In this document: positions 1-64,000 of the stretch, one piece after another
Layout: each line of letters opens with the position of its first letter
How positions within the stretch are numbered: position 1 is the stretch's first letter
Assembly: GCA_017642965.1 (NCBI GenBank)
Contig: JAEPOJ010000003.1
Coordinates: forward strand, 62,001 to 126,000
Reading direction: 5' to 3'
DNA: 64,000 nt
DNA from: Phycisphaerales bacterium
GTDB lineage: Bacteria > Planctomycetota > Phycisphaerae > Phycisphaerales > UBA1924
Program-made: the position numbers and the translations under genes
Notes under the pieces: model-generated
What the model was told of the DNA's origin: nothing
Seen by the model: only the letters and a program-made list of their open reading frames with translations
Database searches by the model: none

Positions 1-334
1 GCGTCCGCATGACCGTATCAAACCCGTAGCGGTCGCGGAGTTCCTGGGAGATATGGTCGCGGTATCCGTCCCAGACGTCCATCTCCGGGTTCACCGGCTG
101 GAGGAACAGGATCATCCTGCGTTTCGGGTTCGGGTTCGTCGGATCGAACATGACGATCGCGCCCGGCTCGTCGCTGATCCCGGTCAGGTACCGGAAGTTC
201 ATGTCGGGGAACCATTCGCCTCTGAGCGGCGGTGCACCGGCACCGGCGAAGACAAGGCCGACGCTGTCTTTGAGTCTGGCGTTGATCTTCTTCCGCCTGC
301 TTTGGTATTCACTGACTTTGATGGATGTATCCAT
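1..334 (-). CDS. pepP: Xaa-Pro aminopeptidase, N-terminal part (cut by window edge)
   Basis: Only the first 111 codons are present; the gene runs off the left edge. The ATG lies at 334, 30 bases after the stop of the receiver-like gene upstream. The translated piece looks like the aminopeptidase P N-terminal (AMP_N) domain: YQSRR at residues 10-14 and FRYLTGI at 47-53, followed by a segment on expressing failures as M-F-D-P. Aminopeptidase P removes an N-terminal residue before proline using a dimetal centre in the C-terminal pita-bread domain, which lies outside the window. It appears to be the third gene of a tilS-led minus-strand unit. Family assignment rests on the N-terminal domain alone, so another creatinase-fold peptidase is possible. 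Confidence 0.75.
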   Translation of the reverse strand, partial: MDTSIKVSEYQSRRKKINARLKDSVGLVFAGAGAPPLRGEWFPDMNFRYLTGISDEPGAIVMFDPTNPNPKRRMILFLQPVNPEMDVWDGYRDHISQELRDRYGFDTVMRT

Positions 335-364
335 GTGGATGTGCTTTCCTTCGTTCGCGTTGGT

Positions 365-760
365 TTAGTTCGCGTTGGTTGAATCCTTGATCGCGTTGTG
401 CAGGGAGATCCTGGCGGTCTCGGTGCGCATGTCGCGTTTGCCGAAGCCCTGCACCCCGCCCGCTTGGACCGCTTCTTCCAGGGCTTCCGGGAAGTTTGAG
501 ATCAGCATCAGCGCGGAGTGCTCCGAGGCGTGGATCCGGATGAGATTGATGCCCGAGTCGTCCTCGAACGAGCCGTCGAGCACACGATTCACGAGGTGGA
601 TTTCGAACTCTCCGATCCGCTCCCTGAACTCATCGCCCGAGTTGATCGTCTCGACCTGCGCCTCCGGGTAGTAGCCCGCGACCGCGCTGCGGAGCGCGAA
701 CGCGTCGGGTGTGCAGTGCCCGACGAGCGAGATTTTAGGTTGATTGTTCCCATGGCTCAT
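365..760 (-). CDS. Receiver-like domain protein with degenerate phosphoacceptor site
   Basis: This 131-residue single-domain protein has a response-regulator-like pattern: a beta strand at residues 9-14, a hydrophobic strand at 53-57 (EIHLV), and a late GFGKRD segment (106-110) in the place of the conserved lysine loop. The strand end that normally carries the phosphorylated aspartate reads V-N-R (N58), and the N-terminal acidic pair is absent, so phosphorylation looks unlikely. The ATG at 760 is chosen because it sits one base after the tilS stop and has GAGAAAGG upstream; a longer frame to 820 would overlap tilS. It lies between tilS and pepP. No function is recognised; the receiver resemblance is by eye. 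Confidence 0.6.
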   Translation of the reverse strand: MSHGNNQPKISLVGHCTPDAFALRSAVAGYYPEAQVETINSGDEFRERIGEFEIHLVNRVLDGSFEDDSGINLIRIHASEHSALMLISNFPEALEEAVQAGGVQGFGKRDMRTETARISLHNAIKDSTNAN

Positions 761-761
761 A

Positions 762-1841
762 TCAATGACCTTTCTCACCCTCTCCTGCCCGCGCCGGCTC
801 GAATCGAACGTGGTGTGCATCGAGATAACAAACGATAGGGCCGATGCGGTGAACCGTTGGATCGGTTGCTTGTGATTTCAGCGACTTCGCCCAATCGTTG
901 ATCGCACTTCGGGTCAGCGTATCGAGCCCTGCGCGTGCGAGCGCAACCTCGACGTAGCGATGCGGGAGCAGCCCGAGGATGATGCCGTGCTCTTCTCTGA
1001 GGTCCGCTCGCTCCCACTCGATGCACTGGCCCTGTCGCTTGCCTCGCTCGATGACACGATCGACCTGCGTTTTGAGGTAGTGGTGCGTGGCTTGCAGATC
1101 CTGCGCCCAGTTTGATGCCCTGACCGCGAAGTCCGGCTGGAACGCGCGTAGGACGGGGAGCAGTTCGTGGCGGATGCGATTTCTGGTGAACCCGGTGTCG
1201 GCGTTCGTGGGGTCTTCGTGCCAAGTCAGCCCGACCCGCCGGAGCAGGTCCTCGATCTCTTCCCTGCGGACGTCGAGCATGGGCCGCAGCAGATGACTGC
1301 CACCTATCGGTATCGGGCATTTGGGGCGCATGCCTGCCATGCCACTGAGCCCCGAACCACGCATAAGGCTCATGAGAAGCGTCTCCAGCTGATCGTCCGC
1401 GTGATGCCCGGTGGCGATGTACGGGCAGTCGTTCTCTTCCGCGAGTCGGCCCAGCAGCTGATACCTGGCCATTCGTGCGTTCGCTTCGAGATTGTGTGGT
1501 TTGTCGCGAACCTCGATGTGACCATGCACGAAGGGCACCCCCCACCGCTGCGAAAGGTCGGCTACGTGAGAAGCCTCCGCATCGGTCTGCGATGAGGGGC
1601 GGATATCATGGCGCACGTGCGCGAGCACACACGATCCGGGGATCTGCGCAAGGGAGAAAGCGAGCGCGACCGAGTCCGCCCCGGCGCTGCAGGCGACGAG
1701 GGTCCGGCGGTCTTTGTCCGCTACAAGTCCGCCCCCGGTGAGCTCGCGCCAACGGCGCAGGATCCGCGCAACAAGCTCGTCCCGCTTCCAGTTGGATCGC
1801 GGTGCGCAAGAGTCGCCATGTCCTCGGCTTGCATCGTGCAC
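762..1841 (-). CDS. tilS: tRNA(Ile)-lysidine synthase TilS
   Basis: TilS attaches lysine to C34 of tRNA-Ile with anticodon CAU so that it reads AUA. The N-type ATP pyrophosphatase P-loop appears as SAGADS at residues 52-57 (the family norm is SGGxDS). It is followed by a GHHADDQLET segment and a C-terminal half that binds tRNA. With the GTG at 1841 the product has about 359 residues, near the usual size of short TilS forms. The frame stays open to an ATG at 1970, but that extension is low in family resemblance and would overlap the divergent gene starting at 1876. Downstream come the receiver-like gene (1-base gap) and pepP. Function is secure; the start is uncertain. Confidence 0.9.
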   Translation of the reverse strand: MHDASRGHGDSCAPRSNWKRDELVARILRRWRELTGGGLVADKDRRTLVACSAGADSVALAFSLAQIPGSCVLAHVRHDIRPSSQTDAEASHVADLSQRWGVPFVHGHIEVRDKPHNLEANARMARYQLLGRLAEENDCPYIATGHHADDQLETLLMSLMRGSGLSGMAGMRPKCPIPIGGSHLLRPMLDVRREEIEDLLRRVGLTWHEDPTNADTGFTRNRIRHELLPVLRAFQPDFAVRASNWAQDLQATHHYLKTQVDRVIERGKRQGQCIEWERADLREEHGIILGLLPHRYVEVALARAGLDTLTRSAINDWAKSLKSQATDPTVHRIGPIVCYLDAHHVRFEPARAGEGEKGH

Positions 1842-1875
1842 TTGGCGATGATAGAGTGGGCGATCGGCAAAGAAT

Positions 1876-2679
1876 ATGCTTTCAAGCGGAGTCGCCACCT
1901 TGCAACTCGGACCCAGCGCACAAACCGATGAATCCCGCTCGGCGTCGTATGGCGATGCCGACCCAACCACCGGCGGTTCTGGGGCTGAACTCCAGACTCA
2001 GGAGCCGTCTGGCTGGATCGAGCGATTCAACGCCGAGAACTCGATGATCCCGAACCTGCTGCTGATGGTCGGGATGATGATCATGGTGTTTCTGATGTAT
2101 CGCTCTTTGCGAAAGACCCACCGGGCGAATGCCCAGCGGTCGAACTCGATGGGTACCCCATCAGAGCGGATCGAGGAGATCCGGCACAACGCTCAGAGCT
2201 CGATGGAACCGGCTCAGAAGCTTATGGTCGAGGCGGAAGATATCGCGCGTCGCCTCGGCGCCGTGCTGGACAACAAGGCCGCCCGGCTGGAGCTGCTGAT
2301 CGAGGAAGCCGACGCTAAGCTGGACCAGCTTAACCGGGCGGTATCAGGCCAACCCAAGCCAGCAAACGCTCCGAGTGATGAGCGGCAGGAAAGCACACCG
2401 TCACGCCCTGCTTCGTCCCCGCGGGCCATCGATCCTTCTCTTCTGGATCGGGCACGCCTTGAGCAGGACCAGCACGAGCGTGAATCCCGGGTCGCGGGCC
2501 GCATCGAGCCCGAGCCGGCCCACGACGATCATGAGCCGTCGGAGATCTCGATCTCTGACCAGATCCATGAGCTAGCGCTCAGCGGCAAGTCGAGCCAGGA
2601 GATCGCGCAGGAACTCAAGCAGCCCATCGGGCAGGTTGAGCTGATCCTCAATCTCCATCGGCGGAGCAATCAGCACTGA
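1876..2679 (+). CDS. Membrane-anchored coiled-coil protein with C-terminal HTH-like segment
   Basis: The 267-residue product has one hydrophobic segment (about 58-75, methionine-rich), then a charged helical region (about 90-150) suited to a coiled coil, a low-complexity Pro/Ser/Glu linker, and a short C-terminal module (about 230-262). That module contains a helix followed by a G-K-S-S-Q-E-I-A-Q-E-L pattern like a helix-turn-helix. This arrangement, a membrane anchor with a distal HTH-like motif, resembles DUF6115/DUF2802-type proteins found in other bacteria, but I cannot confirm the match. It is divergent from tilS and overlaps the next gene by one base (TGATG), so the two are probably translated together. 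The ATG at 1876 has a poor ribosome binding site; an internal start is possible. Confidence 0.65.
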   Translation: MLSSGVATLQLGPSAQTDESRSASYGDADPTTGGSGAELQTQEPSGWIERFNAENSMIPNLLLMVGMMIMVFLMYRSLRKTHRANAQRSNSMGTPSERIEEIRHNAQSSMEPAQKLMVEAEDIARRLGAVLDNKAARLELLIEEADAKLDQLNRAVSGQPKPANAPSDERQESTPSRPASSPRAIDPSLLDRARLEQDQHERESRVAGRIEPEPAHDDHEPSEISISDQIHELALSGKSSQEIAQELKQPIGQVELILNLHRRSNQH

Positions 2680-3686
2680 TGGGGCGGCCCGAGCATCAGG
2701 CCATGCACATTGAACCACTCGACCCGATCGCGAACATCGAGCGGGTGACCTTCGGTAACATTTTCGGCTGGTCGCACCGTGTGATGAGCTGGAAATGGGG
2801 CCTGCTTGTCGGGTGCGCCGCATCACTGGTGATCTACGAGTTTGTCGTCAGCTTCTTTCTGAGCATGGCAATTCAGTTTGCGTTTGGGACAGGCGTGCTG
2901 TTCAACCCACTCGAGTTTCTCCACTCGATTCTGGTGATCGCCCCGCTGAGCGTTGGTCCGATCTACATCGCGGCCAAGATCTTCCGTGGGCAACGTGCGG
3001 TATTCGACGATATCTGGATCGGATTCACCCGGTGGGCGCCGATCGTGCTGATCGGATTCCTGATCCAAGCCGGTTATCTGATCGCAATGGTGCCGATCGG
3101 CGTGATGATCGCGATGTCACAGCGTGCGACCGCGGGGAACTCGGCCCTCACCATCCTGCTGATGCTCGTTTTGGGTTTAGCGCTATTAGTCGGCTCGGTC
3201 TACATCGCCGTGCGCTTGTATTTCGCAACGCTGCTCTGCGCCGATCCGATGGGACCAAAGCTTGGGGGAATCAGCGCCATCACTGAGAGCTGGAGGATCA
3301 CCAGGAACAGCGCCTGGACGCTTTTCCTGACCGCGATCGTGATCTCGATCATCGCGGGCATCAGCGCCGCCTGCCTCTTCATCCCGCTCATCCTCTACGG
3401 GCTTCCGCTGACATACGGCGCGGCAGGGGCCGTGTATGTGATCCTGACGCACCAGTCCGGGATCATCCCGGTCGAGGGTTACGATGTGTGCCCATACTGC
3501 GAGTACGATATCTCGACTCTGGACACCAGCCAGTGCCCGGAATGCGGCTCGCACGTCATCCGCCCGCAGGACCTCGCGGCAGCAAGCGGTTACGACACGG
3601 AGTATGAGAGCGACGTTGAATCGCGAGGACATCGCGATAGCCCGCTCGGCGGGCGAGACGACGATCCGCCTGAGATGCGGATCTGA
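2679..3686 (+). CDS. Polytopic membrane protein with C-terminal zinc ribbon
   Basis: The 335-residue protein has about five to six hydrophobic segments, including ones near residues 45-70, 85-110, 125-150, 160-185 and 220-250. It then ends in a cytosolic tail with a CxxC-x11-CxxC zinc ribbon (Cys271, Cys274, Cys286, Cys289). The start overlaps the stop of the preceding membrane-anchored protein by one base; an alternative ATG lies at 2703. Small C-terminal zinc ribbons of the CPYC...CPECG type are recurrent in planctomycete membrane proteins. Its stop (3686) directly abuts the stop of the convergent astD (3687), with no terminator visible between them. No transport or enzyme motif is recognised. 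Confidence 0.7.
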   Translation: MGRPEHQAMHIEPLDPIANIERVTFGNIFGWSHRVMSWKWGLLVGCAASLVIYEFVVSFFLSMAIQFAFGTGVLFNPLEFLHSILVIAPLSVGPIYIAAKIFRGQRAVFDDIWIGFTRWAPIVLIGFLIQAGYLIAMVPIGVMIAMSQRATAGNSALTILLMLVLGLALLVGSVYIAVRLYFATLLCADPMGPKLGGISAITESWRITRNSAWTLFLTAIVISIIAGISAACLFIPLILYGLPLTYGAAGAVYVILTHQSGIIPVEGYDVCPYCEYDISTLDTSQCPECGSHVIRPQDLAAASGYDTEYESDVESRGHRDSPLGGRDDDPPEMRI

Positions 3687-5237
3687 TTACGCGATCCAGT
3701 CCCGCTCAACCCGCATCCCGTTCGGGATGCTGCACGCATCGCCGGTCTCGATCATGCTCGCGACCGGGTACGCGGTGTAGTCGAGGGAGAACGCCCCGGC
3801 CGGGCGGTGGTTGCCCGACAACCCGAGCCCGCCGAACGGCAGCTTCGAACTGGCCCCCGCGGTGCCGCAGTTGATATTCCTGCAGCCCGCCCGGCACTCG
3901 TTGAGGAATCGGGTTTGGAGCGATTCGTCCGCTGTGAAGATCGATGCGCTGAGCCCGTAGCGTGTTGCGTTGGCCTGGCTCAGCGCCTCATCGAAGGAAT
4001 CCACGATGCTGATCCGCAGGAGCGGGCCGAATACCTCTTCATCGCAGCCGGCGTCGTCGCAGCCGAGCGTAAACGCGTCGACCTCGATGATGCCCGGCGT
4101 GATGAACCACCCCTCGCGATCGGGCATGCGGGTGGATTCCATGAGTACACGACCGCCGTTGCTGGCCACGCGTTCCTGAAACTTCAGGACTGAATCCAGT
4201 GCTTCCTCGGAAATGATCGGCCCCATGAAGACGGGTTCGGGCGCATCCGGATCGCCGATGATCAGGTTGGACGCTGACTTGATCAGCGCGGGGATCACTC
4301 TGTCCGCGACGTCCCTGTGAACCATGAGACGCCGGGTGCTCGTGCAGCGCTGGCCGGTCGTGTTGAACGCACAGCGGGTGACCTCGACGACGGCCTGGAA
4401 CAGGTCGGCGTCGGGCATGATGATCGCGGGGTTGTTCCCGCCCATCTCAAGCGCGATGATCTTGCCCGGGTGATCGAGGTTGGCTTGTGTGATCGCACGC
4501 CCGGCTGCCCATGAGCCGGTGAAGAGGACGCCGTCAACATCCGGGCTGCCGCAGAGCGCGATCGACTCATCGACCGCGCCGTGGACGAGGTTAATGACGC
4601 CTCTGGGGGCGCCCTGAGATTCGAGCGCCTCGTGGAACATCTCGGCGAGGAACTGCCCCACCGCAGGGGACTTGTCCGAGGGCTTGAACACGACGGTGTT
4701 CCCCGTCAGGAGCGCGGGGATGATGTGTCCGTTGGGGAGATGAGCCGGAAAGTTGAATGGCCCAACAACGGCCATCACGCCGTGCGGTCGGAAGTGACAG
4801 CGTGCCCGCTTGGTCTCGTTGAGGCCGAACTCGAAGTCTGATACACGATGGCGCCCGGACCACTCGCCCTCCTCGAGCGTGATATCAACCTTTGCTCCGA
4901 CAAGATTGGCCTCTGCCTGCGACTCCCAGAGCGCCTTGCCGGTCTCGGTTGAGATCAGCCCGCCCAGCTCACCCGCTCTGGCCTGCGCGATCTCCTGAAA
5001 CTTGCGGAGCACCGCGATGCGTTGCTCGATCGGGCTCGCGGACCACTCGGGGAGCGCCTCACGGGCTGCATTGATCGCACTGTGAACCGCGTCGACGGAT
5101 GATGCGCCCGACCAGACGATCTGATCGGGGTGCGCGGGCATGGTGGAGACGATGGCATTGCCGGGTATGGAGTGCCACTGGCCAGCGATCAGGTTCTTGC
5201 CCTCAATCGTGGCGGCGGTTTCGTTCTGCGTGCTCAT
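3687..5237 (-). CDS. astD: N-succinylglutamate 5-semialdehyde dehydrogenase AstD
   Basis: AstD oxidises N-succinylglutamate semialdehyde to N-succinylglutamate with NAD+ in the arginine succinyltransferase (AST) pathway. The 516-residue protein has aldehyde dehydrogenase landmarks: FNFPAHLPNG at 161-170, the cofactor-site KPSDKSP at 185-191, general base Glu264 in ALEMGGNNP, and nucleophile Cys298 in TTGQRCTSTRR. The FNFPAHLPNG and GQRCTSTRRL forms are typical of AstD rather than generic aldehyde dehydrogenases. It is the last gene of a minus-strand operon, 18 bases behind astA. Its stop touches that of the convergent zinc-ribbon gene. Confidence 0.93.
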   Translation of the reverse strand: MSTQNETAATIEGKNLIAGQWHSIPGNAIVSTMPAHPDQIVWSGASSVDAVHSAINAAREALPEWSASPIEQRIAVLRKFQEIAQARAGELGGLISTETGKALWESQAEANLVGAKVDITLEEGEWSGRHRVSDFEFGLNETKRARCHFRPHGVMAVVGPFNFPAHLPNGHIIPALLTGNTVVFKPSDKSPAVGQFLAEMFHEALESQGAPRGVINLVHGAVDESIALCGSPDVDGVLFTGSWAAGRAITQANLDHPGKIIALEMGGNNPAIIMPDADLFQAVVEVTRCAFNTTGQRCTSTRRLMVHRDVADRVIPALIKSASNLIIGDPDAPEPVFMGPIISEEALDSVLKFQERVASNGGRVLMESTRMPDREGWFITPGIIEVDAFTLGCDDAGCDEEVFGPLLRISIVDSFDEALSQANATRYGLSASIFTADESLQTRFLNECRAGCRNINCGTAGASSKLPFGGLGLSGNHRPAGAFSLDYTAYPVASMIETGDACSIPNGMRVERDWIA

Positions 5238-5255
5238 GACTGCACCTCTGCTGTT

Positions 5256-6506
5256 TCAGGAAGGCTTCGACCTAGACACACGCTTGGTGGTCTTCTTGGT
5301 CGATTTCTTCGTGGTCTTCTTCGATGATTTCTTGGCAACCTTCTTCGTGGCGGATTTCTTCGCGGTTTTCCGCTTGTTCTCGCCGCGTCCCGGCTCGATC
5401 GGCACGCGCATCGGTGTGCACCCCGCGGTCATCCCCGGCTCTGCCCGGAGCGCAATGAATGTCTCCGATGTCACCCGGATCTTCCCTGAGCGATCGATCT
5501 GGAAGGCGCACTGGACTGCGCGGAAGTCCCCGTCGTTGTTGAGCACGGACACGATACCAACCTGGTTCGTCTGCTCGTGCTTGATGGACGGGCCGAGCAT
5601 CGCAGAGAAGGTGTTCTTCACGATCTCGATCTCGTCGGTCTTCGCGGTGATATACGGGCCACCGTCGAAGGGGTCGACGAAGCCGTGATACTCGAACCCC
5701 AGACGCTCGAGCATGCGCCGCGCGGGCACGGTTTCGGGTCCAACTTCACCCACCTGCGCACGCGCCTGGGGCGGGAGCAGTGAGAGATGGATATCACCCT
5801 CGGGGAGCAGATCCGTCATGAAGTTGCGCGAGTACTGGCAGAACCGGTCCGCTTCGTCGTAGCTCAGTGGGATGAACCGACGCCCGAGCGTATCCCAGAC
5901 GAGCGATTCGCCCTTGCTCGTGATCGGAGCCATGAGCTCGGCGAGGATCGTCGGGCGGAACATCTTGCGATGCAGCGCGATGAAGTGGAATCGCACGAGC
6001 GAGGTGAACTTGCCGAGCTTGAGCTTGTGCCCACGGAAGCTCGGCTGCATGATCAGGCCGCCGAGTTCTGATGGGCCCGACTCGTCAAGGTACACGCGTG
6101 CGACCGTGTGCTTGGTCCCAAACTTCAGGTCCTCCGCATACTTCTCACGCGTCTCGAGCTTGAAACACACGTTGGGGTGTCCGGGGCCACCCATCTGCGA
6201 AACAACCTGCGAGGTCCCGATGCAGCCTTCAGTATTGAGTTCCTCAATGACAAACATGAAAATGTCAGCCATCGCGGTTTTCTCAGAGAGCCCGCTGGAA
6301 ACCGATTGGTTCTTCGGCTTGTGGACTGTCTTGGCGTCCCGGGCAGCGCGGAGGAAGCTCTGACGCGAGTTGCGGATCTTGTCCGCGATGATCTCCTGAT
6401 CCGGCGGGAGGTTGATGAAGTGAACCATCTTCGAGAGCTTGTGCAGCGTCGGGAGGTCCGAGTTCATCGCGCGCCGGATCACGAACTGGGGGGATGATTG
6501 GGGCAT
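5256..6506 (-). CDS. astA: Arginine/ornithine N-succinyltransferase AstA with lysine-rich C-terminal tail
   Basis: AstA transfers succinyl from succinyl-CoA to arginine (or ornithine in some homologues). The body of the 416-residue protein matches the family: an N-terminal RRAMNSDLPTLHKL segment, LGGLIMQPSFRGHKLGK-like acetyl-CoA-fold motif (near 190), ELMAPI, and DTLGRRFIPLSYDEAD. Family members are usually about 340-350 residues. Here the last 41 residues (376-416) form a tail of repeated K-K-x-x units with 16 lysines and 3 arginines, much like the C-terminal arm of histone H1. The gene sits 3 bases after the aminotransferase stop and 18 bases before astD. Enzymatic family is secure; substrate (arginine or ornithine) and the role of the tail are open. 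Confidence 0.9.
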   Translation of the reverse strand: MPQSSPQFVIRRAMNSDLPTLHKLSKMVHFINLPPDQEIIADKIRNSRQSFLRAARDAKTVHKPKNQSVSSGLSEKTAMADIFMFVIEELNTEGCIGTSQVVSQMGGPGHPNVCFKLETREKYAEDLKFGTKHTVARVYLDESGPSELGGLIMQPSFRGHKLKLGKFTSLVRFHFIALHRKMFRPTILAELMAPITSKGESLVWDTLGRRFIPLSYDEADRFCQYSRNFMTDLLPEGDIHLSLLPPQARAQVGEVGPETVPARRMLERLGFEYHGFVDPFDGGPYITAKTDEIEIVKNTFSAMLGPSIKHEQTNQVGIVSVLNNDGDFRAVQCAFQIDRSGKIRVTSETFIALRAEPGMTAGCTPMRVPIEPGRGENKRKTAKKSATKKVAKKSSKKTTKKSTKKTTKRVSRSKPS

Positions 6507-6509
6507 GAA

Positions 6510-7958
6510 TCATCCCTCCTGCGCGACGCGAGCGAGGGCTCGCTCGAGGCAATCGAAGACGCGGGACCAGTCTTCCATCTTCATGACAGGAAGCGGCGGG
6601 AGCATGCGCACATGGAACGGGCCGTGCCCGCAGTAGAAGGAGATGACACCCTCTTCGTAGGCGTGCTTGCAGGTCTTCATGACCTTCGTCTTATCGCCTC
6701 CGAACGGGGTGAACTTCATCATGCCACCCACGCCACCGACGAGCTCCTTCGTCTCGGGCGCGTCTGGGAACCAGTCCGGGTGCTTGTCGATCAGCTTCTT
6801 GACCTGCGAGCGGAACTCGGCGTGATGCACGGCGAACTTGCCCTTGGGCCCGTAGAAATCGTTGCCGCTGAGCTCGTCGAGCAGCAGCGACCCGACCGTG
6901 AAGTCACTCGTGTTACCCGTGAATGTGCCGCTCAGGAGCCCCGGCTTGGGGTTGTAACGCTCCGTCCAGAGTGTCGCGCAGGCCTGGGTCATCTTGCCGA
7001 CGCAGAAGACGTCCACGTACTCGCCCAGGTCGTACTGCTCGAAAGCGAACATGGATTCGGTGCGTCCGAAGCTCTGGATCTCATCGTCCCAGATCGCGAT
7101 GCCGTTGTCGCGGCAGACGTCCATGAGTGCTTTGAAAAAGTCACGCTTAGCGACGTTGAACCCGCCCTCGCCCTGAACGAGCTCGAAGATAAAACACGCG
7201 TGCTGCTTCGGGTATCGGGTGATGTATTCCTGGAGGCGTTTGACGCAGTAGTCCGTGAACTTGCTTGCGCCGCCCATCTCTTCCGCGATCGCGTCGTTGT
7301 AGAAGGGGATGTAGTCGACCTGCGTGGAGAGGGGGATCCCCACGCGCCCGCCGGCCGAGTCGCCGATCTGCGCCATGGTGACCGAGCGGCCCATGAAGCA
7401 GTGCTCGAACGCGAGCACGCGGGATGCGGGGGCGTGCTTCTGGTAGCACACCTTGATCGCGCTCTCGTTGGCCATCGCCCCGGAAGTGGTCAGGAACGCG
7501 TGCTTGAGGTTCGAGCCGCGGGATGCGAGCTTGAGGAGCTTCTCGCCGAACTCATACGCGCCGAAGTTGGTCTGCAGGTTGCCGTGCTTGGTCGCCTCGT
7601 TGATCCCCGCCAGGAGCTGGGCCTTGATGACCTTCGGGTTGCCGTGCCCGAGGAAGTGAACCCCGATGCCGGTGAGCATGTCCCACTTCACGGAGCCATC
7701 GGCCATCTCGACCAGCGCCCCGTTTCCAGCACCGGAGCCGATCGAGGGGTACACGAGGTTGTTGCCCTTGACGGCCTTGCACCGCTCAATGATCGCCTCG
7801 AACGATTCGGCGAGCTCAGGGTTGGGGGCCTTCACGTCCGTGATGGTCCGGTTGTGCTCCATGACCTGCTCGACGAGCGAGTCGATGCTCGAGCCGATTT
7901 CAGGGTCGTTGAAGATAGACTTGCCCGTGGTGGTGGTCGCCGTCGTTGATGCCGACAT
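6510..7958 (-). CDS. Class III PLP aminotransferase, probable succinylornithine transaminase (AstC role)
   Basis: The 482-residue protein carries class III aminotransferase landmarks: TTSGAMANESAIK (158-169, phosphate binding), the DDEIQSFGRT segment (291-300, cofactor Asp and ring stacking), and the Schiff-base lysine K322 in CVGKMTQ. It sits between an M20 hydrolase (30-base gap) and astA (3-base gap), so its expected reaction is transfer of the delta-amino group of N-succinylornithine to 2-oxoglutarate. The sequence is longer and more divergent than typical AstC/ArgD (about 400 residues), so the substrate is inferred from context, not from sequence. A strong AGAGGAG precedes the ATG. Confidence 0.82.
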   Translation of the reverse strand: MSASTTATTTTGKSIFNDPEIGSSIDSLVEQVMEHNRTITDVKAPNPELAESFEAIIERCKAVKGNNLVYPSIGSGAGNGALVEMADGSVKWDMLTGIGVHFLGHGNPKVIKAQLLAGINEATKHGNLQTNFGAYEFGEKLLKLASRGSNLKHAFLTTSGAMANESAIKVCYQKHAPASRVLAFEHCFMGRSVTMAQIGDSAGGRVGIPLSTQVDYIPFYNDAIAEEMGGASKFTDYCVKRLQEYITRYPKQHACFIFELVQGEGGFNVAKRDFFKALMDVCRDNGIAIWDDEIQSFGRTESMFAFEQYDLGEYVDVFCVGKMTQACATLWTERYNPKPGLLSGTFTGNTSDFTVGSLLLDELSGNDFYGPKGKFAVHHAEFRSQVKKLIDKHPDWFPDAPETKELVGGVGGMMKFTPFGGDKTKVMKTCKHAYEEGVISFYCGHGPFHVRMLPPLPVMKMEDWSRVFDCLERALARVAQEG

Positions 7959-7988
7959 GACAATGCTCCTCTTGAAGAGTGTTGAGGT

Positions 7989-9245
7989 TTACAGTGCCGC
8001 GGAACCGCCTGCCGAGAGGCGCGCGATCAGGATCGCGAGCAGCTGGCAGCGTTCAACGAGGCTGGTGAGATCAATCCATTCATCCTTCGTGTGCAGCCCC
8101 CCGCCACGCACGCCCAACGTGTCAATGGTTGGCAGGCCCGCGTTCTGCAGGACATTGCCGTCACACACGCCGCCTGTCTTGGCGAAGGGGAGCGTCTGCC
8201 CGAGCGCTTCTGCCACCGCACGGGCGCTGAGCGCGAGCCGCTCAGTTTCGGGGATCTGCGGCTTGGCCGGGCGATTAAAGCTCCGGTGGACACGCACGCG
8301 TGGCATCGCGTCAGGGGCGGTCTGGAGGGCATCGAGCTGCACAGCAAGTTCATCGGCAATCGCCTGATCCGCGAAGCGGACATTTCCCCATGCAAATGCA
8401 GAATCGGGTACCGCGTTCGTCGCGACCCCACCCTTGATGGGTCCGATATTGAGTATCTTGCCCCGCTCGGGCTCAGGGAACTGCGCTGACGCCTGTATGC
8501 ACTCCGCCAGCCTGACCACCGCGGATACGCCCTCGGTGAATGCACGACCAACGTGAGCGCTGCGTCCTTCAACCTCGATCATGAACTGCCCCGACCCAAC
8601 ACGCTCGATCGCGAGCTCGCCGCCCGGGAGGGCCGGCTCCAGAGCAATCCCGTAGTCGTGCTTGCGGGCCTCATCGATCAGCGCCTGCTCGCTGTGGTAC
8701 GTGCCGGTCTCCTCGTCCGCGTTCATCGTGAAGGTCCAGTTGGCCGCCACTCCGCACGCTTCAAGAGCCTCGAGGGCGGCCACCGCGATGACGAGCCCGC
8801 CTTTCATATCAACGCAGCCAGGGCCGACTGCGGTCTTGCCATCCGGGGCAATCGAGAGATCCTGGAAGTCCCCCTCCGGGTCGTGCACGGTATCCAGGTG
8901 TCCGGCGATCAGAACCCGGTTTTCGGTTGCCCCACACAAACGCTCAGAAACGACCGTGGGCGGTGTGTAGTAGTCGTGCTGGTCGCCCTGGAGCCACTCG
9001 GGCTTCGCGTCGCCGGGCACCATGTGGGTCTTGGCACCGAGTTCCTGCAGGCGGATGCCGAATCGCTCGCGTGTCTCCTCGATCGCCTGCTGGTTGTTCC
9101 CGCCAGTCGGGATCGAGACGTGAAGGCGCAGGTCCTCGAGCAGATCGTGGGCTCTGGACTCGATCTCTCTTGCGACGCGTTGTTCAAGTTCTGTCAGTTG
9201 CACAGACCAGTGTATGGGGCGCTCAAATCGCCCTTCCAGCCCCAT
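7989..9245 (-). CDS. M20 family metallohydrolase, candidate N-succinylglutamate desuccinylase
   Basis: The 418-residue protein is an M20 (ArgE/DapE/carboxypeptidase G2-like) zinc hydrolase. Metal ligands and catalytic residues are visible: H116 and D118 in AGHLDTVHD, D146 in GPGCVDMKGG, the catalytic pair E178/E179 in NADEETG, E203 in LEPALPGG, and a late GGGLHTKDEW histidine. As first gene of the operon with an aminotransferase, AstA and AstD, it could perform the last AST step, removing succinate from succinylglutamate. That step is done by AstE, a different (M14-like) family, in proteobacteria. This role is inferred from context. An alternative GTG start lies at 9203. Confidence 0.82.
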   Translation of the reverse strand: MGLEGRFERPIHWSVQLTELEQRVAREIESRAHDLLEDLRLHVSIPTGGNNQQAIEETRERFGIRLQELGAKTHMVPGDAKPEWLQGDQHDYYTPPTVVSERLCGATENRVLIAGHLDTVHDPEGDFQDLSIAPDGKTAVGPGCVDMKGGLVIAVAALEALEACGVAANWTFTMNADEETGTYHSEQALIDEARKHDYGIALEPALPGGELAIERVGSGQFMIEVEGRSAHVGRAFTEGVSAVVRLAECIQASAQFPEPERGKILNIGPIKGGVATNAVPDSAFAWGNVRFADQAIADELAVQLDALQTAPDAMPRVRVHRSFNRPAKPQIPETERLALSARAVAEALGQTLPFAKTGGVCDGNVLQNAGLPTIDTLGVRGGGLHTKDEWIDLTSLVERCQLLAILIARLSAGGSAAL

Positions 9246-9319
9246 GAGCCCCGATTTCGGTTGATCGTGGTTTAAACTGAATAGGGCATGAACGGGTGCA
9301 CAAAAACTTCGTGAACTTC

Positions 9320-10864
9320 TCAGTCGCCGCTGCCAAGTATGACGCCGAGATCGACAACCACCCCGAGTCCGAAGTAGACGTCAACGTTCAACTCGTCAGA
9401 GCCCATAGAGGTGAGGACAACGCTCGTACGCTGCGACGTCGCGGCGTTCTGCAGGTCTTGGATCGATGGCCCGGCGTACCCGGTGTTGTTGCGCTTGTCG
9501 GCGTGGAAGTGGTAATGGGCCAGCGCCCGATCGCTGAAACGGAACATGTCATCGCTGGCGACGAAGCGCTGGTCGCTGATGCGATCGCGCTGACGTGGGC
9601 GGAACAACACCGCTCGCCAGCGAGAATCGGGGTCTGTTTCGATGATGCCGCCATACTCTGTGGACGTGTCCTTCTTGTCCAATGCTCGCTGCTTAAAGAG
9701 CTGCTCCTGGACCGCGGTACTGGTGATCGCCTCGTCAACGACGAGTATGGTGAGCAGGTCGCCCCAGCACAGCAACCCGGACCAATCTCCGAGGCGTTCC
9801 TGCCGCGGGGGCTCGCCCTTCTCGCTTTTGCGTTTGTGAACGACACGCCCGCGGAGGCGGGTACTCAGCAGGCCGTACATGGCCTCCTGGTCGAGCGTGA
9901 ACCACGTCTGCCGATTCTGATGCGCCCAGCGTATCGGCTCAAGGTGCCTGATTCGCAGCCCGTCGCGCTGATCTGGGCTTAGTGCGTTTACCGCGTCGGT
10001 GGTCTGCGCCCACCACGCCTTGTTCTGCTCGTTGTCACGCTGGTTCTCGTGTCTGCGGAGCGAGCGGAGCCAGGCGATCTCCATGCTCGTGTCCGGCAGG
10101 ACCCCAAGATCGTTCTGGGCCGCGCGCAGATCCATCAGCAGCTCACGGGATCCCTCGTCGACCTCTTCCAGTCGCAGCGCAGCGGACTCAAGAAAACCCA
10201 CCCGGATCGAGCCCGTCGGATCCAGGCGTCCGAGCAGGCCCCAGGCGTCGTCACGAGTGCGCTCACTCGTGCGCAGGACGGCTCGCTCCTGATCCGTCCC
10301 CAGTCCTCGGCTCGGGTTCAGGAATACGTCGAACACGACCTGCTCTATCGCTTGCGTGTTGCTCAGTCGCTGAATCGCGGCATACTCGGGGCGCTGGCGG
10401 TCAGGGATGTCCGGGTTGTGACGCGAGAGACTGCGGACGAAGGCGGGGATCAGATCGTCCCAGCCGAACTCGACCGCGTGGTACGCGATAATCCGCACCG
10501 CCTCCGGCTCTCGCTCGTTTGGCAGGATGAGCCGGGCCATGCTCCGCGAGTCCTCACCGCCCTGCTCAGACGTGTCTGAGAGCAGCAGATCGAGCACGAC
10601 CAATCGCAGTTCTCGCTCAGTGGCCCCGGACCATGCCAGATTTTTCAGTGCGTATCGGGTCCGTTCGCGATCCCGAACTCCCTGCTCGACCTCGGCCCAG
10701 GCGGCGCGGGCGGCCGCGATCCGGTCGCGTTCGAGTAGTTCCGGGTTTCGGAGGTCCAGGAGCGGATTCCCGGATGGTTCGTACCTGCTCGACGAGGAGC
10801 ACGCAGGAAGCAGCAACGCAGTGATGAGGACGAGAGGCGTGACGAAATTCATGAGTTTCTTCAT
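9320..10864 (-). CDS. Predicted lipoprotein of unknown function
   Basis: Starting at the ATG at 10864, the protein begins MKKLMNF, a hydrophobic stretch and the lipobox-like LLPACSS, so a lipidated N-terminus at about residue 22 is likely. The mature part (about 490 residues) is charged and alpha-helical in its first two thirds, with HEAT-like helical pairs around residues 100-150, and ends in a beta-like glycine/valine-rich segment. I do not recognise a family. The frame is open 57 bases further upstream, but the signal sequence fixes the start. It is divergent from the NifU-like gene (69-base gap) and lies 74 bases ahead of the M20 operon on the same strand. Confidence 0.75.
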   Translation of the reverse strand: MKKLMNFVTPLVLITALLLPACSSSSRYEPSGNPLLDLRNPELLERDRIAAARAAWAEVEQGVRDRERTRYALKNLAWSGATERELRLVVLDLLLSDTSEQGGEDSRSMARLILPNEREPEAVRIIAYHAVEFGWDDLIPAFVRSLSRHNPDIPDRQRPEYAAIQRLSNTQAIEQVVFDVFLNPSRGLGTDQERAVLRTSERTRDDAWGLLGRLDPTGSIRVGFLESAALRLEEVDEGSRELLMDLRAAQNDLGVLPDTSMEIAWLRSLRRHENQRDNEQNKAWWAQTTDAVNALSPDQRDGLRIRHLEPIRWAHQNRQTWFTLDQEAMYGLLSTRLRGRVVHKRKSEKGEPPRQERLGDWSGLLCWGDLLTILVVDEAITSTAVQEQLFKQRALDKKDTSTEYGGIIETDPDSRWRAVLFRPRQRDRISDQRFVASDDMFRFSDRALAHYHFHADKRNNTGYAGPSIQDLQNAATSQRTSVVLTSMGSDELNVDVYFGLGVVVDLGVILGSGD

Positions 10865-10933
10865 CGCCAGTAGTGTAGTTCGCGAGTCAGATTGGTGCTG
10901 GAACTCGGGGCACGAGATCACCTATGATGAGAC

Positions 10934-11227
10934 ATGGTCCGTGTTACGCAAGGCAGCAATCCGATCGATGGCTCTTCATCCGCAGAAGGTCTCCCAGTAG
11001 AAGAGCGCGTCTCGATCGTGATCGATCGCATTCGCCCTGCCGTTCAGAATGACGGCGGTGATATCGAGCTGGTCGAAGTGACCGATGATGGCGTTGTGCG
11101 CATCCGGATGCACGGGGCGTGCGTCGGCTGCCCATCTTCGAACATGACACTCCGCCTTGGTATTGAGCAGAACCTCAAGACCTATGTGCCTGAAATCACG
11201 GGTGTTGAAGCGATCGAAGAAAAGTAA
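10934..11227 (+). CDS. NifU C-terminal domain iron-sulfur cluster scaffold/carrier
   Basis: This 97-residue protein is a stand-alone NifU C-terminal (Nfu-type) domain. It carries VQNDGGDIELVEV and the cluster-binding CVGCPSS motif (CxxC) followed by the conserved helix NMTLRLGIEQNLK. Two molecules normally share a [4Fe-4S] cluster across their CxxC motifs for delivery to apo-enzymes. The ATG at 10934 has no strong Shine-Dalgarno, and a TATGAT box just upstream could be a -10 element. Neighbours do not suggest a specific client; csrA follows after a 234-base leader. Confidence 0.9.
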   Translation: MVRVTQGSNPIDGSSSAEGLPVEERVSIVIDRIRPAVQNDGGDIELVEVTDDGVVRIRMHGACVGCPSSNMTLRLGIEQNLKTYVPEITGVEAIEEK

Positions 11228-11387
11228 GTGAGCACTCATTACTCGCTCATGATCTCAAGCTTGCGGCATCTTTGCGATGGCTCACAGCAACTGTTACGCC
11301 CTGAAACGCCTGGTCCACTCACAAACACGACCGATGTAGTCGTAGCGTAATTCCTGACATGCGTGGGGTTTAAGCGTCAGTATTCTC

Positions 11388-11415
11388 TTGCTCACATCGC
11401 GTAGGGTGGTATACT
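11388..11415 (+). promoter_or_regulatory. Predicted sigma70-type promoter of csrA
   Basis: TTGCTC (11388-11393) and TATACT (11410-11415) are separated by 16 bases and point at csrA. Transcription would start near 11422, giving a leader of about 40 bases that is almost entirely the hairpin described in the next entry. Confidence 0.55.
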
Positions 11416-11417
11416 CA

Positions 11418-11462
11418 CCAAACCGGGACAAGACGCTCCCGTAGTTTGGAGTAAGCAACGGA
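11418..11462 (+). promoter_or_regulatory. csrA leader hairpin with three GGA sites (candidate CsrA autoregulation)
   Basis: A two-part stem forms just before csrA: CCAAAC (11418-11423) pairs with GTTTGG (11444-11449), and CGGGA (11424-11428) pairs with TCCCG (11437-11441). GGA trinucleotides, the core of CsrA binding sites, occur at 11426-11428, 11448-11450 and 11460-11462; the last one runs into the ATG. The Shine-Dalgarno GGAG (11448-11451) lies at the foot of the stem. CsrA autorepression at its own leader is known in other bacteria; its action here is inferred. Confidence 0.5.
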
Positions 11463-11689
11463 TGCTGGTCATCACACGTCGAGAAGGTGAAGAAGTCGTC
11501 ATCGGGGATCCCAAGAACCCGATCGGCGTTGTCCGCATTGCGAGTGTCAAGGGCGAGCGCGTCCGCGTGGCATTCGACTTCCCTCGCGACGTCGAGATTC
11601 ATCGCCGCGAGATTGCTGACCAGATCGTCGTTGAGATCGATGACGCTCCGGCCGTCATCGGTGAGATCAAGCCGGCCTCCGCACAGTGA
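11462..11689 (+). CDS. csrA: Carbon storage regulator CsrA
   Basis: The 75-residue product begins MLVITRREGE and contains VRVAFDFPRDVEIHRREI, the RNA-binding surface of the CsrA/RsmA homodimer. CsrA binds GGA motifs near ribosome binding sites and represses or stabilises mRNAs controlling central carbon metabolism, motility and biofilm formation. Length is slightly above the usual 61-70 residues. A predicted promoter and structured leader precede it, and a strong bidirectional terminator follows. No fliW is visible nearby. Confidence 0.95.
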   Translation: MLVITRREGEEVVIGDPKNPIGVVRIASVKGERVRVAFDFPRDVEIHRREIADQIVVEIDDAPAVIGEIKPASAQ

Positions 11690-11716
11690 AGCATTCAAGC
11701 ATCGAATGATCGAATG

Positions 11717-11746
11717 AAAAAGCCCTCGCGTTGCGAGGGCTTTTTA
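11717..11746. terminator. Bidirectional intrinsic terminator between csrA and ndk
   Basis: AAAAAGCCCTCGC and its complement GCGAGGGCTTTTT surround a GTT loop, giving an 8-base GC stem flanked by A and T runs. It can end transcription of csrA on the plus strand and of ndk on the minus strand. Confidence 0.9.
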
Positions 11747-11767
11747 TCTATCGGTGATCAGCCGGTA

Positions 11768-12238
11768 TTATTCAGGGTCACCGGAGCTCATGTCGTAGAC
11801 CCAGCTCTCGATCGCGCGGTCGAGATCCTGTACCTCGCCGTCGTTGAAGAACAGGCCCAACTCACGCTCGGCGGCTACCGGCGAATCGGAGCCGTGGATG
11901 AGGTTGAACGAGTTGGAGACGCCGAAGTCGCCACGGATAGTGCCGGCGTCGGCCTTGGAGCCGAAGGTGGCGCCCATCATGGAGCGTGCGATGGTGATCG
12001 CACCGACGCCGCGGACCGCCATGACGACGACCGGCGAGCTGGTCATGAACCCGACGAGCCCGTCGTAGAAGGGCTTGCCCTGGTGGTCCTTGTAGTGCGT
12101 GGAAGCGAGGTCCTGGGAGATGGTCATCATCTTCATGCCGACGATGGCCAGTCCCTTCTCTTCGAAGCGGGTGATGATCTTGCCCATGAGGCCACGCTGG
12201 ACCGCGTCGGGCTTGAGGATGATGAGTGTGGTTTCCAT
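11768..12238 (-). CDS. ndk: Nucleoside-diphosphate kinase
   Basis: Ndk exchanges gamma-phosphates between nucleoside tri- and diphosphates via a phosphohistidine. From the ATG at 12238 the product has 156 residues, begins METTLIILKPDAVQRG, and carries catalytic His115 in NLIHGSDS, which is close to the family signature NxxHGSD. A frame open to 12319 adds 27 residues without family resemblance, so the METT start is preferred. It is a single gene with its own upstream gap of about 230 bases. Confidence 0.95.
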   Translation of the reverse strand: METTLIILKPDAVQRGLMGKIITRFEEKGLAIVGMKMMTISQDLASTHYKDHQGKPFYDGLVGFMTSSPVVVMAVRGVGAITIARSMMGATFGSKADAGTIRGDFGVSNSFNLIHGSDSPVAAERELGLFFNDGEVQDLDRAIESWVYDMSSGDPE

Positions 12239-12471
12239 GCTGGTTATCTCCAGATCAGTGTTCTCGATCGCTCCACGAAACACATCAGTCCCGCGGGGTC
12301 GAGATGGTAGGCTCCACACGGATTACCGTCACCCCCCTCTGAATCACCCTTCCTGAGCATGCACAGCATTCGCATACCGGATGAAGGACATCCCAACCAC
12401 CCAAATCTGTGAGCTGCGTCAGATACCCTTCCGGTCGAATTATCCGTGTTGACGTGGAGCCAGCACCCGAG

Positions 12472-13470
12472 CTAGCGGAACGCCTTGGGGTTGTTAATCG
12501 CGCCATACCCCGGGTTAAGCCCACCCCGGGCGGCTGCTTGGGCATCAGCGATGTCGCTGAGTCGGTAGAAACTCGATCCGTGGCCTGCTTTGACGTAGAT
12601 GTCCCAAGAGGTGAAACCGGTATCCCCGTACCCCTCGCTGGGGTCATCGTTCACGAAGTCGCTGGTCGGCGGCTTGAACACATCAACGTGCCCGTCGAGG
12701 TAGTACGTGGTCCCCCCACCGTCATGGCGGGTCGTCCATTGGTCATAGTTACCCCAAGCCCCATCGGTCACCCCGCCTGGGCTGTTGTTGTTGAACCACC
12801 AGGAGCTTTCTTCGATAATCAGCGGCAACCCATCCATGCGTGTGAGCTTGCCCTGACGATTGGCGTTGTTGAACTGCGCGAGGCTCAGCTCGTCGTCATC
12901 CACGTGCGATGTGTTGAAATACCAGACATCGAACTGGACCGAGTCCTTGGCACCCTGAGCCGGGTTACTGAATGTGTAATCGAAGTTGAGATCGCTCTCT
13001 CCGTAAAAATACGCCCCGAGGCGGATGTTGTCCGGATCGTCGGGGATCCCGAACGGATCCTGGCGGCGGTTCGTGGGGCATTCCACGATTTCGCTCGCGT
13101 TGTCCACGTAATCCATGAGCAAGCCGACGTCTTTGCGCCGGGTACCGGGGCGGTTGTACAGGTATGCCCAGTTGATGGTGTTGAGATCACCCCTCGCGTT
13201 GCGCCGCCCTCGGGTTGTTTCGAAGCGCCCCGTCGGCATGGATCGCCCGTCGAAATCCTGCGCGTAGAGACTGTTCGCGAGCCCGAGCTGACGCATATTC
13301 GAGAGGCAGATCGTTCGCTGTGTCGTTCTCCGAGCCGAGCCGAGCGCCGGGAGCAGAATCGCGATCAAGATTGCGATGATGGCGATCACCACCAGCAACT
13401 CGATGAGTGTGAATGCCCGACCAGTGCGGGGCGGTGCCCCACTGCTTCTTCCTGTCATTTCCTGCATCAT
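12472..13470 (-). CDS. Prepilin-type cleavage/methylation protein with C-terminal H-X9-DG motif
   Basis: The 332-residue protein has a short basic leader, then the type IV prepilin signature [24 protein letters not shown] beginning at about residue 20 (shown here only by its first residues FTLIELLVV). After a long globular domain the H-x-G-G-G...Y-L-D-G-H-V pattern appears, the H-X9-DG motif typical of the large planctomycete pseudopilin-like family. These proteins are exported, cleaved by a prepilin peptidase and thought to sit at the cell envelope; individual functions are unknown. It stands alone, about 3 kb from csrA and 10 kb from the pilin/secretin cluster. Confidence 0.85.
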
Positions 13471-13577
13471 GAGACTCCCACACGAGTGTGTGCGGAGTCA
13501 GCATACCACAGAAACGAAAGCAATTTCACGCAATCTTGCTGCGGCAAAGTGTAATTTTTATCACTAAAGGCCTGTGC

Positions 13578-15035
13578 CTAGACCTCGACCTCGGCATTCA
13601 TGTCCTTCGCGTTTGCCCTGGTCTTGTCCATCGGCTCCTGATGCGCGAGGGGGCGGTAGATCTCGATCGCGAGCGTGTCGTCCTCTGGGGGAAGCCCGCC
13701 ACGGAAGCTGGCGACCTCTTCGAGGATTTTCTCAGCCCAGAGGCCTTGGCCTCCGTGCGAGAGCCCGGGCATCGCCGGTGCAGCAAGGAGGCGACGGAGC
13801 CCGTCGATCTGGAACATCTTCCCTTCGAGACTGCGTGCCTCGATTGCGCCGTCGGTGTACGCGATCAGTGAGTCACCGGGCTCAAAGTCGACCTCGATCT
13901 GGCCTGCCTCAAAGTCATCATCGGAGCATGCGCCGAGCACGAATGTTGTAGGATCGAGATCCGACAGTGAACCATCGATGCCACGGATAAACGCGGGCGG
14001 GTGCCCACCGGAGGCATACTCAATCTTTCCTCGCTCATGGTCCACACGAATGCAGACCGCGGTCGCGTAGATCGAGTGTTTGGCGAGCGTGAGATGCACG
14101 TACCGGTTGAGGCGCTCGAGCATCTTTCCCGGGGCGATATCCGGATCTTCGGCAAACGCGATATCGATCTCTCCGTGCAGTCTGTTGACGGTCAGCGCCG
14201 CGGGGATGCCGTGCCCGGTCACATCGACAATGACGACGGACAGCTGGCCCTTGTCCTCGCTGAGCTTGGTGTAGAGATAGTCGCCACCGATCTGCCGCAT
14301 GGGCTCGTACCTATAGGCGTAGCAGAGCCCACCGCTCGCCACGGGTGCGGGGAAGAGTGCTTCGTGGACCTGGCGTGCATAGGCCAGTTCTTGGCGGAGC
14401 ATCCCGTAGCGCTGATTGAGAAACTTGTTGGTTGCCCGCTGGACCCGCTGGGAGTGTTTCACACCGGTGATGAAGATACCGGGGATGGAGAGCCCGGCGT
14501 AGATGAGCGTGCCGAGCGTCGTCGCGAGCACGCTCTCGCCCTCGATCGCGAGGTTGCTGAACACGCTTGCGAGCAGGATCGATGCGACCGGCACAATCGC
14601 CTGCCTCACCGTCCAGGGGAACATGCAGCAGGCGATGAAGTGCGCGAGAAGGAACGCGAGCAGGGCTGGGCCCTGATCCATGTCCATCACGCGTGTGCCG
14701 ATGCCCTGAACCCCGTCGAGCATCACGAGCCCCATCGTGATGTAGTTGATGGTCTGGCTCTGGACCCGCTTTCCGAGCACGAGTATCAGCGAGCCGAGGT
14801 ACGCACCGAACCAGACGAGCGTGGTGAGAATAAAGAATGACTTTTGACCGCCGTTCTTGAAGATGTTCGAGAGGTCAACGCCCTGCAAAATCATGACCAC
14901 CGTGATGACGGTCATGATGAGCCCGAGCCCACCCCAGACTGAGATGAACCAGATCAGGCGTGTCCTGAGAAGGTCATCCGTCTCCTGACGGAACGTCCTT
15001 CTGAACTCTGTTGTCTCGAACGATGCGGTTGTCAC
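13578..15035 (-). CDS. Membrane-bound PP2C/SpoIIE-type protein phosphatase (RsbU-like)
   Basis: The N-terminal third holds about five to six hydrophobic segments (residues 25-165). It is followed by a linker helix and a SpoIIE/PP2C domain with GGDYLY, DVTGHGIPAAL and YTDGAIEAR, which carry the metal-binding aspartates. Such enzymes dephosphorylate anti-sigma-factor antagonists in partner-switching systems. The GTG at 15035 is chosen because AGGA lies 8 bases upstream; a TTG at 15080 would overlap the preceding gene. The following gene upstream is a paralogue with the same architecture, 25 bases away. No antagonist or anti-sigma kinase is present in the window. Confidence 0.85.
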   Translation of the reverse strand: MTTASFETTEFRRTFRQETDDLLRTRLIWFISVWGGLGLIMTVITVVMILQGVDLSNIFKNGGQKSFFILTTLVWFGAYLGSLILVLGKRVQSQTINYITMGLVMLDGVQGIGTRVMDMDQGPALLAFLLAHFIACCMFPWTVRQAIVPVASILLASVFSNLAIEGESVLATTLGTLIYAGLSIPGIFITGVKHSQRVQRATNKFLNQRYGMLRQELAYARQVHEALFPAPVASGGLCYAYRYEPMRQIGGDYLYTKLSEDKGQLSVVIVDVTGHGIPAALTVNRLHGEIDIAFAEDPDIAPGKMLERLNRYVHLTLAKHSIYATAVCIRVDHERGKIEYASGGHPPAFIRGIDGSLSDLDPTTFVLGACSDDDFEAGQIEVDFEPGDSLIAYTDGAIEARSLEGKMFQIDGLRRLLAAPAMPGLSHGGQGLWAEKILEEVASFRGGLPPEDDTLAIEIYRPLAHQEPMDKTRANAKDMNAEVEV

Positions 15036-15060
15036 GGTTGTGTCCTGCGGCCTCGGCCGC

Positions 15061-16449
15061 TCATGCGCGATAGATCTCAACTATCAGGATATCGTCTGAA
15101 GCGTCTCCTGCACGTTGTTTTTCGACTTCTTCGAGGATCTGGACCGGCCATCGCTTGGATTGCTCGACCCAGTTCCTCGAGAGTACGCCCTCCACGCCCG
15201 CGGTATCGAACATCTGACCGGCACCGATCCGGGCTTCGCTCACACCGTCCGTGTACGCGATCAGCGAGTCGCCCTCGTTGAACGCAAACTCCTCGACCTG
15301 CGTTTGCATGATCTGTTCTACTCCGACCCCCAGCACGGTCCCTGAGGGCTGAATCCGAGTAAGCTGCCCACGCGCGTCCCTGAGGATCGGGGCCGGGTGC
15401 CCCGCGTTGGCCACCCGTATGACGCCCTCAGATGGATCTACGCGGATCGCCACGGCGGAAACCAGCACCGCGCTGTCGGCAAGCGTGAGGCACACGTAGC
15501 GATCTACCGCACTGAGCAGTTCACCCGGCTCGATCGAGTTGTCCTCACCGGTCAGGCGCATCAGCTCGCCCTGCAACCGATTTGCGGTGAGTGCCGCCGA
15601 GATCCCGTGGCCGGTCACATCGAAGAGCACGAGTGTCACTGCGGAGTTGGGCTCGCCGGCATCATGGATCGTGGCGAAGACCGAGTCGCCCCCGATCTGG
15701 CTCATGGGGCGGTAGACATACGTGAATCGGATTTCACCCGATGACTTCGGCTTGGGGAACCCTCGCTCGTGGATCGATTTCGCGGCTTGCAGATCCTCTC
15801 GCACCTCGTCGTATTTGCTCTGGATGAAGTGCAGCTCGAACTGATCCTGGAACCGTGACATACGGAAGAACGAGATCATCGTGCCCGGGATGGTCACCGC
15901 GATATACGAGAAGATCGCCGCGGGGACTGAGAAGCCGTCGGGGTGCGCGGCGAGCAGCATGGTGATCGTGGAGGTGATGATCCAGAGGAGGCTGAGCGTG
16001 AGCGTTTGCCGCGGGCTCCATGGCAGCAACGCCGCCCCCATCGTGAGCCCGACGAGTACCCCTACGAGCGCACTCTCCCCCGGGCCCGCTTCGCCGGACA
16101 TCGCCCAGCGAGCGAGGGCGACCACACCCTCAATGATGATGATCAGGAGTGAGAGGCGCACGCACCAGAGCTTGCGGAGATCGACGAAGTAGACCGTGAT
16201 TGCCGCACCGAGGTATACGATCGCCCAGGCGAGGAACAGGACAACATCCCACGCCGCGACCGACGATTCACCCATGAACTTGAGCAGGATCATCGCGATG
16301 CCGAGGAGCGACAAGATCCCGATGAACTGCGCGGTGTTCCGACGGACCTCCGCTTCAGACATGTTCTCGAGGAGCTTATTCGACTCGAAATCGCGTAAAG
16401 CGAGAATCAGGTTGCGCATTTGTTGGTGCACGCAAACATGATACGCCAT
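15061..16449 (-). CDS. Membrane-bound PP2C/SpoIIE-type protein phosphatase, tandem paralogue
   Basis: This protein shares the layout of its downstream neighbour: six or so membrane segments in residues 45-200, a helical linker, then a SpoIIE domain with GGDSVFA, DVTGHGISAAL and YTDGVSEARIG. The two genes are probably co-transcribed and likely arose by duplication, although sequence identity looks moderate. The frame begins at an ATG at 16449, but ATGs at 16419 or later are equally plausible starts. A sensory role for the membrane region is possible but not demonstrated by any motif. Confidence 0.83.
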   Translation of the reverse strand: MAYHVCVHQQMRNLILALRDFESNKLLENMSEAEVRRNTAQFIGILSLLGIAMILLKFMGESSVAAWDVVLFLAWAIVYLGAAITVYFVDLRKLWCVRLSLLIIIIEGVVALARWAMSGEAGPGESALVGVLVGLTMGAALLPWSPRQTLTLSLLWIITSTITMLLAAHPDGFSVPAAIFSYIAVTIPGTMISFFRMSRFQDQFELHFIQSKYDEVREDLQAAKSIHERGFPKPKSSGEIRFTYVYRPMSQIGGDSVFATIHDAGEPNSAVTLVLFDVTGHGISAALTANRLQGELMRLTGEDNSIEPGELLSAVDRYVCLTLADSAVLVSAVAIRVDPSEGVIRVANAGHPAPILRDARGQLTRIQPSGTVLGVGVEQIMQTQVEEFAFNEGDSLIAYTDGVSEARIGAGQMFDTAGVEGVLSRNWVEQSKRWPVQILEEVEKQRAGDASDDILIVEIYRA

Positions 16450-16494
16450 AGATTCTGACAGGAATCCTAGGTCGTCATGGAATCTGGTCAGGGA

Positions 16495-17082
16495 TCAGTG
16501 CGAGCGGTTCTTGCCCGGCACCCAGAGCACGTCGTCACGCCCATCGTTGTTGGCAGCTCGCGCGAGCACGAAAAGCAGATCGGATAACCGGTTGAGATAG
16601 GTCATCGTGACCACGGATGTTGTGTCCGGCTCCGCATCGAGCAGCCGAGTTACGGCCCGCTCCGCTCTGCGGCTGACAGTTCTCGCGACATGGAGTTCTG
16701 CGGATAATCGAGAACCGCCTGGGAGCACGAAACTGTTGAGTGGTGAGAGCGGCTCGTTGTGCTTGTCGATCTCGCGTTCGAGCATCTCCACACGCTCTGG
16801 GAGGATGCGGAGGGCAGATTCAGGCGTTTCGTCGGGCTTGATCGGCGTGCAGAGGTCTGCGCCAACATCGAAGAGATCATGCTGAATCGATTCGAGGAGT
16901 TGGGCGAACGATGCCTGAGTTTCGCGAGCGGTATGCACCGCGATCCCCAGGACCGCGTTGGCCTCATCGACCGTGCCGTACGCTTCGACCCTTGGGTCGT
17001 GCTTTGAGACGCGCTGCCCATTGCCCAGGCCGGTCTGGCCGGAATCGCCCGAGCGGGTATAGATTTTTGTGAGTTTGACCAT
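16495..17082 (-). CDS. Cob(I)alamin adenosyltransferase, PduO type
   Basis: The enzyme transfers the adenosyl group from ATP to cob(I)alamin to make coenzyme B12. From the ATG at 17082 the 195-residue product starts MVKLTKIYTRSGD and shows the PduO-type sequence GQTGLGNGQRVSKHDPRVEA (residues 14-33) plus the later SRRAERAV helix. An upstream frame extension to 17169 has no family resemblance. It is divergent from recJ. Adenosylcobalamin would serve enzymes such as methylmalonyl-CoA mutase; none is in the window, but branched-chain catabolism genes are. Confidence 0.92.
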   Translation of the reverse strand: MVKLTKIYTRSGDSGQTGLGNGQRVSKHDPRVEAYGTVDEANAVLGIAVHTARETQASFAQLLESIQHDLFDVGADLCTPIKPDETPESALRILPERVEMLEREIDKHNEPLSPLNSFVLPGGSRLSAELHVARTVSRRAERAVTRLLDAEPDTTSVVTMTYLNRLSDLLFVLARAANNDGRDDVLWVPGKNRSH

Positions 17083-17239
17083 CGACTCAGAGTGTATTCC
17101 CCTGAGTCGGCCCGGGTCGGATATCGTGTAGAAGTACCACGGAGGGTATTGATTGAGCAGTGCATTCACCGATCAACGCACCAGTGTCCCGGTCGCAGAT
17201 TCTTCGGGAAAGATTCTCGCGTCTGTATGTGGGCTGAAA

Positions 17240-18964
17240 ATGGTCTGGAAACCACGGGGCACGGGCTCAGACAGTTCGGCCTCAGACAAGAGTGACCTTG
17301 TCGATCGTGTGCTTGAAGCCCGCGAGCTTCAGGACCAATCCGAGCAGTTTCTGAATCCTTCGCTCCGCTCGCTTCATGAGCCAGGCCTGATCCCGGGGCT
17401 TGAGCGGTCCGCTCAGCGTCTGCTCAGGGCGATCAAGAACGGTGAGCGGATCGTGGTGTATGGCGATTATGACGTTGATGGCGTCACGGCGTCTGCCATC
17501 CTGATCCACACGATCCGGGCCATTTCCGCCGATGCCAAGGTTCGGTCGTACATACCCCACCGCATCGATGAGGGCTATGGGCTCAATGAGCAGGCGATCG
17601 CCACGCTCCATGAAGAGGGCGCGGATCTTGTCGTCAGCGTTGACTGCGGCATCACTGCGATCGAGCCGGCACGGTGTGCTCGCGAACTCGGTCTCGACCT
17701 GATCATCACGGATCATCACAATCCGCCTGCGTCCATTGATGATCTACCGGATGCGTTCGCGGTCGTGCATCCGCGTCACCCTGAATCCAAGTATCCGTTC
17801 GGTGAACTGTGCGGGGCAGGCGTGGCGTACAAGCTGGCATGGCAGCTATGCGTGCTGCATAGCGGGAGCGAGCGTGTCCACCCGGAGCTCAGGCAGGTCC
17901 TTGTCGAGATGCTGGGATTCGCGGCGCTGGGATCGATCGCGGATGTTGTGCCGCTGATCGATGAGAATCGCGTGATTGTCAAGCATGGATTGCGTCAGAT
18001 CCCCCACTGCCGCAATGAGGGGCTCCGATCGCTGATCCGTGCATCATCGCTCGATAGTGAGAAGATCGACACCGAGGACGTCGGCTTTCGGCTCGCTCCT
18101 CGCCTGAATGCGATCGGTCGTCTCGGCCATGCCCGCGAAGCACTGCGCTTGATGACCGATGCGACGGGATCAGAAGCCGAGCGGTTGGCTCTCGAGCTCT
18201 CGCGAATCAACGACGAGCGCAAGGCGATCGGCGAGGCCATTTTCGCACAGGCGCTTGAGATGGCGCAGGCGGCAGGCATGTGCGGGGATGACCGCCGAGC
18301 GATTGTTCTCGCGCACGACGATTGGCACCCTGGCGTGGTGGGAATTGTCTGCTCGCGGCTTGTCGAGCGGTTCGCCCGCCCGGTCATCCTTATGCAGCGT
18401 GATGGTGACGTTTGCAAGGGTTCGGGGCGGAGTATCGATGGGTTTAACCTCCACGCGGGGCTGACCGCCTGCGGTGATCTGCTCACCGGCTTTGGCGGCC
18501 ACGACATGGCGGCCGGGATGCGGTGTGATTCGTCGGGATTTGAGGCCTTCGCGGAAGCCTTCATCGAGTATACGAACACGCTGCTCAACCCGAACGATCT
18601 TGTCAATACGGTGCGGTTCGATACGATCGGTACCGTCTCAGAGCTAAGCGTTCCCAGCGTGGAATCACTCGGGCGGCTCGCCCCGTTTGGTGCGGGGAAT
18701 CCGAATGTCCGTATCCGAGTTGTCAACGCGAAACTGATCGGGGAGGCGTCCCCGTTCGGCAGAAACGGGAATCACCTCTCTCTGCGCGTTGCGGATCGTG
18801 GTAGTCCGGACCGGGCGATGAGGGTGGTGGCGTGGAACTGGGCCGCGATGCGCGAGAAAGTTCCACCGGGGGCGCCGGTGGAACTGATCGTTGAGCCGAA
18901 GTTATCCAAGTGGAACGGGCGTACGAGTGTCGAGCCCGTGCTTGTCGATCTGCGTGTCTGCTGA
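17240..18964 (+). CDS. recJ: Single-stranded-DNA-specific exonuclease RecJ
   Basis: RecJ degrades single-stranded DNA 5' to 3' in recombination and repair. The 574-residue product starts MVWKPRG, matching the usual W-x-x-R start of the family. It carries DHH-phosphoesterase motifs GDYDVDG (residues 75-81), SVDCGI and TDHHNPP, then the DHHA1 region with GSGRSIDGFNLH and GGHDMAAG and a C-terminal OB-like domain. The frame is open to 17153, but the extra 29 residues look unrelated. The stop lies 6 bases from the stop of the convergent TPR lipoprotein. Confidence 0.95.
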   Translation: MVWKPRGTGSDSSASDKSDLVDRVLEARELQDQSEQFLNPSLRSLHEPGLIPGLERSAQRLLRAIKNGERIVVYGDYDVDGVTASAILIHTIRAISADAKVRSYIPHRIDEGYGLNEQAIATLHEEGADLVVSVDCGITAIEPARCARELGLDLIITDHHNPPASIDDLPDAFAVVHPRHPESKYPFGELCGAGVAYKLAWQLCVLHSGSERVHPELRQVLVEMLGFAALGSIADVVPLIDENRVIVKHGLRQIPHCRNEGLRSLIRASSLDSEKIDTEDVGFRLAPRLNAIGRLGHAREALRLMTDATGSEAERLALELSRINDERKAIGEAIFAQALEMAQAAGMCGDDRRAIVLAHDDWHPGVVGIVCSRLVERFARPVILMQRDGDVCKGSGRSIDGFNLHAGLTACGDLLTGFGGHDMAAGMRCDSSGFEAFAEAFIEYTNTLLNPNDLVNTVRFDTIGTVSELSVPSVESLGRLAPFGAGNPNVRIRVVNAKLIGEASPFGRNGNHLSLRVADRGSPDRAMRVVAWNWAAMREKVPPGAPVELIVEPKLSKWNGRTSVEPVLVDLRVC

Positions 18965-18970
18965 GTCGGA

Positions 18971-20203
18971 TCACTCGGTCGTTGACGGGCTGGCCGCGTA
19001 TGCCCCGCGGGTGAAATCCGTGAGCATCCGGGCGTACTGGGCGTTGCTCGGGTCGAGCTCCGCTGCGTGCGAGATGCTCGCGAGCGCCTTGTTGGGCAGC
19101 CCGAGGTCACGCTGGATCAGCCCGCAGAGCGCGAAGAGCACAGGGTCGCTGGGGTTCTTCTCGATGGCCGTCAGGATGGATTTGAGTGCGCTGCGGTGGT
19201 CCTGGTTCTCGCGATGGTACATCGCGTAGAGCATGAAGCCCTCGTGCGAGTCGGGGGCGAGCGAGATCACGCGCGTCGCGGCCTTGCGGACGGTGCGGAG
19301 GTCGCCGATCATCATCGATGCGTTCGCGAGGCCGATCCAGGATTCCACATCGCTGCGTCCCTCGTCCTGCGACACGATGTTCTGATAGATCGTCCTTGCC
19401 TCGATCGCGCGGCCGGTGTTCATCAGGGCCTTGGCGTGCAGGATCTTGAGATCCTCACGCTCGGCATTGCCGGGCCGCTTGAGCAGGCGTGAGATGTTCT
19501 TCTCCGCGTCCCGCCAGTTGCCGGCCTGGATCTGTGCGTGGATCAAGTTCTCAGCGATGCCCTCGTCGTCGGGGGCGAGCAGGCGTGCCTGCAGGAAGTA
19601 CTCGACCGCCTGCTCCGGGTTCTGTTCAATCAGAGCGATGTGCCCGAGCGACTGGCGGATGCCGGCGTTGTTCTCGGTCATCGGGATCGAGTTCAGGTAG
19701 GCCTTAGCCTCATCAACACGGTCCAGATCGATCATCATCTCGGCCGCGGCCACGGCGTACACCGGGTTGTAATCATCGAACTCGCACGCGATCTCGAAGT
19801 GCTCGCGGGCCATCTCCGGCTCGTTGATGCGTTCGTAGACGATCGCGAGGTAGTAGTGGGCGTCGGGCTCTTCCGGGTCCAGCGCCGTTGCCGTCTGGAG
19901 CGACTGCAGTGCGTTCCCGAGGTCGCCCATCTCGATCAGGATCCGGCCCTTGAGCACGTGGGACTTCACGACCGTGTCGTTGATCTCGAGCGAGGTGTCC
20001 ACCTTGCGGAGGGCCTTCTCCAGATCACCGGCAAGGAATGCCTGCCTCGCGAGTTCCCACTCGGTGGCACTCTTGAGGAAGCTCATGCGTTCCTTGGCCA
20101 TCGAGACACCCTCGCGGGTGTAGTTGCCCTGGCCGGCGCAACCGACGATTGAGAGGAGGGTCGCGGCAGAAAGGACGGCTGGAAGCGATCGCTTGTTCAA
20201 CAT
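18971..20203 (-). CDS. TPR-repeat lipoprotein, pilus/secretion cluster partner
   Basis: The protein starts with a signal peptide and the lipobox SIVGCAG (Cys at about residue 22). At least six tetratricopeptide-like helical pairs follow, for example residues 50-110, 115-145, 155-200 and 320-390, with canonical A-x-x-x-L/P spacing. It follows the secretin gene by about 60 bases on the same strand. TPR lipoproteins such as PilF/PilW act as pilotins for secretins in type IV pilus systems, and this gene is well placed for that role. The pilotin function is inferred from position and architecture. Confidence 0.82.
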   Translation of the reverse strand: MLNKRSLPAVLSAATLLSIVGCAGQGNYTREGVSMAKERMSFLKSATEWELARQAFLAGDLEKALRKVDTSLEINDTVVKSHVLKGRILIEMGDLGNALQSLQTATALDPEEPDAHYYLAIVYERINEPEMAREHFEIACEFDDYNPVYAVAAAEMMIDLDRVDEAKAYLNSIPMTENNAGIRQSLGHIALIEQNPEQAVEYFLQARLLAPDDEGIAENLIHAQIQAGNWRDAEKNISRLLKRPGNAEREDLKILHAKALMNTGRAIEARTIYQNIVSQDEGRSDVESWIGLANASMMIGDLRTVRKAATRVISLAPDSHEGFMLYAMYHRENQDHRSALKSILTAIEKNPSDPVLFALCGLIQRDLGLPNKALASISHAAELDPSNAQYARMLTDFTRGAYAASPSTTE

Positions 20204-20263
20204 GGGGATGTGCTCCTGAGTCAGTGGTGCTGTGTGGTGGTCTGATCGACCGGAACAGACCGC

Positions 20264-22810
20264 TTACTCAGTGAAATCCGCAAAATCGTCACCCGATGTC
20301 GGGACCTCCGTGAAGGTTGATTCGGGCTGATCATCCCCAACGACGTAGTCGAAGCCGAGAGGCCAGTCGAGACGCAGCGCGCCGCCGGTCGGCAGCGGGA
20401 TGATCAGCTGGCCGCTGAAGCCGTCCGCGACGCTGGCGAAGGAATCAGCGAACGGATCGAACGCCTCTCCCTGCTCTGCGTCATTGAACTGGGCCTCTGA
20501 GTCATTGCTGACCTGGCTGACCTGTGTGGACTCTCCGGTCACGACCGACTTCATCTGGTCAAAGTTATCCGTCGCGATCTCGTTGAATCCGTCGCCCTGA
20601 ACGAAGGAATCGTCCTCGAACACCGACGCCTGCTCGGACTCGAAGTCTTCGTATGGCTCGAAGGAAGAGCCGTTGGTATCGAAATCGGCTGAGAGCTCTT
20701 CGGTCGGAACCTCGGCGAACTCGCCCTCGTTTTCAAACTCATCGGCGGGCACGAACTCCTCGTACTCCACGCCTTCAGTCCATTCGTCCGCAGACTCGCT
20801 GGACTGATCGGGGGTTTCGGAGATGGCTGTCTCGAGGTAGGAGTCCACGAAGTCGGGATCCTGACCTTCGGAGGCATCAACCTTGGTGCCGACCGGGTAG
20901 TTCAGCTCGTTGTGGAGCATGCCGTTGATGAGCGAACGCGAGGGGGTGGTGCGGACCTGCCCGGTCAGCTCCGAACGAAGTGCTCGCGCATCGGGGGACA
21001 TGGGCATCAGACTGAGTGCTCGGTCAACCTTGGCGAGTGCTTCCTCGATGTTGCCCTGATCTGCCGCCTGGCGAGCGTCGATCAGCAGCTGACCAACACG
21101 ACGCTCACGCGACCATGGCAGGAGCCCCTTGCGTGCGCCGAATCGGGCATGCTCGATGTACTGATTCCCCATATCACCGGATTCCGCGAGGACGGTATCG
21201 TTGACGATCGAGGGGGTGATCAGGAAGATGATCTCGCTGCGGCGTGTGGAGTCGTCGTAGCCCTTGAACGCGTTCCCGACCAGCGGGATGTCGCCCAGAA
21301 CCGGAACCTGTGAGCGGCTCGAGGAGGTTGTTTCGGTGAACAGGCCACCGAGCACGACCGTCTGACCATCGCGGACCATCACGTTGGTGTTCATCTCGGT
21401 GGTGTCTTCGTCGGGGATGGTGACGTTGTTGCCGGCACCGTCTGCGACCTGACGCAGGGTGAAGTTCGAGACCTGCGGGCGGAGCTCGAGGCGGATCAGG
21501 CCGTTCTTTGAAACGAACGGGCGGACCGCGAGCTGGGTGCCGACGTCGAGGAACTCAACGCTCTGCGTAGTAGATGTGTCGGTGGTGGTCGAGTTGAGGT
21601 AGCCGACGCGTGTACCGACGAGCACACGGGCGGGCTGGCGGTTCAGCGTGAGAAGCTTGGGGTTTGAGACGACGGTCACGTCGGTGATCTCATCGAGCAC
21701 TCGCATGAAGACGCCAACATCGCCATTGACAAAGCCGGCCTTGAGCGTTGCGGGCCCGGAGGTATTGCCGGGGGTGGACTGGAGCGCTGTGCCGTCGCCG
21801 CCGGGGACATCGACGGCGGTGCCGTCAACGGTCTCGCCCGAGCCGGAGATCAGCCCGTCGACCACGCTCAGTGGGCCGCCGACACCGACGAAGTCCGTAA
21901 AGTCGAGGTTCTGGATGAGGGCGAAGTCGACACCGAACGCGTTGGCCTCGTTCAGGGTGGTCTGCAGGATGGTCGCTTCGATGAGGATCTGTGCGGGCTT
22001 AGTGTCGAGTTCGTCGATCAGCGCCTGGATCTCATCGACGTTCTCTTCGTAGTCGTAGATGACCAGGGTCGCGCTGTTCGCGAAGTTGTCCGCACCGTTG
22101 GGCACGCCCTCGGTGATCGTGAACGCTTCGGTCGCGGCGTTGGCGGTGATCGAGCCGTTCTCGGAGAGCAGCATCTTGGCGAACTCGGCCGCGTCGGTCG
22201 CGTTGAGGTAGTCAAGGTCGATGATGCGGGTCACCGGCTGGCGGGAGAGCGCCTCAAACTCGGCGAGCTCCTCAGCGGTGTAAACGTAGATGAAGTTGCC
22301 CTTCTCGATGTAGCCGAAGCCGTTGACGTGAAGGATCGAATCGAGTGCCTCGTAGAAGGTTACGCCGTAGAGGTCCGCGGTCACCGTTGCCTGAACGTTG
22401 TTTGAGCTGATGATGTTGCGTGAGGACTGGATCGAGAGGAGCTGGAGAATGTTCCCGAGGTCCTCGTTGTTCACATGGAGATCGACGAGATCGTACTCCG
22501 TGACTTCGACCGCCCCGTTCAGGTCATCGATGTCGCCCTGGTCTTCGCTGCCTTCAGCGAACTGGCTCGGATCGATGTACTCCTCGTCGAAGAGCGGCGC
22601 ATCCTCGGGGTAGAGTGTGTCTTCTGCCGGCTCGCTCGCGGCGGCCTTCGCCTGGCTCTTGAGTGCGGCGAGCAGTCCGAACCCCCCAGAGTCCTGTGCG
22701 GCGGCGTTGCCTGCGAGCAGTGAGAGCGCCAACGCTGGCATCACGCCATTGCGGAGGCTGAATCCGAGAAGGTTGAGCTTGAAGGTACGGTTGTGCTCGG
22801 TGGTACTCAT
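20264..22810 (-). CDS. Secretin (type II secretion GspD / type IV pilus PilQ-like)
   Basis: The 848-residue protein has a signal peptide ending near AAAQ (about 38), then an STN/N0-like domain (about 105-180, with DLHVNNEDLGNILQLLS). An N1-type domain follows, and a secretin beta-barrel domain (about 270-560) includes the hallmark VPVLGDIPLVGNAF. It forms a multimeric outer-membrane pore through which pili or substrates pass. The last 240 residues are an unusual acidic, Ser/Glu-rich tail after a single TPR-like helix pair. It sits between the small membrane protein and the TPR lipoprotein. Confidence 0.92.
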   Translation of the reverse strand: MSTTEHNRTFKLNLLGFSLRNGVMPALALSLLAGNAAAQDSGGFGLLAALKSQAKAAASEPAEDTLYPEDAPLFDEEYIDPSQFAEGSEDQGDIDDLNGAVEVTEYDLVDLHVNNEDLGNILQLLSIQSSRNIISSNNVQATVTADLYGVTFYEALDSILHVNGFGYIEKGNFIYVYTAEELAEFEALSRQPVTRIIDLDYLNATDAAEFAKMLLSENGSITANAATEAFTITEGVPNGADNFANSATLVIYDYEENVDEIQALIDELDTKPAQILIEATILQTTLNEANAFGVDFALIQNLDFTDFVGVGGPLSVVDGLISGSGETVDGTAVDVPGGDGTALQSTPGNTSGPATLKAGFVNGDVGVFMRVLDEITDVTVVSNPKLLTLNRQPARVLVGTRVGYLNSTTTDTSTTQSVEFLDVGTQLAVRPFVSKNGLIRLELRPQVSNFTLRQVADGAGNNVTIPDEDTTEMNTNVMVRDGQTVVLGGLFTETTSSSRSQVPVLGDIPLVGNAFKGYDDSTRRSEIIFLITPSIVNDTVLAESGDMGNQYIEHARFGARKGLLPWSRERRVGQLLIDARQAADQGNIEEALAKVDRALSLMPMSPDARALRSELTGQVRTTPSRSLINGMLHNELNYPVGTKVDASEGQDPDFVDSYLETAISETPDQSSESADEWTEGVEYEEFVPADEFENEGEFAEVPTEELSADFDTNGSSFEPYEDFESEQASVFEDDSFVQGDGFNEIATDNFDQMKSVVTGESTQVSQVSNDSEAQFNDAEQGEAFDPFADSFASVADGFSGQLIIPLPTGGALRLDWPLGFDYVVGDDQPESTFTEVPTSGDDFADFTE

Positions 22811-22996
22811 TTGGTTGATCCTCAGCGTTTGCGGCAGCCTGCCTGTCTGACCCGGGGCGTCCCGAGGGGATATTGCTGCAATTCGATCGGCGATGAACGG
22901 GTGTCACTTTGCGCAGACCTTGTGTATTCGTCCGCGTGCTGCCTGCACAGGCGGTATCGGATCGACCGATAACACCGATTCTCGTGTGAGTTTGGG

Positions 22997-23251
22997 TCAG
23001 GGATGGGTTTCGTGCGAGCGCTCTTTGCGTTGCTCATCATCAGAAAACTGATCGGACGCCTGCTCGGTGTCATCCACCTGCTCCTCCCGTGGGTCCGCAT
23101 AAGCGCTGCGCGGGATGTCGGTGACGAGGCGGAGCTTCGCCCAGATGAGGACGCCGGCCAGCGCACCCATGCAGAGGAGCAACGCGAAACTCCGCGTCAC
23201 GTTCCCGCCCGGGCGATTGTTCTCAGGTTGCTCGTTGTGTTGATCAGTCAT
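22997..23251 (-). CDS. Small single-pass membrane protein in the pilin/secretin cluster
   Basis: The 84-residue product has a short polar N-terminus, one hydrophobic segment (about residues 20-37, RSFALLLCMGALAGVLIWA) and an acidic, glutamate/glutamine-rich C-terminus. ATG at 23251 has GGAG 7 bases upstream, better placed than the GTG two codons before it. It lies between the GspH-like pseudopilin and the secretin. A single-pass inner-membrane protein at this point could resemble a GspC/PilP-type link to the secretin, but it is far shorter than those. I do not recognise a family. Confidence 0.6.
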   Translation of the reverse strand: MTDQHNEQPENNRPGGNVTRSFALLLCMGALAGVLIWAKLRLVTDIPRSAYADPREEQVDDTEQASDQFSDDEQRKERSHETHP

Positions 23252-23346
23252 CGTCACGCTCCATCGCTGCCATGCTCTCGGGCGAAGATTGACGCCGCTT
23301 CAAGACAAGAGCACACGCGGGGCGTGACCGTGCTCGGATCGTACGA

Positions 23347-23904
23347 TTAGTCCAGTTGTGTCACGGTGATACGCCCGGTAAACGCGGCGACATCAATCCT
23401 GAAGCGGCTCTGAGGCCCTGCGATCACGACCGATCCACCATCGCTGAGGGTGCTGGAGCCGGGTGTCGCGACCGGGCCTCCGATCTCATCGAAGATCAGG
23501 ATATGGTCGCCATCGAAATCGACGGACTCGATCTGAACATCACCGAACTCCTCGCGGTTGAGCGACACGCGGTAACGTTGGTCCGGACCCTTGATGTCGT
23601 ACAACGCGTCGTTCTCAACATCGATTGTGGTGCCCCGAACCTCGACAAGCGTGTACTCGTTCTCATCCTTGTCGAATGCGATCGCACGCTGCTCCTGGTA
23701 CCCAAGAGCGTCCATCTGCGCAAAGCTGATATCGGCGACGACGGTGCGCACGGCGGCCTGAATACGGAACACGCCCGCCTGCGACAGGTTGGGTGTCACG
23801 ACCGCGGCGGCGATGCCGAGGATCATCACCACGATCAGCACCTCGATGAGCGTGTAGCCCGCCTGACACCGGCGAAACCGAGTTGAGCAGTGTGAGTTAC
23901 GCAT
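23347..23904 (-). CDS. Pseudopilin, GspH/FimT type
   Basis: A basic leader precedes the prepilin motif AGYTLIEVLIVVMILGI, whose conserved Glu5 is present. The 185-residue protein then has a beta-rich globular part typical of minor pseudopilins. Its size and late prepilin peptidase site fit GspH/FimT minor pilins. It follows the GspG-like gene by 33 bases and precedes the small membrane protein. The identity as minor pseudopilin is solid; which system it serves is inferred from the neighbouring secretin. Confidence 0.85.
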   Translation of the reverse strand: MRNSHCSTRFRRCQAGYTLIEVLIVVMILGIAAAVVTPNLSQAGVFRIQAAVRTVVADISFAQMDALGYQEQRAIAFDKDENEYTLVEVRGTTIDVENDALYDIKGPDQRYRVSLNREEFGDVQIESVDFDGDHILIFDEIGGPVATPGSSTLSDGGSVVIAGPQSRFRIDVAAFTGRITVTQLD

Positions 23905-23937
23905 AGCGTTTCGAACTCCAGCCCCCGGGGATGATGA

Positions 23938-24372
23938 TCACGGGAGGGGTAGCGGCTCGTCGTTCACGTCGAAGCTGCCAGCCCATATCTCTCCGGTTGC
24001 GTCGTTGTAGATCCACCCGTGCGTGTTCTGGTACGCCGCGTCAGGGCCAGCGCCGAGGACGATCACTTTCGCGTTTGCCCCACCCACGTACGGGTTCGCG
24101 GGGGCTTCCTTCAGGTACTCGCCGCTGTTCGCAATCAGGTCGCCCCAGGTGCCATCACCCGCGGCGACCGTGGGAAGGCCGTTCTCGTTGCGCACCTGAA
24201 ACACCTCTACTGCGCGGCGGAGCTTGGTGAGTTCGGACTGCGTTGTCGCGATGCTGGTCTCGGTGACCGCACCGACGAACTGCGGGACGACGACAGCGGC
24301 CAGGATGCCAAGGATGACAACAACGATGAGAATTTCAACGAGCGTAAACGCGCCTTTGGTGTGATTTCGCAT
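23938..24372 (-). CDS. Pseudopilin, GspG-like
   Basis: The protein begins MRNHTKGAFTLVEILIVVV with the prepilin peptidase site after G-A and the invariant glutamate. Its 144 residues include a long N-terminal helix and a short C-terminal beta domain with a G-W-x-Y-N-D/N segment like the calcium-binding region of major pseudopilins. It is followed by the GspH-like gene and is preceded by the other major-type pilin with a hairpin-rich gap of 74 bases. Confidence 0.87.
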   Translation of the reverse strand: MRNHTKGAFTLVEILIVVVILGILAAVVVPQFVGAVTETSIATTQSELTKLRRAVEVFQVRNENGLPTVAAGDGTWGDLIANSGEYLKEAPANPYVGGANAKVIVLGAGPDAAYQNTHGWIYNDATGEIWAGSFDVNDEPLPLP

Positions 24373-24400
24373 GGGAGTGTATCCTTTTCGTGAAACGCGA

Positions 24401-24422
24401 CGACACCCATTTCTGGGTGTCG
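24401..24422 (-). promoter_or_regulatory. Intercistronic hairpin behind the first pilin gene
   Basis: CGACACCCA and TGGGTGTCG form a perfect 9-base stem around a TTTC loop, just after the stop of the pilin gene. On the minus strand no long T run follows, so it may be a leaky terminator or an mRNA 3'-end stabiliser that raises expression of the first pilin relative to the genes after it. Confidence 0.65.
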
Positions 24423-24446
24423 TGCAAGTGTTCGGTTTTGCTTCGA

Positions 24447-24875
24447 TTACGGAGCTGCCGAAGCGGGTGCGCCCGAGGCAATGTTGCCGAGAGTCGCGTC
24501 GTAGTGCCAGCCAACGGTGTCGTCGTAGATGACGTTGGAGTCACCAGCGCCGGTCGAGTCCCAAGCGGTGATCGCCGAGGAGTTATCGAACGGGGTGGTG
24601 GGGATCTCCTTGAAGAAGCCGTCATCGACGAGGTCCTGCCACTGCTGACCCGCGGTCGTGAGATCGGGGTACGCGCCGCCGTTGCGGGCTGCCCAGAGCT
24701 CGAGCTGGTTCTCGATGGTCGAGACCTGTGTCGCGACGTTACCGACGCGAGCCTCGTTCGCAGCATTGGTGAACTGCGGGACGACGATCGCGGCGAGAAT
24801 GCCGAGAATCACGACCACGATGAGGATTTCGACGAGGGTGAAGCCCTTCGCCTTGTTCGTACGTGTTGCATGCAT
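24447..24875 (-). CDS. Major pilin/pseudopilin of type IV pilin family
   Basis: The 142-residue protein has a 10-residue basic leader and the cleavage site G^FTLVEILIVVVILGIL, with the mature N-terminus Phe1 and Glu5. The AAG-type helix continues into a globular C-terminal part with a G-W-x-Y-D segment. AAGGAG lies upstream of the ATG, a strong ribosome binding site fitting an abundant protein. It is first of three pilin genes and close to the secretin, but the corresponding assembly ATPase and platform protein are not in the window. Confidence 0.88.
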   Translation of the reverse strand: MHATRTNKAKGFTLVEILIVVVILGILAAIVVPQFTNAANEARVGNVATQVSTIENQLELWAARNGGAYPDLTTAGQQWQDLVDDGFFKEIPTTPFDNSSAITAWDSTGAGDSNVIYDDTVGWHYDATLGNIASGAPASAAP

Positions 24876-25233
24876 TGATTAGTCTCCTTGCAAACGACTC
24901 ATGAGTTACACGCTGTCCGGTCCGGCCTCGCCGGTTTTCCCTGGCCCCGCCCTCCAGCGAGAGCCCGGGGTCCCCTGAGCGGCTACGCACCGCACCACGC
25001 AAACATCAGCGTGCCAATAGCTCATCGTCCTGCCCAGAAACTTGAGTGAGCAACACCAAAAAGAGACGGCCCTAGACCGCAACCATTGTGCGGTTTACCA
25101 CGCGGTTGCCGGATATGCAGGCAATCGACGTCAAGAGCGGTGTGAAGATCGGACCTTCAAGGACCGAGAATTGACGAAGAAAAACGCGGGCCTGAGCGGC
25201 CCGCGTAGAGGATTCATTGATTCTCGCTGTACA
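24876..25233. other. Intergenic region upstream of the pilin operon
   Basis: This 358-base gap holds the minus-strand terminator of the HEAT-repeat gene (25178-25206) and the leader of the pilin gene. No convincing -35/-10 pair is visible. A sigma54-like TGGCAC lies at about 25016 but its -12 part is misplaced. A GC-rich segment at 24920-24990 could fold in the leader RNA. I see no small open frame with coding character. Confidence 0.6.
25178..25206 (-). terminator. Intrinsic terminator of the HEAT-repeat gene
   Basis: On the minus strand ACGCGGGCC, a GCTCA loop and GGCCCGCGT form a perfect 9-base stem followed by TTTTTC, 28 bases after the stop at 25234. Confidence 0.88.
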
Positions 25234-27444
25234 TCACTGCGAATCGGGTTCGATCACAAGCTGAAGCAGCGTCGTGTTATCGACTTGCAGGGCCCCCATC
25301 GTCGCGGCAGCGGTCGTTGCAAGATCATCGTTCTCCGACTGCGCCATCTCAATCAGGCGTCGGATCTGACGGTTCGAGAGCTGGTTGCCGTGGCGCTTCC
25401 CGGAGTCCGCGACGATGGTGAGCATCTCGATCTGGAGATCCGCGTCGTCGGTGCCCATGGTGCGGTCCATAATCGCCTGCTGGGCCTTGGGCTGTGGCAT
25501 GTATGAGATGATCTCCGCGATATCGAGCATGGTGAAGCCATCGACCTGCTCGAGCACGTTGATCAGGATGGAGGCGGCATCGGAAATGTTCAGGACCTCG
25601 TTATTCGAGATCGCGAGGTTCCGGAGGACCTCAGTTGCGCGAGCCGCGTACTCCTCGGCCTCCTCAGTCGAGATCGGGCCCCCTGAAGCGACTTCCAGGA
25701 GGGTCTCTACGGACTGGTCAAAGGCCGAGCCGCTGATCGATTGACGCCTGACCGCGATACCCTGATCACGACCGTACTGACGCTGCATAGGGATCAGATC
25801 GTCCGGTCCCATCAACGCGAGGACCGGCGAGACCGAAGTCTTGTTCTCAGTCCGCGCGGATTCGATGCTCAGGATCGTGCTATCGAACCCCTGAGCGCTC
25901 ACGATCAGATCGATCGTCGGCGATTCCGCGATGGATGCATCCAGATCACCGAGCCCACCCGGTGCCGGGGGGAGGACCGTAAAGCCAGCTCGCTCGAGCG
26001 AGGAGCGGTACTGATCGTACGATTCACGGTCTTCACCGGTCAGCACGATGGCGTAGCGTGCGGACGCGTCCTTGACGGCGCTGGCCAGCAGCGGGATCAC
26101 ACGCTCAGAGCCGTTGAAAGTCTCTGAGGGCTGCGCGTTCCCGAGGGCGAGCGCGGTCTCGAACTGCACGCGGCGGTTCTGGTATCCGAGCGATTCGAGG
26201 AGCGGGTAACGCCCATCGATATCCTGGCCCCACAACGATCGTGGGCCGGCGGTCTGGGCGATGGCCTGGATCGCACTGCGGACGAGCGGCGTGTCGCGGG
26301 TGTCGATCCCACGACGCAGGACGAGCTGGTCGATCTCAGGACCGACCGCGATCCCGAAGTACTCCGCATCGCGGCGATCGTCGCCGTAGAGCGGGTTGGT
26401 ATAGCCCTCCGGGGTGTCGAAGCTGCGGGAGTAGTTTGCGGCAACCCAGAGCGCCAGAACCTCGTCGTTGTCCGGCGAGCGTTCGAGCACACGCTGGGCC
26501 ATCCGCATCGCCATCGCCTCATGGAAGACCGGCGTGCGGATCGGGACCATGACCAGCCCGAGGCCCGGATCGAAGTTCCACGCGAGCTGGTGGTCTTCGT
26601 TGGGGAAGCTGGTCAGCTCGGCGGGCTCGTTGTAGTACGAGTTGGCGAGCAGTGCGTAGAGCTCTTCGACGTTCTGGTCTGTGCTCGCACCGAGTCGGGA
26701 AATCGCGCGTGCGGTGGCCGAACGGACCGCGGCGTTATCCGTGGATTGGTGGACATCCAAAAGAACGGGAATGCTGGTGCGGTATGGGATCAGCCCCATG
26801 ACCTCGGCGACCGCCTCCTGGCTTGTCTCGTCGAGTTCTGGCAACGCGGTCATCAAGGGTGCGATCGCCTGACGGCCCATATCGACCATCAGTCGCTGCA
26901 CCTGCGCCTTGAGCGCAAGGTCCTTCTGCTGCAGGTATGCATCCAGCAGCTGAGGCATGGCGTACTCGCCGGCGAAGATCAGACGCTCACGCGCGAGCGT
27001 CCGGGCGCGAAGCCCCTCGGTCAGGAGCTCGATGTTGCGGGCGATTTCGTCCGGGTTGCGTGCCCGATCAAGCTTGCCTTCGCGGAACATGGATTCGAGC
27101 TGCGCCGCGATCGGCTCAAGGACGGGCACACGGAGCCCGGCCGCGATCGCTTCCTCGAAGCGCTGCTGCTCGCGGGATTGCTCGACCAGGTCAACGAACT
27201 CTTCGTCGGTGATCCCCGTATCCATCAGTCTTGTGCCCAGATCGGCCGCGACGTCGAATCGGGCGATCTTGACGAAGTGGATGAAATCTCGGAGGAGTTC
27301 CAGCCGCTGTGCCTGAGCATCGGATTCGGGCTGGGCGTAGACGGTGGCAGCCTGTGCGGTCGATGTACTCAGGGGGAGACCGGAGCCTGCAAGGAGCACA
27401 ATAGAGAAGGTCAGGCCGGTCAGGTTTCTGTTCTGATAACGCAC
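25234..27444 (-). CDS. Exported HEAT-repeat protein with an embedded receiver-like domain
   Basis: From the GTG at 27444, which has CAGGAG 8 bases upstream, the 736-residue protein has a signal peptide (about 1-30, ending in ...STAQAA). The long helical region (about 35-460) has HEAT-like pairs (for example M-P-Q-L-L-D-A-Y-L, A-I-A-P-L-M-T-A-L). Residues 463-588 look like a receiver fold without a clear phosphoacceptor (RYAIVLTGED start, DLIVSAQGF strand), followed by more HEAT-like helices. It precedes the pilin genes on the same strand with its own terminator and a predicted promoter. A role as scaffold for the pilin/secretin machine is an inference from position. Confidence 0.75.
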   Translation of the reverse strand: MRYQNRNLTGLTFSIVLLAGSGLPLSTSTAQAATVYAQPESDAQAQRLELLRDFIHFVKIARFDVAADLGTRLMDTGITDEEFVDLVEQSREQQRFEEAIAAGLRVPVLEPIAAQLESMFREGKLDRARNPDEIARNIELLTEGLRARTLARERLIFAGEYAMPQLLDAYLQQKDLALKAQVQRLMVDMGRQAIAPLMTALPELDETSQEAVAEVMGLIPYRTSIPVLLDVHQSTDNAAVRSATARAISRLGASTDQNVEELYALLANSYYNEPAELTSFPNEDHQLAWNFDPGLGLVMVPIRTPVFHEAMAMRMAQRVLERSPDNDEVLALWVAANYSRSFDTPEGYTNPLYGDDRRDAEYFGIAVGPEIDQLVLRRGIDTRDTPLVRSAIQAIAQTAGPRSLWGQDIDGRYPLLESLGYQNRRVQFETALALGNAQPSETFNGSERVIPLLASAVKDASARYAIVLTGEDRESYDQYRSSLERAGFTVLPPAPGGLGDLDASIAESPTIDLIVSAQGFDSTILSIESARTENKTSVSPVLALMGPDDLIPMQRQYGRDQGIAVRRQSISGSAFDQSVETLLEVASGGPISTEEAEEYAARATEVLRNLAISNNEVLNISDAASILINVLEQVDGFTMLDIAEIISYMPQPKAQQAIMDRTMGTDDADLQIEMLTIVADSGKRHGNQLSNRQIRRLIEMAQSENDDLATTAAATMGALQVDNTTLLQLVIEPDSQ

Positions 27445-27814
27445 AATCGTCTCCTGTGGGACGGTTCGGTCCGGATCGTCTTGAGCTTGGAGCGCAGCAG
27501 AACCCGCGTTCCGGGGGAGGGCCATCATATACGGACGGAACCGGCTCGTGTTGCCCGTCACGCCACGAAAGCAGCGATAAGTGTATCGGACCCGCCACAG
27601 GCCCGTCAACGCGTGGGGGGCGTAGGGGATCCAACTTATCGGCGCAGCATGATGGCCCGGAATGCCGATCGCCGCGTCCGGATATCCGAGAAATGTCTCA
27701 AACGGCGTGGAAATTGGCTCCGTCGTCAAGCGTGAGTCCGGGGGCGACGATGGAAGGGGAGATGCGGCGCGTGAGGGTTGCGCGGCTCCACTTCAAGTCT
27801 GTACCAGAGGTGAG
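27445..27814. other. Divergent intergenic region between HEAT gene and HTH-receiver gene
   Basis: The 370-base gap contains the predicted minus-strand promoter of the HEAT-repeat gene (27580-27609), whose transcript would have a leader of about 130 bases. The plus-strand side holds only the ribosome binding site of the HTH-receiver gene (GAGG at about 27807). I see no open frame with coding character here. Confidence 0.6.
27580..27609 (-). promoter_or_regulatory. Predicted sigma70-type promoter of the HEAT-repeat gene
   Basis: On the minus strand TTGACG (27609-27604) and TACACT (27585-27580) are separated by 18 bases. Transcription would start near 27573 and run to the GTG at 27444. Confidence 0.55.
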
Positions 27815-27817
27815 ATG

Positions 27818-28396
27818 ATGCCAGTAGAAAAAGATGTGCTTACGACCGGCGAGGTCGCGAAGATCTGTAACGTCGCCCCGAGGACGGTCTCCAAGTGGTT
27901 CGATTCCGGGCAGCTCAAGGGCTACCGGATCCCAGGCTCCAAGGATCGTCGCATCCCGGTGGCCGAGCTCTACCGCTTTATGAAGGCACATCACATCCCG
28001 ATGGACGGGATCTCCAGCGGGAACACCCGCGTGCTGATTATCGACTCCGACCAGGAGGTTTCGGACGTGCTCGAGCGTGTGCTGCTCGACCAGACCAACT
28101 ACGAGGTCTCATCCGCCAACACCGCGTTCAGTGCCGGGCTCGAGTGTGAGCGATTCCGCCCTCATGTCGTTCTCATCGATGTCCATATCGCGGAGTGCGA
28201 GCCACGCGAGATCGCCCAGCTCGTCCGCTCCAGCGAGGCGATGCAGATGACACGCCTGATCGCGATGTCCGGCAAGCTGACCGACGGGCAGGCCCAGGGG
28301 CTCCGCAGCGCGGGGTTCGATGGATTCCTCAAGAAGCCGTTCCAGGTCCGCATGGTCGTTGACGCGATTGAGCAGGCGACCAACATCGCCGCCTGA
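27818..28396 (+). CDS. Response regulator-like protein with N-terminal MerR/excisionase-type HTH
   Basis: The 192-residue protein starts with an excisionase/BldC-like helix-turn-helix (residues 7-57: LTTGEVAKICNVAPRTVSKW, then the wing with Y-R-I-P-G-S-K-D-R-R). A receiver domain follows (about 70-190) with the acidic DSD at 76-78, phosphoacceptor D121 in VLIDVH, and GFLKKPF at the end. This HTH-first order is the reverse of ordinary response regulators and is recurrent in planctomycetes. Of two adjacent ATGs, 27818 has better spacing from GAGG. It is divergent from the HEAT-repeat gene; no histidine kinase is nearby. Target genes are unknown. Confidence 0.85.
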   Translation: MPVEKDVLTTGEVAKICNVAPRTVSKWFDSGQLKGYRIPGSKDRRIPVAELYRFMKAHHIPMDGISSGNTRVLIIDSDQEVSDVLERVLLDQTNYEVSSANTAFSAGLECERFRPHVVLIDVHIAECEPREIAQLVRSSEAMQMTRLIAMSGKLTDGQAQGLRSAGFDGFLKKPFQVRMVVDAIEQATNIAA

Positions 28397-28423
28397 ACGA
28401 CACACATCCGTACACCACCACAG

Positions 28424-28460
28424 GCCCTGCCTCGCAAGGACGCGAAGCAGGGCTTCTTTG
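28424..28460 (+). terminator. Intrinsic terminator after the HTH-receiver gene
   Basis: GCCCTGC (28424-28430) pairs with GCAGGGC (28447-28453); an inner TCGC/GCGA pair extends the stem and a T-rich TTCTTTG follows. Confidence 0.7.
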
Positions 28461-28538
28461 TTGAGTCGGTGCATCCCCGACACGCCCGGCTTGTTATACA
28501 CCGTGAACCAAGATGTATATCAAACCGCGGAGTATGGT

Positions 28539-30083
28539 ATGAATCTCAAATCGATAATCACGTCATTTCTCGTGATGAGTGCGGTCTTCATATGCGACGC
28601 ACGATCGCAGTCGCACGCCGAGTTCGCGGCAGAGCTCGACAAGCAGGTGCTCGGTCTCACGCAGGGTACGTTCTGGGGAACGATCGTCGTTGCCCGCGGC
28701 GAAGAGGTGATGTACCGCCAAACATTTGGAGCCGCGGACTATCACACGCAGCCGCACGGGCCAACAACCCGATACGAGATCGCCTCCGTATCGAAACAGT
28801 TTGTGTCTGTGGCCATCTACCGTCTTGCGGAACGGGGGCGTCTCCAGCTCGACGATCCAATTGGGATCTACTTCGAGTCATTGCCCAGTCCCTATCGCGA
28901 GATCACCATTGATCAGCTGCTGACCCACACCTCCGGCTTGCCGTCTGACTATGTGTTTCCCTACGACTCGACGGCGACCCGAGACGAGTTCGTTGACGCC
29001 ATGACCGCACACGAACTGATCGCTGAACCGGGGGCCTTGTACAACTACTGCAACGGCGGATACGCGGTCCTCGCCGCCTTGATCGAGATCGTGAGCGGCA
29101 GTGCGTTCGAGCAGCATCTGAAGGACGAAGTGTTCGACGTCGCACGGCTGAAGCACACGAGCTTTATTGGCCAGCACGTGCCGGAAGGCGCACACGATGC
29201 CCACCGGCTGGCACGAGACGGTTCCACACGCATCGCTTCAGACTGGCACAGCGGGTGGGGCTACAAGGGCATGGGTGGCATTGTCACGACGGCGGATGAT
29301 CTCATCCGCTGGATGCGGGCGCTGTCCGACGAGTCTCTTCTGTCGGATGAGTCTAAACGTAAGATGTGGGCCCCCACTCCCGCATCAAAGTATGTGGGTT
29401 CCGGCTGGAGGCTCAATCGCTTTCGGGGGCAGCGTGCGCTCACCCACGGGGGCGGTGTGCAGGGATTTGGAACCCTGCTGACGCATCTGCGCGACTCTGG
29501 GGTCACGATTGTCATCCTCTCGAACAACGGGAAGCACCTGTATGCGATGCAGGAGCTCATTCTTGAGCAGTTGGTCCCCATCCCCCCGGTCGACGCCGTG
29601 ATCAACGCGCAAGGCCAGTCGCTTTCAGAGCATGAAGGCGTGATTCTGAATGACCAGATGGGATCGATCGAGGTATCGAACAGCCCGGACGGGTCGCATC
29701 TCATGCTGCGTGTTCTCAACAGACAGAATGAAACGTCTGTCGCCTCGCTGCACGTGCCACGAACGGCCGCCGCGTTCATACTCGATGAGATTGAAGCACT
29801 CGGCGAGCCCGTCAGAGCCACGCTCAGCGGATCGTCGCAGGAACTGGGCGTCTATTTCTATGCATATGACAAGGAGGCCCCGGTCGAGATCAATGGGCTG
29901 AAGCTGGACGTGGTGGCTGGCTGGACAAGATCGAAAAACTCCTCGCCGAATCAAACGAACGGCATCCAGCTCTGGTTCCATCACGAAGAGCGGATGTTCA
30001 TCCCAGTCATCCTCCGCCTGAGCCACCACGCGGCGTATCAGGTTGGGGAACAGATCCGAGGGTGCATTGCAGATCAAGAGTGA
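28539..30083 (+). CDS. Exported serine hydrolase of the beta-lactamase/D-Ala-D-Ala carboxypeptidase (class C, S12) family
   Basis: The 514-residue protein has a signal peptide (residues 1-22). S83-x-x-K86 in SVSK supplies the nucleophile and base, Y170-C-N172 the second motif, and THGGGVQG the third (HxG). A pre-SxxK segment has TTRYEIAS and the typical LLTHTSGLP stretch. A C-terminal beta domain (about 345-514) has no family resemblance that I recognise. The family covers esterases, beta-lactamases and peptidases, so the substrate is unknown. The ATG at 28539 is chosen because it begins the signal peptide; a longer frame has none. Downstream lies dps. Confidence 0.85.
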   Translation: MNLKSIITSFLVMSAVFICDARSQSHAEFAAELDKQVLGLTQGTFWGTIVVARGEEVMYRQTFGAADYHTQPHGPTTRYEIASVSKQFVSVAIYRLAERGRLQLDDPIGIYFESLPSPYREITIDQLLTHTSGLPSDYVFPYDSTATRDEFVDAMTAHELIAEPGALYNYCNGGYAVLAALIEIVSGSAFEQHLKDEVFDVARLKHTSFIGQHVPEGAHDAHRLARDGSTRIASDWHSGWGYKGMGGIVTTADDLIRWMRALSDESLLSDESKRKMWAPTPASKYVGSGWRLNRFRGQRALTHGGGVQGFGTLLTHLRDSGVTIVILSNNGKHLYAMQELILEQLVPIPPVDAVINAQGQSLSEHEGVILNDQMGSIEVSNSPDGSHLMLRVLNRQNETSVASLHVPRTAAAFILDEIEALGEPVRATLSGSSQELGVYFYAYDKEAPVEINGLKLDVVAGWTRSKNSSPNQTNGIQLWFHHEERMFIPVILRLSHHAAYQVGEQIRGCIADQE

Positions 30084-30092
30084 GCCATGAAC

Positions 30093-30121
30093 TCGACATC
30101 AACCCAGCAGTTGTCTAGAAT
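30093..30121 (+). promoter_or_regulatory. Predicted dps promoter
   Basis: TCGACA (30093-30098) and TAGAAT (30116-30121) are separated by 17 bases, five and four or more matches to the sigma70 consensus. The -10 box is the left arm of the palindromic operator in the next entry, so repressor binding would block it. The leader would be about 35 bases. Confidence 0.5.
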
Positions 30122-30128
30122 CATTCTA
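30116..30128 (+). promoter_or_regulatory. Fur/PerR-type operator overlapping the dps promoter
   Basis: TAGAAT-C-ATTCTA is a perfect 6-1-6 inverted repeat, the same geometry and sequence style as PerR boxes (TTATAATnATTATAA). It lies 37-49 bases before the dps ATG. Dps-type genes are classic members of PerR and Fur regulons. Regulator identity cannot be told from the site. Confidence 0.6.
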
Positions 30129-30164
30129 ATCTGACAGCCGCTACACACCTCAGGAGAAGCACAC

Positions 30165-30632
30165 ATGACCAGCATTGAGCAGCATGACCCCACGAAGCAG
30201 GCCCCCATCCTCCAGTCGTGCGTAGCGGCTTCGATTGACCTCGCGCTTTCGTTCAAGCATCTGCACTGGAACATCCGGGGCCCCAAGTTCCAGTCGATTC
30301 ACGAGTTCCTCGACATCGTGATCGATCAGGCACGCTCGGGCACGGACGAGCTTGCTGAGCGACTGGTCACCATCGGGATGCCGGCCGAAGGACAGCGTCA
30401 CAAGCTTCAGGAATCCCCGGTGCCCCAGATCGAGTCCGGATTTATGCGGGATGACATCGTGCTTGAGCGTGCTGTCGCCATCCTCGACGAGACGGTAAAG
30501 GTTCTCCGCGACGCACAATCAAAGCTCGCGGACATCGACCCGGTCTCTGAAGATCTCGTCATCGGGATGCTTGCCGGCCTGGAGAAGTCGCTGTGGATGC
30601 TGCGTTCGCACCTGGTGCCGACGGACGGCTGA
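30165..30632 (+). CDS. dps: Dps-family ferritin-like DNA-protection protein
   Basis: The 155-residue protein matches Dps: LHWN at 33-36 with H34, then H46 and D50 in SIHEFLD, and D61/E65 in DELAER. These form the ferroxidase site at the dimer interface. Dps dodecamers oxidise and store iron using hydrogen peroxide and protect DNA under stress. It has its own predicted promoter with a Fur/PerR-like palindrome and a downstream bidirectional terminator, so it is an independent unit. AGGAGA precedes the ATG. DNA binding is not evident from a basic tail, so ferritin-like iron storage without DNA binding is possible. Confidence 0.9.
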   Translation: MTSIEQHDPTKQAPILQSCVAASIDLALSFKHLHWNIRGPKFQSIHEFLDIVIDQARSGTDELAERLVTIGMPAEGQRHKLQESPVPQIESGFMRDDIVLERAVAILDETVKVLRDAQSKLADIDPVSEDLVIGMLAGLEKSLWMLRSHLVPTDG

Positions 30633-30680
30633 TACGTCGCGTCGAAATCATCCCTTAACTTTGAAACGTACATATAGTGA

Positions 30681-30710
30681 ATGACGCCCCATAAGGGGCG
30701 TCATTTGTTT
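30681..30710. terminator. Bidirectional intrinsic terminator between dps and the M42 gene
   Basis: ATGACGCCCC and GGGGCGTCAT form a 10-base stem around ATAA, followed by TTTGTTTTG on the plus strand. The convergent M42 stop lies 22 bases further. Confidence 0.85.
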
Positions 30711-30731
30711 TGAGATTGAAGTACTACGCCG

Positions 30732-31796
30732 TTACTTGATCTCACTCATCGCCGCCGCGAGCACGTCGCAGGCCGCCTTGAGGTCCTTCTTATCGATCAT
30801 CTCGGTGACCGTGTGGATATATCGGGTGCCGACGGTGATGCCGACGGCCTTGGCGCCCGCTGCGGCCTGCTGGGCAGCCGCGCCGTCCTGCCCGCCGGCC
30901 GCGAGGATCGATCGCTGGTAGGGGATGCGGCCCTTCTTGGCGATCTTCTCGATGTTCTGGACCATCTCGTAATCGGAGATAAAGCTTGAATCCTTGATGT
31001 GCAGTGCGAAGCCCTTGCCCTGCGTGGTGACCGCCTCTGCCGCGGGCACGCCGGGGGTATCACAGGAGAGGGTAACATCGATGCCGATGCCGTAGTCTGG
31101 CCTGACGGCGTAGGACGAGGTCTTCGCGCCACGAAGCCCCACCTCTTCCTGGGTTGTGAACGCAACGACGATGTCGCACGGATTCCCCTTCTTGCTCTTG
31201 GCCAGAGCCCGGACGGACTCGATGCCGAGCCAGCACGCGACGCGGTTGTCCATCGCCTTGGAAACACACTTGGTACCCAGCTCAAGGAACGGCTCGTCCA
31301 TGACCACGTAGTCGCCGACCTTGATGTTCTTCTTGACCTGGGCTGCGGTCATGCCCGTGTCGATAAAGAACTCCTTGACCTCGGGCACCTTTTTGCGGTC
31401 ATCTGGTGAGGAGATGTGCACCGGTCGCCCGCCGGGATTCATAACGGCTTGGAAATCGCCGTTATCGGTGACGACGAGCACACGCCGCGAGAACAGGTTG
31501 CGTGGGTCGAAGCCGCCCGCATTGCTCAGCCAGAGGTAGCCGTTCTCATCGATGCTCGAGACATAGAAGCCGATCTCGTCCATGTGGCAAAGGAGCATGA
31601 GGGTCTTCGCGTCGCCCTTGCGAATATTGCCCGAAGCCGTGCGCGCCTTGCGTCGGCAGATCAGGTTGCCCATCGCGTCGACCTCGGTCGTATCGAACAG
31701 ATCACCGAGTTCGGACTCGATGAGTGCACGCACGCGTTCTTCGCGGCCGGGGACGCCGGGGACTTCGCACAGACGCTTGAGAAGATCAATGTTCAC
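30732..31796 (-). CDS. M42 family glutamyl/deblocking aminopeptidase
   Basis: M42 peptidases are cobalt/zinc-activated dodecameric aminopeptidases of the cytosol. The 354-residue protein shows LLCHMDEIGF (metal His and Asp), MDNRVACW, FTTQEEVGLRGA (catalytic Glu pair), IGIDVTLSCDTPG, and IHTVTEMI with the last metal histidine. The GTG at 31796 is preferred because AAGGAG lies 8 bases upstream, while the frame open to 31910 would add a non-homologous extension. It is convergent with dps and divergent from ygfZ by 106 bases. Substrate preference is unclear. Confidence 0.92.
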   Translation of the reverse strand: MNIDLLKRLCEVPGVPGREERVRALIESELGDLFDTTEVDAMGNLICRRKARTASGNIRKGDAKTLMLLCHMDEIGFYVSSIDENGYLWLSNAGGFDPRNLFSRRVLVVTDNGDFQAVMNPGGRPVHISSPDDRKKVPEVKEFFIDTGMTAAQVKKNIKVGDYVVMDEPFLELGTKCVSKAMDNRVACWLGIESVRALAKSKKGNPCDIVVAFTTQEEVGLRGAKTSSYAVRPDYGIGIDVTLSCDTPGVPAAEAVTTQGKGFALHIKDSSFISDYEMVQNIEKIAKKGRIPYQRSILAAGGQDGAAAQQAAAGAKAVGITVGTRYIHTVTEMIDKKDLKAACDVLAAAMSEIK

Positions 31797-31902
31797 GGGG
31801 GCTCCTTGTGAGAGTTCAAGTATTGGGAATGTTGTGAACAGATCGTAGCGTGCGTGCCGCGAAAAACCCATGCGGGGGCGAGGTGGAGCGCTATCGTTCT
31901 GT

Positions 31903-33090
31903 ATGAGCACCGAGCCAGTCCGATCCCCGGTACACGATCACCACGAGCAGCGGGATGCCTATTTCCTACCCTACGGCGATGAGGTATGCGCGAGCACGGT
32001 GGTGGAAACCTACGGCGATCTCGACATGGAGTACGCGGCCCTGCGGAAGGGATGCGTGATCTTTGATGAGAACCACATGGGTACGATCGAGATCACAGGC
32101 AGCGAACGCCTGGCATTCCTCAACAACATGCTCACGGCGAAGGTAGACGATCTGCAACCCGGGCAGGGACGCTGGAGCTTCTGGCTCAACAGGAAAGGGC
32201 GGATCGACGCGGACCTCCGCCTCGCCGAGACCGAGGATCGGATGTTGATCCGGGTCGATCGGCACCTCGCACCGATGACGGCCAAATCATTGGATGCCTT
32301 TCTCTTCGCCGAGGATGTTGAGATACGCGATTCCAGTGAGGCACTGCATCGATTCGCGATCCACGGCCCTGCTGCCCCCGCGCTGCTCTCGGCGACGCTC
32401 AACGCCACGGTGGAGCTTGAGCCGATGGGCAACATGCCGCTCATGTGGAACGGTATCCCGATCGTCGTCACGCGTGATGATCTGTGCGGCGAGATTGGGC
32501 TTTCGGTCATCGTCGAGCGGAAGCATGCGCTCTCGTTCTACACCGCGCTGCTCGATGTCGCCGAGCAGCGCCCGGAGCTCAAGGCGCGCCCGAGTGGGTG
32601 GATGGCGATCAACGCGGCACGGGTAGAAGCCGGACGCCCGCTGTTCAATCTCGACTTTGGCACCTCAAATCTGCCGGTGGAATCCGGGATCATCGATGAT
32701 CGTGTTCACTTTGCCAAGGGCTGCTATCTGGGACAGGAAGTGGTCGCGCGGATGCATGCTCGCGGCGCGTGCGCCCGGAAGGTTGTGGCTGTGCGCATCG
32801 AAGACCAGCGCATCACGCAAGACCAGACCGAGATCAAGCAGCCAACGACCGGTTCGCAGGTCTTCGAGGTCGGCAAAGAGACCGAAACCCCGATCGGGAT
32901 CGTCACCAGCTCGACGATCTCACCGATGCTCGGCGCCATCCCAATCTGCTTCGCGATAATCAAGACAGGCCACGAGAACGCGGGGGCGGAGCTGAGCATC
33001 AGCGCCGAGGGCGCGATCGTGCGGGGTGTGGTGCAGGATCAGCTGCGGTTCTGGTCCAGGGCCGAGTCGGGCAGCTCGCCGGCGCGGTAG
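31903..33090 (+). CDS. ygfZ: YgfZ/GcvT-domain folate-binding protein (iron-sulfur/tRNA modification support)
   Basis: The 395-residue protein has the GcvT-like fold and the YgfZ signature KGCYLGQE (about residue 267), which includes the conserved cysteine. YgfZ supports certain iron-sulfur enzymes, including the MiaB tRNA methylthiotransferase, with tetrahydrofolate. The ATG at 31903 opens MSTEPVRSP; an upstream frame begins at 31870 without homology. Its last 52 bases overlap the 3' end of ribD on the opposite strand (33039-33090), so the two genes end inside each other. GcvT (glycine cleavage T protein) is the alternative, but the signature favours YgfZ. Confidence 0.9.
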   Translation: MSTEPVRSPVHDHHEQRDAYFLPYGDEVCASTVVETYGDLDMEYAALRKGCVIFDENHMGTIEITGSERLAFLNNMLTAKVDDLQPGQGRWSFWLNRKGRIDADLRLAETEDRMLIRVDRHLAPMTAKSLDAFLFAEDVEIRDSSEALHRFAIHGPAAPALLSATLNATVELEPMGNMPLMWNGIPIVVTRDDLCGEIGLSVIVERKHALSFYTALLDVAEQRPELKARPSGWMAINAARVEAGRPLFNLDFGTSNLPVESGIIDDRVHFAKGCYLGQEVVARMHARGACARKVVAVRIEDQRITQDQTEIKQPTTGSQVFEVGKETETPIGIVTSSTISPMLGAIPICFAIIKTGHENAGAELSISAEGAIVRGVVQDQLRFWSRAESGSSPAR

Positions 33091-34169
33091 TGAAGCTCGA
33101 TATCGTTGTTGATTTGTTTCGTCCGGATCAGGCGGAAGCGACGCATCTGCTCCAGGCGTGGGACCTCGCGCCCCACCGCGACGGGCTTCGCCAGCTCGTC
33201 GCCGATCACACCCGGCGCAATATGAACAAGGGCCTCGTTCACCAGGTCCTGCTCTAGGAGCGACCCGAGCAGGCGAGGACCTGACTCGGAGAGCAGTGTA
33301 GAGACACCGTGCGTCTCATTCATGTGCCTTAGGCATGAGTAGAGATCAATCCGATCACCGTCGAGATCGCACTGCTCCGCGACGATCGATGTACCCGCGA
33401 AGCGTACGGGATCGCGTGTATATACGATGGTCGGCGTCTCATCAGCCGTCTTCACGAGTCTGGAATCGCGTGGCAGACGCCCGGCTGTATCGAGCACGAT
33501 ACGTTTGGGATTGCGACGGACGTTGCGGCACTCTCTGGCGGTCAGCATCGGATCATCCGCGAGCGCGGTCCCGACCCCGATCAAGACGGCGTCCACCTTG
33601 GCCCGAAGGCGATGGACGCGCGCCCGGCTGCGAGCGCTGGAGATCCACTGGCTCGCACCCGTTCGAGTCGCGATCCGGCCATCGAGTGTCTGGGCCCACT
33701 TCGCGATGAGCCACGGTCGGCCGGTGCTGAGTCGGTGGAGGAATGGCTGAGAGAGTTCGATGGCGCTCCTGCTCGCGTTGCTCAGCTCGACCCGGACACC
33801 GGTTTGCTCCAGGATGTTCCAGCCGCCGCTGGAGAGCGAGTGCGGGTCTCGGCTCGCGATCACGACCCGCCGGATGCCGGCCTCGATCACGGCCTCGGTG
33901 CACGGTGGCTGCTTGCCGGTATGGGCACAGGGCTCAAGCGTGCAGTAGAGTGTCGCACCCGAAGGATCGTGGCCTTGTGCTCGGCAGTTTGCGATCGCAT
34001 CCCGTTCGGCGTGGAGTTCGCCGAAGCGCCGGTGGTGGCCGACCCCGATGACCACGCCGTCTTTGACGATCACCGCCCCCACGAGCGGGTTGGGCTCAGC
34101 GTGCCCGAACGCGCGCGAAGCAACGCGGGCCGCGAGGTCGAGGTAGTGGCTGGTCGCGTGCTCGTTCAT
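33039..34169 (-). CDS. ribD: Riboflavin biosynthesis deaminase/reductase RibD
   Basis: RibD deaminates diaminohydroxyphosphoribosylaminopyrimidine and then reduces the ribose in riboflavin synthesis. The N-terminal deaminase domain has the zinc motif HAERDA and CTLEPCAHTGKQPPC; the reductase domain (about 150-376) has KWAQTLDGRI and LLSESGPRLLGSLL. The 376-residue length is normal. Its 3' end overlaps ygfZ by 52 bases antisense, and its ATG overlaps the stop of the RNase HII-like gene by 4 bases (34166-34169), so translation of both is probably coupled. No other rib gene is in the window. Confidence 0.95.
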   Translation of the reverse strand: MNEHATSHYLDLAARVASRAFGHAEPNPLVGAVIVKDGVVIGVGHHRRFGELHAERDAIANCRAQGHDPSGATLYCTLEPCAHTGKQPPCTEAVIEAGIRRVVIASRDPHSLSSGGWNILEQTGVRVELSNASRSAIELSQPFLHRLSTGRPWLIAKWAQTLDGRIATRTGASQWISSARSRARVHRLRAKVDAVLIGVGTALADDPMLTARECRNVRRNPKRIVLDTAGRLPRDSRLVKTADETPTIVYTRDPVRFAGTSIVAEQCDLDGDRIDLYSCLRHMNETHGVSTLLSESGPRLLGSLLEQDLVNEALVHIAPGVIGDELAKPVAVGREVPRLEQMRRFRLIRTKQINNDIELHYRAGELPDSALDQNRS

Positions 34170-35128
34170 GCCAATCGCACCATTGCTTCCCGCTGCTGAT
34201 CCGTGATGAACTCGTGCGTGTCTTGCAGCCAGCGACGCGCGTCCTGGACATAGCCGGCCGTTGGCTTGAGATCTGGGATGCGTTCGCCCCAGTACGTATT
34301 AAAACGGAGCATAGCCAGCTCCCGGACGAGCTTCGCGGCCATGGATGCCAACGCCACCGGGAAGTACGCCCCGTCCGCGCCTGGCGTGAGAAGCACTCCA
34401 GTGTTCGTGTCGCACGTATAACGAGACGCCCTGGGTGATTCCTCCTCGATCCTCACATCGTTGAACAGATGAGCGAGCATCGGCGCGTACTTGGTCCGCC
34501 CGCTCTGGCGATCGCACACGATCCTTGCCTCGTCGCCACGCGAGCCGTGCTCTTTGGCCATTTCGATCAGCTCGCGTACCGCGGTGCCGGTCGCCGCCGC
34601 CTTGGTCCGATGTCGGGTATAGAGCGCGTTGAACTCGCTCTCCCCGACGACCCGGACGCGTATATCGAGCAGTTCGACTCCGTGCTTGTGCATGGTTCCT
34701 CTGAGCTGGTTCGATTCGATGGTGAGCATATCGGCGCACACGCCCATCGGTAGATCCACCGGCGGCGTGGAGTACCAGTCGCTTGAATCCAGCCGTGCGC
34801 TGAGGGTGTCCTGCAGTTCCTGATCCGTAGCCGGCGATCGACCATCGCGGCATGCGAGGAACGCCAGAACGCCACGCTCAAGGTGGTAGAGCGGGTGCTT
34901 TGTCACGCTGGAGTTGGCGAGTTTCAGGTCTTTCGAGTCCCCCACCGCGATGCGTCTCTTCGCTTCTTTCTTCGTTCTGCACACCGCGTCGCCGAGCATC
35001 GCCCAGAGGTCCGGTGCCGCCTCACCCGGGTTCCAGGAATCGATCCTGAGGGTCACGCTCGCGACGCAGAGCGGCCCGAGCATGGGGCCGTAGCCGGCCT
35101 CGTCGATTCCTGTGTAGATGAGCGTCAT
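34166..35128 (-). CDS. RNase HII-like nuclease-fold protein of planctomycete type
   Basis: The 320-residue protein opens with IYTGIDEAGYGPMLGPLC, the ribonuclease HII motif GIDEAGxGPxxGP with the first catalytic Asp-Glu pair. A later VCDRQSG segment could supply the next aspartate. It is much longer than canonical RNase HII (about 200 residues) and the central part is not recognisably RnhB. The protein may therefore be an RNase HII relative whose substrate differs; RNA-DNA hybrid cleavage is possible but not assured. It overlaps ribD by 4 bases, and a predicted gap of about 200 bases separates it from the coiled-coil lipoprotein. Confidence 0.75.
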   Translation of the reverse strand: MTLIYTGIDEAGYGPMLGPLCVASVTLRIDSWNPGEAAPDLWAMLGDAVCRTKKEAKRRIAVGDSKDLKLANSSVTKHPLYHLERGVLAFLACRDGRSPATDQELQDTLSARLDSSDWYSTPPVDLPMGVCADMLTIESNQLRGTMHKHGVELLDIRVRVVGESEFNALYTRHRTKAAATGTAVRELIEMAKEHGSRGDEARIVCDRQSGRTKYAPMLAHLFNDVRIEEESPRASRYTCDTNTGVLLTPGADGAYFPVALASMAAKLVRELAMLRFNTYWGERIPDLKPTAGYVQDARRWLQDTHEFITDQQREAMVRLA

Positions 35129-35334
35129 ATCACCTAATCCTGTGGGTTTGGGCCCTGAGTGCCAAGGTTATCAGAACTCAATCCCGGACATTCGTTGCAA
35201 CCAGAACTGCAGTATATGAAGAGATGTGGCCAGACTCGACCACTCAGCGATTCGTTCCGATCTGTTGCGAGAGGGCCCGCGTGATTCGGGCCCACCACAT
35301 GGAACTCAATTCTTTCCCAGAGGACTCAACCACC

Positions 35335-38097
35335 ATGAACGCAACACCAACACAGTCTGCACGCGCCCGCATCATGCTCGGGCTCTCCCCCCTCGCGATT
35401 GCGATGGCAGCCGGCCTGACCGGCTGCGGGAGCAGCACCCACCTGACCCGCAGCGGGAACACCGAGCAGTTCACCCCCGAGTACAAGGCATCGCTCGCGA
35501 CGGTCCAGCTCGACGCATCCCGCACGCAGGGCGATTTCACGCCCGGCAGCTACATCACCGAGGGTGGTGAGATCGAACTCCCGCAGCAGTGGGTCTCGGA
35601 AGCACGCGAGGGCAGCGCCGCGATCCAGGCGCAGCGTGCGAACGCCCAGTCGTTCGAAGTCTTCGCGGAATCGCAGTACGTTGAATCGATGGCTGGTGCC
35701 GACGCTGATCTCCAGGACGGCTTCGTTGCCCGCGACACCGGTTACGCCGACGCGGAGCTGACCCGCAGCGTCCACAACGCCAACATCGCCAAGCTCAACA
35801 GCGACATCGATGCCCGCGAGTACGCGGCCGCCTCCAAATGGGAGCGTCAGGAAGCCTTCCTCGTTGCTTCCGTGAAGGAGTGGCAGGCTGAAATCGAGCG
35901 TATGCGTTCGTCGTCTGAGAAGGAATGGTCCTCCGCTCTCGCAGAGCACGACCGCATGATGGCGAGCTACGAGGCCGTTCGCGACCGTGGCCAGGCCGAG
36001 ATCGACTCGATGATCCAGACCGCGGACCTCACCGAGCAGCGCGCGATCCAGAAGGTCCAGTCGCTGCGTGTTCAGGCGAACACCGTTGCCCAGCAGAGCA
36101 ACGCCGAGGTTGCCCAGCTCAACCAGCAGATCCAGACCGTCACCGAGCAGTACAACGCCGAGTACGCCGAGCTGACCCAGCGTGCCCACTCGCTTGATGC
36201 GCAGATGAGCTCGGAAATCGCGACGCTCGACGCCCAGGCGAACCAGTTCAAGGTCGCGGACGCAGACGAAAACTACAAGCTCGAGGTCGAAGCCGCGCAG
36301 GTCACCTTCGAGGCGACCCTTGCCGAGGCAGAGGACATCCGCCTCCAGGCCCAGGAGCAGTCCGCACGCGACCGCGCTCAGTTCTCGAGGCTCAGCGCCG
36401 ACGCTCAGGCGAAGCTCGATACCGCCAAGACCACCTTCACCGAAGCGCAGCAGTGGGTCTCGACCCAGTACGCCAAGTCGATGGCTGATATCCAGAACAA
36501 GCTCGCTCAGGCGGAGCGTCAGGAGCAGGTCGCACGCAGCGCGTACGTCAAGGCCGAGGTCGACGCACGCGTCGCAGCGATGAAGGCCGAGGCAACCCAC
36601 AACAAGGCACTCGCCGAGGCGGAGCTGAACCAGATCCAGTCCGAGGCCGAGTCCGAAGCGAAGCAGCTGCAGGCGAAGTTTGCCAAGGAGTTTGCGGAGC
36701 AGGCACGCAAGGGCAGCTTCGTTGTCCCGAGCAACACCACCGACCGCGAGGAGGGCGTGAACGCTGGTGACAACACCCCCGAGCTCGCAAAGTCGGCCAA
36801 GAAGCCCGTCAATGTTGAGGTCGATCGCATCGCCGCGTTCAAGACCGGGCTCGCGAAGGCCTCGCAGCTTCGCCAGGAGGCGAACGCGGACCGTCTCGAG
36901 GCCGTCGCTCAGCGTGATGCGGAGATGGGCAAGTTCAACGACTGGTTCTCCGGCAAGGAAGCGGACTTCCACGCCACCATGGCCGCGGCTGATGCGTTCC
37001 TACAGAAGTCAAACGCCGAGGTCGATCGCATGTTCGCCAACCGCGACGCGATGATGGCCTCCGCTGAGACCGAGCGCAACCGCGCACTGGTTGACGCCGA
37101 GAGCGGCCGCACCGAGATCCTCGCGACCGTCGAGACCCTGAAGGGCAGCTCGGTCACCATGAGCAAGAAGCGTGACGCGAAGGTCAAGCAGCTCTTCGCT
37201 CAGGCCGAGGCAACCAAGCGTATCGGCGAGTCCAAGGTCGCGTCGCTGAGCGTCCAGCGCGACTCGGCGAAGCGTCGCGGCGAGGCCAAGAGCGCCCAAC
37301 TGCTCGCCGAGGCCAACTCACTCGAGCAGACCCAGCGCGCGGTCGTCGCTCAGATGCGTGAGGAGATCGGCGGCGCACGCCAGATCCTCGACGCGGAGCT
37401 GGCACGCCTGAACCAGGCGGCCCAGAGCTACATGGCGATCGCGAAGGCCAACTTCGACGAGGGCACCGCCATGGCGGACGCGTTCGAGCGAATCGCGGTG
37501 GCCAATACCGCCGAGCTGACCGCACGCCACATCGCGAGCAAGAAGCAGTCGGACGCGGACCTGCAGTACATGACCGCGGTCTCGAACTCCAACGAGTTGC
37601 TGCGTGATGCAGAGGTCCAGCGCATGTTTGCATCCGCGGACGAGCAACTCGGCTATGCCAAGGCTCAGGACATCGCGACCCGTGGTAACATCCAGGCGGA
37701 TTACAACGTCGCGATGGCATCGGCTACCCGCGACTTCACCGTTGCCGACGCTCGTGAGTCGGGCGTCCGCAGCCGATTCGATCACCGCGTCGCAGCGACG
37801 GAGTCGGATCGCAACCGTGCATACGCGGAGCTCTACGCTCAGGCCCAGCAGCAGGCCGCCCGCAACGAGATCGCAGCCGCTCAGGCCGCGACCTACTCGG
37901 AGCAGTCCCTCGCGGCCCTCGAGCGTCTGAACCAGACCTCGAAGACATTCCAGCTCACCGCGCAGCGGAACTGGGACAGCCGTCTTGCGATGCCCTCGAA
38001 CCTCGATAATCCGGCCTCGGTCAACGAGCTCTACGAGCAGACCAAGCCGAGCTTCGAGTTCACCACCTTCACCAGCGTCCCGACCGACACTGAGTGA
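35335..38097 (+). CDS. Giant coiled-coil lipoprotein
   Basis: From the ATG at 35335 the protein has a signal peptide with lipobox GLTGCGSS (lipidated Cys31). After a short N-terminal stretch it is almost wholly helical from about residue 120 to 870, very rich in Ala, Glu, Gln, Lys and Arg with heptad-like hydrophobic spacing. No enzyme or domain motif is recognised, and a short Pro/Thr-rich C-terminus ends in ...SVPTDTE. A frame to 35224 lacks a signal. Such a molecule could span the periplasm as a long rod or form a filament or fibre at the outer membrane; the role is unknown. The 920-residue length is unusual for a lipoprotein. Confidence 0.8.
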   Translation: MNATPTQSARARIMLGLSPLAIAMAAGLTGCGSSTHLTRSGNTEQFTPEYKASLATVQLDASRTQGDFTPGSYITEGGEIELPQQWVSEAREGSAAIQAQRANAQSFEVFAESQYVESMAGADADLQDGFVARDTGYADAELTRSVHNANIAKLNSDIDAREYAAASKWERQEAFLVASVKEWQAEIERMRSSSEKEWSSALAEHDRMMASYEAVRDRGQAEIDSMIQTADLTEQRAIQKVQSLRVQANTVAQQSNAEVAQLNQQIQTVTEQYNAEYAELTQRAHSLDAQMSSEIATLDAQANQFKVADADENYKLEVEAAQVTFEATLAEAEDIRLQAQEQSARDRAQFSRLSADAQAKLDTAKTTFTEAQQWVSTQYAKSMADIQNKLAQAERQEQVARSAYVKAEVDARVAAMKAEATHNKALAEAELNQIQSEAESEAKQLQAKFAKEFAEQARKGSFVVPSNTTDREEGVNAGDNTPELAKSAKKPVNVEVDRIAAFKTGLAKASQLRQEANADRLEAVAQRDAEMGKFNDWFSGKEADFHATMAAADAFLQKSNAEVDRMFANRDAMMASAETERNRALVDAESGRTEILATVETLKGSSVTMSKKRDAKVKQLFAQAEATKRIGESKVASLSVQRDSAKRRGEAKSAQLLAEANSLEQTQRAVVAQMREEIGGARQILDAELARLNQAAQSYMAIAKANFDEGTAMADAFERIAVANTAELTARHIASKKQSDADLQYMTAVSNSNELLRDAEVQRMFASADEQLGYAKAQDIATRGNIQADYNVAMASATRDFTVADARESGVRSRFDHRVAATESDRNRAYAELYAQAQQQAARNEIAAAQAATYSEQSLAALERLNQTSKTFQLTAQRNWDSRLAMPSNLDNPASVNELYEQTKPSFEFTTFTSVPTDTE

Positions 38098-38125
38098 TCG
38101 TGATCAGTTGAGTTGAGTTCTTGAG

Positions 38126-38156
38126 CCGCCCGGGTGAGTCCCCGGGCGGTTTTTTG
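38126..38156 (+). terminator. Intrinsic terminator of the coiled-coil lipoprotein gene
   Basis: CCGCCCGGG pairs with CCCGGGCGG across a short TGAGTC loop and is followed by a run of six T, 28 bases after the stop. Confidence 0.92.
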
Positions 38157-38222
38157 TGCCTTCACAGCTTATTGGGCGCAAAGAAAAACGGGACCACTCG
38201 GTGTCCCGTTGTTGATTTTGAA

Positions 38223-38308
38223 TGCGGATGAGAGGACTCGAACCTCCACGGGATTTTACTCCCACTTGGACCTGAACCAAGCGCGTCTACCAATTCCGCC
38301 ACATCCGC
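38223..38308 (-). tRNA. tRNA-Leu (anticodon CAG)
   Basis: The acceptor stem GCGGATG pairs with CATCCGC, and the D arm reads GGAATTGGTAGA. The anticodon stem CTTGG/CCAAG encloses the loop TTCAGGT, giving anticodon CAG for CUG codons. A long class II variable arm (GGGA...TCCC) and GGTTCGAGTC T-loop support leucine identity, with discriminator A73. The CCA end is not encoded. It lies between the coiled-coil lipoprotein terminator and recA. Confidence 0.95.
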
Positions 38309-38319
38309 GTGGGGAGGGG

Positions 38320-38348
38320 ATCATTGCCCTCCCGCAGAGATTAGGCAA
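38320..38348 (-). promoter_or_regulatory. Predicted promoter of tRNA-Leu
   Basis: On the minus strand TTGCCT (38348-38343), a 17-base spacer and AATGAT (38325-38320) lie 12 bases before the tRNA 5' end. The boxes are moderate matches. It sits in the downstream gap of recA on the same strand, so read-through from recA could also reach the tRNA. Confidence 0.4.
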
Positions 38349-38384
38349 GCCGGACCGGTGACTGAAGTGATTCCGGATGGTGAA

Positions 38385-39488
38385 TCACGCTTCGGCGAAC
38401 TCGGGCTGGTCTTCCTCGATGCCCTCGGGCTGTGCTTCGATCTCGGGCTTCTTGCGTGCGGGGAGTCGGTTGTCGAGGATCTGCTCCTTGATTTCCTCGA
38501 AGAGTTCCTGATTCTCGGCGAGGAACTCCTTGGCCTTCTCGCGACCCTGACCGAGGCGGATGTCGCCGTAGGAGTACCAGGCACCGGATTTCTGCACGAT
38601 CTTCTCTTCGACCGCGAGATCGACGAGATCGCCGGTGATGGAGATGCCCTCGTTGAACATGATGTCGAACTCGGCCTGACGGAAGGGCGGCGCGACTTTG
38701 TTCTTGACGACGCGAACGCGGACGTGGTTGCCCACCGCGGTGTCGCCGTCCTTGATGCTGCCGGTACGGCGGATATCGAGGCGGACGGAGGAGTAGAACT
38801 TGAGTGCACGCCCGCCGGTAGTTGTTTCGGGGGAGCCGAACATGACGCCGATTTTCTCTCGAATCTGGTTGATGAAGATGACGGTGCAGCTGGAGCGGGC
38901 GATGACGCCGGTGAGTTTCCGCATGGCCTGGCTCATGAGGCGTGCCTGCAGCCCGACGACCGAATCGCCCATCTCACCTTCGATTTCGGCACGGGGGATG
39001 AGCGCGGCAACGGAGTCCACAACGATGACGTCGACGGCGTTGGAACGCACGAGGAGCTCACAGATCTCGAGGGCTTGCTCGCCGGTGTCGGGCTGGGAGA
39101 CGAGGAGATCGTCGATGTTGACGCCGATCTTGCGTGCCCACGTGGGGTCCAGGGCGTGCTCGGCGTCGATGAACGCCGCGACCCCGCCCTTCTTCTGGGC
39201 GTTGGCGAGGACGGTCAGCGAGAGGGTCGTCTTACCCGATGACTCCGGGCCAAAGATCTCGACGATTCGGCCTCGGGGGATGCCCTTACCGCCGAGCGCG
39301 AGGTCGAGCGAGAGAGCGCCGGTGGAGATGCCTGGGACGGCGTTGTAGGACTCCTCGTCGAGGCGCATGATCGAGCCCTTGCCGAAGGCCTGATCGATCT
39401 GCGAGAGTGCGCGATCGAGTGCCTGCTTTTTCTGCTTTTCGTTCTCGGGGAGGGGCTTGTGCTCGATCGCCTTCTTTGACTTTGCCAT
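38385..39488 (-). CDS. recA: Recombinase RecA
   Basis: RecA polymerises on single-stranded DNA, drives strand exchange and activates SOS self-cleavage. The 367-residue product starts MAKSKKAIE and carries Walker [30 protein letters not shown] and [20 protein letters not shown], all canonical. The ATG at 39488 is chosen because the frame upstream to 39632 is not RecA-like. A strong sigma70 promoter lies at 39675-39703, giving a leader of about 180 bases. No RecX gene follows. The C-terminus is acidic, as is normal. Confidence 0.98.
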
Positions 39489-39674
39489 GATGTCGGTGCC
39501 TTTCTGGCTTGCCGTGCGTGGCCTCGGGCGCTGTTGGGTGGGCGACCTGCTGTGTTCAGGGGCCGACCCGCAGCCGTGTGGGCGCACGGGGATCAGCACG
39601 AAATCGAACGGGGCGATGTCCATATCGACCACGATTCGGCCGGGGGCGGTGCTGTACGCGAGCCCGGCGGAGCG

Positions 39675-39703
39675 ACTTTACCAGACCCCGAACACAATGT
39701 CAA
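39675..39703 (-). promoter_or_regulatory. sigma70-type promoter of recA
   Basis: On the minus strand TTGACA (39703-39698), a spacer of exactly 17 bases and TAAAGT (39680-39675) form a near-consensus promoter. The transcript would start near 39668. Confidence 0.75.
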
Positions 39704-39719
39704 ATGGTTGGGTTGTGTT
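39691..39719. promoter_or_regulatory. Inverted repeat around the recA -35 box (candidate operator)
   Basis: AACACAA (39691-39697) and TTGTGTT (39713-39719) are exact complements separated by 15 bases that contain the -35 box. The site does not resemble the known LexA boxes of Escherichia coli (CTG-N10-CAG) or Bacillus (GAAC-N4-GTTC). Confidence 0.35.
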
Positions 39720-39805
39720 TGTGGATAACTTTTGCGAGTTTCTTTCCCACGCCTTCGACAGCGTGGGGCGAATCGCGACACTATGAATCTGGTGGAGGTC
39801 ATGCC

Positions 39806-40387
39806 ATGACAAAGGAGACACGACAGGTCAGCGACTACATCGCCCGATCTACGCGGTGGGCGGACGAAATCCGAAAGCTGCGTTCGATCTTGCTGGGCAG
39901 CGGGCTCGAAGAGGGGCTCAAATGGGGCAAGCCGTGTTATATGGTCGAGGGTCGGAACGTAGCGATCATCCAGCCCTTCAAGGACTGCTGTGCACTCATG
40001 TTTTTCAAGGGTGTACTGCTCGAGGACACGCACGGTCGGCTCCGCTCACAGGGTCCCAACTCTCGATCCGCGAGGCGGCTGGAGTTTGGAAACGAGCGTG
40101 AGATCACGAAGGCCGTCGTTCGAGACTATCTCACGCAGGCCATACGCATCGAGCGTGAGGGCTTGAAGGTCGAACACGAGGACGAAGCCCCTGAGCTTCC
40201 TGAGGAACTGCGAGAGCGTCTGCGCGAAGATCGAGCGCTTTGCAAAGCTTTCGAATCGCTCACCCCCGGTCGCCAACGCGGCTACGCCATCCACATCGGC
40301 AATGCCAAACAGTCCAAAACCCGCGTGTCTCGGATCGAGAAATGTATCCCCGCGATCCTTGCAGGGAAGGGGCTGCACGATCGCTAG
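39806..40387 (+). CDS. YdeI/OmpD-associated (DUF1801-YdhG type) family protein
   Basis: The 193-residue protein starts after a good ribosome binding site GGAGG. It has an N-terminal YdhG/DUF1801-like domain (about 15-115, with LKWGKPCY and MFFKGVLL) and a C-terminal YdeI-type segment (ALCKAFESLTPGRQRGYAIH, then AKQSKTRVSRIEKC). Members of this family are cytosolic and their biochemical role is poorly defined. It is divergent from recA; the deiminase follows 222 bases downstream. Confidence 0.85.
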   Translation: MTKETRQVSDYIARSTRWADEIRKLRSILLGSGLEEGLKWGKPCYMVEGRNVAIIQPFKDCCALMFFKGVLLEDTHGRLRSQGPNSRSARRLEFGNEREITKAVVRDYLTQAIRIEREGLKVEHEDEAPELPEELRERLREDRALCKAFESLTPGRQRGYAIHIGNAKQSKTRVSRIEKCIPAILAGKGLHDR

Positions 40388-40609
40388 GCGATGCTGATGG
40401 GTGGCACACCCCGGAACCCATCTTGCACAGCGGCGGGCACATATACACGACGTGCTGAGTCGATTCATTTCGGGCCTGGGCTCCTCTGAGGGCCAGAATG
40501 GGCACTTGGGGGTTGGCGGAGGCCTGATTTCCGTGCATAATGCGTGAAACCGATCCGAGTCCGTTGCGGATCGGACATCGACGCCGATTCCGGCGGGAGA
40601 GATCCAGAT

Positions 40610-42256
40610 ATGAAGATGACGACCTTCCGGGCCACCGCCCTGATCGCGGCATGTGCCGCCCCGCTTATACACGCTCAGGTCCTGAACTACCCCGAGGATG
40701 CCGAGATCCCCCGCTCGATGACACCGGCGGAAGAGGCGTATACCAAGCTCAACCCGATCCGAGCGATGCAGTCGAGAGGGGCCGCGCCCAGTGGACTGAT
40801 CCGAACGCCGGGGGAGTATGAGCCGGCCGAGGGCATCATCATGGCTTGGGAGGGCTCCGCCTCCTGGAAGTTCATCCTGGCCCAGATGGCCCGCGAGATC
40901 ACAACCACGGGCGACGCCAAGGCGTTTATCTTTGTGGACTCGGCTTCGGAGCTCACCAGCGCGATGAACGATGTAGCCGCGCAGGGCGCGAACATGACCC
41001 GTGTTCAGTTCGAGATCAAACGCACCGACACGATCTGGGCGCGAGACTACGGCCCACGCTATATCTTCCTCGGGTCGCAGCCCGACGGCACCGGCGGCGT
41101 GAGGGCGATGGTCGACCATACATACAACCGTCCGCGGCCGAACGACAACTCGCTGCCCTCGTACTGGGCCAGCGAACGCGGCGAGCCCTACTTCCTCATC
41201 CCCCTCGTGCATGGCGGTGGCAACTACCACCTCGAAAGCGGCAACCCCGCAGGTGTCGGGCATGCAACCCGCCTGATCAACAACGAGAACCCCGGGCTGA
41301 CCGAGGCGGAGATCATCCAGCTCTGGCAGGATTACCAGAACCTGACCACCACGATGTACACCCCATACCCGTCGTTCGTAGACAGCACGCAGCACATCGA
41401 CATGTGGATGATCGTGCTTGACGATGACAAGGTGATGATCTCCGAGTGGGTCAACGAGCCGAACGCCTCGTGGGCCATCACCTCCGACAACGCCGCGGCA
41501 GACTTCGCCGCACGCGGATTCCAGGTGTACCGAGTCCCCGCTGTACGCTCCGGCGGGACCCACTACACATACACAAACGCTGTGATCTGCAACGATCTGG
41601 TGTTGGTGCCGATGTACACCAACGGCACTGCTTCCCAGTTCAACGATGATGCCCTCGCTGTATGGCAGAACGCGTATCCCGAGAAGACGATCGTGCAGAT
41701 TAACTGCCAGGCGCTGGTGACCTCGGCGGGTGTGATGCACTGCATTGTCAAGCATGTCCCTGCCCCTGCCAACGGTGAGGCACCGGGCGTGTACATGACC
41801 AGCCAGAACAATGCGCCCGAGATTGATCCGGGCGAGCTTGTGCAGACCACGTGGCTCTTTGATTCCCCCGAGGGCGTAACGACTGCCGACCTGCTTCTGT
41901 CAACCGACGGTGGTTTGACGTACCCCACGGTCGTCGGTTCTGGCTTTGATGCATCCCCGGGCTCGTACTACTGGACTGCACCCGATGTGGGCACCAGTGA
42001 CGCACGCCTGCGTCTGGTCATCCGTGACCCGGATGGCAACGAGTCGTTCGACGACTCTGATGTGTCCTTCACAATCACCGGCACATCGTGTGCTGCGGAC
42101 CTCACGGGCGACGGGATGTTGGACTTCTTTGACGTGTCCGCGTTCCTCAACGCATACACGGCGATGGATCCGCTCGCTGACTTCACAGACGATGGCGTGT
42201 ACGACTTCTTCGACGTGAGCGCGTTCCTGAATGCGTATAACGTCGGGTGCCCTTGA
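40610..42256 (+). CDS. Secreted agmatine/peptidyl-arginine deiminase family protein with two C-terminal dockerin-like repeats
   Basis: The 548-residue protein has a signal peptide (residues 1-20, ending in LIHAQ) and a guanidine-group-modifying domain (about 40-385). Its active-site pattern is IWARDYGP (substrate Asp), QHIDMW (catalytic His) and GVMHC (nucleophilic Cys). Enzymes of this family deiminate agmatine or peptidyl-arginine to the ureido product and ammonia. The domain is followed by a beta-sandwich-like linker, and residues 493-548 form two calcium-binding dockerin-like repeats (DLTGDGMLDFFDVSAFLNAY and DDGVYDFFDVSAFLNAY) bracketed by cysteines, a planctomycete GC-type dockerin. The tail suggests anchoring at the cell surface. 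Substrate is uncertain. Confidence 0.87.
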   Translation: MKMTTFRATALIAACAAPLIHAQVLNYPEDAEIPRSMTPAEEAYTKLNPIRAMQSRGAAPSGLIRTPGEYEPAEGIIMAWEGSASWKFILAQMAREITTTGDAKAFIFVDSASELTSAMNDVAAQGANMTRVQFEIKRTDTIWARDYGPRYIFLGSQPDGTGGVRAMVDHTYNRPRPNDNSLPSYWASERGEPYFLIPLVHGGGNYHLESGNPAGVGHATRLINNENPGLTEAEIIQLWQDYQNLTTTMYTPYPSFVDSTQHIDMWMIVLDDDKVMISEWVNEPNASWAITSDNAAADFAARGFQVYRVPAVRSGGTHYTYTNAVICNDLVLVPMYTNGTASQFNDDALAVWQNAYPEKTIVQINCQALVTSAGVMHCIVKHVPAPANGEAPGVYMTSQNNAPEIDPGELVQTTWLFDSPEGVTTADLLLSTDGGLTYPTVVGSGFDASPGSYYWTAPDVGTSDARLRLVIRDPDGNESFDDSDVSFTITGTSCAADLTGDGMLDFFDVSAFLNAYTAMDPLADFTDDGVYDFFDVSAFLNAYNVGCP

Positions 42257-42321
42257 AACTCGATCCTGATCGATTGTCAACGCCTCTATACGACTAGGGC
42301 AAACCAACGAGATGCAAATAA

Positions 42322-42350
42322 AAAACGCCCCCAATCTGGGGGCGTTTTTG
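42322..42350. terminator. Bidirectional intrinsic terminator between deiminase and thiolase genes
   Basis: AAAAACGCCCCC and GGGGGCGTTTTT form a 12-base stem around AATCT. It serves both convergent genes; the thiolase stop lies 25 bases away. Confidence 0.92.
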
Positions 42351-42374
42351 TTTTTACAACCGAGGTTTGATTGC

Positions 42375-43571
42375 TCAGCACATCTCAATACACATGGCCA
42401 CCGCGTTGCCGCCGCCGAGGCAGAGGGCGGCGAGGCCCTTCTTGCCGCCGGTACGCTTGAGCTGGTGGATCAGTGTGACGAGCACGCGTGCACCCGAGGC
42501 CCCGATCGGGTGGCCAAGGGCGACGCCGCCGCCGCAGATGTTGGTCTTCGATTCGTCGATCTGGAGTTCCTTGATGTTGCACAGTGCCTGAGCGGCGAAG
42601 GCCTCGTTGATCTCGAAGAGATCGACATCGTCGCCGGTCCAGCCGGCCTTCTCGAGTGCCCCACGGATACCCTCGATCGGGGCCGCGAAGATGTCCTTGG
42701 GATCTACGCCTGAGGTGTGGTAGGACACGATCTTGCACAGCGGTTCGAGTCCGGCCTCCTTGGCCTTTGCCTCGCTCATCACGATCGTGGCGGCCGCGCC
42801 GTCGGAGATCTGCGATGCGTTGCCGGCGGTGACGCTACCGTCTTTGGAGAACGCGGGGCGGAGCTTGCCGAGCCCCTCTGCGGTCGAGTCGCCGCGGATG
42901 CCCTCGTCGCGCTGGATACCACCCTCCGGGCCGGGGACCTTGCGGTTGCCCAGCTGCTCACCGGTGAGGGTAACGACCTCGCTGTCGAAGTGACCAGCAT
43001 CCCACGCCGCCTGTGCGCGGACATGGCTCTGGGCACCGAAGCGGTCCTGATCCTCGCGAGAGACACCGTACTTGTCGGCGATATGCTCGGCGGCGTTGCC
43101 CATCGGCCAGCACTCGAAGGCGCAGCGCAGCCCGTCGTAGGCCATGTGGTCTTCCATTGTGCCCGGGCCGTACTTCACACCCTGACGGACATGGGCGAAG
43201 TGTGGCGCAGCGGTCATGTTCTCCATGCCGCCCGCGATCACACAGTGGTTGTCGCCGGCCTTGATGGACTGGGCAGCCATCATGACCGCCTCCAGGCCGG
43301 AGCCGCACACTTTGTTGATGGTCTTGGCCGAGAGGGTGGTAGGCATGCCGGCCTTAAGCGCGGCCTGACGGGCTGGGTTCTGACCCAACCCGGCCTGGAG
43401 CACGCAGCCCATCACGCACTCATCCACGTGGTCCTTGGCTGCAGCCGCTTCACCCAGGGCGGCCTCGATGGCGAAAGCACCGATCTGCGGCGAGGGGACG
43501 CGGGAAAATGCCCCAAAGAACTTACCGATGGGTGTTCGTTTGGCGGCAACTATCACGGGCTGGTTCGACAT
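42375..43571 (-). CDS. Acetyl-CoA C-acyltransferase (thiolase)
   Basis: The 398-residue protein starts [16 protein letters not shown] after an ATG at 43571 and matches the thiolase family. The acylated Cys lies in [11 protein letters not shown], the [10 protein letters not shown] histidine segment and [11 protein letters not shown]-terminal cysteine are present. Thiolases cleave or form acetoacetyl-CoA/3-oxoacyl-CoA. The neighbouring acyl-CoA genes lie several kb away, so it may serve fatty acid or amino acid degradation, or acetoacetyl-CoA synthesis. Substrate chain length is not deducible from motifs. Confidence 0.93.
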
Positions 43572-43815
43572 GGTCGCTCCTGTTTGGTGAGAATCGTGGT
43601 GTCCCTGCGGGGTGGAGATGATAGGACCAAACCAGCCGAATACCCAACCTATTTCATGACCTCCTGTCCTCACACGTACACGGAAATACCGCAGTATGAG
43701 CTGCGAAAGCACTTTTGTCGTTGTGGTTTTGCGGCCATTCCCTTAGGATGACGACAACTGGCTCTCATGTGTTTTTGAGCCGTTTGACGCATAGTGACAT
43801 TGGGGACATCCATCC

Positions 43816-45402
43816 ATGAGTATTCGTTCCACCATCGCAGCCGCGATCGTTGCGGCTTGCACCATCGCTGTATCCACACCTGCGATCGCTTCACCGACCG
43901 CGTTCACCTATCAGGGCCATCTCGCACAAGACGGCCAGCTTGCGGATGGCGTGTTTGAGTTCCAGATCCGACTGCTCGATGAGCTTGGCACTCAGATCGG
44001 CACCACCCAGTTCGCGAATGTCGTCGTTACGGGCGGCGCGTTCACGATGGAGATCGATTTCGGAGCATCGGCATTTGACGGGAACGACCGGTTCCTCGAA
44101 CTCGCTGTCCGCTCACTCGACGATGGCGGCGCGTACACCACGCTCACCCCCAACCAGCGCGTCACCTCAGCCCCCGTCGCCCAGTTCGCGCTCGCTGGCA
44201 ACGAAGGACCACAGGGGCCACAAGGCCCCCAGGGCGAACCCGGTGAGAATGGCAGTGATGGTGCCCCCGGCACTGACGGGCAGGACGGTGCCCAAGGCCC
44301 AGAGGGACCGCGAGGCCCGCAGGGCATCCAGGGGCCGCAGGGCGAACCAGGTCCCCAGGGAGCCCGGGGACCAGCGGGCGATTCGCACTGGTCGATCTTC
44401 GGCACCAATACTGGCTACACAGCCGGTAATGTCGGTATCGGGACGAACAACCCGTCCGACAGACTCCAGATCATCTCTTCCGCTGGCGAAAGCCCCCTTC
44501 GAGTTCTGCACAACGGGCAGACCCGACTCCGCGTCAACGCGAACGGCGGCATCGCGCTCGGGAGTGACAGCACCGCCGTAGATGCGGGCGATGTCTACGT
44601 TCATAGCAGCATGGGTTTGGGGACTTCATCGCCAACCGACAGACTTCACATCACTGTGCCCGATGGTGAGAGCGCCTTTCGAGTGCAGCACGATGGCCTC
44701 ACCCGCATCCGCGTCAACGCTAATGGCGGGGTTTCTCTTGGCGGCAACTCCACCATCGTCGCTGCCGGAGACACCTACGTCGCGGGCAGGCTGGGGGTTG
44801 GTGAGAACCAGCCCACCGCGAGACTCACCGTGGACTCTGACTCGGGCGAATGGCCACTCTCGGTACGCGCTGACGGCGACCTCGCCATGATCGTCGAAGA
44901 GAACGGAAACGTTGAAATCCTGACGAGTCTCTCGATTGGTACCAACTCACTCGTCCATAGCTTCGATCTCGCGGTCGACGGTCTTGCGGCGAAACCGGGC
45001 GGCGGTGGATGGTCTGTCTTCTCCGATCAGCGCCTCAAGAAGAACATCACCCCGATGTTCGGCTCGCTCGACACGATCGCCGCGCTCCGCCCCGTCAACT
45101 TCGAGTACACCGACAAGAACCACTTCTCCTATGTCGAAGGCGTCCAGCACGGTTTTATCGCGCAGGAAGTCCAGCAGGTCATGCCTCAGTGGGTTCGGGA
45201 GAACACAGACGGCTACCTCTATCTCAATCAGATCGGGTTCGAAGCATTGGTTGTAGATGCGATCCAGGAACTGCGAGCCGAGAACGCGAAACAGATCCAG
45301 TCGCTGCAGGACCAGAACGCCCGCCAGCAACGCGAGATCGAAGAGATGCGAGCCTTGATGAGCGAGATGATGCGTCAACTCGAGCAGCAGTACCACGATT
45401 GA
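43816..45402 (+). CDS. Exported collagen-like protein with C-terminal S74 intramolecular chaperone domain
   Basis: The 528-residue protein has a signal peptide (about 1-26) and an N-terminal beta domain (about 30-127). It then has 21 uninterrupted Gly-X-Y triplets (128-190, many GPQ) and two similar 65-residue beta-type repeats (about 205-340, each with R-L-R-V-N-A-N-G-G). The C-terminal S74 domain (403-528) begins SDQRLKKNI and ends in a coiled coil. In phage tailspikes this domain promotes trimer folding and cleaves itself before the SD serine. A trimeric surface fibre is expected. The ATG at 43816 begins the signal sequence; the gene is divergent from the thiolase. Confidence 0.88.
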   Translation: MSIRSTIAAAIVAACTIAVSTPAIASPTAFTYQGHLAQDGQLADGVFEFQIRLLDELGTQIGTTQFANVVVTGGAFTMEIDFGASAFDGNDRFLELAVRSLDDGGAYTTLTPNQRVTSAPVAQFALAGNEGPQGPQGPQGEPGENGSDGAPGTDGQDGAQGPEGPRGPQGIQGPQGEPGPQGARGPAGDSHWSIFGTNTGYTAGNVGIGTNNPSDRLQIISSAGESPLRVLHNGQTRLRVNANGGIALGSDSTAVDAGDVYVHSSMGLGTSSPTDRLHITVPDGESAFRVQHDGLTRIRVNANGGVSLGGNSTIVAAGDTYVAGRLGVGENQPTARLTVDSDSGEWPLSVRADGDLAMIVEENGNVEILTSLSIGTNSLVHSFDLAVDGLAAKPGGGGWSVFSDQRLKKNITPMFGSLDTIAALRPVNFEYTDKNHFSYVEGVQHGFIAQEVQQVMPQWVRENTDGYLYLNQIGFEALVVDAIQELRAENAKQIQSLQDQNARQQREIEEMRALMSEMMRQLEQQYHD

Positions 45403-45431
45403 TCAACCAAGCGATCATCACCGCATACACC

Positions 45432-45462
45432 AACATCCCCCGTCCAGCCGGGGGATGTTTTT
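45432..45462 (+). terminator. Intrinsic terminator after the collagen-like gene
   Basis: ACATCCCCCG and CGGGGGATGT form a 10-base stem around TCCAGC, followed by TTTTTC. Confidence 0.85.
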
Positions 45463-45486
45463 CGACCTCCGCACCTATCCTCCCCC

Positions 45487-46248
45487 GTGCCGGAGCCCAA
45501 CCTCAAACCCACACTCCCCCTCCGCCTCTGGCTCATCTCCGAGTTCATCGTGCTCTATGTCCTCATCCCACCGCTCGTCGCCGGGCTGATCCAGCCGCAT
45601 CTCGGCGACAACGTCCTGCGGCGCGTTGGTATCACGGCCTGGTCCTTTGATGTCGGACTTCCGCGCTGGATCTTTGTCTTTCCGCTTCTCATACTCACCT
45701 TCGTCAGCATGCTGATCTTCCTGCTGCTCGATAAGTCCTTCGAGAACAGGAAGCTCTGGGGCTGGTCGCGATTCCGGGGCGATTTCAAGCGGATCATCAC
45801 TCGGTTTGTCTGGCTCGCCTCGGCGATCCTCGTGCTCACTTGGCTGCTCGCCCGCTACACCGACATCATGCCGATGGAGCGGTTCCTCTTCCTCCCCACA
45901 CATGTGCCGTGGCTGATGCTGACGATCTCGCTGCTTTACCCTTGGCTTAGCGCCTACCCGCAGGAGATCACCCACCGGGCGTTTTTCTTCCACCGCTACC
46001 GCACGATCATTGGGGAGGGGCGGCTCGCCTTTGTGCTCAATGTCGTCACCTTCTCTTGGCTGCACGTCACGATGTGGAACTGGGTCGCGATCATCATGAC
46101 CATCCCAGCGGGGATCCTGTTCGCGCAGACATACCGCAAGAGCGACTCCGCCCTGGCCGCGGGCTTTGAGCATGCGATCTATGGGATCTGGGTGTTCTTC
46201 GTGGGGTTGGGGTACTTCGTGTTCACGGGGAATGCCAATGTGGGCTGA
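45487..46248 (+). CDS. CPBP-type intramembrane protease family protein with variant active-site motif
   Basis: The 253-residue protein has six to seven membrane segments. The CPBP/Abi region shows QEITHRAFF (family norm EExxxR), FSWLHV (FxxxH) and FEHAIYG (late His). The first glutamate of the motif is replaced by Gln, so catalysis by the usual pair is uncertain. The frame starts with GTG at 45487 without a convincing ribosome binding site; an internal start is possible. CPBP proteins cleave membrane-bound substrates or act as bacteriocin immunity proteins, but the partner here is unknown. It lies right behind a terminator, so has its own promoter. Confidence 0.72.
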   Translation: MPEPNLKPTLPLRLWLISEFIVLYVLIPPLVAGLIQPHLGDNVLRRVGITAWSFDVGLPRWIFVFPLLILTFVSMLIFLLLDKSFENRKLWGWSRFRGDFKRIITRFVWLASAILVLTWLLARYTDIMPMERFLFLPTHVPWLMLTISLLYPWLSAYPQEITHRAFFFHRYRTIIGEGRLAFVLNVVTFSWLHVTMWNWVAIIMTIPAGILFAQTYRKSDSALAAGFEHAIYGIWVFFVGLGYFVFTGNANVG

Positions 46249-46389
46249 CCGATCTGAAGCCCTGCCAATCGTTCATGATCCGCGGTGAGGTGGGCCCAGA
46301 AGCCGTGGACGCCCATGAATCCCGGATCTGTCGTGCATACGATTCTTCCCCAATTCTGAGAGACCACCACGAGAACCACGAGGAAACGC

Positions 46390-48012
46390 ATGCCCACCAC
46401 CGCTGCTGAAACCCACGTCAAGCTCCCCGCCGACACCAACCAGGCGCTCGGCATCGCCCAGTACGCCATCGACTTCCTCTCCGACGACCCCGCCAAACGC
46501 GGCGAGCCGGATGCGAGCGTCCTCGAGAAGACCAACCAGTTCTTCACAGACGCTGTTCTCTGTGGGCTCTCGGCGCTCGCGCTCAAAACCAACGCCCCCA
46601 CCATCCTGCGCGACGAGGCCCTCCAGTACCCCGTCACCGACGCAACCCACCGACTCGGCAAGGCGACCCAGCGCGGTGCAACCGTGTTCGGCTCCAGCGT
46701 CCAGGTCCAGCCGGAGAAGGCGATCCTCGCCAATAACTCGGCCGTGCGTGAGTGGGACTCCAACGGCACCAACTTCGGCTACAACCCTGCCCTCGGGCAT
46801 ACCGCAGGCGAGTTCGGCCACAACGACTTCTACGGCGTCTGCATCGCCGGCGCCCAGATGACCGGACGCGACGGCGCCTACGCCCTCAAGGCCATGGTCT
46901 GCCACGACGAGATCCGCGGGCGACTGGCCGAGGTCTTCTCGCTCAAGACCTACAAGGTCGACCACGTGGTTCACGGTGCTATCGCGTCCGCCGCGGTCTT
47001 CGGTGCCATGCTCGGCGCCAAGCCCGAGCAGATCGAGTCCGCCATCGGCATGGTCGTCGCCCACTTCATCCCCTTCCGCGCCATCCGTGCCGGTAAACAG
47101 CTCTCCGACTCCAAGGGCGCCTCGGCCGCGATCTCGTCTGAGGTTGCGATTACTGCCGTCCGGCGTTCGATGAGCGGCTTCCTCGGCCCGCGCGACATCT
47201 TCCGCAACCCCGAGTCGATCTTCCGCATCTTTGAGGGTCCTGGGCAGATGTTCCAGAAGGTCGGCGCCACCTCCGCCAACACCGAGAACAAGGACGCCTC
47301 GCCCTTCGACCTCGTCCTCGGACGCGCCGGCGACGACTTCGCCATCATGGGCATGCACTTCAAGCTCGGGCTCTACGAGCACCAGAGCGCCGGCGCCCTC
47401 CAGGCGCTCATCGACCTGCTCAACAAGGCGCCGCACCTGCTCGACGATGAGACCGGCTCCAAGATCAAGTCCATCAAGATCACCGCCTACGAGCCCGCCT
47501 TCGGCATCATCGGCGACCCCGCCAAGCGCAACCCCACCACCCGCCAGTCGGCCGACCACTCCATGGTCTACATCGTGGGCACCCTGCTCCGCAAGGCGCT
47601 CAGCGCCCGTAAGGCCGGGTGGAAGGAGCTCATGCTCGAGCCGTACGACTACTCAGCGGACGCCATCGCCAACGAGCGCACCCGCTCGCTCATGGACAAG
47701 ATCGAGTTCTACCACGGCGGTGAGGAGTACGACAAGCGCTACCCCGACGGGATCCCCACGTCGCTGATCATCGAGGACACCGACGGCACCGAGTTCGACT
47801 CCGGCATGGTCATGTACCCCGCCGGTCACGCTCGCAACACCGTCGCTGACCTGAACGACATCCTTGCGTTCAAGTTCAACCTGCTCGGCAAGCTCGCCTT
47901 CGAGAGCCCCGAGCCCATCGTCGAGCGATTCCAGAACCTGAGCGACAAGTCGGCCGAGGACATCGCCAACCTCCACGACTTCGAGATCCAGACACGCGAC
48001 GGCTTCGAGTAA
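46390..48012 (+). CDS. MmgE/PrpD family dehydratase (2-methylcitrate dehydratase-like)
   Basis: The 540-residue protein belongs to the MmgE/PrpD family (family members about 450-490 residues; this one is longer). It carries REWDSNGTNFGY, the G-H-T-A-G-E-F-G-H-N-D segment, D-H-x-V-H-G-A-I-A-S-A-A and R-Q-S-A-D-H-S-M-V-Y, which are typical conserved stretches. PrpD dehydrates 2-methylcitrate in propionate degradation. No PrpB, PrpC or PrpF is visible in the window, so substrate assignment is tentative. GAGGAA precedes the ATG and a terminator follows the stop. Confidence 0.88.
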   Translation: MPTTAAETHVKLPADTNQALGIAQYAIDFLSDDPAKRGEPDASVLEKTNQFFTDAVLCGLSALALKTNAPTILRDEALQYPVTDATHRLGKATQRGATVFGSSVQVQPEKAILANNSAVREWDSNGTNFGYNPALGHTAGEFGHNDFYGVCIAGAQMTGRDGAYALKAMVCHDEIRGRLAEVFSLKTYKVDHVVHGAIASAAVFGAMLGAKPEQIESAIGMVVAHFIPFRAIRAGKQLSDSKGASAAISSEVAITAVRRSMSGFLGPRDIFRNPESIFRIFEGPGQMFQKVGATSANTENKDASPFDLVLGRAGDDFAIMGMHFKLGLYEHQSAGALQALIDLLNKAPHLLDDETGSKIKSIKITAYEPAFGIIGDPAKRNPTTRQSADHSMVYIVGTLLRKALSARKAGWKELMLEPYDYSADAIANERTRSLMDKIEFYHGGEEYDKRYPDGIPTSLIIEDTDGTEFDSGMVMYPAGHARNTVADLNDILAFKFNLLGKLAFESPEPIVERFQNLSDKSAEDIANLHDFEIQTRDGFE

Positions 48013-48036
48013 GCCAACGCGTGACCCTGCACCCTG

Positions 48037-48065
48037 CACCCGCCAACTCCGGCGGGTGTTTTTTC
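48037..48065 (+). terminator. Intrinsic terminator after the MmgE/PrpD gene
   Basis: CACCCGCC and GGCGGGTG form an 8-base stem around AACTCC, followed by TTTTTTC. Confidence 0.85.
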
Positions 48066-48107
48066 ATACCCACTTTCATCGATTCGTCGGCAGGCGATCG
48101 GGTGAAG

Positions 48108-48599
48108 TTATCTTCCGATCGGCGCCCTGACGCCGTATATGTGGACGAGCACCCCGCCGGTGTGACCGGTGTTGATGAGTCCCATCAGCGCGAGTGTATA
48201 GATGATCGCGACAGTCGCGCACCCCACGACCAGAACCATCCGCTCGCGCTTTGGCTGGGCCTTCGCGTAGATCAACCAAGCGAGCATGTAAAGAAACACC
48301 GTCAGGATGTAGAGCATGCGGGTTCGGTTTGCGAGCACCTCGTGAGCAGAGATCGCATCAGATATCTCCTGTGTCGCACCACCGACGATGCGTTCTGCTG
48401 CCTCTCCGGTCATCACCGCGAACTGCAATGAGGCCACCCCGATGAGCAGCATCACCGCGCCGCACGCGAGCCATGTGTGCCGACGCTTGCGATCGAGCAC
48501 GCCGATGAGCATAGGCACCCACGCGACAAGAAGGACCCCGATGGGGAGGTGGACGGCCAGCGGGTGCAGCGCTTCGTATGGCGGCAGAGGTGGGAGCAT
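48108..48599 (-). CDS. DUF2231-like four-helix membrane protein
   Basis: The 163-residue protein has four hydrophobic segments and the conserved HPLAVHLPIG (residues 13-22) and HTGGVLVHIYG motifs that define DUF2231, a family of unknown function sometimes linked to respiratory chain or haem-type membrane proteins. The ATG at 48599 lies two codons after a GTG; the GTG remains possible. It follows the S10 carboxypeptidase stop by 12 bases in the same direction. The histidines could bind haem, but no direct evidence is present. Confidence 0.8.
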   Translation of the reverse strand: MLPPLPPYEALHPLAVHLPIGVLLVAWVPMLIGVLDRKRRHTWLACGAVMLLIGVASLQFAVMTGEAAERIVGGATQEISDAISAHEVLANRTRMLYILTVFLYMLAWLIYAKAQPKRERMVLVVGCATVAIIYTLALMGLINTGHTGGVLVHIYGVRAPIGR

Positions 48600-48611
48600 G
48601 TGCACCCAAGG

Positions 48612-50168
48612 TTACTCACGGGCGTCGTAGAACGCGTCGAGATCTCGCTTCATCTTCTGGAGCATACCCAAGTGCGCGTACATCATGTGCCCCGCCTCAT
48701 AGTAGTGCATCTCGATGTTGTCCTTGATCTCCGGGCGAAGGAACATGTGATCGATCGTGTACTGCGTGGCGAAGTACGGCGTCGCGAGGTCGTAATAGCC
48801 GTTCGCAATAAAGACCTTCATATACGGCATCTTGTGCATGGCCTGGCGGAGATTCTCGGCAACGTTTACGTACCTGTTCTCGCCGACGCTGCGGTATGAC
48901 CAAGGCCACACGCTGGTCAGGATCTCATAGCGCAGATCGGACTTGTATCCGAGATCTTCGCGGAGGTACTGGTTCATCGACTCGGTGTAGATCGACTGAA
49001 TCGCCGTGTACGAGGGGTCGTACTCATAGGAATCGGACGCGTCGTCTCGGTCGATCCCGACGAAGCGCGAGTCCAGTCGACCGACGGTCTTGCCCTGCTC
49101 GCGGAGCAGTTCTTTGGGGAACCGGGGCATGTTGAGGCGCAGCTGGGTCTGCAGCGCATACTCGGGCGACACACCCGTGTAGTCCGCGAGCTTCTGCGCG
49201 ATGTTGGTACGCTGCGATTCGTCGAGCTGATCCCCGGCACCCAAGGCGAGCCAGTACTCGCCCATCGCGAACTCTTCCACCTCGCGCAGGAATGGCTCGA
49301 TCTCCATTGATTGATACGGCTCATCGAGTGCATCATGGAACCAGGCCGTCGCGGCGAAGCTCGGCAGGAACAGCGGGTAGGGGAGGTCGTTGCCTACATC
49401 GAACCGCGCGGTCCCGAAGTTCATGATCGCGCTGACCAGGATCGTCCCGTTGATCGCGATCCCGTGCGTGTCCTGCAGTTCATCAACCAGCCCCGCGGCG
49501 CGCGTGGTGCCATAGGACTCACCCGTGATGTACTTGGGGCTCCCCCATCGGCCTGTCCGTCCAAGGTAGATGCGGATGAACTCCGCGACGGAGTTGATGT
49601 CCTCACGCAGCCCGTGGAAATCCTTCTCGCTCTTATCCTCGACCGGGCGGGAGTATCCCGTAGAGACAGGGTCGATGAAGACGAAGTCAGACTTGTCAAG
49701 CATGGAGTATTCGTTATCGACGACCGCGTACGGCGGTGGCCCGGGGTTCCCGAACTCATCGACAGGATTGACACGCTTCGGCCCGTACACCCCGAGATGC
49801 AGCCACACGGACGACGAGCCCGGGCCACCATTGAAGGAGAACGTGATCGGTCGCTCAGCCGCGTCCGGGAAGACCGGCTCCTCGCCCTCCTCGGGGATAG
49901 ATTCCACCTTCCGGTAGGCCATGTAGAACATTGAGGCCGTCGGGTCGTGCTTGCCCCGCAGCTGCGCAAGAGTGAGCGTCCCCGCGACGGCCTGATAGCT
50001 CACTGGCTCGCCATTGATCGTCACGGTGTGGTATGTGATCGAAGCGTCATCGGGGTAGACGACGAAGTCGCGCTCATCGTCCTGCGCCTGCGCTGGCATG
50101 GCCCAGAAGAAGCTAACGAGGGTCAAGGAGAGGACTGCCAGGATACTGCGGGGGATGTGATGTCTCAT
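48612..50168 (-). CDS. Exported S10 serine carboxypeptidase
   Basis: From the ATG at 50168 the 518-residue protein has a signal peptide (about 1-30, AQAQ end). The S10 hallmarks are GGPGSSSVWLHLG (oxyanion region), the nucleophile serine in TGESYGTTRA, Asp in NGYYDLATPY and His in AGHMMYAHLG. S10 enzymes release C-terminal residues from peptides, usually at acidic pH, and most known ones are eukaryotic or from some bacteria. It lies 12 bases ahead of the DUF2231 gene and divergent from the acyl-CoA carboxylase gene. Its exported location would help to use external peptides. Confidence 0.92.
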   Translation of the reverse strand: MRHHIPRSILAVLSLTLVSFFWAMPAQAQDDERDFVVYPDDASITYHTVTINGEPVSYQAVAGTLTLAQLRGKHDPTASMFYMAYRKVESIPEEGEEPVFPDAAERPITFSFNGGPGSSSVWLHLGVYGPKRVNPVDEFGNPGPPPYAVVDNEYSMLDKSDFVFIDPVSTGYSRPVEDKSEKDFHGLREDINSVAEFIRIYLGRTGRWGSPKYITGESYGTTRAAGLVDELQDTHGIAINGTILVSAIMNFGTARFDVGNDLPYPLFLPSFAATAWFHDALDEPYQSMEIEPFLREVEEFAMGEYWLALGAGDQLDESQRTNIAQKLADYTGVSPEYALQTQLRLNMPRFPKELLREQGKTVGRLDSRFVGIDRDDASDSYEYDPSYTAIQSIYTESMNQYLREDLGYKSDLRYEILTSVWPWSYRSVGENRYVNVAENLRQAMHKMPYMKVFIANGYYDLATPYFATQYTIDHMFLRPEIKDNIEMHYYEAGHMMYAHLGMLQKMKRDLDAFYDARE

Positions 50169-50253
50169 GAGCACAGCGTAAACGCGATTGATCGTTGCCG
50201 CAAGCGGTCGCCGAGGGGGAAGATTCTCACCCAGTCCCCTACTGTTAGGGACC

Positions 50254-51930
50254 ATGAGCGAGCCTGATCCAACATTGCGTACCCTGACCCAGGAGTTCCT
50301 GTCCCAAGAGGAGCAGATCAAGCAAGGCGGGGGCCCCAAGGCCATCGAACGCCAGCACGCCAAGAGCCGCCTGACGGCACGGGAGCGGATCGAGAAGCTC
50401 ATCGACGACGGTTCCCATTTTCAGGAACTGGGGCTGTGGGCCGCGTACGGGATGTACGCAGAAGCGGGCGGCGCCCCGGGCGCGGGCGTGGTGGTTGGCA
50501 TCGGGTCAGTCCACGGCAAGAAGCACATGATCATCGCCAACGACGCGACCGTAAAGGCAGGCGCCTTTTTCCCGATGACCTGCAAGAAAATCATCCGCGC
50601 CCAGACCATGGCCCATATGGCCCGCCTTCCGCTGCTCTACCTTGTGGATTCTGCGGGCGTTTATTTGCCCATGCAGGAGGATGTGTTCCCTGATACCGAC
50701 GACTTCGGGCGGATCTTCCGCAACAACGCCCAGATCAGCGCCGATGGCATCCCGCAGATCGCCGCGATTATGGGCTTCTGCGTCGCTGGGGGCGGGTACC
50801 TGCCGGTCATGTGCGACACGCTGCTGATGACCGAGGGATCCGGGCTCTACCTCGCGGGGCAGGCACTCGTGAAAGCCGCGATCGGGCAGGATGTCTCGGA
50901 TGAAGAGCTCGGCGGCGCGGAGATGCACGCCTCGATCTCCGGCACCATCGACTTCAAGGAGCCTAGCGACGACGCATGCATTCAGCGTCTGCGATCGCTC
51001 GTCGCGAAGTACCCCGACGCGAACTTCGAAGAGATCACCGAGACCCATATCCAAGCGTTCCGCGACGGCAACGACATCTACGACATCTTTACGGATAAGC
51101 CGGGCCAGCAGTACGATGTCAAAGAGATCATCGCATGCATCGTGGACTCGCGTGCGACGCCCAACGATGAGGGCCACAAGTCGCTTGAGCCGGACTTTGA
51201 CGAATACAAGGCGACGTACGGTGAATCGGTCGTGTGCGGCTATGCCAAGATCGGCGGTATGGCGGTGGGCATCGTGGCGAACCAGGGCAAGCTCACCCAG
51301 CGCCAGATGCCTGGGGGCAAGGCCGGTCCAAGCAAGGCGACGGCCATGCCACGAGTGATCTACGACGACAGCGCGGATAAATCCGCCCGATTCATCATGG
51401 ACTGCAACCAACGCAAGGTCCCGATCGTGTTCCTACACGACACGACGGGGTTCATGGTCGGCCGTGACAGCGAGCAGGGCGGGATCATCCGCAGCGGGGC
51501 CAAAATGGTCAACGCGATGTCCAACTGCGTGGTGCCGAAGCTCGTCGTCATCATGGGCGGTTCATTCGGCGCGGGTAACTACGCGATGTGCGGGCGAGCA
51601 TTCGATCAGTTCGTCGCGATGGCGTGGCCCGGCAGCAAGTGCGCCGTCATGGGCGCGGGCTCCGCGACTGGGACACTGGCCATGATCGAAGAACGCTCCC
51701 GTGCACGCAAGGGCGAGGAGATCGATGCCGAGACCCACAAGGCGATCCTGGATGCCGTGCGAGACTCGTACAACGAACAGCAGGACATTCGCCACGGCGC
51801 AGCACGCGGCTGGGTTGATCGGATCATCGAACCCCATAAGACACGGGAAGAACTCATCGATGCACTCCGGGCCGCCAATCAGGGATGGGACTATTCCGTA
51901 GAGTTCAAGACCGGCGTGCTGCAGGTCTGA
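50254..51930 (+). CDS. Acyl-CoA carboxylase beta (carboxyltransferase) subunit, methylcrotonyl-type candidate
   Basis: The 558-residue protein has both carboxyltransferase halves: LYLVDSAGVYLPMQEDVFPD, with GGGYLPVMCD, then GGSFGAGNYAMCGRAF. These last motifs fit 3-methylcrotonyl-CoA carboxylase beta (LiuB/MccB) better than propionyl-CoA carboxylase. It would transfer carboxyl from carboxybiotin to the acyl-CoA. No biotin carboxylase/BCCP alpha subunit lies in the window, so it must be supplied from elsewhere. It heads the acyl-CoA catabolic group that also includes HMG-CoA lyase. The ATG at 50254 is preferred over an upstream frame. Confidence 0.88.
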   Translation: MSEPDPTLRTLTQEFLSQEEQIKQGGGPKAIERQHAKSRLTARERIEKLIDDGSHFQELGLWAAYGMYAEAGGAPGAGVVVGIGSVHGKKHMIIANDATVKAGAFFPMTCKKIIRAQTMAHMARLPLLYLVDSAGVYLPMQEDVFPDTDDFGRIFRNNAQISADGIPQIAAIMGFCVAGGGYLPVMCDTLLMTEGSGLYLAGQALVKAAIGQDVSDEELGGAEMHASISGTIDFKEPSDDACIQRLRSLVAKYPDANFEEITETHIQAFRDGNDIYDIFTDKPGQQYDVKEIIACIVDSRATPNDEGHKSLEPDFDEYKATYGESVVCGYAKIGGMAVGIVANQGKLTQRQMPGGKAGPSKATAMPRVIYDDSADKSARFIMDCNQRKVPIVFLHDTTGFMVGRDSEQGGIIRSGAKMVNAMSNCVVPKLVVIMGGSFGAGNYAMCGRAFDQFVAMAWPGSKCAVMGAGSATGTLAMIEERSRARKGEEIDAETHKAILDAVRDSYNEQQDIRHGAARGWVDRIIEPHKTREELIDALRAANQGWDYSVEFKTGVLQV

Positions 51931-51972
51931 CCAGCAGTATTCTTCCGACACCCCTCGATACTGAGGTTGTAC

Positions 51973-54012
51973 ATGCGATACCGAGTACTACATTCTCTCA
52001 CCTGCTCCATATTTTTGAGCTGCGCTGGTCATGCGACCGCGCAGGATGCCGACACGCCCGACGCGCAAGCCAGCGAGCAGCAGGCTCAGGATGCAGTCGC
52101 GCCTCCCGAGCCCCAACTCTTCGAGTTTGAGACCGCCGGCTTTGATTTCAGTCTTGAGGTGCCATTCGAGCCGGTGATCCGGGAATCGACCAATGCATCA
52201 ATTTATGCTGTCACGATTCAGCGACGTGCTTCCGATGGCCTCGCCTGGGGAACCGATGGGAAGATGGCATTCGTGCGCCTCACGCAGACCATCGATTCGG
52301 TTGATGCCACGGGTACCGTCGAACAGTTGCTCGGCGCCACGGTCTCCGATGCGTTCCGTGCGATCGAGAACGCTTACGGCGAGGTGACCCAGGAAATCAC
52401 GACAGACTGCACGCTTGAGATCCTCGGTGAGGAACGTCAGGGCAAGCGCATCGATATTGGCTTGCTACCGAGTGGCACACTCGCGTACGTAGAGTGTTAC
52501 GCGCTCGAACTGGAAGATGGGACCGGGGTTGGGATCACACTCAAAATCCATGATCCGGCCGGCGACGACATCCCCAACGACCTCATCATTGCGGACGACC
52601 TTCTCCTCAACCTCAGCGTGAACCCGCTCGATCCAGAGACCCCCTACTTTTATTCTCTGGGCGGCTATCCCATCTCTATCCCTGTGCGCTCGAGCATCCG
52701 CGAGGCCCAGAAGATCAACAAGTTCGTGACCGGCGCCACAATCGCCTACGAGTACGGCTCGCTGCGCCTGCAGGTAATCGAGATCCCGCCCGAGGTGAAC
52801 GCGCAGCGTGCGGCGGACTTTCAGATAGAGAGCTTCGATCGCGCACTCGCTGATCAGGAAAGCCGCGGAGAGATCCAGTTACTCTGGTCGGGCGATGTCG
52901 CGATCCCGGGTGGGCAAGATGGCAACACGATCCTTTCCGGACGTGCGTATGAGGTCCGCATGGGGACGCAGGAGTTTGTGAGCACCATGCACGCGGCGAT
53001 CGACGACGGGCGCATCGTTGTTGCGAACTTCTCAGGCGCATTGGAGCATGCTGAGAAGTTCACCGGCTACGCCTCCTCGTTCTTTGATCGACCGCTGGCC
53101 TCCGCCGCGAAGCCCAGGGGCACAGACGCCGCGTACGGCTATGAAGTTCTGATGCCGCATGGGCTTAATACAATCATCGCGCCCGAATCTGCAGAAAGCA
53201 GTGCTTTCGCCTTGACCGCGGATGAGCAGCTCAACTGGTCAGATTTGATCCCAAGCGTTACCGACCGCCATGCTGGGTTTACGCGCGTCGATTTCGAGAT
53301 CGATAGTACCCTGACCCTCGCGGGAGCTCAGGAAGCGCTCCTTCGCAGCATCTTCGATGCGGAATCGGGTGAAGTCTTGGAGCGTGGTTCGCTCGATCTG
53401 GGCCGCGGGGACTCACTCGAGTACCAAGTGGTACTGGTTTCGCCTGAGATTCATGTCAAAAGCTATATGACGAACATCGACGGCGTTGGCGTGCTCATCT
53501 CGACCATCGCCCATCCCAAGTCGCTTGAAGGCCACGATCTGGTGACGCAGTCACTGATCGGTCGGATCAGCAAATCCGATCTTCCCGGCAGCATCGATCT
53601 ACCGTTCGGCAAGCTCAGCTACCCGGTGGATGAGACCCTGCTCTCACGATCGAACCCGAAGGGTGTTCGCGATTCATTCGAACTCCGCATGGACGATGGC
53701 ACGCTGAAGATCCTCGTTCAACCGCTCAGCCCTGACGCTGCGGACGATCCGTTTATTCAGCACCTCCAGCCTGCTTGGGCTGCCTACGCCGGCGACAACT
53801 CGGCCTTGGCGTTCCCCGCGACCACAGCGGATGAGTTGGAGCAGATCGAGTTTGCCGGATCGGCCGCGAGGATCCTTGAGCTGCGGTCGGGTGGCGCGCC
53901 ATACACACGCCTCACCGGCTTCATCTACGAGAACACGTTCATCACAATCATCGCTTCCGGTCGTGACGAGGCGCACGCCGATCGGCTCATGAGCCATATT
54001 GAGACCAAATGA
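51973..54012 (+). CDS. Exported protein of unknown function within the leucine-type catabolic group
   Basis: The 679-residue protein has a signal peptide (about 1-25, HATAQ end) and a large soluble part with alternating beta/alpha character. Several related stretches suggest three repeated beta-rich domains (F-S-L/F-x-x-P-F/I starts near residues 55, 235 and 520). No catalytic motif is recognised. It lies between the carboxyltransferase gene (42-base gap) and a small lipoprotein whose frame touches its stop, so the three are probably co-transcribed. Position in a CoA pathway does not explain an exported protein. ATG at 51973 has GAGGT nearby; TTG at 51967 is less likely. Confidence 0.7.
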   Translation: MRYRVLHSLTCSIFLSCAGHATAQDADTPDAQASEQQAQDAVAPPEPQLFEFETAGFDFSLEVPFEPVIRESTNASIYAVTIQRRASDGLAWGTDGKMAFVRLTQTIDSVDATGTVEQLLGATVSDAFRAIENAYGEVTQEITTDCTLEILGEERQGKRIDIGLLPSGTLAYVECYALELEDGTGVGITLKIHDPAGDDIPNDLIIADDLLLNLSVNPLDPETPYFYSLGGYPISIPVRSSIREAQKINKFVTGATIAYEYGSLRLQVIEIPPEVNAQRAADFQIESFDRALADQESRGEIQLLWSGDVAIPGGQDGNTILSGRAYEVRMGTQEFVSTMHAAIDDGRIVVANFSGALEHAEKFTGYASSFFDRPLASAAKPRGTDAAYGYEVLMPHGLNTIIAPESAESSAFALTADEQLNWSDLIPSVTDRHAGFTRVDFEIDSTLTLAGAQEALLRSIFDAESGEVLERGSLDLGRGDSLEYQVVLVSPEIHVKSYMTNIDGVGVLISTIAHPKSLEGHDLVTQSLIGRISKSDLPGSIDLPFGKLSYPVDETLLSRSNPKGVRDSFELRMDDGTLKILVQPLSPDAADDPFIQHLQPAWAAYAGDNSALAFPATTADELEQIEFAGSAARILELRSGGAPYTRLTGFIYENTFITIIASGRDEAHADRLMSHIETK

Positions 54013-54029
54013 GATTGGAGAGCTCCCGC

Positions 54030-54434
54030 ATGAACCGCAAAGCTTCCATACTGACGACGTTCACGCTCTCCATCGCATGGGTTGCGATGCCGGGGTGCGT
54101 GGTGTGGGATATCAACGATGGGATCCTCGCATCGAACGACAACCTCGGCCGCATTGAGGACGAACTCAACGCGATCGACGAAGGACTGGGGACGACGAAC
54201 GAGAACCTCGGAACGGTCGAAGCACGCCTGACATCGATGGATCAGCAGCTCAAGAGCCTGCAGACCCAGCTCGACGCCACGAATAAGCATCTCGAGTCGC
54301 TTCGCAAGACGATCAACAACATCGACCAGACGATCCCGTTCCTGAGCATCTCAGGCGACGATGAGGAGGAGCAGGAAGCGCTCGAGCATGAGAGCGAGTC
54401 GCCGACGAAGCCCGCGGAGCCAACCAGAGAATGA
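54030..54434 (+). CDS. Small coiled-coil lipoprotein
   Basis: The 134-residue product has a signal with lipobox AMPGCVV (Cys near residue 23), then a helical heptad region (about 40-105) rich in Leu, Asn and Glu, and an acidic C-terminal tail. It resembles short outer-membrane lipoproteins that form trimeric coiled coils, but no family is assigned. ATG at 54030 has GGAG 9 bases upstream; an ATG at 54009 would overlap the previous stop. The stop overlaps the next start by 4 bases (54431-54434), joining it to the HMG-CoA lyase gene. Confidence 0.75.
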   Translation: MNRKASILTTFTLSIAWVAMPGCVVWDINDGILASNDNLGRIEDELNAIDEGLGTTNENLGTVEARLTSMDQQLKSLQTQLDATNKHLESLRKTINNIDQTIPFLSISGDDEEEQEALEHESESPTKPAEPTRE

Positions 54435-55360
54435 ACACGCACGTTCGCATCACGGACGTCGCCCCCCGCGACGGCTTGCAGGCCGAGCAATCGGTCGTCC
54501 CGACGAGTGATAAGGCGACCCTCGTCGGGCTTGTTCAGCAGACCGGCGTCGAAGAGGTTGAGGTATCCAGCTTTGTGAGCCCGAAGTGGATACCACAACT
54601 CGGCGATGCGGCGGAACTCTTCGAGCTCGTCGCGGCGTCGAAGCCCGAGGGCGTGCTCTATTCCGCGCTTGTGCCGAACATGCGCGGGCTCGAAGCCGCG
54701 ATCGCGGTCAACCAGCACGCACGCGAGGAACACGGCATTGAGCGATTGATCGATAAGGTATCGGTGTTTGCAGCCGCGAGCGAAGGTTTCTCGCTCAAAA
54801 ACACCAACGGCACGATCGAGGAAGTCCTGCAACGATTCGAGCCGCTCATCCCGAAAGCACACGAGCACCGGATGATGGTGCGCGGTTACATATCATGTAT
54901 CGTGAAATGCCCCTTCGATGGCGACATCCACCCCGTTGCCGTCGCGGATGTCGCATCCCGGCTGCTTGAGATCGGTGTGGACGAGCTCGACCTCGGTGAC
55001 ACCATCGGTGCCGCCACCCCCGAGACCATCGAGCCGGTCATCATGGAAACCATCGATCGACTCGATGGTCGCGCGACGAACGGATTCGGAGACCCGACAC
55101 TCACGCTCCACCTGCATGACACCTTTGGGCGTGCGAGCGATTGTGTTCGCATGGCGCTCGAGCTGGGTGTGCGGTCCTTCGATTCCTCCGCCGGCGGCTT
55201 GGGCGGGTGCCCCTACGCCTCGACAGAGACCACACGCGCGCCCGGCAACATCGCGACCAGCGTGCTTGTCCACACCATCCGGGAAGAGGGATACACCACC
55301 GGTGTTGACGATGCGGCGCTGCAGAGGGCGGGCGAGTTTGCCGGGGGACTGCTGCCATGA
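54431..55360 (+). CDS. Hydroxymethylglutaryl-CoA lyase
   Basis: The 309-residue protein cleaves 3-hydroxy-3-methylglutaryl-CoA to acetyl-CoA and acetoacetate, the last step of leucine degradation. It shows VAPRDGLQAE with catalytic Arg, EVSSFVSPKWIPQ, the metal-binding DTIGAATPE and HLHDTFG, and the family signature S-A-G-G-L-G-G-C-P-Y-A with catalytic Cys. It overlaps both neighbours by 4 bases, consistent with translational coupling. Assignment to mitochondrial-type HMGCL/LiuE is firm, although isopropylmalate synthase-related lyases share the fold. Confidence 0.93.
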   Translation: MNTHVRITDVAPRDGLQAEQSVVPTSDKATLVGLVQQTGVEEVEVSSFVSPKWIPQLGDAAELFELVAASKPEGVLYSALVPNMRGLEAAIAVNQHAREEHGIERLIDKVSVFAAASEGFSLKNTNGTIEEVLQRFEPLIPKAHEHRMMVRGYISCIVKCPFDGDIHPVAVADVASRLLEIGVDELDLGDTIGAATPETIEPVIMETIDRLDGRATNGFGDPTLTLHLHDTFGRASDCVRMALELGVRSFDSSAGGLGGCPYASTETTRAPGNIATSVLVHTIREEGYTTGVDDAALQRAGEFAGGLLP

Positions 55361-56094
55361 TCGAGTTCTCTACCCAAACTGGCGTGAGCGTGATCGAGCT
55401 CGCACGCCCCGACAAACGCAACGCGATGCTGCCAGAAATGCTCGATCAGCTCCATGAAGCGATCAAAGCGAGCCACGATGCGCTCGCGTTGGTCATCCTC
55501 GGCCAGGGGAAAACATTCTGCGCCGGCTTCGATCTCAAGGCATGCGCGGCTGACCCCGGAGGGGAGACCATGCGTGCCCTCCTCACTGGTCTTTCACGGT
55601 GCGTCGGCGCCATGCGAGATCACCCCGCACCGGTCGTGCTCGGAGTCCACGGCGCAGCGGTTGCCGGCGGGTGCGCACTTCTTGGCGGCGCGGACGTTGT
55701 CATCGCGAACCGCACCGCGAAACTCGGGTACCCTGTGGTCAGGATCGGTGTCTCACCTGCGGTCTCCTCGCCATACATGCTGGCCGCGATGCATGAGGGA
55801 GTCGTGCGGGCACGCCTGCTCGATACGGAACTGATCGATGGCTCCCAAGCCCTCAAGCTCGGCATGATTCATGAGCTCTGCGAAGAAACGGGCGATGTGC
55901 GCCACCGCACGCTTGAGATTGCAGAGTCTCTCGCCAGCAAACCGGGCAGCGGCTGCAAAGCAACCAAGCGTTGGCTCAACGAGATCTGCAGCGTGAGTGG
56001 CGAGCGTGCGGGAGCCGGGCTCAACGCCTCGCTTGAACTGACAGGGAACGACGAAGAAAGGGCGCGACTCGCGGCGCTGTGGGGAGCATCATGA
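55357..56094 (+). CDS. Enoyl-CoA hydratase/isomerase family protein, LiuC-like, lacking both usual glutamates
   Basis: The 245-residue crotonase-fold protein has the oxyanion-hole motif FCAGFDLK. At the two positions where classical hydratases have catalytic glutamates it shows AGGCALL (first Glu replaced) and YPVVRIGVSPAV (second Glu replaced). The S-P-A-V-S-S-P-Y context resembles bacterial methylglutaconyl-CoA hydratases (LiuC). With both glutamates missing, it may use a different chemistry or be a non-catalytic partner of the next crotonase. It overlaps HMG-CoA lyase and the next gene by 4 bases each. Confidence 0.82.
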   Translation: MIEFSTQTGVSVIELARPDKRNAMLPEMLDQLHEAIKASHDALALVILGQGKTFCAGFDLKACAADPGGETMRALLTGLSRCVGAMRDHPAPVVLGVHGAAVAGGCALLGGADVVIANRTAKLGYPVVRIGVSPAVSSPYMLAAMHEGVVRARLLDTELIDGSQALKLGMIHELCEETGDVRHRTLEIAESLASKPGSGCKATKRWLNEICSVSGERAGAGLNASLELTGNDEERARLAALWGAS

Positions 56095-56867
56095 CAAACG
56101 AACAGACTGCAAGCAGCGCGGTCCTCCTGAAGCACGATGGCAGCATCGCGACGCTGACCATGAACCGCCCCGACGCACGCAACGCGATGTCCGTCGAGAT
56201 ACTCGATGCGATGCACGACGCCGTAGACGCGGTCAGAGATTCTGATGCCAGCGTGCTCGTCATCACCGGCTCGGGTCGAGCGTTCTGCGCGGGCATGGAC
56301 CTCAAGGCCGTGCTGATCGAGCTCTCCGGCGACCCCGACATGGGCGAGCGCCTGCTGACTCGCCTCGCAGAACTCACACTCAAGATCCGCTCACTACCAC
56401 AGGTCACCGTTGCATCCGTGAACGGTGCGGCGATCGGTGGTGGCTGCGGCCTCACGTGCGTGTGCGATGTCACGATCTCGCACGCCGACGCGAAGCTCGG
56501 TTTTCCCGAAGTAGATCTGGGCATCTGCCCCGCCGTGATCGCGCCATGGGTTGTGAAGAAACTCGGCGCCGGTGTCGCACGCAAGGCCATGCTCATGGGC
56601 GGCGTGATGAGCGGCACGGCTGGCCACGAGATCGGGCTTGTCGATCAGCTTGCACCCAACCGCGATACACTCGACTCACTCACCAGCGACGTCGCCCATC
56701 GTCTCGCAGAAGGCGGACCGAAAGCACTTTCTGCTACGAAGAACCTCCTGAATCAACTTGACGGCTCGCTCGATGAATCGATGGTCATGCGAGGCGCCAA
56801 GCTGTCTGCGCAGGTGCTCGCGACACCCGAGGCACAAGCAGCGCTCGCGGCCCGGATGAAACGCTAA
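56091..56867 (+). CDS. Enoyl-CoA hydratase/isomerase family protein, methylglutaconyl-CoA hydratase (LiuC)-like
   Basis: The 258-residue crotonase has FCAGMDLK in the CoA-binding region. The first catalytic position reads GGGCGL (no Glu) and the second FPEVDLGICPAVIAPW keeps its Glu. The sequence around P-A-V-I-A-P is very close to the LiuC/GnyH group, which hydrates 3-methylglutaconyl-CoA to HMG-CoA. It starts inside the previous gene's stop (ATGA). With HMG-CoA lyase and the carboxyltransferase beta gene it makes the leucine pathway the best reading of this group. Confidence 0.87.
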   Translation: MTNEQTASSAVLLKHDGSIATLTMNRPDARNAMSVEILDAMHDAVDAVRDSDASVLVITGSGRAFCAGMDLKAVLIELSGDPDMGERLLTRLAELTLKIRSLPQVTVASVNGAAIGGGCGLTCVCDVTISHADAKLGFPEVDLGICPAVIAPWVVKKLGAGVARKAMLMGGVMSGTAGHEIGLVDQLAPNRDTLDSLTSDVAHRLAEGGPKALSATKNLLNQLDGSLDESMVMRGAKLSAQVLATPEAQAALAARMKR

Positions 56868-57001
56868 CTCGGCGTCTTGAATCCTGCTCTGACGGGCGTT
56901 GATGCATATGATTTCATTGCACGCAAGCCCTGCGAGTACGCGTGCGTCGGGACGATACGGTTGTTGTCCTCGGCTTCGTGATCGCAAGATACGGATATCG
57001 C

Positions 57002-57892
57002 ATGCCCACCGAACTCCTGCCCGTTGACTATGGCAGTGCCGGGGACGGTACCAAGAAGATTGCCACGCTCACGCTGGTCCAGCCGGGGCGACCTGTCGTT
57101 GTGATTGAGCAATCGCTGCTTGAGCAACTCGACGCAACCCTTGACACGCTGCCGGATGATCTGGACGGGTTCATCCTCGCGTCAGCCGCGGAGCGTGCGT
57201 TTGTCGCCGGAGCCGATCTCAAGGCCATCATGGCCCTGGATGATGCCGAACTCCACACCTACCTCGAGTTCGGGGCACGTGTATTCCAACGTATCGCCGA
57301 TTTCCCGTTCCCGACCGCGGCGGCAATCCATTCGACGACACTCGGCGGAGGTCTAGAACTGGCGATGCACTGCGATGGGCTCATCGGGCTCAATGACGCC
57401 AGCGCCAAGCCCTATCTCATCGGTCTCCCGGAAGCGGGACTCAAGATCTGCCCAGGTTGGGGCGGGACGAACCTGCTGCCGGCACGCATCGATGCTGAGA
57501 CCGCGATCGTGGCAACCGCGAACGGAACCGCGTTCAAATCGGACATTGCAACGAAGCTGGGCATTTTCGACCAAACCTGCGACTCAAGAGAAGAGCTGAT
57601 CCACACTGCCATGATCTGGCTGATTGGTCAGGAGAAATCGGGTCGCTCAGGGCACCCCGCTCGCTGCATCCAGATGATGAACCCTGACGAAATCGAAACG
57701 GCGTTGGATAAGGCGAAGGACGATCTCGTATCGGCCTATCACACCGACGCTGTGCTCGACGCGGTTCAGGCCGGGCTGAGCTCCGGCTGGACTGCCGCGT
57801 TGAAGTGCGAGCGTGACCACCTCGTCCGGCTTCGGAACACTGAACCCGCGAAGGAAGCGATCGAGGCGTTCTTCAGCAAATCGAAGAAGTAA
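57002..57892 (+). CDS. Enoyl-CoA hydratase/isomerase, fatty-acid-type crotonase with both catalytic glutamates
   Basis: The 296-residue protein has the oxyanion segment FVAGADLKAI and both catalytic glutamates, in GGGLELAMHCD and LPEAGLKICPGWGG. It looks closer to FadB-type hydratase domains than to the two upstream crotonases, but no 3-hydroxyacyl-CoA dehydrogenase domain follows. The ATG at 57002 is used because the frame upstream to 56942 lacks a family N-terminus. The acyl-CoA dehydrogenase follows 62 bases later, suggesting a further acyl-CoA oxidation step. Confidence 0.85.
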   Translation: MPTELLPVDYGSAGDGTKKIATLTLVQPGRPVVVIEQSLLEQLDATLDTLPDDLDGFILASAAERAFVAGADLKAIMALDDAELHTYLEFGARVFQRIADFPFPTAAAIHSTTLGGGLELAMHCDGLIGLNDASAKPYLIGLPEAGLKICPGWGGTNLLPARIDAETAIVATANGTAFKSDIATKLGIFDQTCDSREELIHTAMIWLIGQEKSGRSGHPARCIQMMNPDEIETALDKAKDDLVSAYHTDAVLDAVQAGLSSGWTAALKCERDHLVRLRNTEPAKEAIEAFFSKSKK

Positions 57893-57954
57893 ATCACCAC
57901 CGTGTCCGAGGCGAAGCCGCTCCGGACGCGATTGACACCAGAGGAGTCTGAACC

Positions 57955-59934
57955 ATGGCCGACACACAGAAAGCCGATCTCAAAAACATGAAGGGCGTCT
58001 CGGATCGCGACAAGCAGATGATCGCGGACGCAGAAACAATGCTCGGTCCGGAGCCCGAGGATATGGGGGCTGTCAAAAATCTTTTCTGGGGCAACTTCCG
58101 AGAAGAACTCTACTTTCCGTACCCCGAGATCGCAAAGACCTCGCCCGAGGAGACGGCGGAGTGCGACCAGCTCTTGGCCGAGTTGGAGGATTACCTCAAG
58201 AGCGAACACCCCGCGGTCGAGATCGATCAGGAGCAGTACATCCCTGAGCGCGTCATCCAGAAGCTTTTCAGCATGGGCGTCCTCGGCATGACCATCAGCA
58301 AGGAGTACGGCGGCCTGGGCATGGGGATTACCAGCTACAACCGCGTGCTTGAGACCATCGGCAAGTACTGCGGCTCCACCGCGGTCATGGTTTCCGCGCA
58401 CCAGTCGATCGGCTGCAAGGCGGTCATGCTCTTCGGCACCGAGGAGCAGAAGCAGCGCTGGCTCCCCAAACTCGCCAAGGAATGGCTCAGCGCGTTCTGC
58501 CTCTCCGAGCCCAACGTCGGCTGCGACGCCGGTGGGCAGGAAACCCGATGCGAGCTCAGCGAAGACGGGACCCACTACATTATCAACGGCGAGAAGAAAT
58601 GGGCGACGTCAGGCGCCATCTCCGGGCTCTTCACCGTCATGGCGAAGCAGAAGATCGACGGCAAGGACAAGGTCACCGCGCTCGTCTGCCACCCGGACAT
58701 GGACGGGATCGATATCTTCTCCAAGAACCGCAGCAAGATGTGCATCCGCGGCACGTGGCAGGCTCGCATCAAGTTCACAAACGTCAAGGTGCCCAAGGAG
58801 AATCTGCTCCACAAGGAAGGGCGCGGGCTCAACGTGGCACTGACCTGTCTGAACTACGGGCGATGCACGCTTTCCGCGGGCATGCTCGGTGGCGCCAAGC
58901 GGGCCATGGATCAGGGGATCAAGTGGTCGCAGACGCGATACCAGTTCGGACGTCCGCTGGCCGACTTCGAGCTCGTCAAGCAGAAGATCGCGCACATGGC
59001 GGCACTGACCTACGCGATGGACTCCGTGCTGTACATGACCACGGGCATGCTCGATCGACACGATGACGACATCATGCTCGAGACCGCCATCTGCAAGGTG
59101 TTCTGCTCCGAGATGGGCTGGCGTGCGGTCAACGACGCGGTCCAGATCATGGGCGGCGAGGGGACCATGACCGAGAACGAGATCGAGCGGATCTTCCGCG
59201 ACTCGAGGATCAATACCATCGTCGAGGGTGCCAACGAGGTCATGCAGTCCTTCATCTTTGCCTACGGCGGCAAGCAGCTCGCCGAGAAGATGCTCGGGAT
59301 TAAGGAGATGGCGGACAACAAGAAGTTCACCCCCACCATGATCCGCGCGGCCGTGCCGCTGGGCATGGAGGTGTTCCTCGGCATGCGCCGCAAGTCGCCG
59401 ACGATCTCGAAGGTCGACCCGTCGCTGCGCCGCTACGCGGATCGGATGACCAAGCTCGTCTCCGAGTTCACCTACCAGTTCAAGGTGATCAGCAAGAAGA
59501 AGGACTCCGCGATCGTCACGGCCCAGGCAACCCAGGCCCGCCTCGCGGACGCGGCGATGTACCTCCACGCCTGGGCGTGCACGCTCTCGCGTCTGGACGC
59601 GGATATGCGGAACGGCGAGTCCGGCACCGAGTTCGAGCGGAACAAGGCCGCGGCGATCCACTTCTTCGACCTCGCCGAGCTCGCGATCCATAACAGCTTC
59701 CGTGCGCTGCACGAGAACGCGGACGACACGATGCTCAAGGCCGCGGATCTCGCCCTCGCCCACTCCGATACGCTGCCGAACTCGAACTTCTCGATCCCGG
59801 AGAAGTCGCCGAATGCACAGGGGACCGGACGCGAACTGCCGCAGGATCACATCAAGCAGTTCCCCGGGACCGGCCGAGAGCAGCACGGCGCGACGGGTCG
59901 CGAGCACATGCAGGAAACGATCGAACAGCTCTAA
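57955..59934 (+). CDS. Acyl-CoA dehydrogenase, large (VLCAD/ACAD9-like) form
   Basis: The 659-residue flavoprotein is much longer than ordinary acyl-CoA dehydrogenases (about 380-400 residues). It carries the conserved EKKWATSGAI flavin segment, GRCTLSAGMLGGAKRAMDQG and TRYQFGRPLADFELVK motifs, and the catalytic base Glu in TIVEGANEVMQSF, placed as in VLCAD-type enzymes. A C-terminal helical extension of about 180 residues is present, and the enzyme may be membrane-associated as in VLCAD and ACAD9. It is not a typical isovaleryl-CoA dehydrogenase. A terminator follows the stop. Confidence 0.9.
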   Translation: MADTQKADLKNMKGVSDRDKQMIADAETMLGPEPEDMGAVKNLFWGNFREELYFPYPEIAKTSPEETAECDQLLAELEDYLKSEHPAVEIDQEQYIPERVIQKLFSMGVLGMTISKEYGGLGMGITSYNRVLETIGKYCGSTAVMVSAHQSIGCKAVMLFGTEEQKQRWLPKLAKEWLSAFCLSEPNVGCDAGGQETRCELSEDGTHYIINGEKKWATSGAISGLFTVMAKQKIDGKDKVTALVCHPDMDGIDIFSKNRSKMCIRGTWQARIKFTNVKVPKENLLHKEGRGLNVALTCLNYGRCTLSAGMLGGAKRAMDQGIKWSQTRYQFGRPLADFELVKQKIAHMAALTYAMDSVLYMTTGMLDRHDDDIMLETAICKVFCSEMGWRAVNDAVQIMGGEGTMTENEIERIFRDSRINTIVEGANEVMQSFIFAYGGKQLAEKMLGIKEMADNKKFTPTMIRAAVPLGMEVFLGMRRKSPTISKVDPSLRRYADRMTKLVSEFTYQFKVISKKKDSAIVTAQATQARLADAAMYLHAWACTLSRLDADMRNGESGTEFERNKAAAIHFFDLAELAIHNSFRALHENADDTMLKAADLALAHSDTLPNSNFSIPEKSPNAQGTGRELPQDHIKQFPGTGREQHGATGREHMQETIEQL

Positions 59935-59959
59935 ACACCTGCAGGACTGATACTCAGCA

Positions 59960-59994
59960 GTGAGCCCAGCCGTGAGAGTTGGGCTCACTTTTTG
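59960..59994 (+). terminator. Intrinsic terminator after the acyl-CoA dehydrogenase gene
   Basis: GTGAGCCCA (59960-59968) and TGGGCTCAC (59980-59988) form a 9-base stem, followed by TTTTTG. On the minus strand it also follows the stop of the convergent gene by a few bases. Confidence 0.88.
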
Positions 59995-60009
59995 TATGGC
60001 CGCCCACAC

Positions 60010-60933
60010 TCAAGCGCGGCGACATCGAAGGACGAGTATCACAGCGAAGAGAAGGATGAGCGAGCCACCTGCCAGGATCAGGATCGGTACGGTGGTGCGT
60101 TGGAGGGAACTGCCATACCGCTGCATCGATTGCTGCCCATCTATAGGCAATGCGGATGAAGTTGGTTTATTGTCTTGTTGCGCAGCCAGTTGGATATCAA
60201 AGCGTGGCGGGATCGCTGGCCGCTGTGGGGCTTGGGCAACTTTCATTGATCGGGCAGTTACGACACGGATCTCCATGACGATATCGTCCGCACCGAAGCC
60301 GCTCCTGCTGTGCATTCTGGTTGGGATTGGCTGCCCGTCATCCAGCTCTTGCCACCCATCGTACCGAACCTCGACTTGATATCTCCCATCGCGTTTTATC
60401 GACCTGAACGCCGTGATCCTGCGACCGAGCACATCGAACTCGTGCTGTTCTGTCTGCCCCTGTGTCGTAAGCGTGAACCCGACTGTGACTGTCGAGTCAT
60501 CGTGACGCTCGATGACATGAAGCCCGAGATCGTCCCGTCGCTGGGCAATCAACCGCTGAATACGCAACGGGCTTATATCTCGCTCACCCGCGTCGGTGAG
60601 TGTCTCGCGGAATCGTGAGCTGACACTGACGCCGGATTGCTCGTGATAGATCGCTATCGATTCCACATCGTCGGCGTACCGCTCGTCGTAGAGTGTCCTG
60701 CTCCCATCTGATCCGAGACGATAGCTTCGCATGGACAGCATCTCGGCGCAAAATGCAAACTCAACCCGTTTCCAATCTTCATCCTTGCCATTACCCACGA
60801 CCGCAACCACGGCTTCGCCTTCGTAGCAATCAGCAAGCTCAAACCACACGTCATCAACCACGTGTGTCTCGTCAGCGACAAGCGGGCTGGCAGCGAAAGT
60901 GATGAAGCAGAACAGCAAGATCAGCCTGAGCAT
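60010..60933 (-). CDS. Exported single-pass membrane protein of unknown function
   Basis: From the ATG at 60933 the 307-residue protein has a signal peptide (about 1-20, LVADE end), a beta-rich extracytoplasmic part and one C-terminal hydrophobic segment (about 282-302) ending in a short basic tail (RCRRA). This type I-like topology suggests membrane anchoring with the domain outside. No enzymatic motif is recognised. An alternative upstream frame to 61071 lacks a signal sequence. It is divergent from the pdh operon by 441 bases and convergent with the acyl-CoA dehydrogenase. Confidence 0.7.
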   Translation of the reverse strand: MLRLILLFCFITFAASPLVADETHVVDDVWFELADCYEGEAVVAVVGNGKDEDWKRVEFAFCAEMLSMRSYRLGSDGSRTLYDERYADDVESIAIYHEQSGVSVSSRFRETLTDAGERDISPLRIQRLIAQRRDDLGLHVIERHDDSTVTVGFTLTTQGQTEQHEFDVLGRRITAFRSIKRDGRYQVEVRYDGWQELDDGQPIPTRMHSRSGFGADDIVMEIRVVTARSMKVAQAPQRPAIPPRFDIQLAAQQDNKPTSSALPIDGQQSMQRYGSSLQRTTVPILILAGGSLILLFAVILVLRCRRA

Positions 60934-61374
60934 GTCACTTGTAACTGCAACTTCTGTATAAGCTGCGATAGGTGGAGTGTTCTTTCGATCTACACCGATC
61001 ACCCGCTCCTGGAACACACACCTTCTCAAGACGATGCCATGATGGTCCAGAGTGGGGTATCTCGTGTACACTGGATCTGCTCTAAAGACACCTTTTCATA
61101 CAGAATACTTTCGCTGGAAAACCGCAGGATCGCATGTCTTCCAGGGGGAGGTTGCCCCCTCGTATACACCCGCAAAGGGGTGCACAATCTCGATTGCATG
61201 CGGGCAAGTGGTTTCCTGATTCTGGTGATTGACCGAAGCCTTCGGAAGTGATTCTGGATGGCTTCGTTCCTATACTTTCCAACCCCGGTGAGTCGGCATT
61301 TCCGCATCGCCCGCCGCCATTTCGCACGACGGATGCGCGATCGTTGACAGCCACCGAGATGTGTAGGAGACATC
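60934..61374. other. Divergent intergenic region, long leader of the pdh operon
   Basis: The 441-base gap separates the exported protein gene (minus) from pdhA (plus). A TATACT box at 61271-61276 could serve as -10 for pdhA with a weak -35 (GTGATT at 61248-61253). Upstream of it, short inverted repeats AGGGGG/CCCCCT (about 61143-61160), CACCC/GGGTG and CCGAAG/CTTCGG (about 61233-61245) are visible. I see no open frame with coding character. Confidence 0.5.
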
Positions 61375-62505
61375 ATGCCACACCACACCGTGTTTGAGGC
61401 CAAAATCGAGCATCTGCAGATCCTCGATGAGAACGGCAAGCTCGATAAGAAACTCGCGAAAGACACGCTCAGCGACGATCAGGTCGTGCACCTCTACGAG
61501 CAGATGCGCATCTGCCGCGAACTCGACGAGATCGCCTTCAAGCTCCAGCGCTCCGGGCGTATGGGCACCTACCCCCAGAACAAGGGACAGGAGGCCAACG
61601 CCGTCGGCTCAGCGCTCGCCATGGTCAAGGGCAACGACTGGATCGTGCCTTCCTACCGCGAGAACGCTGCGCTGTTCATGCACGGCCTGCCCATGCACTA
61701 CGTCATCCAGTACTGGATGGGTGATGAGCGCGGTTCGCAGTTCCCCGAGGAGCTGAACATGACGCCGCTGAGCGTGCCCATCGGGACACACATGCTCCAC
61801 GCGACCGGCATCGCCTGGGCGATGAAGAACCGCAAGGAAGCTGACCGGGCCGTCATTACCTACTTCGGTGACGGCGCGACCTCAGAGGGTGACTTCCACA
61901 ACGCGATGAACTTCGCGTCCGTGATGCAGGTCCCCACGATCTTCTATTGCCAGAACAACTCGTGGGCGATCTCGGTCCCCCGCGAACAGCAGATGAACTC
62001 GCGCACGGTCGCTCAGAAGGCGCTGGCGTACGACATGCCGACTATCCAGGTGGACGGCAACGACATCTTCGCGGTGTACAAGGCTACGATGGACGCCCGC
62101 AAGCGGGCCATCGAGGGTGGCGGCCCGTCGTTCATCGAGGGCGTGACCTATCGCCTGGGTGACCACACCACCGCCGACGACGCGCGTCGTTACCGCGACC
62201 AGGCCGAAGTCGATGCCTGGCTCGACAAGGACCCGCTGATCCGCACCCGCAAGTACATGGAAGATCAGGGATTCTGGGACGACAAGAAGCAGTCTGAGCT
62301 CGAGACCCGGGCGCAGCGCATCGTCAAGGAAGTCGTCGACGCCGCGATCAGCGTGACCGCGCCAGATAAGGCGGACTTCTTCAACGACATGTACGCGGAG
62401 TTGCCTGAGGACCTCAAGCTCCAACGCGACACCATGCGGACCAGTTCGATCGGGCGCAACCCGTCGCAGGTCGGACTCAAGGCGCAGCCAACGGAGGCCC
62501 GCTGA
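61375..62505 (+). CDS. pdhA: Pyruvate dehydrogenase E1 component, alpha subunit
   Basis: The 376-residue protein is the thiamine-pyrophosphate subunit of an alpha2beta2-type E1. It carries MGTYPQNKGQEA, PSYRENAA and the ThDP/Mg signature YFGDGATSEGDFHNAMNFA, then FYCQNNSWAISVP. This form of E1 decarboxylates pyruvate or branched-chain 2-oxoacids and passes the acyl group to lipoyl-E2. The operon context (E1 alpha, small protein, E1 beta, E2) fits pyruvate dehydrogenase; branched-chain 2-oxoacid dehydrogenase is the alternative and would also fit the leucine genes upstream. The stop is one base ahead of the next ATG. Confidence 0.9.
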   Translation: MPHHTVFEAKIEHLQILDENGKLDKKLAKDTLSDDQVVHLYEQMRICRELDEIAFKLQRSGRMGTYPQNKGQEANAVGSALAMVKGNDWIVPSYRENAALFMHGLPMHYVIQYWMGDERGSQFPEELNMTPLSVPIGTHMLHATGIAWAMKNRKEADRAVITYFGDGATSEGDFHNAMNFASVMQVPTIFYCQNNSWAISVPREQQMNSRTVAQKALAYDMPTIQVDGNDIFAVYKATMDARKRAIEGGGPSFIEGVTYRLGDHTTADDARRYRDQAEVDAWLDKDPLIRTRKYMEDQGFWDDKKQSELETRAQRIVKEVVDAAISVTAPDKADFFNDMYAELPEDLKLQRDTMRTSSIGRNPSQVGLKAQPTEAR

Positions 62506-62506
62506 A

Positions 62507-62767
62507 ATGCTGGTGGGGTTGCCGGACACGAAGGGGCGGATGCACTACATCAACGCGGTGTATGTGAAATCCGTTCAGCCCAAAGGCAACGACAGCGCCG
62601 TTGAGATCAGCGGCCGCTCGACCAAGCTGCGTGTCCGCATGCCCGCTGAAGACATCGTCGAACTCCTCAACGCCGCGATGCCCTCGAACATCGAAGCGAT
62701 GCTCGCGGTTGAGGATCAGATCCAAGCAGACCAAGCCGCTGCGGCAGCTGCCGCGGCCGCCGGATAA
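62507..62767 (+). CDS. Small protein of unknown function between pdhA and pdhB
   Basis: The 86-residue protein starts one base after the pdhA stop and ends 16 bases before pdhB. It has a mostly beta-like N-terminal half (INAVYVKSV, AVEISGRSTKLRVRM), a helix (DIVELLNAAM) and an alanine-rich C-terminus with a run of nine alanines. No known pdh component has this size or content. It could be a subunit stabiliser or an interaction module for E1 alpha. The tight spacing on both sides argues for real translation, and a frame of that size with no stop inside the operon supports it. Confidence 0.65.
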   Translation: MLVGLPDTKGRMHYINAVYVKSVQPKGNDSAVEISGRSTKLRVRMPAEDIVELLNAAMPSNIEAMLAVEDQIQADQAAAAAAAAAG

Positions 62768-62783
62768 GAAACCGGAGTCAGAT

Positions 62784-63758
62784 ATGGCACAACAAACCCT
62801 CGTCGGTGCGATCAACCAGGCACTCGACCAGATGCTCGAAAGCGACCCCGATGTCATCCTCCTCGGCGAGGATGTCGGGCTCAACGGCGGCGTGTTCCGC
62901 GTCACCGATGGCCTTCAGGCAAAGCACGGCAAGGACCGCGTCGTCGACACCCCCCTCGACGAGTCGGGCATCATGGGCACCTCGATCGGTCTCGCGATCG
63001 CCGGTATGAAGGCCGTCCCCGAGATCCAGTTCGACGGGTTCCTCGGACCGGCCTACGACCAGCTCGTGAACCACGCCGCCCGCATGCGGACCCGCACCCG
63101 CGGCGCTGTCACCGTGCCGATGACCGTCCGCGTCCCCGTCGGTGGGGGCATCCACGCACCCGAGCTGCACTCCGACTCACCCGAAGCGATCTACTCCCAC
63201 TCCCCAGGCGTCAAGGTCGTCATGCCCGTGACCCCCTACGACGCGAAGGGACTCCTGATCTCCGCGATCAAGGACCCTGACCCCGTCATGTTCTTCGAGC
63301 CCAAGCGCGTCTACCGCTCGTTCAAGGAAGAGGTCCCCGAGGAGATGTACGAGATCCCTATCGGAGAGGCCAAGGTCGTCAACGAGGGCGACGACCTCAC
63401 CGTCGTTACCTGGGGCGCCCCGGTCTTCCAGTGTCTGCAGGCGATGGATAACCTCCCCGAGGATGTCTCGATCGAGCTCATCGATCTGCGCTCGATCTAC
63501 CCGTTTGACATGGACACCATCGCCCAGTCCGTCCAGAAGACCGGACGCTGCGTGATTGTCCACGAGGCGCCGCTCACCTGCGGCATGGGCGCGGAGATCG
63601 CGGCACGGATCATGGAGGAGTGCTTCCTCTACCTGCAGGCACCCGTCCAGCGCGTGGCGGGCTTCGACACCATTATGCCGTACTACAAGCTCGAGCTTGA
63701 GTACCTCCCCGAAGCACCCCGGATCCAGAAGGGGATCGAGGAGTGCCTCGCGTACTAA
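62784..63758 (+). CDS. pdhB: Pyruvate dehydrogenase E1 component, beta subunit
   Basis: The 324-residue protein is the E1 beta subunit. It shows LLGEDVGLNGGVFRVT, DTPLDESGIMGTSIG, and the helix-and-strand region VPMTVRVPVGGG with HSDSPEA, all typical of alpha2beta2 E1. GGAGTC lies upstream of the ATG at 62784 in a region where a longer frame to 62601 is not family-like. It pairs with pdhA to transfer acetyl groups to the lipoyl E2 that follows 75 bases later. Confidence 0.93.
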   Translation: MAQQTLVGAINQALDQMLESDPDVILLGEDVGLNGGVFRVTDGLQAKHGKDRVVDTPLDESGIMGTSIGLAIAGMKAVPEIQFDGFLGPAYDQLVNHAARMRTRTRGAVTVPMTVRVPVGGGIHAPELHSDSPEAIYSHSPGVKVVMPVTPYDAKGLLISAIKDPDPVMFFEPKRVYRSFKEEVPEEMYEIPIGEAKVVNEGDDLTVVTWGAPVFQCLQAMDNLPEDVSIELIDLRSIYPFDMDTIAQSVQKTGRCVIVHEAPLTCGMGAEIAARIMEECFLYLQAPVQRVAGFDTIMPYYKLELEYLPEAPRIQKGIEECLAY

Positions 63759-63833
63759 GGACTCGTTGATCGGGATTGATTCACACGAACACCAGACCAA
63801 CTGGGTCTGATCAGATACGAAGATTGGGAACAC

Positions 63834-64000
63834 ATGGCCGGCAAAGTCTCATCCGATCCGAACAAGTTCATCCTCCCCGACCTTGGCGAGGGGCTCGAAG
63901 AAGCAGAGCTCATCAAGTGGGTTGTCTCCGAAGGCGACACCGTTGAGGAGCACCAGATCCTCGCCGAGATGGAAACCGACAAAGCGCTCGTCGAGGTCCC
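63834..64000 (+). CDS. pdhC: Dihydrolipoamide acetyltransferase E2, N-terminal lipoyl domain (cut by window edge)
   Basis: Only the first 55 codons and part of the next are present. They form the start of a lipoyl domain: FILPDLGEGLEEAELIKWVV, then ILAEMETDKALVEVP, whose lysine K in METDKAL is the lipoylation site. The E2 core binds E1 and transfers acetyl to CoA. It is the fourth gene of the pdh operon. The catalytic domain and E1-binding domain lie beyond the right edge. Confidence 0.9.
   Translation, partial: MAGKVSSDPNKFILPDLGEGLEEAELIKWVVSEGDTVEEHQILAEMETDKALVEV

Follow-up and report, generated by a model that had tools for sequence, protein, structure and literature searches.

A probable secreted, collagen-stalked fibre protein of a Phycisphaerales bacterium related to the mosaic adhesive trimers of Bdellovibrio, with a predicted self-cleaving S74 domain

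A 64,000-nucleotide stretch of a Phycisphaerales genome (hereafter the window) carries a fibre gene whose 528-residue product is, with a probability of roughly 0.7, a secreted homotrimeric adhesin with a collagen stalk that is folded by its S74 domain and then cuts itself. The open reading frame occupies positions 43816-45402 of the plus strand. Its product contains, in order, a signal peptide, an N-terminal β-sandwich domain (NTD), a collagen stalk, three 60-residue repeats, a GGG-W motif, a Peptidase_S74 domain and a coiled coil. The closest described system is the mosaic adhesive trimer (MAT) fibre of Bdellovibrio, reported in 2024 (PMC10769870). The sequence-only reading that preceded this analysis is partly supported: it holds in its main point, that of a bacterial fibre, but it contained neither the signal peptide, the NTD and the C-terminal coiled coil nor the decisive comparison with MATs. 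The MAT plan is already known, and on sequence grounds the fibre appears to be a further variant of it with a collagen stalk, and thus less of an orphan than had been implied.

The protein begins with a predicted Sec signal peptide (43816..43890, plus strand; residues 1–25), which as read from the sequence ends in A-I-A and has no lipobox cysteine; N-termini of the same type are present in relatives. The NTD that follows (43891..44196, plus strand; about residues 26–127, ∼100 residues) matches no Pfam family. Against the NCBIfam model NF053851 (Bdello_MAT_N) the fibre protein scores 13.6 bits (E = 0.042) where the cut-off is 60, and it is therefore filed as MAT-like rather than as a member of the MAT subfamily. 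The same model matched none of 41 related genomes at E = 0.01, in a search in which no control genome matched, whereas 43 of 144 Bdellovibrionota genomes were matched at 1e-3, 38 of them above the cut-off and with up to 23 copies per genome. The relationship was found only by HMM-HMM comparison, for which loci from the 144 Bdellovibrionota genomes were used. Aligned in this way, 49 NTDs of relatives and 18 Bdellovibrionota MAT domains gave a probability of 98.0 (E = 2.2e-13), a partly circular result in that the 18 rows had been chosen by an FTYQG-like regular expression. Repeating the hhalign comparison with 25 MAT rows picked by match position gave 98.1 (E = 1.2e-13); these were the usable rows from 30 MAT loci, the other five being cut short and yielding no residues or fewer than 20. 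Removal of the FTYQG motif left a probability of 96.4 (E = 1.4e-9). The real profile scored 82.8, compared with 8.6–14.9 for 20 column-shuffled profiles (E = 0.13–0.83), 14.1 for the reversed profile and 12.5 for an S74 profile. By these profile comparisons the NTD is judged homologous to the MAT N-terminal domain, but of another subfamily.

A model of the isolated NTD folds as a six-strand β-sandwich with a mean pLDDT of 86.3. When this model was searched against the PDB, only generic Ig/FN3-like sandwiches were retrieved, the best VIA Z being 7.8, and no Foldseek match reached E ≤0.001. The MAT N-terminal domain is likewise described as having no structural homologue in the PDB (PMC10769870). 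The full-length monomer model is poor across the stalk and repeats (mean pLDDT 56.5), with the stalk part unusable; it too gave no Foldseek match in the PDB at E = 0.001, and no S74 structure appeared among the PDB matches listed for it. The S74 assignment below is accordingly made from sequence, since the poor full-length model and the lack of a Foldseek match leave the fold without structural confirmation here.

The resemblance to MATs extends beyond the NTD. As in the S74 subgroup of MATs, of which Bd3182 is an example, a signal peptide is followed by a homologous β-rich NTD, by repeats with G..P...L loops and by a terminal S74 domain with SDxxxK (PMC10769870). The spacing of the loop motif in the fibre repeats differs somewhat from the published consensus. 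The window genome (3.45 Mb, 82 contigs) encodes six NTD proteins, two with S74 and four with other tips, and several NTD proteins show different C-terminal tips on inspection of their sequences. Among ten NTD proteins from this genome and relatives scanned with Pfam, nine had no family and one had collagen plus S74. Several paralogues with swapped tips per genome are also a feature of MATs, and the six paralogues reproduce the mosaic of S74 and non-S74 members seen in Bdellovibrio, where 13 and 8, respectively, are described (PMC10769870). Two NTD proteins of the same genome (L077 on contig C8, L078 on contig C5) have a common other tip (FKIDHPLDP...YLSHSFVESPDM...) and no Pfam family. There are also differences from MATs. 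The fibre has a 21-triplet collagen stalk, whereas the word collagen does not occur in the main text of the MAT paper (PMC10769870); it is 528 residues long rather than the typical MAT length of about 1,000; it falls below the NF053851 cut-off; and its host is not known as a predator.

The collagen-like stalk (44197..44385, plus strand; residues 128–190) consists of 21 consecutive, uninterrupted Gly-X-Y triplets, the number given in the sequence-only reading, while 2000 residue shuffles reach at most six. Proline occupies X in 9 of the 21 triplets and Y in 3, and Pfam Collagen (PF01391) matches the protein at 40 bits against a cut-off of 27.2 (E = 3.3e-10). The Gly-X-Y region also matches the collagen-like adhesins SclB, SclA and Lcl, but the scores are far under the respective NCBIfam cut-offs (42.2 vs 325, 36.1 vs 400 and 40.8 vs 500) and no wall anchor was seen. 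Downstream lie three 60-residue repeats starting at residues 206, 266 and 326 (44431..44610, VGIGTNNPSDRL...; 44611..44790, MGLGTSSPTDRL...; 44791..44970, LGVGENQPTARL...; all plus strand), of which the first is probably a triple β-helix unit. Units 1 and 2 have the same residue at 34 of 60 positions, and the more diverged unit 3 agrees with them at 16–17 of 60. All three score far above 500 shuffles, which bears out the tandem β repeats proposed earlier. The repeats are visible at the protein level only, a tandem-repeat search of the gene's DNA having found none.

The terminal S74 domain with its SDQRLK start, also proposed earlier, is well founded. Pfam Peptidase_S74 (PF13884) matches at 56.8 bits against a cut-off of 22 (E = 2.8e-15), and the domain (45022..45195, plus strand; residues 403–460) opens with SDQRLK at residues 403–408. 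The residues on which cleavage would depend are present: S, D, R and K of the motif are all kept, and the Ser-Lys dyad corresponds to S403 (codon 45022-45024) and K408 (45037-45039). In the genus, Ser with Lys at +5 occurs in all 23 Pfam S74 matches, SD in 20 and SDxRxK in 18, although the Pfam model spans the Ser-Lys motif and biases its matches towards it. Directly before the predicted cleavage site is an AxKxGGGxW motif (44986..45012, plus strand), whose A, K, three G and W do not vary across all 18 rows of an alignment of relatives; the invariance of S, D, R and K in that alignment is circular because its rows were chosen by SDxRxK. The domain is followed by a C-terminal helix, probably a coiled coil (45229..45396, plus strand; residues 472–527), modeled as helix with block pLDDT values of 76–92 from residue 481.

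The spacing of S403 and K408 equals that of the dyads of MyRF, endoNF and T5 pb1, from which a cut of the fibre's own chain at F402|S403 is predicted. In MyRF the cut falls between P586 and S587, and both S587 and K592 are required; their counterparts in endoNF, the K1F phage endosialidase, are S911 and K916. Phage T5 pb1 uses S1264 and K1269 (PMC8326128, PMC4690869). In Bdellovibrio Bd3182 the S74 cut is at S782, and S782A abolishes it (PMC10769870). The phage proteins T5 pb1 and endoNF thus have in common with the fibre an S74 chaperone in which Lys lies five residues after Ser, but differ in that the NTD was not found in the viral S74 ORFs tested and in that no virion genes lie near the fibre gene. 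The MyRF autocleavage domain (PDB 7dc3) gives a weak sequence match (E = 0.045) and shares the Ser-Lys dyad, and trimerisation of MyRF is driven by its C-terminal coiled coil; MyRF is, however, an animal membrane-bound transcription factor. Altered S74 motifs, SSRTLK, SDRDAK and SSRRYK, occur at loci L059 (7237-8712), L071 (1-1086), L019 and L022, with Ser and Lys still five residues apart.

These features can be joined into a working model. The chain would be exported by Sec, after which the C-terminal S74 domain and coiled coil would unite three chains and wind the β-helix repeats, and the winding of the repeats would fix the register of the collagen stalk. Once the correct trimer has formed, the Ser403-Lys408 dyad would cut before Ser403, freeing a 126-residue chaperone and uncovering the tip. 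The mature fibre (residues 26–402) may then be held on the cell by the N-terminal β-sandwich, with the collagen rod, about 18 nm long at the textbook rise per residue, keeping the tip at a distance from the cell. The exposed repeat region might bind a ligand, perhaps a glycan.

The fibre gene lies among metabolic genes. To its left is a thiolase gene (42375..43712, minus strand; true start probably near 43570) and to its right a gene for a CAAX/Rce1-like membrane protease (45487..46248, plus strand). On the 3' side of the fibre gene is a hairpin that, with the T run behind it, resembles a terminator (45441..45457, plus strand); it is weak evidence alone because three such sites occur in 2.1 kb where 1.2 are expected. 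Pfam assigns the ten nearby genes to RecA, peptidyl-arginine deiminase (PAD)-like, thiolase, CAAX-type protease, PrpD, DUF2231, carboxypeptidase and acyl-CoA carboxyltransferase, leaving two without a family. Nineteen of 20 further window genes have families, mostly of fatty-acid, amino-acid and housekeeping functions, and one has no match; one of the 19, a short coiled-coil protein, has below-cut-off matches only, including one to a phage scaffold model. A relative of the CAAX-protease gene is present in 8 of 21 genomes of the genus, the window's own included. Of the other seven genomes, five (G002, G004, G008, G009 and G019) have it directly beside the thiolase gene, with only a short intergenic stretch between the two and the fibre gene missing; as for the remaining two, the stretch fetched from G014 contains no thiolase, and that from G001 ends at a contig edge. 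Because the flanking genes adjoin in these five congeners, the fibre gene is best described as a one-gene insertion between housekeeping genes. An unsystematic look at the insertion borders revealed no duplication or mobile element. A tblastn comparison of the ten neighbour proteins with 17 S74 fibre loci of relatives found no shared neighbourhood, and only the short C-terminal module of the PAD-like protein matched. This secreted protein (40544-42256) ends in a TGDG...FFDVSAFLNAY module that recurs in 5 of the 17 loci. Beside recA is a 957-residue Ala/Gln-rich ORF (35224-38097), probably a coiled coil, with no Pfam family or PHROG match.

A one-gene insertion that five congeners lack at this site could also be a tail-fibre gene, either the remnant of a decayed prophage or a recent acquisition from a phage. 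PHROG tail-fibre families do match three parts of the protein (collagen, repeats and S74), and 556 of 50,697 phage records match it by tblastn. None of the 556, however, covers 80% of the query, and the 30 phage matches listed all begin at residue 192 or later. The NTD occurs in 34 of the 70 S74 ORFs from named bacterial loci and in 0 of 80 viral ones (73 loci), and the same genome has NTD paralogues with other tips. At 1e-5 none of the ten neighbours matches a PHROG, and no phage gene, tail genes included, was found among the 30 window genes scanned with Pfam on this 157-kb contig, in agreement with the earlier statement that the gene has no phage neighbours. A tree was built from 122 columns of 121 S74 domains, of which 53 are viral, 67 are bacterial and one is that of the window. 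In it the window's domain falls in a starred, well-supported group of 34 rows, the other 33 of which are all bacterial and mostly from Planctomycetota, and the virus/bacterium label changes 5 times over the tree compared with 39.5 times when shuffled. A phage remnant is thus very improbable. The earlier suggestion that the fibre was built on a phage design is not established by this tree, from which, with 122 columns and many open forks, the direction of S74 transfer between phages and bacteria is not readable.

It is hardly credible that the protein is the fibre of an extracellular contractile injection system encoded by this bacterium: its Sec-type signal ought to be superfluous in a fibre put together in the cytoplasm, and Phage_sheath_1 finds no match anywhere in the genome, which is about 92% complete, whereas three control genomes match. 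Such systems do employ phage-like fibres (PMC12923769). A secreted trimer whose S74 domain is a mere folding clamp, or which is a structural element of the matrix or cell envelope rather than an adhesin, is a less remote alternative but still an unlikely one. The adhesin role is a prediction, the collagen rod may have no other than a structural function, and some S74 domains of the genus lack the Asp (SSRTLK, SSRRYK); on the other hand, the window protein retains S, D, R and K, and the related Bdellovibrio fibres work in prey handling, some of them binding sugars (PMC10769870). Because its base domain matches that of the Bdellovibrio prey-gripping fibres, the protein is most likely a bacterial surface adhesin and not a phage remnant, consistent with the bacterial surface fibre of the sequence-only reading.

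The analysis connects an NTD that is widespread in fibre proteins of bacteria, but has no name, with the domain at the base of the prey-recognition fibres of Bdellovibrio. Planctomycetes share the mosaic plan, which yields a set of candidates for their surface fibres, structures of which few proteins are known; with its 528 residues, the protein is also a small system in which the assembly of a bacterial collagen by S74 could be tested. The docking partner of the MAT base domain is left open in the MAT paper (PMC10769870); if the domain has a common partner, comparison of Bdellovibrio with these genomes could help to find it. A bolder and quite tentative idea, against which the odds lean, is that the MAT-type base, collagen and S74 of Phycisphaerales make up a set of interchangeable surface fibres, each encoded by one gene, in hosts not known as predators, with S74 acting like the C-propeptide of animal procollagen in that it would trimerise the chains, register the collagen from the C-terminal end and remove itself. 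In open-licence PMC text, no paper was found joining S74, planctomycetes and tail fiber, or 'tail fiber domain-containing protein' with collagen; peptidase S74 with collagen retrieved only enterococcal proteomics and Acinetobacter phage fibres, and endosialidase with planctomycetes only apparently unrelated matches.

The closest S74 relatives found in named records are from Phycisphaerales MAGs. The NTD together with at least eight triplets is present in 14 of the 70 bacterial S74 ORFs, of which 13 belong to Planctomycetota and the other to a Lysobacteraceae MAG, and at least eight triplets occur in 4 of the 80 viral S74 ORFs, in a sample that is not random because the loci were found with S74 patterns from the window's genus. 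The 13 planctomycete ORFs, from Phycisphaerales and other Planctomycetota MAGs, have the full plan of NTD, collagen and S74, but with 10–26 triplets and with other repeats than the window fibre between collagen and S74. S74 is found in 12 of 21 genomes of the genus. Across a phylum sample of 149 genomes, S74 occurs in 19 and the NTD in 18, and both are therefore scattered in the phylum. In three congeners a collagen S74 fibre gene is directly followed by a second, shorter S74 gene (L061, 6149-8329 and 8412-9791; L062, 10279-12549 and 8893-10242; L063, 10021-12258 and 12349-13710), which encodes a collagen-free protein of ∼450 residues with SDxR[HQ]K. The fibre gene of the window stands without a partner of this kind. 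The genome of one congener (G017, contig C11, 136997-166832; L058 and L059) carries four S74 fibre genes within ∼30 kb, an apparent hot spot.
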